Shown in pieces: positions 1 through 34,110 of a DNA stretch of 34,110 nt. The position numbers and the translations under genes are program-made. This DNA is from Chloroflexota bacterium. GTDB taxonomy: Bacteria > Chloroflexota > Dehalococcoidia > SM23-28-2 > RBG-16-64-32. The stretch lies in contig VBEJ01000008.1 of the NCBI GenBank assembly GCA_005882985.1, positions 1 through 34,110 of the forward strand, read 5' to 3'. The notes beneath the pieces are model-generated. The model ran no database searches. It was not told the DNA's origin and saw nothing but the letters and a program-made list of their open reading frames with translations. The first letter of the stretch is position 1; each line of letters opens with the position of its first letter.

Positions 1-199
1 CTCGTAGTCGGTGGCGCGGGCTACATCGGCTCTGTCACCGTTGACCAGCTGATCGACGCCGGACACGATGTTACCGTCCTCGATAGTCTCGTCGCCGGGC
101 ATAAGGGCGCCTTGAATGCCGGGGCTGAATTCGTGCAGGCTGATGTGCGCGACGAGGAGGCGTTGAACCGGCTCTTCGCGTCGCACACCTTCGACGCCG
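1..199 (+). repeat. 199-bp exact direct repeat, copy 1 (galE 5' segment)
   Basis: These bases are identical, with no mismatch, to 1165-1363 inside the intact galE gene. The copy begins at galE codon 4, exactly at the window edge, and ends at the string TTCGACGCCG, after which the sequence switches to a fabF gene. The arrangement is what a tandem duplication with a 1164-bp unit would leave. It is equally what a cycle in an assembly graph or a chimeric read would leave at a contig end. Confidence 0.95.
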
Positions 200-768
200 A
201 GCGAGACGGATTCGTCGCGTCCGAGGCGGCCGGCATCTTCGTCCTCGAAAACCTCGAGCACGCTCGTAAGCGCAACGCGCCGATTCTAGCCGAGCTGGTG
301 GGCTATGGGGCTGGGAACGATGCCTATCACGTCGTCGCACCGAGCGAAGACGGCGAGGGCGCCGCTAACGCCATGACCTGGGCGCTTGAAGATGCGGGTG
401 TGGAACCCGCGGAGGTCGATTACATTAACGCACACGGCACGTCGACGAAGCTGAACGATCTTTCCGAAACGCTCGCGATCAAGCGTGTCTTCGGCGAGGA
501 CGCCTACCGCGTGCCAATCAGCGCCACCAAATCGATGATCGGCCACTCGTTCGGCGCCGCCGGTGCCGTCGAGTCAATCGCCGCCGTCCAGACGATCCAG
601 ACCGGCATGATCCACCCGACCATCAACTACGAGCACCCGGACCCGGAATGCGACCTCGATTACGTGCCGAACAAGGCGCGCCGAGCAGATGTGGATGTCG
701 TCCTCAAGAACAGCTTCGGCTTCGGCGGCCAAAACGCCTGCCTCGTCTTCAAGCGCTACGAAGGGTAG
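1..768 (+). pseudogene. Chimeric frame: GalE N-terminus joined to FabF C-terminus
   Basis: The frame is open from the window edge. Residues encoded up to about position 199 are the GalE Rossmann start. From about 190 onward the protein is the C-terminal half of beta-ketoacyl-ACP synthase II. It shows the FDAERDGF motif, the NAHGTST and [12 protein letters not shown] motifs that carry the two active-site histidines, and the end motif [14 protein letters not shown]. The FabF N-terminal half with the active-site cysteine is absent. The switch falls at TTCGACGCCG, which encodes FDA in both families and in the same phase, so the frame survives the join. Neither half would work alone. The real locus is probably fabF, then the small membrane gene, then galE. 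I read this as a rearrangement or assembly chimera, not a functional fusion. Confidence 0.8.
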
Positions 769-769
769 C

Positions 770-1090
770 GTGACCGAGTCCAAGCTTTTCTGGTGGGTGC
801 TTATTCTCGTCTCGGCATTCGTCTCGCTAATGACGTTCGGTTGGCTTCTCGGCACAGCTCCGATGGAAGTATGTGGCGGGACAGTCTCCTACGGCACCGG
901 CAGCGGCGGCCAGATGCAGGAGACGCGACCGCTCTTCGAGGGGTGTCGGACGGACTGGAACTGGGGCACGACTGTCCCGATCGGGATCTTCTTATTGGGC
1001 TCGGTGGCAGCACTTGCCGGTTCGATAATCGGTCTGCGAAATACGATTCGCCGACACCGGACGGCCTACCTTCGCGCAGACATTGACTGA
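770..1090 (+). CDS. Small two-helix membrane protein, function unknown
   Basis: A GTG start one base after the fabF stop gives a 106-residue protein, so the gene looks co-transcribed with fabF. Two hydrophobic segments, at about residues 6-27 and 70-90, flank a loop rich in Gly, Thr and Cys; the loop has two cysteines (about 36 and 58) that could pair if it lies outside the cell. The C-terminus is basic (RNTIRRHR), as expected for a cytoplasmic tail. I recognise no family. The frame is also open upstream inside fabF, but GTG 770 fits the gene spacing best. Confidence 0.6.
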   Translation: MTESKLFWWVLILVSAFVSLMTFGWLLGTAPMEVCGGTVSYGTGSGGQMQETRPLFEGCRTDWNWGTTVPIGIFLLGSVAALAGSIIGLRNTIRRHRTAYLRADID

Positions 1091-1143
1091 CCCGCACTCC
1101 TGGCTGCCCAACTGCTTGTCTGGCTCCTAGCTCCCGGCTCCTC

Positions 1144-1149
1144 TATCCT
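1144..1149 (+). promoter_or_regulatory. Putative -10 box for a leaderless galE transcript
   Basis: TATCCT lies 6 nt before the galE ATG and there is no Shine-Dalgarno sequence. A transcript from this box would start at or next to the ATG. It is weak alone, but the same geometry recurs at other genes in the window. Confidence 0.35.
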
Positions 1150-1155
1150 CACCCC

Positions 1156-2133
1156 ATGCACATTCTCGTAGTCGGTGGCGCGGGCTACATCGGCTCTGTC
1201 ACCGTTGACCAGCTGATCGACGCCGGACACGATGTTACCGTCCTCGATAGTCTCGTCGCCGGGCATAAGGGCGCCTTGAATGCCGGGGCTGAATTCGTGC
1301 AGGCTGATGTGCGCGACGAGGAGGCGTTGAACCGGCTCTTCGCGTCGCACACCTTCGACGCCGTGATTAACTACGGCGGATACATCATCGCGCCCGAGTC
1401 TGTGCGCCAGCCCGGGCGCTATTTCGCGAACAACATCGGCGGAGCGATCTGCCTTCTGAACGCCATGGTCGCCTATGGCGTCACGCGATTCGTCTTCAGC
1501 TCGAGCGCGGCCGTTTACGGGGAGCCGGAGACGATTCCGATCCCGGAAGACCATCCGATGCGCCCCATCAATCCCTACGGCGAGACGAAGGCCACCGTCG
1601 AGCGGCTGCTTCCCTGGTACGAGAAGGAGTTCGGCCTGCGCTCCGTCTCTCTGCGCTACTTCAACGCCGCCGGCGCCTCGGGCCGCGTGGGCGAGGACCA
1701 CCGCCCGGAGACCCATCTCGTCCCCAACGTCCTCCAGGTCGCGCTCGACGAGCGACCGGCCATCTCCCTCTACGGCACCGACTACCCCACCCGTGACGGC
1801 ACGTGCGTCCGCGACTACATCCACGTCTCCGATCTCGCCGCAGCGCATCTTCTCGCGCTCGACCGGACGGAGAAAGCAAGCGGCGTCTATAACCTGGGAA
1901 ACGGCCGTGGCTTCACCAATCGTGAGGTAATCTCCGCCGCCCGCCTAGTCACCGGCGTCGAGATCGCCGTCAGCGAGGAACCGCGCCGCCCGGGCGACCC
2001 GGCGGAACTCGTCGCCTCGCACGACAAGGCGCGCGCGGAGCTCGGCTGGGAACCGCAGCACCCGGACATCGAAGAAATTATCGAGAGCGCCTGGCGCTGG
2101 CACAGCGAACACCCGAAGGGCTACGCCTCTTAG
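1156..2133 (+). CDS. galE: UDP-glucose 4-epimerase
   Basis: This 325-residue short-chain dehydrogenase-like epimerase interconverts UDP-glucose and UDP-galactose in the cytoplasm, supplying galactose for envelope glycans. The N-terminal GGAGYIG motif (residues 7-13) binds NAD. The SSAAVYG segment (about 116-122) and the catalytic Tyr141/Lys145 pair in YGETK are present. The C-terminal substrate domain carries RYFNAAGA and the conserved RDYIHVSDLA, and the length is normal. The ATG at 1156 has no Shine-Dalgarno sequence but sits behind a -10-like box. Its first 200 bases are duplicated at the left window edge. A different UDP-sugar epimerase is possible; motif spacing favours GalE. Confidence 0.9.
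   Translation: MHILVVGGAGYIGSVTVDQLIDAGHDVTVLDSLVAGHKGALNAGAEFVQADVRDEEALNRLFASHTFDAVINYGGYIIAPESVRQPGRYFANNIGGAICLLNAMVAYGVTRFVFSSSAAVYGEPETIPIPEDHPMRPINPYGETKATVERLLPWYEKEFGLRSVSLRYFNAAGASGRVGEDHRPETHLVPNVLQVALDERPAISLYGTDYPTRDGTCVRDYIHVSDLAAAHLLALDRTEKASGVYNLGNGRGFTNREVISAARLVTGVEIAVSEEPRRPGDPAELVASHDKARAELGWEPQHPDIEEIIESAWRWHSEHPKGYAS
1165..1363 (+). repeat. 199-bp exact direct repeat, copy 2 (within intact galE)
   Basis: This is the native copy of the repeat. It covers galE from codon 4 to about codon 69 and includes the NAD-binding glycine motif. The reading frame continues normally past 1363 into the rest of galE, so this copy is in its proper place. Confidence 0.95.
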
Positions 2134-2163
2134 CGCGTAAGAACGCCTGAACGCCGTATCGTA

Positions 2164-2187
2164 CGGATAGACCTTCAGGTCTGTCCG
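2164..2187. terminator. Hairpin between convergent galE and thpR
   Basis: CGGATAGACCT (2164-2174) and AGGTCTGTCCG (2177-2187) form an inverted repeat of up to 11 bp with one G-T pair and a very tight turn. It lies between two converging genes and could stop transcription from both sides. No T-run follows. Confidence 0.5.
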
Positions 2188-2237
2188 CCGACGCCCGTTC
2201 CCTCCCTCAGCTCTCGCTGTCCGCCAACAACTCGCCA

Positions 2238-2819
2238 CTACGCGCCGCCCAATGGAAACGCAGCGATCCGCTCGTACACTGCCCCGATAGGCCGCAGCGT
2301 ACTCTGCATGAGGGACATTTCACGAACGGGAATCGTGGCCGCCGACACCTCGACCTCCGAAATCGCGTGCGCGATAGGGCCCGTCGCCTCGCGGGCCGTC
2401 TCGGGCCGAACCCGCGCGAGCGTCAGGTGCGGTGACCAGCCTCTTGCCTCGCGTTCGAACCCGAGGTTGTTCAGCGCCGACTCCACCTTCTCTCGAAGGC
2501 GTCGAACGGTGTCTACCTCTCCCTTCAGATCGACCCACAATACCCGCGGCCGGCTGCCGCCGAACGTCCCGAGCTTGCCGAGCGAGAGTTCGTGCGGCGC
2601 GGTCTCTGGGACAGCTTCCGTCAGCGCGTGCTGAATTGCAGGCAAGCGCTCAGTCGGCGTAGCGCCCAGGAATTTCAACGTCAGATGAATCCCCTCCGGA
2701 CGAACCCAGCGCAGCTTTTCAAGGCCGCGGCGTTGCAACTCATGCTGAAGACGCCCCAGCGCCTCGCGCACCTCGCCCGGCAGCTCGATCGCGACGAACA
2801 GGCGGATCGTCTCAGGCAC
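2238..2819 (-). CDS. thpR: RNA 2',3'-cyclic phosphodiesterase (2'-5' RNA ligase family)
   Basis: This 193-residue protein has the two HxTx motifs of the 2H phosphoesterase fold: HLTL at residues 45-48 and HLTL at 131-134, with the usual spacing and length. Family members hydrolyse 2',3'-cyclic phosphates on RNA ends and can ligate tRNA halves in vitro; the cellular substrate is unsettled. The GTG start at 2819 overlaps the end of the upstream amidohydrolase gene by 8 nt, so the two are probably translated from one mRNA. The gene converges on galE across a hairpin. Confidence 0.88.
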   Translation of the reverse strand: MPETIRLFVAIELPGEVREALGRLQHELQRRGLEKLRWVRPEGIHLTLKFLGATPTERLPAIQHALTEAVPETAPHELSLGKLGTFGGSRPRVLWVDLKGEVDTVRRLREKVESALNNLGFEREARGWSPHLTLARVRPETAREATGPIAHAISEVEVSAATIPVREMSLMQSTLRPIGAVYERIAAFPLGGA

Positions 2820-3651
2820 GCTTGCTGAGTCTCAGCAGGCGCGCCGCGTTCCCTCCGAGGACGAGGTCACGCTCGGCTACGCGGCGGAGGTTCGTTCGCA
2901 CGTCTTCGATCTGCGTAGCCTGCGTAACCAGAGGGTAATCACTGCCGAGAAGCAGCCGCCGGGCGCCCCAACGATCGATAAAGTCCATGTACGCCGACTC
3001 GGGGTAGAGAAAGCGCCGCGCCGCAGTATCCGCGATGGCGGTCAGCGAGACCTGGGGTACGTCGGGCATTGCGAACGGCAGGCCGCCCGCCAAGTGCGCG
3101 CCCACGATTGGGATGTCCGTGTGCTCCATCGCGAAGCGGTAGAACGCGCCCAGTTGGAGGCCCTCCTTGCCCGCATATTCGTGACCGCCCACGTCGGTCA
3201 CATGGAACAGCAAAAGGAGTCCGTGCTCGCGGGCCAGCCCTGCGAGCCGCGCGCCGGATTCGCCGTTCACGTTCCAGTGCTGGCTTTCAGGCCGGAGTTC
3301 GCCGACGCCTTTCGCACCGGCGCTCGCGCAGCGAACGATTTCGCCGGCCGCCTCGTCCGCGGCCAGGTTCACAGTGCAGAACCCAACGATGCGTCCATTG
3401 CTCTTCGCCGCCGCCTCGAGTATGTAATCGTTGTGACGCACACACAGCTCGTGCTCTCGCCAGGCGAAGCCAAGCGCCACGCTGACATTGACACCGGCAT
3501 AGTCCATGCTCGCCAGCAGCTCCTCGGCCGTCGCGATCTTAGCGTTCGGGTCGGCGTACATCTCCGCGAACGTGGGATCCCGCTCCGCGTACTCCTCGCG
3601 TTTGTCGCGGACATCCGGCGGAAAAATGTGCGTATGGAAGTCGATAATCAC
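2812..3651 (-). CDS. Amidohydrolase-2 family (TIM-barrel) metal-dependent hydrolase
   Basis: With the GTG at 3651 the protein starts VIIDFHTHIFPP, which places the HxH metal-binding motif at the extreme N-terminus, as in this family. Later landmarks are GELRPESQHW, FHVTDVGG, GAHLAGG and the C-terminal GSDYP with the metal-binding Asp, ending GNAARLLRL as in ACMSD-like decarboxylases and hydrolases. The length is about 279 residues. The substrate cannot be told from sequence; relatives act on acyclic or aromatic carboxylates. The frame is open to 3699, but the upstream codons look non-native and TATCAT lies 6 nt before the GTG, suggesting a leaderless message. It overlaps thpR downstream. Confidence 0.8.
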   Translation of the reverse strand: MIIDFHTHIFPPDVRDKREEYAERDPTFAEMYADPNAKIATAEELLASMDYAGVNVSVALGFAWREHELCVRHNDYILEAAAKSNGRIVGFCTVNLAADEAAGEIVRCASAGAKGVGELRPESQHWNVNGESGARLAGLAREHGLLLLFHVTDVGGHEYAGKEGLQLGAFYRFAMEHTDIPIVGAHLAGGLPFAMPDVPQVSLTAIADTAARRFLYPESAYMDFIDRWGARRLLLGSDYPLVTQATQIEDVRTNLRRVAERDLVLGGNAARLLRLSKRA

Positions 3652-3657
3652 GCGGCG

Positions 3658-3663
3658 ATGATA
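3658..3663 (-). promoter_or_regulatory. Putative -10 box for a leaderless amidohydrolase transcript
   Basis: On the minus strand TATCAT ends 6 nt before the GTG start at 3651, and no ribosome-binding site is visible between them. Confidence 0.4.
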
Positions 3664-3732
3664 GCACCGGGCGGGCCGGTCGTTGCGATACAACCGCAAG
3701 CAACCGTTTTCCGGAAGCGCTCCGCCGTTCTG

Positions 3733-3738
3733 TATAAT
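3733..3738 (+). promoter_or_regulatory. -10 box of the transketolase operon
   Basis: A consensus TATAAT precedes the transketolase start by 23 nt, with the Shine-Dalgarno sequence GGAAGGAG (3747-3754) between them. The -35 region is poor (GTTTTC near 3706). Confidence 0.55.
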
Positions 3739-3761
3739 GGCATCCCGGAAGGAGCACCTGA

Positions 3762-4670
3762 TTGGCCCGCGCCCAGACCGTCTCCATCGACGAACTGAAG
3801 TCCATCGCGAAACGCATCCGGCGGCACATCGTCGAGATGACCGCCAACGCCAACTCCGGTCACCCGGGAGGCTCCCTCTCTTCCGTCGAGATCGCGACCG
3901 CGCTTTACTTCCGCGTAATGCGGCACGACCCGCAGAACCCGCTCTGGCCCGATCGGGACCGTTTCATCGTCAGCAAGGGCCACGCCACGCCGATGGTCTA
4001 CTCGACGATGGCGGAGGCGGGCTACTTCCCGGTCGAAGACCTCATGACTTTCCGGAAGCTCGGCGGTAAGCTCCAAGGACACACCGTCATGCAGAAGCCG
4101 CCGGGCGTCGAGATGTCGGCCGGTGCGCTCGGCATGGGGCTCTCGTTCTCGCTGGGCCACGCCCTGGCAGGCCGGCTGGACGGCCGAGACTACCACGTCT
4201 TCTGCCTGCTCTCGGACGGCGACTGCCAGGAGGGCCAGACGTGGGAAGCGGCGATGGCTTCTGCGCATCACCGCGCAGAGAACCTGATCGCCATGGTCGA
4301 CCGGAATCACATCCAGAACGACGGCTTTTCGGACTACCAACGCTTCCCCGCCGGAAACGGCAGCCGCCCGCAGCGCCCTGGCGGCTGGGTGCTAAAGGAC
4401 GGCCACACCGCGAACATCATGAACCTGGAGCCGCTCGAGGATAAGTGGAAGGCGTTTGGCTGGAGCACCCAGCACATCGACGGCCACGACTTAGAGGCGA
4501 TCATTGACGCGCTCGAGCAGGCGAAGGCCCATACCGGCGGGCCTTCCGTTGTGATCTGCGAAACGATCAAAGGCAAGGGCGTGAGCTTCATGGAGAACAA
4601 CCCGGACTTCCACGGCAAGGCGCCCTCGCCGGAACAGCTCAAGCAGGCATTGAAGGAGCTTGCGGACTGA
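3762..4670 (+). CDS. Transketolase, N-terminal (thiamine diphosphate-binding) subunit
   Basis: This is the first half of a split transketolase, 302 residues. It binds thiamine diphosphate and Mg and works with the following gene product in the non-oxidative pentose phosphate pathway. NSGHPGGSLS (31-40), SKGHA (71-75) and the SDGDCQEG...DRN cofactor motif (151-182) are all present. The TTG start is set by GGAAGGAG 7 nt upstream. A segment at about 189-218, between QNDG and NLEPLEDKW, is some 26 residues longer than in typical split transketolases. The stop overlaps the next start by one base (TGATG), implying coupled translation and equal subunit amounts. Confidence 0.9.
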   Translation: MARAQTVSIDELKSIAKRIRRHIVEMTANANSGHPGGSLSSVEIATALYFRVMRHDPQNPLWPDRDRFIVSKGHATPMVYSTMAEAGYFPVEDLMTFRKLGGKLQGHTVMQKPPGVEMSAGALGMGLSFSLGHALAGRLDGRDYHVFCLLSDGDCQEGQTWEAAMASAHHRAENLIAMVDRNHIQNDGFSDYQRFPAGNGSRPQRPGGWVLKDGHTANIMNLEPLEDKWKAFGWSTQHIDGHDLEAIIDALEQAKAHTGGPSVVICETIKGKGVSFMENNPDFHGKAPSPEQLKQALKELAD

Positions 4671-5620
4671 TGGCACAGACGGCTCGCACTGAAGCCACCC
4701 GCACCGCGCTCGGCCCGACGCTCGCCCGGCTCTGTCGAGAGGGCCTCGATATCGTCTGCGTTGATGCCGACCTCGGCTACTCGACGTCGGCGGTTAAATT
4801 CGGGCAGGAGTTCCCGGAGCGCTTCTTTCCCGTCGGCGTCGCCGAGCAGAATATGGTCGGCGTTTCTGCGGGACTCGCCGCCTGCGGCAAGATCGCCTTC
4901 TGCAGCAGCTTTGCCGTCTTCGCTCCCGGCCACTGCTTCGACCAATTGCGAATGGCGGTCGGACAACCACGGACGAACGTCAAGCTTGTCGCAAGCCACG
5001 GGGGTGTCGTAACCGGTGAGGACGGGGCCTCAGCCGAAGCGCTCGAAGACCTTGCGCTCATGCTCTCAATCCCCACCTTTAGCGTCGTCTTCCCCGCCGA
5101 TGTCGTCGAGGCCGACCAAGCGATTGAGGCGGCAGCTCGCACCGAAGGCCCCTTTTACATCCGCACGCTGAGGCCGAAGACGCCCGTCATCTACGACGAC
5201 TCCGGCTATCGTTTCGAGCTCGGACGCTGGGACCGCCTGCGCAAGGGCTCGGACGTAACACTCATTGCCTGCGGTGAGCTGGTGACGTCGGCGCTTGACG
5301 CGGCGGAGATGCTGGCGGGCGAGGGCGTGCAAGCGCGCGTGCTGAACGCGTCCTCGCTGCGACCGATCGACCGCGAAACGTTACTCGCTGCTGCGCGAGA
5401 GACGGGCGCCATCGTGACGGCCGAGGACCATTTTGTCCACGGCGGCCTCGGTGGCATCGTGGCCGAAACGCTGGCGGAGGAGCGGCCCGTTCCGATGGCC
5501 TTCGTCGGTATGCGCGACCGCTATGGCACCAGCGGCACGTGGGACGAGCTCCTCGAATACTTCAGCCTTACGCCCCCAGCTATCGCGGACACCGCGCGTG
5601 GCGTTCTCGCCCGCAAGTAA
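4670..5620 (+). CDS. Transketolase, C-terminal (pyrimidine-binding) subunit
   Basis: This 316-residue partner of the upstream subunit contains the pyrimidine-binding domain. VGVAEQNMVGVSAGLAACG (about residues 60-78) includes the glutamate that activates thiamine, and EDGASAEALEDLALM is a family signature. A transketolase C-terminal domain follows from about residue 185. The length and domain order match archaeal and bacterial split transketolases. It also resembles the second half of 1-deoxyxylulose-5-phosphate synthase, but the paired N-subunit gene argues for transketolase. Confidence 0.9.
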   Translation: MAQTARTEATRTALGPTLARLCREGLDIVCVDADLGYSTSAVKFGQEFPERFFPVGVAEQNMVGVSAGLAACGKIAFCSSFAVFAPGHCFDQLRMAVGQPRTNVKLVASHGGVVTGEDGASAEALEDLALMLSIPTFSVVFPADVVEADQAIEAAARTEGPFYIRTLRPKTPVIYDDSGYRFELGRWDRLRKGSDVTLIACGELVTSALDAAEMLAGEGVQARVLNASSLRPIDRETLLAAARETGAIVTAEDHFVHGGLGGIVAETLAEERPVPMAFVGMRDRYGTSGTWDELLEYFSLTPPAIADTARGVLARK

Positions 5621-5649
5621 CCTGCTTCCTCCTTCGACCTCGCTTCTTC

Positions 5650-5655
5650 CATAAT
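5650..5655 (+). promoter_or_regulatory. Putative -10 box for a leaderless DUF72 transcript
   Basis: CATAAT ends 6 nt before the ATG at 5662. No ribosome-binding site lies between them, so the message probably starts at the ATG. Confidence 0.45.
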
Positions 5656-5661
5656 CTCCGT

Positions 5662-6615
5662 ATGCCCGGCCGCATCCTTGTCGGCTCCTGCTCCTGGGCC
5701 GACAAGACGCTGATCGATAGCGGGTGGTACCCGCCTGCCGCGAAGTCGCCTGAGCACCGCCTCCGCTTCTACGCGGACAACTTCCCGATCGTCGAAATCG
5801 ACAGCACTTTCTACGCGATACCCGACGAGCGCAACCCCCGGGCATGGGTGGAACGCACGCCGCCGCAGTTCACGTTCGACGTGAAGGCCTATGCGCCGTT
5901 CACAGGGCACGCGGCGGCCGTTAAGGCGCTGGCAAAGGAGTTGCGGGAGGAACTTCCGGCGGATGTCCAGGCGAAGGCGAACTTCTACGCGAAGGTCCTG
6001 CCGCCGGAGATCCTCGATGAAGTGTGGCGACGCTTCAACGAGACGCTGCTGCCGCTCGATAGTGCGGGCAAGCTGGGGACCGTGTTGTTCCAGTATCCGC
6101 CTTGGTTTGGGCCTCGGGCAGACAACCGGGCGATGATTCTCGACGCGAAGGAGCGGCTCGGCCAGTATCAGATGGCCGTCGAGTTCCGCAATGCAATGTG
6201 GATGCCCGAAGATCGCGACCGTGAGCGCACGCTGAAGTTCCTCGCCGACAACGGCATCACCTACGTCTGCGTCGACGAGCCGCAGGGCTTCAAGAGCAGC
6301 GTCCCGCCTTTTACCGCCGTCACTGCACCCACGGCTCTCGTCCGCATGCACGGCCACAACGCCGAGATGTGGACGAAGCGTGTCAAGACGGCCGCCGAGC
6401 GCTTTGATTACCTGTATAGCGAGGACGAGCTTCGGGAGTGGGTGCCTCGCGTCAAGGACCTCGCCTCCGAAGCCCGCGAGGTCCACGTTCTCATGAACAA
6501 CTGCCACCGGGACTACTCGGTACGGAACGCACGCGAGATTGGGGAGATGCTGGGGGTGCTCGGTCCGAGGTCGGAAGGCGGAAATCAGAAATCAGAGGCA
6601 CAGGGCGGCTTATAG
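5662..6615 (+). CDS. DUF72 family protein
   Basis: The protein of 317 residues opens with ILVGSCSWADKTL, the hallmark DUF72 start, and continues with the family landmarks YADNFPIVEIDSTFYAIP, FDVKAYAPFTGH, LGTVLFQYPPWF and VEFRN. It ends with HVLMNNCHRDYSVRNA. DUF72 proteins are cytoplasmic TIM-barrel proteins of unknown function. The ATG at 5662 is preferred although the frame is open further upstream, because it matches the family start and follows a -10 box. The last 17 or so residues (after MLGVLGP) are low-complexity and may be an extension past a lost stop. Confidence 0.85.
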   Translation: MPGRILVGSCSWADKTLIDSGWYPPAAKSPEHRLRFYADNFPIVEIDSTFYAIPDERNPRAWVERTPPQFTFDVKAYAPFTGHAAAVKALAKELREELPADVQAKANFYAKVLPPEILDEVWRRFNETLLPLDSAGKLGTVLFQYPPWFGPRADNRAMILDAKERLGQYQMAVEFRNAMWMPEDRDRERTLKFLADNGITYVCVDEPQGFKSSVPPFTAVTAPTALVRMHGHNAEMWTKRVKTAAERFDYLYSEDELREWVPRVKDLASEAREVHVLMNNCHRDYSVRNAREIGEMLGVLGPRSEGGNQKSEAQGGL

Positions 6616-6766
6616 CTGACAGATGATCGCTAATTGCTTATTTCCCCTCCGTGCCGCTTTCTTTACCTTTCGTTAACTGACGTGAAGAAATGGATAACGT
6701 AACCTGAGCATCGACAACGACGAACCAAGCCGCCGGGCCGGGCGGCGAGAACCGAGGAGACCAAAA

Positions 6767-7093
6767 ATGGCCAGCTGCCAACTCGCCGGCGGCAACAGCC
6801 GAAAAGACACGCAGACGAACCGCTGGGCGACGCCCCGTTTCTGGCTGGCAGCAGCATCTCTCTTCTCGTTTGTCGTTATCTCCCTCGTCGCCACCATCGC
6901 GGTAGCACTCCCGGCCAGCGATTCCCACGCCGCCTCCGCTATGACATCGTCCTCCAGCGTCAAGGGCCCCAAGACGGTGGCCAGCTCGTGGTCGATGTCG
7001 CCGTTGCCTGAGGGCGAGGGTGGAGCGGTGAGTAGTTCCACGCAGATGTCGCCGGTAGTCGAGCACTCCTCAGTCGTAGCTGCGCCGCGCTAG
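6767..7093 (+). CDS. Small membrane-anchored or secreted protein, function unknown
   Basis: The ATG is preceded by GAGGAG 7 nt upstream, a good ribosome-binding site. The 108-residue product has a charged N-terminus and one hydrophobic stretch (about 27-48, ending VALPASDSHAAS) that may be a signal peptide or anchor, then a Ser/Pro-rich tail without a recognisable domain. Its TAG shares the bases CTAG with the stop of the convergent phosphoesterase gene. The upstream 150 nt contain a GC-rich inverted repeat near 6731-6746 and no other gene. I do not recognise it; an antisense open frame across this region has no comparable support. Confidence 0.5.
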   Translation: MASCQLAGGNSRKDTQTNRWATPRFWLAAASLFSFVVISLVATIAVALPASDSHAASAMTSSSSVKGPKTVASSWSMSPLPEGEGGAVSSSTQMSPVVEHSSVVAAPR

Positions 7094-7836
7094 CGTCCGG
7101 TCGACAGACGCTCGATCAGCCAACGGGGCAGGCCCGCTTCCGCCATCAGTTTCTGCGTGGCATCGATTTCGTACTCCACGCGGTGCAGGTTGATCGTCAT
7201 CGCCTCCGCGTCGTAGACCGCGTATGACGCGCGCCGGTCGCCGTCCCGCGGCTGGCCCACGCTGCCGGGGTTGAGAACGATCCGCATGTTCGGGTCGAGA
7301 TCGACTCTCTCGCCGTCGGCCAGGCGGAAGAGCTGGCAGCCGTCGAAAGAGGTCCGGTCTTCCACGACCAGTATCGGCATGTGCGTGTGGCCGACCAAGC
7401 CAAAGGGGGTCTGCTGAAGCGCGAGGTGGCCGAGGGCGGCTTCGGAGTCGAAGAGGTACTCCCAGATGGGCCAGCGCAGCGTCCCGTGCACGAGCGTGAA
7501 GCTGCTCTGCTGCTCAACCTCGGCCAGCCCATCAAGAAACGACTTCTCCTCAGGCGTCAGCCGCTCCTTCGTCCACTGGGCCGCCGCCGCAGCGTCAGGG
7601 TTGAAATCTTCGGTGCCGATGGCGCCGGTCGCTGCCCGCTCGTGGTTGCCCGCGACCATTGTCGCGTCAAAGCCCTTAAGACGGGCCATGCACTCCGCAG
7701 GCTGCGGGCCGTAGCCCACGCAGTCGCCAAGCGACCAGACGCCGTCGATCGGGCCGCCCCGCTCCGCGTCGCGAAGGACAGCCTCGAGCGCGACAAGATT
7801 GGCATGGACGTCGGAAACGATAAGAGTACGTGTCAC
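7090..7836 (-). CDS. Calcineurin-like metallophosphoesterase (YfcE/MJ0936-like)
   Basis: The 248-residue protein shows the metal-site motifs in order: SDVHAN (8-13), GDCVGYGP (about 37-44), GNHE (about 63-66), a later VHG and GHTHMP near residue 153. These belong to cytoplasmic phosphodiesterases of the calcineurin superfamily; the physiological substrate is unknown. The GTG at 7836 follows a -10 box (TATACT) by 7 nt with no Shine-Dalgarno sequence. The promoter region is shared divergently with the secreted protein gene at 7915. Confidence 0.85.
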   Translation of the reverse strand: MTRTLIVSDVHANLVALEAVLRDAERGGPIDGVWSLGDCVGYGPQPAECMARLKGFDATMVAGNHERAATGAIGTEDFNPDAAAAAQWTKERLTPEEKSFLDGLAEVEQQSSFTLVHGTLRWPIWEYLFDSEAALGHLALQQTPFGLVGHTHMPILVVEDRTSFDGCQLFRLADGERVDLDPNMRIVLNPGSVGQPRDGDRRASYAVYDAEAMTINLHRVEYEIDATQKLMAEAGLPRWLIERLSTGR

Positions 7837-7843
7837 GGGGCGA

Positions 7844-7849
7844 AGTATA
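7844..7849 (-). promoter_or_regulatory. Putative -10 box for a leaderless phosphoesterase transcript
   Basis: TATACT on the minus strand ends 7 nt before the GTG start at 7836. Confidence 0.45.
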
Positions 7850-7878
7850 CAAGTCTAGTTAAGCAACACTCCTCGATA

Positions 7879-7884
7879 TATAAT
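7879..7884 (+). promoter_or_regulatory. -10 box for the gene at 7915
   Basis: Consensus TATAAT stands in a locally AT-rich divergent intergenic region. It would give a leader of about 24 nt, and no clear Shine-Dalgarno sequence is seen before the ATG. Confidence 0.45.
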
Positions 7885-7914
7885 CAATCCACATAAATTC
7901 TGTGGTTGGCTTGA

Positions 7915-8466
7915 ATGGCGCGCCTCCTCTCGTTTCTAGTCAGCGCGGTTGTAATAAGCGGCCTGCTCTTGAGCGCTGTCACGCCCGCATCCGCTTGTAC
8001 ATGCGGACTGCCATCATTGGAGCAGCTGGTCGGCGGCTCGGATGTTATTGTCATTGGAAGCGCTGGCGAGTTCTATACCGACCCGCCACTCGACCCTTCA
8101 ACTCCGGATAACCTAGAGCACCGTGGTTACGTACGCTTTACGACGGAAGAGTATCTGAAAGGCGGCGGGCCGCAGGCTTTCGCCGCCGCTACTAATACTA
8201 TCTTTACTTTCAACAACGGGGGAGTCGTGGAGGGAATCAGCACTTGCAGCCTTCTCGGCGAGGGCTCCGCCGGGGTGCGTTACGTTTTATTCCTCAATGG
8301 ACCACTTGAAAACGCAGCCGATCCCGGGACCTGTTCAGGCTCGATTGACCTAGCAAGATATCCCGGCGCCGATCAGTATCTAGACAGTCTCCGAAATGTC
8401 TCGTCACAACCGGAACGCCCGCTAGTTCGTGAACGTCTCCGAGCTGGGCGAATTCGGCCTGATTGA
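7915..8466 (+). CDS. Secreted Cys-rich protein, TIMP/netrin-like fold suspected
   Basis: This 183-residue protein has a clear signal peptide (hydrophobic residues about 4-24) with cleavage likely before ACTCGLPS. The mature N-terminus Cys-x-Cys followed by a 'potential to be exported' pattern (SDVIVIGSA, then YVRFTTEEYLKGG) resembles bacterial TIMP-like or netrin-like proteins such as those starting CSC; the homology is only suggested. Further cysteines near CSLLG and GTCSGSI could form disulfides. The last 13 codons overlap the thiL start at 8429, and that tail is Arg-rich and unlike the rest, so a native stop may have been lost. Confidence 0.6.
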   Translation: MARLLSFLVSAVVISGLLLSAVTPASACTCGLPSLEQLVGGSDVIVIGSAGEFYTDPPLDPSTPDNLEHRGYVRFTTEEYLKGGGPQAFAAATNTIFTFNNGGVVEGISTCSLLGEGSAGVRYVLFLNGPLENAADPGTCSGSIDLARYPGADQYLDSLRNVSSQPERPLVRERLRAGRIRPD

Positions 8467-9418
8467 GCGGCTCGCGGCCGCCCTCGATGGTGAGGCGCCG
8501 GGCGACCTGATTGTCGGCATCGGTGACGACGCGGCGGCTTGGCGGACCGGCGAGCAGGTGCTCCTCGCGACTACCGACACGCTCGTCGAAGGCGTGCATT
8601 TCCTGCCGGAGTTCGCGCCCTGGACGGACATCGGCTGGAAAGCCCTCGCCGTCAACGTCAGCGACATCGCGGCGATGGGCGGCGAGCCGCTCTTCGCCCT
8701 AGTAACGCTAGCCCTCCCACCCGAAACCGACGTCACGGACGCGGAGGAAATCTATGCCGGGCTTGCTGAATGCGCTGAGCAGTTCGGATTAGCCATCGTG
8801 GGCGGCGACGTCGTTCGCGCGCCGCAGCTATCGGTAAACATCGCCCTGATCGGCGGGGCGCAGATGGAGGGGAAGAAGCCGATGTTGATGCGCCGGGACC
8901 GAGCACAGGCGGGCGACGTCATCGCCGTGACAGGGACACTCGGTGATGCGGCAGCGGGCCTATGGCGGCTGCGCAAGGGTGCCGCCCATGACGAGCCGCT
9001 GGTGCAGGCACACCTGCGTCCCGTGCCGCCGCTCGAGGCCGCTCAGGAGGCCGCTCGCACCGGCATCGAGTGCGCCATCGACGTCTCGGACGGCCTCCTC
9101 CAGGACCTCACTCATATCTGCTGGCGGTCCGGCCTCGGCGCCGTCGTCGAGGCTGATTCGCTTCCGCTGAGCGACGACCTGCGCTCGGCCTACCCCGAAG
9201 ACGCCCTTGCGCTCGCCTGTACCGGGGGCGAGGACTACGCGCTGCTGGTGACAGGCGCAGAAGAGGTGATCGAACAGCTACGTGAAAACGCGGCCGTATC
9301 GGTAACGGTCATCGGCCGGATGCTCGAAGCCGAGGCGCACATACCGAGGCTCCTCGACGCATCCGGCGACGAAATCGCGATGCCGAGCGCCGGCTGGGAC
9401 CACCTGCGGCAGGCATGA
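8429..9418 (+). CDS. thiL: Thiamine-monophosphate kinase
   Basis: The 329-residue enzyme phosphorylates thiamine monophosphate to the diphosphate cofactor, which the split transketolase in this window needs. GIGDDAA (about 30-36), TTDTLVEGVHF (about 48-58) and ALAVNVSDIAAMGG match the PurM/ThiL N-terminal domain. AGDVIAVTGTLGDAAAGL, AIDVSDGLLQDL and CTGGEDYALL match the C-terminal ATP-binding domain. The GTG start at 8429 gives NVSELGEFGLIERL, the usual ThiL opening. The stop overlaps the tsaE start by 4 nt (ATGA), so thiL, tsaE and tsaB form an operon. Confidence 0.92.
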   Translation: MNVSELGEFGLIERLAAALDGEAPGDLIVGIGDDAAAWRTGEQVLLATTDTLVEGVHFLPEFAPWTDIGWKALAVNVSDIAAMGGEPLFALVTLALPPETDVTDAEEIYAGLAECAEQFGLAIVGGDVVRAPQLSVNIALIGGAQMEGKKPMLMRRDRAQAGDVIAVTGTLGDAAAGLWRLRKGAAHDEPLVQAHLRPVPPLEAAQEAARTGIECAIDVSDGLLQDLTHICWRSGLGAVVEADSLPLSDDLRSAYPEDALALACTGGEDYALLVTGAEEVIEQLRENAAVSVTVIGRMLEAEAHIPRLLDASGDEIAMPSAGWDHLRQA

Positions 9419-9879
9419 GCGCCGCCGTCACGCTTTCGTCGGGCAGCCCCGATCAGACCCGCGCTGTTGGTGAGCGGCTGGGCGCCGTCCTGGAGCCCGG
9501 CGACGTGCTCCTCCTTTCCGGCGAGCTGGGCGCGGGCAAGACCGTGTTCGTACAGGGCATCGCGCGCGGTCTTGGTTTCAACAGTTCGGTGTCCTCAAAG
9601 TCGTTCGTTCTGCTTGGCGAACATCCGGGACGCGTGAAGCTGTACCATGCCGATCTGTACCGGCTCGACGACCCGGAGCAGGTGGCGGAGCTGGCGCTCG
9701 ACGAGATCAGCATGGACGGCGTTCTCGTCGTCGAGTGGCCGGAGCGCGCAGGGGACGGCGAGCTGCCTGAGGAGCACCTGCGAATCGAGTTTGAGGTGAC
9801 AGGAGAGGACGGGCGGGAGTTGCGCTTCGTGGGTAACGGTGAGCGGGCCGAAGAACTTATCGGAGGCCTGTCAGATTGA
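9415..9879 (+). CDS. tsaE: tRNA t6A biosynthesis ATPase TsaE
   Basis: This 154-residue P-loop ATPase assists TsaB-TsaD in making N6-threonylcarbamoyladenosine in tRNA. The Walker A motif is GELGAGKT (36-43), and YHADLYRLDDPEQ and VVEWPER are characteristic of the family. One deviation is visible: the usual SPT(F/Y) motif after the P-loop reads SKSF here (around residues 61-64), so the conserved Pro-Thr is replaced. It starts inside the thiL stop and ends one base into the tsaB start, indicating tight coupling. Confidence 0.9.
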   Translation: MSAAVTLSSGSPDQTRAVGERLGAVLEPGDVLLLSGELGAGKTVFVQGIARGLGFNSSVSSKSFVLLGEHPGRVKLYHADLYRLDDPEQVAELALDEISMDGVLVVEWPERAGDGELPEEHLRIEFEVTGEDGRELRFVGNGERAEELIGGLSD

Positions 9880-10544
9880 TGGAGCTCTCCATCGACACGG
9901 CGTCCGAACTCGCCTCGATCGCATTGTCGCGGGAAGGCAGCCTCGTGAGCGATGTTGCCTGGCGATGCGAGCGAAACCATACGGTCGAGCTGTTGCCGAG
10001 GATCGAGCAGCTGCTCGACGAAGCCGGTGTCGAGAAGACCAACCTGAGCGCGGTATTCGTCTCGATTGGCCCCGGCATGTACACCGGACTTCGTGTGGGG
10101 GTAAGCGTTGCGCAGGGACTCGCTCGCGCTCTGCAAATACCGGCCATTGGAGTCGGGCGGCTCGAACTCGACGCGTATCCGCACCGGGACTTCGACGGAC
10201 CCATCGTGGCCGTGCATCGCGCTGGCCGCGGCGAGCTTGCCTCGGCGGCGTACCAGGCTGGTCCCTGGCGTGAGCTGAGCTCACCCCGACTCTCCCCTCC
10301 GGATGATCTCGCTGGTGCCGTCCGACAAGGCACACTCGTCGTCGGCGAAATAGACGACAAGCTATCGGCGTTGCTCGAAGGCCGGGACGTGATCGTAAGA
10401 GGCCCCGCCGGCGAAGGCCGCGCGCGCAGTCTGGCCGAATTGGGGTTCGCACGCTGGCAGGCGGGAGAGACGGTGGAACCCGCGCTGCTGCGTCCGGCTT
10501 ACCTCCGGCCGCCCGCGATCGGGCCTCAACAGCCGGGAAACTAG
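9879..10544 (+). CDS. tsaB: tRNA t6A biosynthesis protein TsaB
   Basis: The 221-residue protein is the ASKHA-fold scaffold that binds TsaD and TsaE in t6A synthesis. The N-terminal LSIDTASELASIAL is the phosphate-1-like motif, and FVSIGPGMYTGLRVGVSVAQGLA (about 61-83) is the TsaB signature. The C-terminal part is less conserved, as is usual. The ATG at 9879 (TGATG with the tsaE stop) is preferred over the in-frame TTG one codon upstream. No rimI or tsaD follows; ndk has its own promoter-like sequence downstream. Confidence 0.9.
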   Translation: MELSIDTASELASIALSREGSLVSDVAWRCERNHTVELLPRIEQLLDEAGVEKTNLSAVFVSIGPGMYTGLRVGVSVAQGLARALQIPAIGVGRLELDAYPHRDFDGPIVAVHRAGRGELASAAYQAGPWRELSSPRLSPPDDLAGAVRQGTLVVGEIDDKLSALLEGRDVIVRGPAGEGRARSLAELGFARWQAGETVEPALLRPAYLRPPAIGPQQPGN

Positions 10545-10590
10545 GAACAGCGCTCGAAGGGTAGACGAGAATGAGATTGCAACCAGTCGA

Positions 10591-10621
10591 TTGGTGAGCG
10601 CATTTTGCGGCGCGCTACAAT
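10591..10621 (+). promoter_or_regulatory. Putative ndk promoter
   Basis: TTGGTG (10591-10596) and TACAAT (10616-10621) are separated by 19 nt. The -10 ends 9 nt before the ndk ATG, so the leader would be only a few bases long. Confidence 0.45.
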
Positions 10622-10630
10622 GGGCGAGAT

Positions 10631-11095
10631 ATGCCGATGGAGCGAACGCTCGTCCTCGTCAAGCCGGATGCAATGCAGCGCGGGCTCGCGGGCGAGATTA
10701 TCTCCCGCCTCGAGCGCCGGGGTCTTCGCATTGCCGCCGCGCGCCTTCTGCAGATAGACCGCAATCTCGCCGCCCAGCATTACGCTGAACATACCGAAAA
10801 GCCGTTTTACGAGACTCTGGTGAGCTTCATCACGGCCTGTCCTGTCGTCGCCGCGGTACTCGAGGGGCCAAACGCCGTCGAGATCGTCCGCTCGACAATG
10901 GGCGCAACCGACCCGCGCAGGGCAGCGCCCGGCACCATTCGCGGAGACCTCGGCCTTAACATCACGCAGAACCTGATCCACGGCTCCGATTCGCTCAAGT
11001 CTGCCGGCCGGGAGATTGCACTTTTCTTCGATGAGGGCGATCTCCGCAGCTACCCGCGCGACATCGACCGCTGGTTGTTTGATACGCCCGACTGA
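10631..11095 (+). CDS. ndk: Nucleoside diphosphate kinase
   Basis: This cytoplasmic enzyme of 154 residues moves the terminal phosphate of ATP to other nucleoside diphosphates. [14 protein letters not shown] (6-19), STMGATDP (about 88-95), GTIRGDLG and NLIHGSDS with the phospho-acceptor His117 are all present, and the length is standard. It sits between tsaB and the LonB-like protease gene, which follows after 15 nt and may share its transcript. A short promoter-like element precedes the ATG. Confidence 0.93.
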
Positions 11096-11110
11096 GGTTG
11101 CCTGCCGCTC

Positions 11111-13636
11111 GTGATCAATACCGATAGCCTCCGCATCCCGGTCGAAAAGCTGCGGCGCGAACAAGACCCAAATGCGTTCCAGTTCGACTGCACGGACGAG
11201 CTCGTGCCATTGGTCGAGTTCATCGGCCAGGAGCGCGCTCTCCGGTCCCTCCAGTTCGGTCTCGGCGTCGACAAATCTGGATACAACATCTTCGTCACAG
11301 GACTGACCGGTACAGGCAAGACCACAGCGATCCTCGAGCATATTCAGCGCGCCGTCGAACAGAAGCGCGCCGCATTAGCTGCTGGAGACGTTCCTTCCGA
11401 CTGGTGTTACCTCTTCAATTTCGAGGACCCCGACCGTCCCCGGGCCGTTCGCATGCCGCCGGGCGCAGGAAAAGACCTGCGGCACCAGCTCGATGAACTC
11501 CTCTCGTCCGTGCGGAGGAGCCTCACGAACGCCTTCACAAGTGAGGAGTACAACCAGCGACGGCGGGAGATTCTCGAAAAGGGTCAGCAGGAGGCGCAGC
11601 CGCTAATTGACCAGGCGGAAAAGCAGGCTGAGGAGGCCGGGTTCGTGCTTCGCTTCTCGCCGACGGGGGTGAACCTCATTCCGATGGCGGACGGCAAGCC
11701 AATGAGCCCGGAGGAATTCACCGCGCTCGACGCATCCCACCGCCACGAGATCGAGGCGCGCCAGCAGCCGATTTCGGAACTCATCGAGCAGGTCCGCGAG
11801 CGCCTGCGCGCGATCGAGTCGGGTGTGAGCGAGAAGCTGCGGCGGCTCGACCGGGAGACTGCAGAGTGGGTGGTCAGCGGTGCCTTCGGTGAGTTGCTAA
11901 AGCGGTACAGCGAGAATCCGGAAATCGTTCGCTTCCTGGAGCAGCTCAAGGAATTCACTTTGGCGACGGCCGACACCTTGCGCGCGCAGAGCGAACCCAC
12001 AAGCGTCATCGCACCGGCGCCGGCAGGCGCAATTCCGGTCCCACCCGGGCAGCCGGACCCGTTTGGTCCCTTTCGCTGCAACGTCTTCGTGGACAACTCG
12101 AACGCCAACGGCCCGCCCATCATTGTCGAGCCGAACCCCAGCTGGACGAACCTCTTCGGCCGGATCGAACGGCGGGCATATCTGGGTACTTACATCAGCG
12201 ACCATACCATGCTCAGGCCGGGGTCTGTTCACCTGGCGAATGGCGGTTACCTCATCATTAATCTTGTGGACATCATGATGAAGCCGGGCTCCTGGGAAGG
12301 TCTGAAACGCGTGATTCGCACCAAGGAAGTCCGCCTCGAGGACCCGATGGAGCAATACGGCTTCCTTACACCCCAGACGCTGAGACCTGAGCCGATGCCG
12401 CTCGACATCAAGCTCGTCGTCACGGGTGATCCAATGTCCTACTTCGTGCTATCAGCTTACGACGAGGAGTTTTGGGAGATATTCAAGGTCAAAGCAGATT
12501 TCGACTACCAGATCGACCGCACTACGGAGAATATGATCGGCTACGCTGGCTTCGTCTGTGCCTGTGCGGAGCGGGAGGGCCTCCGCCATTTCGAACGCGA
12601 CGCCGTCGCCGTCATAGTCGCGCATGGCAGCCGGATGGTGGACGACCAGGAGAAGTTGTCGGCGCGCTTTGGTCGTCTGCGCGACCTCGTCGTCGAAGCC
12701 GATTACTGGGCCGGCGCCGATGGGGCGCAGCGCGTGAAAGCCGACCACGTGGAGCGTGCTATCAACGAGCGCGTCTACCGGCTTAACATGATCGAAGAGC
12801 GCATCCGCGAGATGATCCGGCGTGGCGTGATCATCGTCGACGTACAGGGCTCGGTGACCGGGCAGGTGAACGGCCTGGCGGTGCACGACTTCGGCGATTT
12901 CAGCTTCGGGCGGCCCTCACGCATAACGGCGCGCACCTTTCTCGGCCAGCGCGGCGTAACCAGCATCGACCGCGAGTCCCAGCTCAGCGGCAAGATTCAC
13001 GACAAGGGCGTCCTGATTCTGGGCGGCTATCTCGGCTCGAAGTACGCGCAGGACAAGCCGCTTTCCGTCTCCGCGAGCATCTCGTTCGAGCAGGGGTACG
13101 ACGCTGTCGAAGGGGACAGCGCGTCTCTTGCCGAATTGTGCGCGATCCTCTCCAGTCTGGCGGACGCCCCCCTCCGACAGGACCTCGCGATCACCGGGTC
13201 CGTGAGCCAGAGGGGCGATGTGCAGCCGATCGGCGGGCTCAACCAGAAGATTGAGGGCTTCCATGATGTCTGCAAGGCCATCGGTTTCACCCGGCACCAG
13301 GGCGTTATCATGCCGTCCCGTAACCGGCAGAACCTCATGCTCCGTAAAGACGTCCTCGAGTCGGTCCGCGCGGGCGATTACAACGTTTACGCCGTCGATA
13401 CGGTCGATCAGGCGATCGACCTCCTGACCGGCGAGGACGCCGGCGAGCGCCGCCCGGACGGCTCTTACCCCGAAGGCAGCATTAACGCCCGCGTCGATAA
13501 CCGCCTCAGGGAAATGGGCGAGGCGATGCGACACTTCGGGCGACGGCCTCGCGAGGAGGCCCAGGCGGCGGAGAAGGAGCCGGCGACAGCCACCGCCACA
13601 GAGGCCGACGAGCCGGTCCCGAACAATGGCGATTAG
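11111..13636 (+). CDS. Lon-related ATP-dependent protease (LonB/YcbZ-type, S16 family)
   Basis: This 841-residue protein belongs to the AAA_32/Lon-C group of E. coli YcbZ, which differs from classical Lon. The N-terminal half has the Walker A segment GLTGTGKTT (about 64-72) followed by long charged helices (about 130-280). The central part has the ATPase signature HLANGGYLIINLVDIM. The C-terminal S16 domain carries the Ser/Lys dyad: EGDSASLAE holds the serine and GGLNQKIEG the lysine. It lacks the LAN domain of classical Lon, which is encoded separately at 17703. The tail is Ala/Glu-rich. The GTG start lies 15 nt after ndk. Substrates are unknown; a role in protein quality control is inferred. 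Confidence 0.88.
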   Translation: MINTDSLRIPVEKLRREQDPNAFQFDCTDELVPLVEFIGQERALRSLQFGLGVDKSGYNIFVTGLTGTGKTTAILEHIQRAVEQKRAALAAGDVPSDWCYLFNFEDPDRPRAVRMPPGAGKDLRHQLDELLSSVRRSLTNAFTSEEYNQRRREILEKGQQEAQPLIDQAEKQAEEAGFVLRFSPTGVNLIPMADGKPMSPEEFTALDASHRHEIEARQQPISELIEQVRERLRAIESGVSEKLRRLDRETAEWVVSGAFGELLKRYSENPEIVRFLEQLKEFTLATADTLRAQSEPTSVIAPAPAGAIPVPPGQPDPFGPFRCNVFVDNSNANGPPIIVEPNPSWTNLFGRIERRAYLGTYISDHTMLRPGSVHLANGGYLIINLVDIMMKPGSWEGLKRVIRTKEVRLEDPMEQYGFLTPQTLRPEPMPLDIKLVVTGDPMSYFVLSAYDEEFWEIFKVKADFDYQIDRTTENMIGYAGFVCACAEREGLRHFERDAVAVIVAHGSRMVDDQEKLSARFGRLRDLVVEADYWAGADGAQRVKADHVERAINERVYRLNMIEERIREMIRRGVIIVDVQGSVTGQVNGLAVHDFGDFSFGRPSRITARTFLGQRGVTSIDRESQLSGKIHDKGVLILGGYLGSKYAQDKPLSVSASISFEQGYDAVEGDSASLAELCAILSSLADAPLRQDLAITGSVSQRGDVQPIGGLNQKIEGFHDVCKAIGFTRHQGVIMPSRNRQNLMLRKDVLESVRAGDYNVYAVDTVDQAIDLLTGEDAGERRPDGSYPEGSINARVDNRLREMGEAMRHFGRRPREEAQAAEKEPATATATEADEPVPNNGD

Positions 13637-13652
13637 CGGGTTTTACAGCTGA

Positions 13653-13850
13653 TCAGCGCGGCGCATACTGGGCGTCGGTGGAGTTCAACCGCTCACTGAC
13701 GAGGAACGACTCGATGACATCTTTCACGGCTCCCGTCCCGCCGCACCTCTCGAGCACGTGAGTCAACTTATGTCGCTTAGCGGCCTCGACGGGGTCGCCC
13801 ATCGTCCCGCTGTATTTCCAATCGCATTCGGCGCAAAGTGAGTTGGTCAT
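13653..13850 (-). CDS. Putative C2H2-like zinc-finger miniprotein
   Basis: The 65-residue frame has the pattern C6-x2-C9-x17-H27-x3-H31 with an aromatic after the second Cys (CAECDW) and a basic helix before the histidines (EAAKRHKLTH), typical of a small zinc-binding finger. A second half with no recognisable motif follows. GAGG precedes the ATG by about 9 nt on the minus strand. It lies downstream of rsfS and could be on the same message. Similar short CxxC...HxxxH proteins of unknown role occur in many GC-rich bacteria. Confidence 0.5.
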   Translation of the reverse strand: MTNSLCAECDWKYSGTMGDPVEAAKRHKLTHVLERCGGTGAVKDVIESFLVSERLNSTDAQYAPR

Positions 13851-13955
13851 GGCCGAGTCCTCTCTAAGGAGAGACGCTTGCCCGCGACCGTTCCCTGCGC
13901 ATGCGCTGAGAGAATGGTCATGACGGTGGGCCGAACCAAGCGACAGTAAGCGATT

Positions 13956-14300
13956 CTACTGCATCCGCACGACAGGGGTGGCCGTGTGCCAGAGTCCTTC
14001 GAGGTCGTAGTAGGCGCGCTCGTCGGGCGCGAAGATATGGACGATAACGTCTCCATAATCGAGAAGGACCCAGCCGGATTCAGGTTCGCCTTCCTTCCCC
14101 AGCGGCTTCACCCCGTCCTTTGAGGCCGCCTCCGAGACGGCCTCGATAATCGCCTGAAGCTGACGGACTGTCTGGCCGCTGGCGATCACAAAATAATCAG
14201 CGAAGGACGCGACTTTACGGATGTCGAGCAAGAGAATGTCCTCCGCCTGCTTCTCGGAGGCCGCATCGATTATCTTGCGCGCCAGCTCGTCTGGTTCCAG
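13956..14300 (-). CDS. rsfS: Ribosomal silencing factor RsfS (DUF143)
   Basis: The protein binds ribosomal protein L14 and keeps subunits apart when nutrients are scarce. ELARKIIDAASEKQAEDILLL, SFADYFVIASG, SGWVLLDYGDVIVHIF and the end motif YYDLEGLW are textbook features. The start is unclear: no ATG, GTG or TTG lies in frame near the family start. The best candidate is CTG at 14300 (114 residues), with AAAGAGG about 11 nt upstream. The frame stays open far upstream, but that part is antisense to mnmA. mnmA is divergent, 57 nt away. Confidence 0.85.
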   Translation of the reverse strand: MEPDELARKIIDAASEKQAEDILLLDIRKVASFADYFVIASGQTVRQLQAIIEAVSEAASKDGVKPLGKEGEPESGWVLLDYGDVIVHIFAPDERAYYDLEGLWHTATPVVRMQ

Positions 14301-14357
14301 GCTCCTTCTTACCTCTTTCCGCTTCGTGTTGCGGCGTAGGATAACATTGTAGCTGGA

Positions 14358-15434
14358 ATGTCCAGAACGCGAGTTGTAGTCGCGATGTCGGGCGGCGTCG
14401 ACTCTTCCGTAGCTGCAGGCCTGCTCTCGGAGGCGGGCTACGAAGTTCTGGCCGTGACGATGCGGCTGTGGACCGCCGAGAACGCGGCTGAATCGCGCCA
14501 CCACAAGCGCTGCTGCTCGGTCGAGGACACGGACGACGCTCGCGCCGCAGCCGACGTTTTGGGCGTCCGTCACTACATCCTCAATCTCGAGAAGGAGTTC
14601 TCTACCGGGGTCGTCGATTATTTCGTGCGCGAGTACACTCTCGGCCGCACGCCGAATCCGTGCCTCGCCTGCAACGACCGCGTGAAGTTCCGACCGCTGA
14701 TGAAGCACGCACAGGTGCTTGGTGCTGATTTTCTGGCAACGGGCCACTACGCTCGAATCCGCCGAAACGGTCACGGCTATGAGCTCCACCGCGCGGTCGA
14801 TCCCTCCAAGGACCAGTCCTACGTACTCTACACGCTGGGGCAGCGAGAATTGAGCCGAACGCTCTTCCCGGTCGGCGAGTTGACGAAGAAAGAGATCAGG
14901 CGCCTCGCTCGTGAGTGGCGACTGCCGAACGCCGAGAAGCCGGACTCCGCCGACATCTGCTTCATTCCTTCCGGCGACTACCGAGCCTTCGTCCATGAAC
15001 GCGTTCCCGCCCGCGCCGGCGCGATCGTCTATAAGGGAGGAGAAACCATCGGCGAGCACCCTGGCGTTCACAACTACACGATCGGCCAGCGCCGTGGGCT
15101 GCCCGCCCGCGGTGGAGGCGAGCCGCTCTACGTTGTCGGCCTCGACGCCGAGACCAACACCGTTGTTGCGGGCAAGAGCAGCGATCTTCGTGCTGAAGGC
15201 TTGATGGCGGAAGAGCTTTCGTTCGTAAGTGGCGAGACGCCCGCCGATAAAATATCCGTCGAAGCGCGCATCCGCTACCGAAGCGAACCGGTGCCCGCGA
15301 CTCTGCACATCCAGGGCGGCCACGCTGAGGTGCGGTTCGAATCGCCGCAACGCGCGGTCACGCCCGGACAGGCCGTCGTCTTCTACGATGGCGATGGCGT
15401 CATCGGTGGCGGCACAATAGTCAGACCGATCTGA
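14358..15434 (+). CDS. mnmA: tRNA-specific 2-thiouridylase MnmA
   Basis: The enzyme activates U34 of tRNA-Lys, Glu and Gln with ATP and inserts sulfur to give s2U34. The PP-loop SGGVDSS is at residues 11-17. The catalytic Cys102 (NPCLACN) and the persulfide Cys201 (SADICFIPSGDYRAF) are both present, with ATGHYARI, SKDQSYVLYTL and GQRRGL between and after them. At 358 residues the three-domain architecture is complete. The ATG at 14358 lacks a Shine-Dalgarno sequence; TAACAT 10 nt upstream may be the -10 of a nearly leaderless message. It is divergent from rsfS. Confidence 0.93.
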   Translation: MSRTRVVVAMSGGVDSSVAAGLLSEAGYEVLAVTMRLWTAENAAESRHHKRCCSVEDTDDARAAADVLGVRHYILNLEKEFSTGVVDYFVREYTLGRTPNPCLACNDRVKFRPLMKHAQVLGADFLATGHYARIRRNGHGYELHRAVDPSKDQSYVLYTLGQRELSRTLFPVGELTKKEIRRLAREWRLPNAEKPDSADICFIPSGDYRAFVHERVPARAGAIVYKGGETIGEHPGVHNYTIGQRRGLPARGGGEPLYVVGLDAETNTVVAGKSSDLRAEGLMAEELSFVSGETPADKISVEARIRYRSEPVPATLHIQGGHAEVRFESPQRAVTPGQAVVFYDGDGVIGGGTIVRPI

Positions 15435-15476
15435 TTAGCGGTAGGCCTTTCCACCGCCCCCGCTGCAACTGTCTGC

Positions 15477-15482
15477 TATAAT
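15477..15482 (+). promoter_or_regulatory. -10 box for the membrane-protein pair at 15525
   Basis: Consensus TATAAT after the mnmA stop gives a leader of about 36 nt containing GGAGGT (15513-15518), spaced 6 nt from the ATG at 15525. Confidence 0.5.
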
Positions 15483-15524
15483 TCCCAAACTGATCGTATT
15501 GCCCGTCCAGCCGGAGGTACTTGG

Positions 15525-15854
15525 ATGTTCCTCAGCCTCGCAGACACCCGTGACATCGCGGTGATTGCCTATAGCATCGCCGGCACAGTGGCCTTCGTCC
15601 TAATTATCTTCTTCACGCTGGCGATAGGGATCCTCAGCTGGATGACGCTCAACCGTGTGCGCGGAATGCTGAAAAATAACGTGCAGCCCACGTTGGAGAG
15701 CGTGCGCCAGACTTCGGAGAGTGTGCGCGGAACGGTAGAGTTTGTCTCGGACTACGCAGTTGCGCCAGTGGTGAAGACGTACGGCACTGTCGCCGGGGTG
15801 CGGCAGTTCGTCGTTGTGCTATCGCGGCTTGGGCGCTCGCGAAAGAGCGGGTAG
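15525..15854 (+). CDS. Single-pass membrane protein, DUF948-like
   Basis: The 109-residue protein has one strongly hydrophobic segment (about 11-40) followed by an amphipathic helical region with VQPTLESVRQTSESVRGTVEFVSDY, the repeated S-V-x-x-T pattern seen in DUF948 and similar general-stress membrane proteins. Gene order with a YtxH-like gene immediately downstream is common for that family. Translation is set by GGAGGT 6 nt before the ATG. The function is unknown; an envelope or stress role is inferred from the pair. Confidence 0.65.
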   Translation: MFLSLADTRDIAVIAYSIAGTVAFVLIIFFTLAIGILSWMTLNRVRGMLKNNVQPTLESVRQTSESVRGTVEFVSDYAVAPVVKTYGTVAGVRQFVVVLSRLGRSRKSG

Positions 15855-15863
15855 GCAACACTC

Positions 15864-16187
15864 ATGCGCCTTCTGATTGGGCTTGCGATGGGCTTCGGAA
15901 TTGGCTTCGCAGGGGCAGTGCTGTTCGCGCCGGACCGCTCTCGGCGGCGCGAGGTTGACTGGCCCGCGGCAACCGTAGATTCCGGCCCAACGGCGATCGA
16001 GACCGACCATAATATCCTGGCCGCCGTCAAACGGGCGCTCCGCTCGGCGCAGGAGCAACTCAACGAAGCGCTGGAAGAGGCGAAGGAAGCGCAGGCCAAG
16101 GCAGAAAAAGAGCTTCGCGTCCGCTATGAGCGCAAGGTGCACAAGGCCAACAAACCAGAAGAGATCGAAGAGAAGAAGCGCAAGTAA
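15864..16187 (+). CDS. YtxH-like small membrane protein
   Basis: The 107-residue protein begins with a glycine-rich membrane helix (LLIGLAMGFGIGFAGAVLFAP), which is the YtxH pattern of a GxxxG helix ending in APxSG/APDRS. The rest is a highly charged coiled-coil-like helix (about 55-105) rich in Glu, Lys and Ala. It starts 9 nt after the DUF948-like gene and very likely shares its mRNA. Members are general-stress proteins without known biochemistry. Confidence 0.7.
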   Translation: MRLLIGLAMGFGIGFAGAVLFAPDRSRRREVDWPAATVDSGPTAIETDHNILAAVKRALRSAQEQLNEALEEAKEAQAKAEKELRVRYERKVHKANKPEEIEEKKRK

Positions 16188-16213
16188 GCTTAGAGACTGG
16201 ACCGCTGCGGTTA

Positions 16214-16302
16214 TGGCGGAGGGGGTGGGATTCGAACCCACGGTACCCAAAGGGTACACACGCTCTCCAGGCGTGCCCAATCGTCCACTCTGGCACCCCT
16301 CC
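16214..16302 (-). tRNA. tRNA-Ser (GGA anticodon)
   Basis: Read on the minus strand the 89 bases fold as a class II tRNA: acceptor GGAGGGG pairs with CCCCTCC, then a discriminator G and an encoded CCA. The anticodon loop CTGGAGA gives GGA. A long variable arm (GTACCC...GGGTAC) and T-loop GTTCGAATC are present. It lies downstream of the second tRNA-Ser on the same strand. Confidence 0.93.
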
Positions 16303-16408
16303 GGGAGTCGCTCGAAATCCGAAATGTGAAAATCGAACGACGGCTTTAGGCGCTCACCGCCGCCCCTTCCAGTCTCGGATCATCGAGTTTGCGATTTTCG
16401 TTTCGCTC

Positions 16409-16499
16409 TGGCGGAGGGGGTGGGATTCGAACCCACGGTACCGCAAGGCGGTACAACGGTTTTCGAGACCGCCCCGATCAACCACTCCGGCACCCCTCC
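16409..16499 (-). tRNA. tRNA-Ser (CGA anticodon)
   Basis: This is a 91-base class II tRNA on the minus strand. The acceptor and T-arm are identical to those of the neighbouring tRNA-Ser, with encoded CCA. The anticodon loop CTCGAAA gives CGA. The variable arm is GTACCGCCTTGCGGTAC. It is upstream of tRNA-Ser(GGA), and the two are probably one transcript. Confidence 0.93.
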
Positions 16500-16506
16500 T
16501 CGACGT

Positions 16507-16512
16507 ATTTTA
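16507..16512 (-). promoter_or_regulatory. Putative -10 box of the tRNA-Ser pair
   Basis: TAAAAT on the minus strand ends 7 nt before the 5' end of tRNA-Ser(CGA). The -35 region is not convincing. Confidence 0.4.
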
Positions 16513-16600
16513 GCAGTTGGCGTGTCCCGCTCAGGCTGTCTGGCTGCCGCGCATCTATGAACTCCCCTATTCGCTCTTCGCTCCTCCGTCCTTCGCCTCG

Positions 16601-16606
16601 TATAAT
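16601..16606 (+). promoter_or_regulatory. -10 box for a near-leaderless dehydrogenase transcript
   Basis: Consensus TATAAT ends 11 nt before the ATG at 16618. The following bases CTCC match those after the DUF72 -10 box, and no Shine-Dalgarno sequence intervenes. Confidence 0.5.
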
Positions 16607-16617
16607 CTCCAGTCGAT

Positions 16618-17688
16618 ATGCCCGAGCGCACCATAAACGTCACGATCGCCCTGCCCCTCGCTGACGACCTTCAGGACACGATCCGCAAGACCCACCCGCG
16701 TCTTAAAGTCACCGCCCTGACTCGCGCGCAACGACGCGTCTACAGGGACGGACGTCCCCTCTGGGCGGGCTACCCTGAGCCGCCACGGGCCGAGGACGAG
16801 AGCGAAGAGGAGGCCCGCGAGCGCCTCCAGCCGATTCTTCGCGATACGGAGGTCCTCCTCACGAACCCAATCGTCCCGGACAACATTGTCGGCCGCGCGC
16901 CGGCCCTGAAGTGGCTCCAGCTGACCAGCGCCGGCGTCGACCGCCTTCTCGATGCGCCCGTCGTGCAATCACAAGTGACCGTGACGACCGCGAGCGGCAT
17001 CCACGCAGTGCCGATAAGCGAGTACGTCATTGGGGCTATGCTGGCGTTCGCGAAGGGGCTGCCGCGGGCCATCAGAGCGCAACAGGAGCGAGTCTGGCGA
17101 CCCTACTGGCCGGACGAACTGGAAGAGAAGACAGTCGGCGTCCTCGGCGTGGGAGCGATCGGCGCGAGGGTTGTCGAGCTCGCGAGCGCCCTCGGAATGC
17201 GCGTGCTCGCGTTGCGGCGGTCCGCCGAGCGGCGCATCACGGGCGCTGCTGCGGGCTTCCCTGCTGCGGACGAAATGCTACCTCCTTCAGATCTCACGTA
17301 CCTCCTACACGAGAGCGATTATGTCGTCGTCGCCCTTCCACTGACTCCTGAGTCCCGCGGCCTGATCGGCGAAGCCCAGCTACGCGCGATGAAGCCGAGC
17401 GCGGTTATCGTAAACATCGGCCGTGGCGCGATCATCGACGAACAGGCGCTCGTCCAGGCACTCAAGGACGGGACTATCGCGGGCGCTGCCCTCGACGTCT
17501 TCCAGCAGGAACCCCTCTCAGGCGAGAGCGAGCTGTGGGGTATGGAGAACGTGATCCTGACGCCGCACATCAGCGGGGGCACGCCGCGCTATATGCAGCG
17601 CGCTGTCGGGCTGTTCTGCGATAACCTGCGGCGGTACCTAGCAGGCGAGCCACTCCGAAATGTCGTCGATCCGGCGCGGGGTTATTAG
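16618..17688 (+). CDS. D-2-hydroxyacid dehydrogenase (NAD-dependent)
   Basis: This 356-residue protein has the two-domain formate/glycerate dehydrogenase fold. The NAD motif GVGAIG is at 177-182. The catalytic triad is visible: Arg in VNIGRGAIID, Glu in DVFQQEPLS and His in LTPHISGGT. The catalytic domain contains LTSAGVD and SEYVIGAMLA. It reduces 2-keto acids or oxidises D-2-hydroxyacids; the substrate cannot be fixed (relatives act on glyoxylate, hydroxypyruvate or phosphoglycerate). An extra acidic loop (about 57-70, EDESEEEARER) is present in the N-terminal domain. It converges with lon, with only 14 nt between stops. Confidence 0.87.
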   Translation: MPERTINVTIALPLADDLQDTIRKTHPRLKVTALTRAQRRVYRDGRPLWAGYPEPPRAEDESEEEARERLQPILRDTEVLLTNPIVPDNIVGRAPALKWLQLTSAGVDRLLDAPVVQSQVTVTTASGIHAVPISEYVIGAMLAFAKGLPRAIRAQQERVWRPYWPDELEEKTVGVLGVGAIGARVVELASALGMRVLALRRSAERRITGAAAGFPAADEMLPPSDLTYLLHESDYVVVALPLTPESRGLIGEAQLRAMKPSAVIVNIGRGAIIDEQALVQALKDGTIAGAALDVFQQEPLSGESELWGMENVILTPHISGGTPRYMQRAVGLFCDNLRRYLAGEPLRNVVDPARGY

Positions 17689-17702
17689 CCGCAGGCCGGT
17701 AC

Positions 17703-20111
17703 CTAGCTGCTTACTGCGGCCAGCTTCGGGCGGTCGTGTGCCTTCTCCGGATGAAGGGCCGCGTTAAGCACCTCGTCGACGTGCTCGACGAGGACGAACT
17801 CCAGCTCCCGGCGCACGTCTTCCGGCACCTCCGCCAGGTCATTCTCGTTGTCGCGCGGCATCACGATCTGCTTGCTGCCCGCACGGTGGGCCGCGAGGAC
17901 CTTGTCGCGGATCGAGCCGACTGGCAATACCTTGCCCCGCAGCGTAATCTCGCCCGTCATCGCCACTTCCTTGCGGATCGCCCGATCCGTGAGCGCGGAA
18001 ACGAGCGCCGCCGCCATTGTCACCCCCGCCGATGGGCCGTCCTTCGGAATGGCGCCCGCCGGCACATGGATGTGAATGTCGTTCTTGTCGAACGCCGCCG
18101 CCGCGATACTGAGCACCGAGGCACGCGATCGCGCGTAGGTAAGCGCCGCCTGGGCCGACTCCTGCATCACTTCGCCGAGCTTGCCGGTCAAGATGAGGCG
18201 GCCTCGTCCGGGTACCGTCGTCGCTTCGACGAACAGCACGTCGCCGCCGGCCATCGTGGCCGCCAGGCCGGTCGCGACGCCAACCTCGTCCGCCTCTGAG
18301 GCAAGCTCCCAGCGAAAGCGCGCCGGGCCGAGGAATTCCGCCAGATTCTCTTCCCGAATGGCGATGGAACCGTTCTGCCCGGCCGCCACCCGTCTGGCTA
18401 CGGCCCGGCAGACACTCCCAAGCTCTCGCTCAAGGTTCCGGACGCCGGCCTCGCGGGTGTGCGTGCGGATGATCTCCGTAATTGCGCTTTCGCTGACATG
18501 CAGGACGCCGTCCGGGATCCCGTTTTCCTGGAGTTGCCTGCCCAACAGATAGCGCTTGCCGATCTCGAGCTTCTCACGTTCGGTGTATCCGGGCAGTTCG
18601 ATGATCTCCATGCGGTCGCGCAGGGGCCCCGGAATGTTGTCGACGATATTGGCTGTCGCCACAAAAAACACGCGAGACAGGTCGAAGGCGGTATCCAGGT
18701 AGTGGTCTGTGAAGGTCGAGTTCTGCGCCGGGTCCAGCACCTCAAGCAGCGCGGACGCCGGGTCGCCGCGAAAATCAACACCCAGCTTATCGACCTCATC
18801 CAGCATGAAGAGCGGGTTGCGCGACCCACAGCGCCGTAGCTCCTGGATGATCCGGCCGGGCATCGAGCCGACATACGTCCGCCGGTGCCCGCGGATCTCG
18901 GCCTCATCCCGCATCCCGCCGAGCGACATCCGGATGAACTTGCGGCCCAGCGCGCGCGCGATCGACTGCCCGAGGGACGTCTTCCCCGTCCCCGGCGGAC
19001 CCGCGAAGCAGAGGATTGGCCCACGCGTGTCGCCCTGCCGTAGCTTGATGACGGCGAGGAAGTCGAGGATGCGACGTTTCACCTTGTCGAGGCCGTAGTG
19101 GTCTTCGTTCAGCACCGCCTCAGCTCGGATGATGTCCAACAGGTCCTCGGTGCTCGTATTCCAGGGAAGATCGGCCAGCCATTCGAGATATGTTCGCGAC
19201 ACCTGGTATTCGGGAGAGATTGACGGAATGCTCGTCAGACGTTGCAACTCTCGGTCTGCCTCGCGCTGCGCAGCCTCCGGAAGGGCCGCCTCGCCCAGGC
19301 GCTGTTTCAGCTCCGACAGCTCCGGAGTAATGTCGCCTTCCCCCAGCTCCTTTTGGATCGCCTTCATCTGCTCGCGCAGGATGAACTCGCGCTGGCGCTT
19401 ATCGAGCTCGCCACGAACGTCGGCCTGGATCTGCGATTGCACCTCTAGTACTTCGATCTCGTGGGCAATCAGTTCTTTGACGATCGTAAGCCGCCTGTTG
19501 ACGTTTAACTCTTCGAGTACGGCATACCGCTGCTCCGTGCGGATCTGAAGATTAGCGGCGATGAAGTCAGCGAGCGCCGACGGGTCGCCCAGATTGCCGA
19601 CGGCTGCCGCAAGTTCCTGAGGCAGCGTCTCGGAAAGTGTGATGATGCGGACAAACCCCTCTCTGATCTCTCCCATGAGGGTGTCGAGACCCGCACTGCG
19701 GTCCACTGTCTCGCCCAAGCGCTCGATGCGCCCGACGATCCAGGGTTCGGCCTGCTCAACGCCCAGCAGCTTGATACGCCCGACTCCTTGGAGGATGGCA
19801 TGCACCGTGCCGTCCGGGGCCGTGGCCATTCGAACAATCGTGGCAGCCGTGCCGAGCTGGTAGAGATCGCCCTCGTAGCGGTCCTCATCAAGGACATGCT
19901 GCGGGAACACCCCTACCATCTTCGCCTCGGACGCGGCTGCCTGGCCTACGGCCTTGATGTCCAGTTCGTCCGTGGCGAGGAGAGGCAGCAGTTGTTGGGG
20001 GTACATTACGGTGCCCCCACCCGGGATCAACGGCAGCAACTCAGGGATCCTCGGCTGAGCGCTTACGGACGCTCGGCTCCGTGTTTGTCGACGTGTTTCC
20101 GCATGCTCCAT
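17703..20111 (-). CDS. lon: ATP-dependent protease Lon (endopeptidase La)
   Basis: The 802-residue protease degrades misfolded and regulatory proteins. Domains in order are: an N-terminal LAN substrate-binding domain starting at LPLIPGGGTVMYPQQLLPLL (the usual Pro-Leu-x-Gly-x-VxxP pattern is only loosely kept), a helical linker with REFILREQMKAIQKELGE, an AAA+ module with Walker A GPPGTGKTSLGQ and Walker B NPLFMLDEVDK, and an S16 protease domain with catalytic Ser in PKDGPSAG and Lys in SIRDKVLAAHRAG. GGAGG stands 8-9 nt before the ATG. It is the last gene of the gyrA-ridA-hsp20-lon cluster, a plausible pairing of chaperone and protease. Confidence 0.93.
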   Translation of the reverse strand: MEHAETRRQTRSRASVSAQPRIPELLPLIPGGGTVMYPQQLLPLLATDELDIKAVGQAAASEAKMVGVFPQHVLDEDRYEGDLYQLGTAATIVRMATAPDGTVHAILQGVGRIKLLGVEQAEPWIVGRIERLGETVDRSAGLDTLMGEIREGFVRIITLSETLPQELAAAVGNLGDPSALADFIAANLQIRTEQRYAVLEELNVNRRLTIVKELIAHEIEVLEVQSQIQADVRGELDKRQREFILREQMKAIQKELGEGDITPELSELKQRLGEAALPEAAQREADRELQRLTSIPSISPEYQVSRTYLEWLADLPWNTSTEDLLDIIRAEAVLNEDHYGLDKVKRRILDFLAVIKLRQGDTRGPILCFAGPPGTGKTSLGQSIARALGRKFIRMSLGGMRDEAEIRGHRRTYVGSMPGRIIQELRRCGSRNPLFMLDEVDKLGVDFRGDPASALLEVLDPAQNSTFTDHYLDTAFDLSRVFFVATANIVDNIPGPLRDRMEIIELPGYTEREKLEIGKRYLLGRQLQENGIPDGVLHVSESAITEIIRTHTREAGVRNLERELGSVCRAVARRVAAGQNGSIAIREENLAEFLGPARFRWELASEADEVGVATGLAATMAGGDVLFVEATTVPGRGRLILTGKLGEVMQESAQAALTYARSRASVLSIAAAAFDKNDIHIHVPAGAIPKDGPSAGVTMAAALVSALTDRAIRKEVAMTGEITLRGKVLPVGSIRDKVLAAHRAGSKQIVMPRDNENDLAEVPEDVRRELEFVLVEHVDEVLNAALHPEKAHDRPKLAAVSS

Positions 20112-20150
20112 CGGAGTTGCCTCCAGTTGGACTGCTGCGGAGGAAGGCCC

Positions 20151-20606
20151 TTAGCGAACCAGGATCGTCAGCGTTCGGCTGCGTGCCAGTGATGCCTTGG
20201 GCAGCTTGATTTGCAGCATTCCGTCCTTATAGACGGTCTCAACCGCGTCTGGGTTAACTGCTGCCGGTAAGAATAGTTCTCGCTGGAAGGGTCCGTTGCT
20301 TATTTCCACCTGCCGAAACTCGCGTTTTGCCTCGTGCGGCGCTGGCTTTCGCTCGCCGCGCAGTGTACACCTCGACCCTTCCACCTCGAGCTCGACGTCG
20401 AGATCGCCAATTCCGGCGATCTCGACAATGATCACTACCTGCTCTTCTGTTTCGTAGATATCCACAGACGGCTCCGTGAACGGAACGGAGAAGCTCGGCC
20501 TGCCAGGTGCGCCGATTACGCGCTGGCGCGCCTGCTCCATACGCTCGCGGATGTGTTCGAACTGTGACGACGGCTGAGATACCCGCTTCGTCACTTTGCC
20601 TTTCAC
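20151..20606 (-). CDS. Hsp20 family small heat-shock protein
   Basis: With the GTG at 20606 the protein has 151 residues. An N-terminal helix (about 15-33) is followed by an alpha-crystallin domain: PSVDIYETEEQVVIIVEIAGI, LRGERKP, FQRELFLPAAV and the conserved DGMLQIKLPKA. It holds unfolding proteins for refolding or, as the next gene suggests, for Lon. The GTG overlaps the ridA stop in GTGA, so the two were translationally coupled. Because ridA has lost an out-of-phase segment, its start codon now reads straight into hsp20, making an open frame of 238 codons from 20867. Confidence 0.85.
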   Translation of the reverse strand: MKGKVTKRVSQPSSQFEHIRERMEQARQRVIGAPGRPSFSVPFTEPSVDIYETEEQVVIIVEIAGIGDLDVELEVEGSRCTLRGERKPAPHEAKREFRQVEISNGPFQRELFLPAAVNPDAVETVYKDGMLQIKLPKASLARSRTLTILVR

Positions 20607-20867
20607 GGTGCCGCCTCTACGATCATCTCGACTTCGACCGCGATATTCATCGGCAATTCCGCCACCCCAACCGACGGCCTCCTGCGCCACACCGATGTCC
20701 ACGTCGCCGCCGACCTTGCCGGTGACCGCGCCGTCCGGGCCAATCGGCCCGGCGCCCGACACGAAGACCAGATTTCCCGCCCGCGCCGCGCCTGCATACT
20801 TGCCGTACGATCGCCTCGGCGGCAGCGTTATCCCAAGCTCCCGGAGACGCTCGGCGACACTACCCAT
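20603..20867 (-). pseudogene. RidA/YjgF-family gene with internal deletion
   Basis: The 5' part encodes a good RidA start: an ELGITLPP-like segment, then AGNLVFVSGAGPIGPDG and TGKVGGDV, up to QEA near 20678. The 3' part, in another frame, encodes the RidA end SVGVAELPMNIAVEVEMIVE and stops at 20603. About 63 residues normally between these are missing. RidA removes reactive enamine/imine intermediates, and its core is lost here. The junction CAGGAGGCCG reads as QEA in the first frame and as RRP in the second, hinting at a short homology at the break. It begins 6 nt after the gyrA stop. The deletion may be real or an assembly collapse. Confidence 0.8.
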
Positions 20868-20873
20868 ACGCCG

Positions 20874-23054
20874 CTATTTGCTCTTCTTCGGCCGGGGAGT
20901 TCTCTTTTTCGGCTCGTCCGCCGCATCTCCTGGCTTGGGCTTGTCACCGTCTTCAGCCAAGGCGACCGTTGCGCCCGTCGGCAGGCCATCAGGCGTGTCG
21001 TACTCGCGCTGCATATCGATCACGGCAACAGCGGCGACGCGGTCGCGGTCGACATCCATTAGCGTGACGCCCTGCGTGGAACGAAGCTGTTTCGAGATGT
21101 GCTCGATTGGCGTACGAAGGACAATGCCCTCTTCAGAGATAAGCATCAGTTCGTGGCTGGGGTTTACCATCCGGGCCGCCATCAGTTCGCCAGTCTTTGG
21201 CGTCGTCTTGAACGTCCGCACACCTTGCCCACCGCGCCCGTGTCTCGGGTACTCGTCAACGTGTGTGCGCTTGCCGAACCCGAACTCGCTGACGACCAAT
21301 AGTGCTTCTGCAGCGCTCGCGATTTCCATACCAACCATGCGGTCGCCGGAGGCCAACCTCATTCCGCGGACGCCTCCTGAAAGGCGGGAAGCGGAGCGAA
21401 GCAGTTGGACCGGGAAGCGGACAGACTGCCCGCGCGCGGACACGAGAATGGCATCGTCGGCATCAACCGCCAGCTTCGCCGACACCAGCTCGTCTGCCGG
21501 CTCGAGGTCCATCGCGATGAGTCCATCGCGCCGCACGTTGGCGAAGTTCTTCAGCGGAGTCTTCTTCACCTCGCCCAGCTTCGTCGCGACGACCATATAT
21601 TCGTGGTCCAAGTCCGGCGGTATCCGTACGACCGCCGTGATCCTCTCCCTTTGGTCGAGCTGGAGCAGTTGCATAACCGACTCGCCGCGCGCCTGGCGGG
21701 ACTCATCGGTGACTTCATACGTCTTAACCTGGAAGCAGCGGCCGCGGTCGGTGAAGAAGATGAGCTTGTCATGCGTATCGGCGACGACTAGATGCCGCAC
21801 TGCGTCGTCCTCGCGCGTCTTCATGCCGATCACCCCGACGCCGCCCCGGCGCTGCGCCCGATAGGTGCTCAGCGGCAGGCGCTTGATGAAGCCACGCTTC
21901 GAAATCGTGACCACCACTTCCTGGTGCGCCACCATGTCCTCTTCCGAGAACTCTTCCGGCTCCTGATCCACGATGATCGTGCGGCGGTCGTCGCCGTACG
22001 TCTTCTTCAGGTCGACCGCATCGTCTTTAATCAAAGAGTCGATCTTGCGGGGGTTAGCGAGCAGGTCCTCGAGGTACGAGATCAGCTCGATCAGCTCCTT
22101 GTACTCGTCCTGGATCTTGTCCCGCTCGAGCTTTGCCAGGCGGCGGAGCTGCATATCGAGGACAGCCTGCGCCTGGCGGTCGCTCAATTCGAACGGCGCG
22201 CGCATTAAACGGCCCTTCGCCTCCTCGGCGGAAGGAGACTGCCGGATCGTCTGGATGACCTGATCTAGCATGTCGATCGCTTTGAGCAACCCTTCGAGAA
22301 CGTGCGCCCGGTCGCGCGCTTTCTCGAGGTCGAACTCCGACCGGCGGCGGATCACATCGCGCCGGTGGTCGATGTACGACTCGAGCATCTTCTTGAGGCT
22401 CACCGTGCGCGGCTGCCGGTCCACCAGCGCGAGCATGTTTACCGCGAAGGCGGACTGCATGGCGGTGTGCTTGTACAGCGCGTTCAGCAGTTGCCGTGGC
22501 TGCGCCTCACGCTTTAGCTCGATGACTATGCGCATGCCGTGGCGGTCCGACTCATCTCGCAGGTCAGCGATGCCGTCGATGCGCTTGGCGCGGGCCAGGT
22601 CGGCGATCTTCTCGACAAGCGTGGCCTTGTTCGTCTGGTAAGGCAGTTCGGTGACGATGATCTGGTTCCGGTTCCCCTTCGCCATTTCTTCGATGTGCAC
22701 GCGCGCCCTGGTGACGATGCGGCCTCGGCCCTCGAACGCGCCCCGGATGGCGTCCCTACGCTCGGACGTGGGCCCCTGGCCATTGGTTGCGGGCAGGCGC
22801 ACAGTCTCGTAGCGGAAGATGACCCCGCCGGTGGGGAAGTCAGGCCCCCTCACGATCTCGGCCAGCTCTTCCATCGTTACTTCCGGATGATCGATCAGAT
22901 GAGCGACGGCGTCACACAGCTCGCCGAGGTTGTGCGGCGGTATGTTCGTGGCCATTCCGACGGCAATGCCGGACGCGCCGTTTGCCAGCAGGTTCGGCAC
23001 CCGCGCCGGGAGCACAACCGGCTCCTTCAGCTCATCGTCAAAGTTCGGGGACAT
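20874..23054 (-). pseudogene. gyrA: DNA gyrase subunit A, C-terminal segment of a gene with internal deletion
   Basis: This long part of gyrA is intact from [19 protein letters not shown] onward: the rest of the breakage-reunion domain ([30 protein letters not shown]), the coiled coil and C-gate, then a six-bladed beta-pinwheel. The GyrA box reads QRRGGVG, marking gyrase over topoisomerase IV. The tail is Lys/Pro-rich. It is out of frame with the N-terminal segment at 23027-23329. About 57 codons between them are absent, including the AMRYTE region with the DNA-attacking tyrosine. A loop of about 15 residues (RLPATNGQGPTSER) in the middle looks like an insertion. As drawn, this gene cannot make active gyrase. 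Confidence 0.9.
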
Positions 23055-23329
23055 GTCGACGCGGGGGCGTCCCCGTGCGGGTGGTAATTCTTAAGGACTT
23101 CACCGACAATACCGGCGCACTTTCGGTATTTCGTGCCCGGGTTCAACCCCATCTGCTGCATCGCGTAGAGGATACGGCGCTGCACCGGCTTCAGCCCGTC
23201 GCGGATGTCCGGCAGAGCGCGCTGGACGATGACGGACATCGCGTAGTCGAGATACGACGAGCGCATCTCCTCTTCGATCTTGATCGGGCGCACGCTCAGT
23301 GCGGGAATCGGCGGTGGTTCGAGGGTCAT
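23027..23329 (-). pseudogene. gyrA: DNA gyrase subunit A, N-terminal segment of the same broken gene
   Basis: The ATG at 23329 follows AAGGAG by 6 nt. The first 86 or so codons are canonical Gyr[40 protein letters not shown] and [15 protein letters not shown]. After HGDAP the frame runs into about 12 unrelated residues and a stop, while the correct downstream sequence resumes at once in another frame. The missing piece would hold VYDALVRMAQ, the GNFGS loop and the catalytic RY pair. No trace of it lies in any frame between the segments, so this is a deletion and not a simple frameshift. Confidence 0.9.
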
Positions 23330-23490
23330 GTAATCTCCTTGGGGCGGGGCTCGGTGAGCATTTGCGGACGGGTCGGACGCTCTTGGCGACGACTGTCGAG
23401 ACCGGCAGGCGGTTCGTGGAGGGAGGTCTTCTGGCCTACGGGGTACACCCTAAGGCCTCCATTCACGAGGACGCGCAACGTCACATATAA

Positions 23491-23496
23491 ATTATA
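23491..23496 (-). promoter_or_regulatory. Putative gyrA promoter (-10)
   Basis: On the minus strand TATAAT lies about 160 nt before the gyrA ATG, inside an AT-rich island. It would leave a leader of roughly 155 nt, in which I recognise no riboswitch. The 290-nt gap from gyrA to the regulator gene at 23619 holds no other gene I can support. Confidence 0.4.
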
Positions 23497-23618
23497 CCGG
23501 ATGAGGCGTTCACGTTCGAGGGTGGGTGGGGTAAGTGGTCGCGATCCCGCTGGGGCTTGACGGACCTCCAGTTCGTTTGGCAGAATGAGCATAGCAGACG
23601 TTCTGTGGATTCTAAACG

Positions 23619-24110
23619 ATGAGTACTTGGCGCGACCGTGTAACTCAGTCGCTGGGCGACGCCGCCAGCCGCTCGGGCGTGCTCTCGGAGACGGCCGGCA
23701 AGATCTTTGCCGTCCTGTACCTGAACCCCGGTCCGCTCTCTCTGGATGAGATCTCGCGCGAAGTGGGCACGAGCAAGGGCAACGCCAGTGTGCAGGTCCG
23801 CGAACTGCTCGACCTCGGGATGGTCCGTAAGGTCTGGGTGCGACGTAGCCGGCGCGACTACTACGAAGCGGTGACGGACCTCTGGTCGATTGCGGCGGAG
23901 GTGATCGGTCGCCGCCTCGAGCAGGAGGCGCGTTCGCTGCTCGCGGCCGTCAGCGAGACGGAGAAAGAGCTGCCGGACGCGGCTGGGGACCTCGTGCGGG
24001 GAAGGCTAATGTCGATGCGGCTGTTCCTCGAGTTGGTCGCCGCAGGGATCGAAGGGTTTCGGCGGGGGGAGGTGATGAGCCCGGACGCATTACGGAAGCT
24101 GGCCAGCTAG
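23619..24110 (+). CDS. GbsR/MarR-type transcriptional regulator
   Basis: This 163-residue winged-helix protein matches the GbsR group: ETAGKIFAVLYLNPGPLSLDEISREVGTSKGN (about 25-57) is the helix-turn-helix entry, followed by a wing with RKVWVRRSRRDYYEA and a C-terminal helical dimerisation part. Known members repress osmolyte or transport genes; the ligand here is unknown. There is no Shine-Dalgarno sequence before the ATG. ATTCTAAA lies 2 nt before it and is the exact reverse complement of TTTAGAAT in the next promoter, so it may regulate itself and its neighbours. Confidence 0.75.
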   Translation: MSTWRDRVTQSLGDAASRSGVLSETAGKIFAVLYLNPGPLSLDEISREVGTSKGNASVQVRELLDLGMVRKVWVRRSRRDYYEAVTDLWSIAAEVIGRRLEQEARSLLAAVSETEKELPDAAGDLVRGRLMSMRLFLELVAAGIEGFRRGEVMSPDALRKLAS

Positions 24111-24116
24111 CTTTTT

Positions 24117-24145
24117 TTGGAGACAAGGTTCTGTATTTTTAGAAT
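24117..24145 (+). promoter_or_regulatory. Promoter of the DUF2867-DinB gene
   Basis: TTGGAG (24117-24122) and TAGAAT (24140-24145) stand exactly 17 nt apart, with an AT-rich spacer. The -10 is part of TATTTTTAGAAT, nearly repeated as TATTTTCAGAAT at 25495-25506 before the next gene. Confidence 0.55.
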
Positions 24146-24180
24146 GGTTGGCACATCGAGTACAGGGGGAGGCGCTCCGT

Positions 24181-25425
24181 ATGCACTCAATAAGGCTTCC
24201 GAACAAAACACACGAATCTCGCCCCTGGCGCATCCGCGAAATCGCCCGAGACTTCACTCTGGAGGATGTCTGGGCTCTTCCCGTGTACGGAGGCACCGAG
24301 GACTTCCAAACGCTGCTCGAAAATCTGGTTTCTTTCAATCCAGCCAACGCTGAGTCCCTCCCGGCCCGCGTCCTGTGGCGTTTCCGCGATCGCCTCGGCC
24401 GTTGGTTTGGCCTCGGCAGCATTTCGGCCCCGATCAACAGCGGTCGGGATCGTGGCGCCCGCAAGCTGGCGATTCCGGGTACGAACGAGACCTCGCTGAC
24501 CTGCAGGCTTCCAGGCGATCTGCGCAACACGGCGGCGGATTTGGCGTTCGACGTCCTGCCTTTCGCGCCCCTCTATCGCACCAATGTCGAATTCGCTGCC
24601 GAAGTCTCGAACCTCACCGTGCACGGCGTCATGCACATGGCCTGGGTCCATCAGGGCGAAGGCCGCTATCAGGGACAGATGGCCGTCTACGTCAAGCCAC
24701 GCGGTCCGCTAGGGAGGGGATACATGGCGCTCATCAAGCCGTTCCGGTACTGGGTTGTTTACCCAGCACTCATGAGACAGATCGAACGGGCATGGAAGGC
24801 ACGTGTCCCCGAGTGCGGTACTGGCCGAACTGCGAACTCAGAAACTCTCGCGGCGCCGAGAGAGAAGCTACGTTCAGCCCACAGGAGGTTACAGATGACC
24901 GAACAGTCGACGCTGTCCAAAGCCGAACTTCTGGACAGCTTGCGGTCCTCAGGCGAGAATGCCGTCGCGCGGTTGCGCAAGATACCCGACGCCGAGTTTG
25001 AAAAGGGGCGTTACGAGAGCGGGTGGAACGGGCGGCAGATCCTGGCGCACATCGCCTCCATCGAGTGGACTTATCCGCGACTGCTCGATGTGGCGCGAAA
25101 GGCGCTCGTGCCAAAGCCGGCGGAAACACAGAAAGAGAAGACCACCGATCCGCCGCAACGGGCTGCGCGCGGCGGCATAGACGACTACAACGCGCGGCAG
25201 GTGGAGAAGCGCGCGCAAATGAGTGTCACAGAGCTCATCGCTGAGTTCGAAGCGAACCGGGCGACGACGGTGGCGGCGATCGAGGCGGCGGATGAGGCGT
25301 TGTTCAGCACCACGATCCGAGCAGCGGGGGGAAACAACACGGGACCGCTGGCGGATGTGTTGCACGCGGTCGCCGTCCTGCACGTCGCCGGGCACGTGAA
25401 CGACATCGCGGGGCCAGCTTCGTGA
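24181..25425 (+). CDS. DUF2867 protein in one open frame with a DinB-like domain
   Basis: The ATG at 24181 has GGGGGAGG about 8 nt upstream. Residues 1 to about 200 are DUF2867: SRPWRIREIARDFTLEDVWALP, FDVLPFAPLYRTNVEFAAE, LTVHGVMHMAWV and YMALIKPFRYWVVYP. No stop codon follows. The frame passes through about 35 residues without a motif and continues into a DinB-like domain (from residue 239) that has its own strong ribosome-binding site. Either this is a true two-domain protein of 414 residues or the DUF2867 stop has been lost. DUF2867 proteins have unknown function, with an SRPBCC-like or lipid-binding role only guessed. Located next to the GbsR regulator. Confidence 0.7.
   Translation: MHSIRLPNKTHESRPWRIREIARDFTLEDVWALPVYGGTEDFQTLLENLVSFNPANAESLPARVLWRFRDRLGRWFGLGSISAPINSGRDRGARKLAIPGTNETSLTCRLPGDLRNTAADLAFDVLPFAPLYRTNVEFAAEVSNLTVHGVMHMAWVHQGEGRYQGQMAVYVKPRGPLGRGYMALIKPFRYWVVYPALMRQIERAWKARVPECGTGRTANSETLAAPREKLRSAHRRLQMTEQSTLSKAELLDSLRSSGENAVARLRKIPDAEFEKGRYESGWNGRQILAHIASIEWTYPRLLDVARKALVPKPAETQKEKTTDPPQRAARGGIDDYNARQVEKRAQMSVTELIAEFEANRATTVAAIEAADEALFSTTIRAAGGNNTGPLADVLHAVAVLHVAGHVNDIAGPAS
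24895..25425 (+). CDS. DinB / maleylpyruvate isomerase-like domain protein (internal start)
   Basis: AGGAGG (24883-24888) lies 6 nt before this ATG, the best ribosome-binding site in the neighbourhood, so a separate 176-residue protein is likely made even though the upstream frame is open. GWNGRQILAHIASIEW and AVLHVAGHVNDIAG supply the histidines expected for the four-helix DinB metal site. Relatives include thiol-dependent isomerases and transferases and proteins of unknown role. It ends just before a terminator. Confidence 0.7.
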   Translation: MTEQSTLSKAELLDSLRSSGENAVARLRKIPDAEFEKGRYESGWNGRQILAHIASIEWTYPRLLDVARKALVPKPAETQKEKTTDPPQRAARGGIDDYNARQVEKRAQMSVTELIAEFEANRATTVAAIEAADEALFSTTIRAAGGNNTGPLADVLHAVAVLHVAGHVNDIAGPAS

Positions 25426-25453
25426 GGCAGGGTCAGATTTTGATGCCACCGTC

Positions 25454-25478
25454 GGGGAGGTGATCGATCCCCCTTTTT
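25454..25478 (+). terminator. Intrinsic terminator after the DinB-like gene
   Basis: GGGGA (25454-25458) pairs with TCCCC (25468-25472) around a 9-nt loop. A run of five T follows at 25474-25478. Confidence 0.55.
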
Positions 25479-25535
25479 CGAAATTCGTACTCGTTATTTT
25501 CAGAATTTACGGCATGACCAAGGAGGTACGCGTTG

Positions 25536-26027
25536 ATGACACATGAAGCCCAGGCAGCCGAGCAACGGGGGTACAGGCTCCTGAGATACGCATGCATTCT
25601 CTACATTGTAGGCTTCGCGCTTCACACAGCAGATCATTTCCGTCGCGGCACGGATACGCTGACGCCAGAAGTGTTTTGGTTAGCGGGTGTGGCGAACGTC
25701 GTCGGAGTCATTGTGATCGCCCTGGTGTTTACCGGACACTCGTTAGCGCCACTCGCTGCCGTCGTGAAAGGCTTTACCTCCGCAATCCTCTTTGCGGCCG
25801 TCCATTTCCTTCCTGAGTGGAGCGCGTTTAGTGATGCGTTTCCGGGCGGAGCGGAGCGGGGAGTAGAAGCAACATCATGGGCCGGCGCGCTTATTGAGAT
25901 CGCGGGTTTGCTCGCGGTTGGAGCGGCGGGCACCTATATGCTCGTGATTCGCTCGCGCAGGTCACCCATGGCCCACGGTACAGCCTCACATGGCGCGTCT
26001 TCCGGGCACTTCCCGAACGCCGGATGA
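25536..26027 (+). CDS. Four-helix integral membrane protein, function unknown
   Basis: The 163-residue product follows AAGGAGG 9 nt upstream. Hydrophobic segments lie at about residues 17-33, 47-66, 72-90 and 111-134. The first contains ILYIVGFALHTADHFRRG, with His residues at the membrane edge. The C-terminal tail is hydrophilic, rich in His, Ser and Gly. It has no recognisable catalytic motif. An AT-rich box like that of the neighbouring DUF2867 promoter lies 30 nt upstream. Confidence 0.6.
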   Translation: MTHEAQAAEQRGYRLLRYACILYIVGFALHTADHFRRGTDTLTPEVFWLAGVANVVGVIVIALVFTGHSLAPLAAVVKGFTSAILFAAVHFLPEWSAFSDAFPGGAERGVEATSWAGALIEIAGLLAVGAAGTYMLVIRSRRSPMAHGTASHGASSGHFPNAG

Positions 26028-26075
26028 GCCTCCTCGCGCTAATCGCCGGCGCTTCACGCCGGGCACGCAGGTGGC

Positions 26076-26162
26076 GTGAATTTTGGCTGGATCGGCCCTC
26101 TCGCGAGCTCGCTCCTGGTCCTCGCCGTGCTGGCGATCAGCTACCGCGGGTCCAGGAAGTAA
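26076..26162 (+). other. Hydrophobic miniprotein or gene remnant
   Basis: A GTG start gives a 28-residue peptide, NFGWIGPLASSLLVLAVL and so on, that is one membrane helix with a basic end. The frame upstream (HAGHAGG) is readable back to a stop at about 26040 and is the same frame as the preceding membrane gene, beyond two stop codons. It may be the lost C-terminus of a longer protein or a tiny membrane peptide. Confidence 0.25.
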
Positions 26163-26196
26163 GCGCGTACGTTTCGGAAAGGAGCCAACGCTCACA

Positions 26197-26664
26197 ATGA
26201 GTACACCGTTCGACCACATCAAGCCGGAACAGGCCGAACTCATCCGTAGCTCGCCTGTCTCCTTCGTAGCCAGTGTCGCGGATGACCTGAGCAAGGGACC
26301 GGACGCGCAGGGCCCTGTCAATCTCTGACCGAAGGGCGGCAGCCCATTACACGTCATCGGACCCAATCGAGTCGCGTACGTGGGCTACACCGTCAGCGGC
26401 AACGAGACAAGTCGCCATGCCTCTCTGGAGGCGGACCAATCACCCTAATGGTGATGTCGATGGGCGCCCAGGACGCTGCCATCGTGCGCCTATTTGGATA
26501 TGCCACTGTCAACCCCGTTCAGGAGTCTCCGCTTGCGGAGCTACTTCTCGATGCAACTGCGGACAATATCGAGCTACCCGTGAGGCAGGCCGTCGATGTT
26601 AACGGTCGAAGGCACGCAGACGAGCTGCGGATACGGCGTTCTCCTATTCGAGTTCGTTTCGTAG
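26197..26664 (+). pseudogene. Pyridoxamine 5'-phosphate oxidase-family pseudogene
   Basis: Three frames together spell a PNPOx-like flavin-binding protein. Frame one from ATG 26197 gives FDHIKPEQAELIRSSPVSFVAS and then VNL, stop (TGA 26326), PKGG, where the family has NLSPKG; one base change of TCA to TGA explains it. It goes on with VIGPNRVAYVGYTVSGNET. Near 26425 the frame shifts to GGPITLMVMSM and RLFGYATVNPV. Near 26605 it shifts again to VEGTQTSCGYGVLLFEFVS, ending at TAG 26662. With one nonsense and two frame changes it is not functional unless the sequence is wrong. AAAGGAG lies upstream of the ATG. Confidence 0.8.
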
Positions 26665-26762
26665 CGTCTGCGCTCAGAGCGGGGGCGACGCTACATGGCG
26701 AAGACAGTCCCATCCGCACAAGCTAGAGCTGACCCAGACGAGATTAGACAGGAGAGGACGCA

Positions 26763-27143
26763 ATGAACGAACTGTTCCTTGTCACAGGAGCACTGGCCGC
26801 CTTCGGCGGCCTCGGGCACGCTTTTCTCGGCGAACGATTGATCCTGATCCCGCTCACCCGGCGAGCCGAGCTGCCATCCACGCGATTACGAGGCGCGGCT
26901 CAAACCGCGATGATGCTGCGCTTCACCTGGCACTTCTTCACGGTAGTAATGCTGAGTCTGGCGATCGTATTCTTGGCGCTGGGGACTGAAGTCGTTGGCG
27001 GTGGCGACTGGGCGGTAGTGCGACTGCTGGGCGGGTACTTTGCCGTTTTCGGCGTGCTCGTTCTAGTGCTGTCGCGCGGGCGTCATTTCGCGTGGCTGGT
27101 CGGTCTTGCGGCCGCGGTCACCGCCTGGCTCGGCACGCTCTAG
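26763..27143 (+). CDS. Small integral membrane protein, function unknown
   Basis: AGGAG lies upstream of this ATG at normal spacing. The 126-residue protein has four predicted membrane helices (about 4-22, 48-73, 80-100 and 107-124). Gly-rich GALAAFGGLGHAFLGERLILIPL at the start and TAMMLRFTWHFFTVVMLSLA in the middle are the most distinctive parts; the second recalls small membrane proteins of unknown function. It ends the accessory patch that began with the GbsR regulator. Confidence 0.65.
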   Translation: MNELFLVTGALAAFGGLGHAFLGERLILIPLTRRAELPSTRLRGAAQTAMMLRFTWHFFTVVMLSLAIVFLALGTEVVGGGDWAVVRLLGGYFAVFGVLVLVLSRGRHFAWLVGLAAAVTAWLGTL

Positions 27144-27236
27144 GCGAAGGCGCTCGATCCGACTGACCCCTCTTACCGTGCGGGGACCCCATCATGATGA
27201 GGCGCCGGGCAACAATCTGTCGCGGCAGATGCCGGA

Positions 27237-27740
27237 TTAGAGCGCGCCCTCGGCCTTGAGAAGCGCTTCCTTCATGCGGAGGCCGCCTCCGTAGCCCGTT
27301 AGAGAGCCGTTGCTTCCCACAACGCGATGGCACGGGACGACGAGCGGGAGTGGGTTCGTCGCCATCACCCGCCCCACGGCGCGGGCCGCCCGCGGACGAC
27401 CAACACGCTCAGCCAGCCAGCCGTAAGTGCGTGTCTGGCCACTCGGTATGCGCAGCGTCTCTTCCAGCACCTCGCGCCGGAACGACGGCCCGATATTCCA
27501 GTCGACATGTACCGCCAGGTTATCGTAGCGGCCAGAAGCAAGCGCGCATATTCGCTCAGGCAGGTCCGCCAGGTCCGCCTCGCGGGCCGGTTCGATCGCG
27601 CCCAGCCCCATGACTTCATGGAGAGCCTCGTCGCGACGAGCGCAGGGAAGTGTGGTCGCCCGCAGCCCGTGTGGCGAGAGCACCAGGCCGACCCAGCCGA
27701 GGTCGGTCTCGCATAAGTGGAACGTCAGGTTTTCAATCAT
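27237..27740 (-). CDS. ogt: Methylated-DNA-[protein]-cysteine S-methyltransferase
   Basis: This 167-residue suicide repair protein transfers alkyl groups from O6-alkylguanine to its own cysteine. The active site PCHRVV has Cys137. GQTRTYGWLAERVGRPRAARAVGRVMATNP is the DNA-binding helix region with the conserved arginine finger, and GSLTGYGGGLRMKEALLKAEG is the family end. GAGGAG lies 6 nt before the ATG. Length and motifs fit Ogt-type proteins without the Ada regulatory domain. Confidence 0.93.
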   Translation of the reverse strand: MIENLTFHLCETDLGWVGLVLSPHGLRATTLPCARRDEALHEVMGLGAIEPAREADLADLPERICALASGRYDNLAVHVDWNIGPSFRREVLEETLRIPSGQTRTYGWLAERVGRPRAARAVGRVMATNPLPLVVPCHRVVGSNGSLTGYGGGLRMKEALLKAEGAL

Positions 27741-27780
27741 CGGGGCTCCTCACGGGCAGCAGAGCATTCGGGATGGACCA

Positions 27781-27786
27781 ATTATA
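27781..27786 (-). promoter_or_regulatory. -10 box for ogt
   Basis: TATAAT on the minus strand sits 40 nt before the ogt ATG, with the GAGGAG ribosome-binding site between. The -35 is weak. Confidence 0.45.
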
Positions 27787-27853
27787 GACCGCCGTGAACA
27801 GGCCGTTTGCACCAGTGAATCAGGCTCGCCGCCCGTTCTCGGTCTGCGATAAC

Positions 27854-28834
27854 ATGGTGTCGGTGCGTCCCGCTCTTCTTGCCCTTTGCCTGCTCACCGT
27901 CTTGGCCGTTGCCGTTGCCTGCGGTGGCAGCGATGCGGCTGCCCCCTCGCCCACAACTGTGCCGCCGACGAGCAATGCCACCCCGCAACCGCCCACGGCG
28001 ACCCCGGCGCCCACTCCCGAACCCACGCCGGCCCCGACGCCCGCCCCACCACCTACGTTAGACTTCTCGGCCAGCCAGCCCCGTCAGGGAGGCTTCCTCT
28101 TCGCCCGGCTCCTCTATCCTCCGGGCGGCCTGACGGAAGCTACGGTCGAGTTCGACGGCGCTTCATACCCCATGCTCCCTTCCGCCGATCGCTGGTTCGC
28201 GGTTATAGGGCTCGACATTTACATCGGCGTCGGCGACTATCCGATTACGGTGAAGTCAGGAGACGCGGTCCTCGCAGCCGGCACACTGACTGTCAGCGAC
28301 GGCGGGTTCCAGTACGAGTCCATCGAGCTGCCCCCATCGAGCATCGACTTGCTGTCCGACCAGAATGCAGTCGCCAACGAACGCGCCATGCTCACCCAGG
28401 TGTTCTCCAGGTTCACGCCGGAACGTTACTGGTCCGGAGCGTGGATCTTGCCCGCGCCCGGCCCTATCACGAACGGCTTTGGGCTCATGCGTTCGATCAA
28501 CGGCGGGCCTTATTCCCCTCACACCGGGACGGACATCGCGAACGAGAAGGGCACCCCCGTGGCCGCCGCCGCCAGTGGGGTAGTGGCACTTGCCCGCCCG
28601 ATGTACCTGTATGGAAACGTCGTCATCATCGACCATGGCGCGGGAGTCTTCAGCGGCTACAACCATCTGGATAGCATCGCAGTCACCGAAGGCCAGGCGG
28701 TCACGATCGGTGATCTCGTCGGCTTCATAGGCGAGACCGGCTTCGTCAGTGGGCCGCATCTTCACTGGGAAGCCATAATCGGCGGCGTCCGGACGGACCC
28801 GCTGCTCTTCACACAGCAACCGGTTGACCCCTAA
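27854..28834 (+). CDS. M23-family metallopeptidase lipoprotein (LytM domain)
   Basis: From ATG 27854 the 326-residue protein has a lipoprotein signal (hydrophobic 6-22, lipobox VAVAC with Cys23) and a Thr/Pro linker of alternating PTP/APTP units (about 31-74). An Ig-like or beta domain (about 75-170) is followed by the LytM zinc domain. Zinc ligands are visible in HTGTDIA and in GPHLHWE near the end, with GYNHLDSI between. M23 enzymes cut peptidoglycan or pseudo-peptide cross-links outside the cell. The frame is open 20 codons further upstream, but the signal peptide fixes this start. It converges on rsmE with five bases between stops. Confidence 0.87.
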   Translation: MVSVRPALLALCLLTVLAVAVACGGSDAAAPSPTTVPPTSNATPQPPTATPAPTPEPTPAPTPAPPPTLDFSASQPRQGGFLFARLLYPPGGLTEATVEFDGASYPMLPSADRWFAVIGLDIYIGVGDYPITVKSGDAVLAAGTLTVSDGGFQYESIELPPSSIDLLSDQNAVANERAMLTQVFSRFTPERYWSGAWILPAPGPITNGFGLMRSINGGPYSPHTGTDIANEKGTPVAAAASGVVALARPMYLYGNVVIIDHGAGVFSGYNHLDSIAVTEGQAVTIGDLVGFIGETGFVSGPHLHWEAIIGGVRTDPLLFTQQPVDP

Positions 28835-28839
28835 GGCGC

Positions 28840-29592
28840 TTACGCGTCCAACTCCCCCAGCGCGTCCAGCACAAGCGCGCTCGCGACAATCCCGGCGGTC
28901 TCCGAGCGAAGAATGCGGGGCCCCAGCGAAACGATTTCCGCACCCGACTCCCGCGCGAGTTCGACCTCCGCATCCTCGAAGCCACCCTCCGGACCGACGA
29001 AGAGGCTGACGATGTCAGGGCGGCGGCTGAGCCTACGAACGTAAGCGCCGAGGCTGCGTCCACGTTCGCCCTCATATGGCATAAGCTTCTCGCCGCGCGC
29101 CTGCTGGACTGCCTCCTCGAAAGGGAGCGGCGACTCAACGCGCGGCGGACGTCCACGGCCCGACTGCTCCGCAGCCTCGATCACAATTCTCCGCCAGCGC
29201 TCGCCGCGAGCAGCGGCTGGCTCGCCGTCGCCCTGGACCAGCGATCGGGCACTGATCACCGGCACGAAGCGCGAGACGCCGATCTCCGTCCCCTTCTCCA
29301 GGACGAGGTCGAAGCGGTTAGCGCGGATAAGCGACTGATAAAGGACGAGTGTCGCTTCCGGCTCAGGTAGGGCCTCGCGCTCGCCCAGCACAACGCCCGT
29401 CAAAGCGTAGGACGAGACCCCAGTCAGCTGGACTTCATATTCGCGCCCGCCGCCCTCGCTGAGAAGCACACGGTCTCCCCGCTTCAGCCGTAAGACTCGC
29501 CCCAGCCGGTGGGCGAGGTCTGCACCAAGCGTCACGTTCCGCGCCCGCAGAGAGCCAGGCGGCACGAAGAAGCGTCTTAGCGGTTCCGTCAC
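28840..29592 (-). CDS. rsmE: 16S rRNA m3U1498 methyltransferase RsmE
   Basis: This 250-residue SPOUT methyltransferase starts with RRFFVPPG and a PUA-like part, then LIRANRFDLVLEKGTEIGV, IVIEAAEQSGRGRPP, VGPEGGF and LGPRILRSETA. The last two form the trefoil-knot SAM site. It methylates U1498 in the decoding region of 16S rRNA. The GTG start lies 31 nt after prmA, the usual prmA-rsmE order, so one transcript is likely. Confidence 0.92.
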   Translation of the reverse strand: MTEPLRRFFVPPGSLRARNVTLGADLAHRLGRVLRLKRGDRVLLSEGGGREYEVQLTGVSSYALTGVVLGEREALPEPEATLVLYQSLIRANRFDLVLEKGTEIGVSRFVPVISARSLVQGDGEPAAARGERWRRIVIEAAEQSGRGRPPRVESPLPFEEAVQQARGEKLMPYEGERGRSLGAYVRRLSRRPDIVSLFVGPEGGFEDAEVELARESGAEIVSLGPRILRSETAGIVASALVLDALGELDA

Positions 29593-29623
29593 ACTTTAAG
29601 CGTCACGCGGAAGGTGACAGTCG

Positions 29624-30568
29624 TCAAGTTCGGGCGATTATGGCCCGCCACACGCCGTCGTCGATAACCTTTACTATCGTCAGGCCTGTCCCTTCCAAGG
29701 CGTTCGAGAGACCCACGACCGCATCGTCGAGAAATCCGCTTGTGATTAGCGACCCGCCGGGTCCCAGTGAGCGCGCGAGGTCTGCTGCGAGCCTCTCCAA
29801 TGTAAGCCCGCTGATGTTCGCGACGATCACATCGAACGGCCCGCCCCCGCCCTCGAGCGTCCCCTCTCGCACCCCAACCAGGTCGGCGACGCCGTTGGCC
29901 GCAGCGTTTTCTCGCGTCGCGCGTACGGCATTCGGGTCCAAATCGAGCGCGAGCACGTGCGTGGCGCCGAGTTTGGCCGCGGCGATGGCGAGGATGCCGG
30001 ACCCGCAGCCCAGGTCGAGCACGTCCGCGCCTTTGAGCAACTGCTCTTCGAGCGCCCGCAGGCACATCGCTGTCGTCGGATGCTGGCCCGTGCCGAAGGC
30101 CATCCCCGGATCGATCTCGATCACGATGTCACCGCCCTTGAGCCGGTAACGTGTCCAGGACGGCTTGACCACGAGGGCCCGCCCGTGTCGCTGGACGCCG
30201 AAGTGCTTCTTCCAGGAGTCGCTCCAGGACTCCTCTCGCAGCCGCCGGACACGACGCCAGCGCGGCGGGTGCTCGAGCGGCGCCGCCCTCATCGCCAGGC
30301 GCAACGATCGCCGGAGGCGCTCGGAATCTTGCCCCGCCGGAAGATACCCGCAGACTAGCGCCAGCGCGTCGCCGTCGGCGACGTAGCTGTCACTGTCCAG
30401 TTCGTAGCGCGAGGCAGATTGGATCGCAACACCGCCCGGGCAAGCCTGCCGCAAGATATCGGCCGCCACATCAGTATCGATAGCCGCCACTTCGACGGCG
30501 ATCTCCAGCCAGGTAGGCTCGCTTGCGACATTCGCGCGCTTCATCTCAGTATGGCCGAGCGTGGGCAT
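29624..30568 (-). CDS. prmA: Ribosomal protein L11 methyltransferase PrmA
   Basis: The protein trimethylates ribosomal protein L11. Family features are PTWLEIAVEV, the DPGMAFGTGQHPTTAMCL loop, SAM motif I in VLDLGCGSGILAIAA, ALDLDPNAV and the VANI motif before the end. The start is uncertain: ATG 30568 gives 314 residues and has TTTAAT 4 nt upstream, whereas ATG 30544 gives the more usual opening but no signals. Divergent from the TolB-like gene. Confidence 0.92.
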   Translation of the reverse strand: MPTLGHTEMKRANVASEPTWLEIAVEVAAIDTDVAADILRQACPGGVAIQSASRYELDSDSYVADGDALALVCGYLPAGQDSERLRRSLRLAMRAAPLEHPPRWRRVRRLREESWSDSWKKHFGVQRHGRALVVKPSWTRYRLKGGDIVIEIDPGMAFGTGQHPTTAMCLRALEEQLLKGADVLDLGCGSGILAIAAAKLGATHVLALDLDPNAVRATRENAAANGVADLVGVREGTLEGGGGPFDVIVANISGLTLERLAADLARSLGPGGSLITSGFLDDAVVGLSNALEGTGLTIVKVIDDGVWRAIIART

Positions 30569-30608
30569 CAAGATTAAAATCGAACCAGATCACTCTTGGT
30601 CCGCGTCA

Positions 30609-31770
30609 GTGCGTAGCATCCTCACTTCTTGGGTAGCTCTGTGCATGATTCTTGCGCTGGCATGCAGTCACGGACCCCAGACACCTGCGCCGCTGGAACA
30701 GTAAGGCCAGTGACGAGCCGACCGACTGCAATCATCAGGGGGGTCCGTTCGTAGCGTTCTTTTCGTATTATGAGCCCTCCTACGAGATTGGTTTAGCCGC
30801 CGCAGACGGCTCGTGTATCCAGCGCCTGACCAACAACAATGACGCCGATGGTTTCGTAGAGACTTGCCACGAGCCGAGGGGTATATTTTGCCCATCGCTA
30901 GGTGCCACAGGTCTGTCATGGTCGCCAGACTCTCAGAACATCCTATTTACCTCCGACCGGGATGGTGACGCGGAGGTCTACGAGATGAATCGAGACGGTA
31001 GCAATGTCAGACAACTAACCGATAACTCGGCCGATGACATCGTTGGTGACAACGCTTGGTCGCCGAACGGTGACGGCATCGTTTTCACCACCGACCGAGA
31101 CGGCAACCGCGAGATCTATTCCATGCGATCGGACGGTCAGGAGCAAACGAATCTTTCGCGCGATGAAGCCGGAGATTTCAATCCACAGTGGTCGCCCGAT
31201 GGGTCCCGCATAGTCTTCCTATCTACCCGCCTGGCGCCAGAACGCTTCTACGATACTGACATCTTCGTTATGAACCGTGATGGATCCTCGGTGTCCCTCG
31301 TCACGGACGGGCCGGATCAGGTCGGCGCTCCAAGCTGGTCCCCTAGGTCAGATGCTATCGCCTATGTTTCATTCTGCTGTGGCGATGCCATCTCCCGGGA
31401 GGAAATCTTTCTCGTCAACATCGACGGGTCGGGGCGCAAGTTGTTTGTGCCTGATCTCGCCAGCAATCCCGAGTGGTCGCCCAAAGGTGACGCCATTGCA
31501 TTTTACGCTTGTCCGGGCCGTAACTGCCGGGAGAATGGTGCCGGCGGCATATATATCAAGTCGGCAGACGGAACTGGTGGCAAGCAGCTCACTGCCTCAC
31601 CATATGACACCCAGTCATTCAGATGGTCACCCGATGGCACGAAGTTGGCATATCAGGCTCTCGGCACCGGCGACGATAAGGTACACCTGTTCGTGCTCAA
31701 TACCGATGGATCTAACCCGCGCGAGATATCGGATCGCCTATCCCTTAACCCGGTGTGGTCGCCTCGCTGA
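30609..31770 (+). pseudogene. TolB-like (PD40 beta-propeller) lipoprotein with a frame break
   Basis: A GTG at 30609 opens a lipoprotein signal (SILTSWVALCMILALAC then SHGPQ) that stops at 30702. The rest of the protein lies in another frame open from 30652: GGPFVAFFSYYEPSYEI and then six PD40 blades of the form WSPDSQNILFTSDRDGDAEVY, each ending in a DG turn (MNRDGSN, MRSDGQ, MNRDGSS, VNIDGSG, KSADGTG and LNTDGSN). One inserted or lost base near 30690-30705 would join signal and propeller. Such proteins bind partners or glycans at the cell surface. The lesion may be sequence error. Confidence 0.75.
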
Positions 31771-31821
31771 TAGAGACGTGTCAAAGCGAACAGCTCCATC
31801 GGAGTCGTCTACTGCCCGCGC

Positions 31822-32946
31822 TTAGCCCAGGGCGTCTTTGATCTTGCCGAAAATGCTCTTGTCGCCGTTCGCCACCGGCGTTCCGAAGCTCTCGGCCAAG
31901 CGCTGAAGGAGGTCCCGCTGCTCCTCGGTAAGGTCGGTCGGGGTAACGGTGGAAGCCCTCACCAGGAGGTCGCCGCGCCCGCCGGTGTGAAGCCTCGGTA
32001 CGCCCTTGCCCCGCAACGTAAAGACGTGTCCCGACTGCGTGCCCCCTGGGACGCGCATCGGCACCTCATCCCCCTCGAGCGTTGGTACGCGTGCTTCGAA
32101 GCCGAGAGCAGCCTGCGCCGGGTTCATCTCCAGCTCGTAGATGAGATCGTCCTCTTCCCTGCTGAAGAAGGGGTGAGGGCGCACACCTATGAAGACATAC
32201 AGATGGCCGGGGCGCCCGCCGTGGGCGCCCACATCACCTTCGCCATTCAATCGCATGCGCGCGCCGTCGCTCACTCCGGCCGGGATCTTGACGCTGAGCT
32301 TTCGCTGTTTCCGTTCTTGACCGGAACCGCGGCATTCTTTGCAGGGGTTCGTAATGGTCCGGCCTTCGCCCCGGCACTGAGGGCAGGTGGCGATGTTTAC
32401 GAACTGACCGAAGAAGCTCCTGCTGACCCGGCGCACTTGCCCGCTGCCTTCACAAGTGGCGCAGCGCGGCGATTTGGAGCCCGGCTCGCCGCCGCTACCT
32501 GCGCAGCGCTGGCAGCGCTCTACCCGCTCGACCTCGATCTCGCGTTCGCAGCCGAACGCGCCCATCTCGAAGTCGATCTCGATATCGATGCGGCGGTCCG
32601 CCCCTCGCTGGGCCTCCCGGCCTCGACGGCCGGTTGTCGTCCCGGTGAAGAACGCCTCGAATATGTCTCCGAATCCACCGAAATCGGCGCCGTCGAAGCC
32701 CCGGCCGAAGTCGAACCCCTGCAGGCCCGCATGGCCGAAGCGGTCGTACGCGGTGCGCTTCTCGGGGTCCGACAGCACCTCATACGCCTCACCGATCTCC
32801 TTGAAGCGCGCTTCGGCGCTATCGTCCTTGTTCCGGTCCGGGTGATACTTCATCGCCAGGCGCCGGAACGCCTTTTTCACGTCTTCAGCCGACGCATTAC
32901 GCGAGACGCCGAGGATGTCATAGTAGTCGTGCCGCGCGGTCGCCAT
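31822..32946 (-). CDS. dnaJ: Molecular chaperone DnaJ
   Basis: From ATG 32946 the protein has 374 residues. The J domain carries KYHPDRNK with the HPD that stimulates DnaK, then a Gly/Phe-rich segment ([17 protein letters not shown]). Four zinc motifs [24 protein letters not shown] and CKECRGSG follow in order, and then the two substrate-binding domains. TACAAT lies 10 nt before the ATG and no Shine-Dalgarno sequence is seen. No grpE or dnaK is in the window. A start nine codons upstream is possible but adds a non-family leader. Confidence 0.94.
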
Positions 32947-32956
32947 ATCGGAAATT

Positions 32957-32962
32957 ATTGTA
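32957..32962 (-). promoter_or_regulatory. Putative -10 box for a near-leaderless dnaJ transcript
   Basis: TACAAT on the minus strand ends 10 nt before the ATG at 32946. I see no CIRCE-type inverted repeat nearby. Confidence 0.4.
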
Positions 32963-33054
32963 GCAGGCGCCATCTGCAGGGAGCAGTCCTGATCATCGAA
33001 GGCGACACCCAGGCGAGTCTCCCAGGCGAGGCCAGTTGCAGGAGTTGGCGGGCG

Positions 33055-33849
33055 TTAGCTAACTACGGTGCTGCTGGAGCCAGAGCCGCTGTTGTTTGCC
33101 GGGTTCGGGTCGGCGGCAGGCTGAAGAGGATCGATCGCAGTGCTTCCGTTCACAGTGAAGCCCTGACTCCCGGGAGAGGTGCATGTCACGTTCCAGGCCC
33201 GGCTTATAGTCGTGATGAAATTGCCGCTCAACGCCGTGTTCTGAACAGTGATCGCGCCGGTTGTGGCCGTGCAGCCCGCCGGAAGAACAGGCGCGAAGGT
33301 GGTGTCCACAACAACAGGCATCACAGGGCCGTTGTTACGGACACTGATGTCCGCCGACATCATGAACGCGATGCCTATGGTCGCGTTGGCGGGCGAGCTG
33401 ACTATCACTTCGACAACCTGCACGTCCGCTCCGGCCGACGGCGTAGGCGTTGCAACGTCGGTGGGCGGCGCTTCGGTAGGCGTCGCGGTCGGTTCTGGTG
33501 TTGCCGTCGGCGTAGCGGTCGCCGTGGCTGTCGGTTCCGCAGTCGGCATCGCTGAAGGCGTGGCGTCCGGCGTTGCCGTCGGCGTCGGCTCGACGGTGGG
33601 TTCAGCTGTCGCCGTCGCGGTCGCTTCCGCGACAGGAGTTGGTGTCTCGGCGTCGCCGTTACAGCCGCGTTGCTCCTGCTTCTCGGTGCCGTGGGCTGAG
33701 TGCTCGTTCGCGTGTGAAGCCGCGTTGCCCGAATTTGCGTTTGGACATCCACCCTTGTCAGCCAAGGAGGCACCGGCGCCGACGAAGACGACGGCAGCCG
33801 CAAGGAGGCTTGCAATGAAAACGGCGAGAAGCGGGGTCGATTTGTTCAT
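33055..33849 (-). CDS. Exported protein with Thr/Pro linker and DUF11-like domain
   Basis: AGGAG about 9 nt upstream sets the ATG. The 264-residue protein has a signal peptide (hydrophobic 6-27, likely cut after SLA), a small region with His, Asn and two Cys (about 30-65), then a low-complexity linker (about 66-145) of TPTA/PEPT units such as ATATATAEPTVEPTPTATP. The last 120 residues (VQVVEVIVSSPANATIGIAF, VRNNGPV, CTATTGAI, DPNPANNSGS) look like a DUF11/CARDB-type beta-sandwich with one likely disulfide. No sorting signal or anchor is visible. Probably a surface or secreted protein. Confidence 0.7.
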   Translation of the reverse strand: MNKSTPLLAVFIASLLAAAVVFVGAGASLADKGGCPNANSGNAASHANEHSAHGTEKQEQRGCNGDAETPTPVAEATATATAEPTVEPTPTATPDATPSAMPTAEPTATATATPTATPEPTATPTEAPPTDVATPTPSAGADVQVVEVIVSSPANATIGIAFMMSADISVRNNGPVMPVVVDTTFAPVLPAGCTATTGAITVQNTALSGNFITTISRAWNVTCTSPGSQGFTVNGSTAIDPLQPAADPNPANNSGSGSSSTVVS

Positions 33850-33953
33850 TTTTTCACACTCCTGAAGACATGTTATGTGAACCTAGGCAGCAATGCGCGA
33901 GGCGACTGTTTAGAAACGGTTCAGGCTCCAGACTTTTCAGGCGCGGGAGGGGT

Positions 33954-33982
33954 TTGACTGGCACCTATTCCGCGTATATGCT
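33954..33982 (+). promoter_or_regulatory. Promoter of the gene at the right edge
   Basis: TTGACT (33954-33959) and TATGCT (33977-33982) are spaced by 17 nt, the best -35/-10 pair in the window. Confidence 0.6.
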
Positions 33983-34022
33983 GATATGTGCATAGACGAG
34001 AAGGAAGGACGCCTACGACCAG

Positions 34023-34110
34023 ATGCCGCGACTAACTCAGCCGTCAACAATAGAGTCATCCGCAGTACAGTTCGTGGCCTCCCCCATGCTGGACATGATG
34101 AATGCCATGT
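34023..34110 (+). CDS. N-terminal fragment of an unidentified protein
   Basis: GGAAGGA upstream and a strong promoter support ATG 34023. Only 29 codons are in the window, reading SSAVQFVASPMLDMMNAM at the end. That pattern (V-x-F-x-x-SP-x-x-D/E-x-x-x-x) recalls the start of ArsR-type regulators with a DUF5937 segment, but the piece is too short to say. Confidence 0.45.
   Translation, partial: MPRLTQPSTIESSAVQFVASPMLDMMNAM

Follow-up and report, generated by a model that had tools for sequence, protein, structure and literature searches.

The window, that is, the whole stretch of DNA analysed here (34,110 bp), is one entire contig of a metagenome bin that has a completeness of 83% and comprises 313 contigs (2.62 Mb). 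Its minus strand carries the gene series gyrA - ridA - hsp20 - lon. We compared it with two Chloroflexi MAGs of the same genus, G001 (VBJT01) and G002 (VBEI01), which are referred to below as the congeners. An adjoining pair of tRNA-Ser genes lies on the minus strand at 16214-16302 and 16409-16499 (anticodons gga and cga). At 24119-25520 the window holds ~1.3 kb extra relative to the same place in G001. The stretch at 30512-31822 (~1.3 kb) includes an ORF (30652-31770) with repeated WSPDG-type motifs; the congeners have only 63-64 bp there.

The breaks in ridA and gyrA

The 5' part of ridA (20675-20867, minus strand) comprises codons 1-64, and its protein is 92% identical to RidA of G001. The 3' part with the stop codon follows at 20603-20674 (minus strand) in a different frame; it encodes the C-terminus (SVGVAELPMNIAVEVEMIVEAAP followed by the stop), out of frame with the N-terminal codons. 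Next comes hsp20 proper (20151-20606, minus strand), which encodes a small heat-shock protein (PF00011) and whose GTG start overlaps the ridA stop in the sequence GTGA. An earlier note on this DNA had described a RidA with start and end both kept in different frames and a GTGA overlap with hsp20, and this description is correct. Its estimate of the missing length (about 63 residues, about 190 bases) was close to the alignments with G001 and G002, in which 194 bp of both congeners, or ~65 codons, are absent at the blunt junction 20674/20675 (minus strand). Taken as a loss, this exceeds chance.

At the ridA junction the window joins GGCCG directly to TCGG. In the congeners, CGAGG or CCAAG comes after the left side and GGAGT or GTAGT before the right side; the microhomology is 0 bp against both. 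The short shared sequence of ten bases proposed in the earlier note, CAGGAGGCCG, is contradicted by both congeners. It fits the left context only, and the right context is HARS followed by SVG in both congeners, not RRPSV.

The congener RidA proteins pass the cut-offs of both Pfam families, PF01042 and PF14588. The closest solved sequences are 3d01 and 9bk9 (Rid family protein PA0814), the former being matched over residues 4-150 of 152. Compared with this family, the RidA of the window has the first 64 residues, lacks the ~65 middle codons and is out of frame thereafter. It scored 14 bits for PF01042, under the curated cut-off of 27.3, versus 52.4 and 49.7 for the two congener copies.

A break of the same kind, blunt and frame-shifting, lies 2.4 kb away in gyrA. 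The 5' part of this gene (23062-23329, minus strand) has ~89 codons and extends up to HPHGD-AP. At the junction (23061/23062, minus strand) 172 bp of both congeners are absent, including the codons of the AYRYTE segment, whose tyrosine corresponds to the catalytic Tyr122 in GyrA of E. coli. The rest of gyrA (20874-23061, minus strand) is in a frame unlike that of the 5' part. Microhomology at this junction was again 0 bp against both congeners. A microhomology-mediated deletion is not supported, no bases being common to both ends of either break, whichever congener was used. The lost pieces of ridA and gyrA were not found elsewhere in the bin, but empty answers to this search show nothing.

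At a completeness of 83%, the bin yielded no PF00521 gene apart from the broken gyrA. All 40 relatives searched have a PF00521 gene; 39 of them gave one match, some of these partial (cut at the profile end), and the remaining one (G007) gave four, three of which are fragments on a contig rich in N runs. Besides the genome of the window, G007 was thus the only one with gyrA in separate pieces among these 40. G007 also has a second gyrA-ridA contig (L046, G007:C48) with nine N runs in 3.7 kb. No gyrB match was found in the bin. In view of this and of the completeness of 83%, arguments from absence are weakened, and a second gyrA may simply be missing from the bin.

The contig start holds a further junction. 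Positions 1-199 (plus strand) are a perfect copy of galE sequence (1165-1363) that is fused to fabF, and the ten bases at 190-199 fit both genes. Only the second half of fabF is present there. In congener G001 an entire fabF precedes galE, whose start has disappeared there into a stretch of N. Being perfect over 199 bp and placed at the end of a contig, the duplicate in the window resembles a chimeric end.

The open frame from ridA into hsp20

An open frame of 238 codons (20151-20867, minus strand) leads from the RidA N-terminus into Hsp20, and the claim that the out-of-phase loss creates such a frame was confirmed. The Pfam search of its product detected Hsp20 (PF00011, E=8.3e-14) at residues 136-228 of 238, with 52 bits against a curated cut-off of 20.8 and with profile positions 1-91 of 102 covered; no RidA domain was detected. 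A real deletion that yields a functional RidA-Hsp20 hybrid, a small heat-shock protein of ~26 kDa, would be consistent with a frame open through all 238 codons and with this nearly entire Hsp20 domain. However, the RidA part stays below the Pfam cut-off (14 bits versus 27.3) and lacks the HARS arginine segment, to which we ascribe a catalytic role. The two genes are readable at 10 family loci, and none of these has a fused frame. We also simulated frame-shifting deletions of 150-249 bp in ridA of G002, and 2,188 of 14,619 (15%) gave one open frame into hsp20 by chance. The fused frame therefore requires no special cause, and its being open is unremarkable. Overall, we regard a functional hybrid as extremely improbable.

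Equal open-frame lengths for the RidA and Hsp20 matches had pointed to natural fusions in G008, G012 and G014; the DNA has a stop between the genes, and this candidate was rejected. A literature search for a RidA-Hsp20 fusion protein gave only papers that are unrelated, judged by title and abstract. In one relative (L044, G004:C35), hsp20 near a contig end is the C-terminal part of a 257-codon open frame with an N-terminal part unlike Hsp20, possibly another chimeric contig end.

Divergence past the breaks and ridA in the family

The main part of gyrA sits past the frameshift; were the loss real, translation from the gyrA start would not reach it in frame. Its differences from G001 amount to 1.5, 0.7 and 16.7% at codon positions 1, 2 and 3, and those from G002 to 3.7, 1.2 and 29.1%. 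The corresponding values for hsp20 were 10.4, 6.0 and 32.8% against G001 (67 codons) and 6.6, 8.6 and 31.6% against G002. For the 3' part of ridA, read in the RidA frame over 24 codons only, we obtained 8.3, 4.2 and 33.3% against G001 and 8.3, 4.2 and 16.7% against G002. Third-position differences thus dominate past the breaks, and neither the ridA flanks nor gyrA show clear relaxed constraint.

Across the ridA junction, the identity to G001 changes from 93% (gyrA side) to 84% (hsp20 side), as might be expected if the contig were a chimera of two related strains joined at this point. The third-position differences, however, are 0.28, 0.32 and 0.24 in the three bins surrounding the junction, without a step there, and their drop falls in the next bin, where gyrA begins. 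A strain chimera at the ridA junction was rejected on these grounds, and we consider it very unlikely.

We examined ridA beside hsp20 in 14 genomes of the same family (G001-G014). The gene covers the lost region without a gap in 10 of them (11 loci, as G007 has two); this count includes G005, where ridA begins at a contig edge and still covers the region. In G004, ridA is cut by the contig end. The 194-bp loss of the window was found in none of the 14. The other three genomes (G003, G009 and G013) carry a ridA pseudogene between gyrA and hsp20 (L036, 3950-4290; L037, 4170-4520; L038, 3350-3735) with common losses and stops, 92-97% alike. The decay is genuine, since its pattern is common to three genomes, and it is an older one. 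Like the ridA of the window, this pseudogene has internal losses between gyrA and hsp20; unlike it, it has other breakpoints, several losses and stops, and a neighbouring gyrA that is whole over the Pfam domain. In G011, listed in the same genus as the species with the pseudogene, ridA is intact.

The earlier note had named relatives with the same short ridA under selection as evidence that would speak against a deletion. Relatives with a shortened ridA do exist, in the three species just described, but the deletion is another one and the gene is a decayed pseudogene.

As ridA has truly decayed in three other species, ridA considered by itself may really have been lost here. The window would then record a recent natural deletion, in the species or in its dominant strain, that abolished RidA function, with Hsp20 made from its own GTG and the gyrA break perhaps a separate artefact. 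The decayed ridA of G003, G009 and G013 at the same place, beside a gyrA that is whole over its Pfam domain, is in line with this, as are two other ridA-family genes that a PF01042 search found in the bin. On the other hand, the gyrA break at 2.4 kb is of the same kind and is hardly a real one, relaxed constraint is not clear in the ridA flanks or in gyrA, and no bases are shared at the junction. Weighing these points, we think a natural loss of ridA unlikely.

Origin of the breaks

On one contig and 2.4 kb apart, ridA and gyrA thus each lack a stretch of comparable length (194 and 172 bp) that both congeners possess, and both losses are blunt and shift the frame. One of them strikes gyrA, a hardly dispensable gene, without signs of decay, although a second copy is possible in a bin that is 83% complete. 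The equal blunt break in gyrA, the chimeric junction of the contig and the substitutions that follow the original frames past the breaks indicate assembly errors. We infer, with a probability of roughly 0.8, that both breaks are local errors of a short-read metagenome assembly. The same three observations make the real RidA-Hsp20 hybrid of the earlier note unlikely, and the hybrid protein most likely does not exist. That both losses are real, in a species without standard gyrA and with a ridA remnant translated as a RidA-Hsp20 small heat-shock protein, is barely credible.

In the assembly errors proposed here, two contig pieces ~170-200 bp apart would have been joined end to end and the intervening bases dropped, probably because an unassembled gap was lost. 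The 238-codon frame would then be a by-product of a frame-shifting loss beside a gene whose upstream frame is open by chance. Gap closing on a 10-bp overlap was rejected for ridA and gyrA because of the 0 bp of microhomology at both junctions; it is possible only for the galE-fabF junction, with its ten common bases, at the contig start. As in the congeners, both genes are most likely full-length in the living organism, with the end of ridA overlapping hsp20 by GTGA.

Errors of this type are known from IDBA-UD. The part of PMC4384745 available to us describes short deletions as common in idba-ud assemblies and gives about one mis-assembly per 120 kb in one genome. According to part of PMC7111523, IDBA-UD scaffolds often overlap by the largest k-mer size. 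By their sample codes, the congener MAGs VBJT01 and VBEI01 can be attributed to the study PMC6784897, which, in the portion available, mostly used IDBA-UD with k up to 200 and reads cut to 200 bp. With a largest k of 200, a contig tail of 200 bp is expected, and that of the window has 199 bp. The match is suggestive at most, the tail being one base short. The same portion of PMC6784897 states that scaffolding errors in its bins were corrected, which counts against an assembly error if the window's genome shares that study.

In the available parts of PMC4384745, PMC7111523 and PMC5079060, the short deletions and local errors of IDBA-UD resemble the window in that a short stretch is missing inside well-kept genes. 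Blunt joins, two of them in a short region, and a chimeric contig end are a further likeness to local errors in metagenome assemblies as those parts present them. Unlike those cases, ours was judged from the assembled sequence alone, and IDBA-UD is a possible assembler of this bin.

We counted no N runs in 185 kb of the bin's own sequence (11 contigs, four of them in part, with four masked stretches left out), versus five in 166 kb of congener sequence. This would be consistent with the closing or omission of gaps, or with another pipeline. We also surveyed the window, together with 20-kb stretches from three other contigs of the bin, for losses, using tables of neighbouring BLAST pieces from which pieces of ≤80 bits were dropped. 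The survey covered the gaps between pieces, and some stretches do not align with both congeners. In the stretches outside the window (60 kb), this procedure revealed no blunt loss of 150-250 bp relative to both congeners, and such errors are therefore infrequent across the bin. Larger or one-sided differences occurred in the surveyed stretches, for example 778 bp relative to G002 alone (L129) and 884 bp relative to G001 (L130).

Our findings illustrate cleanly how the decay and the fusion of genes can both be mimicked by a local assembly error within a metagenome bin. Sequence alone suffices to check for the signs: blunt ends relative to congeners, an essential neighbour that is equally broken, and a codon-position bias that persists past the break. 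Left unchecked, a false RidA-Hsp20 fusion and a false loss of gyrase would get into databases. The RidA-Hsp20 feature is most likely not real. If the loss of ridA were true, the family would have two cases of ridA decay at this locus.
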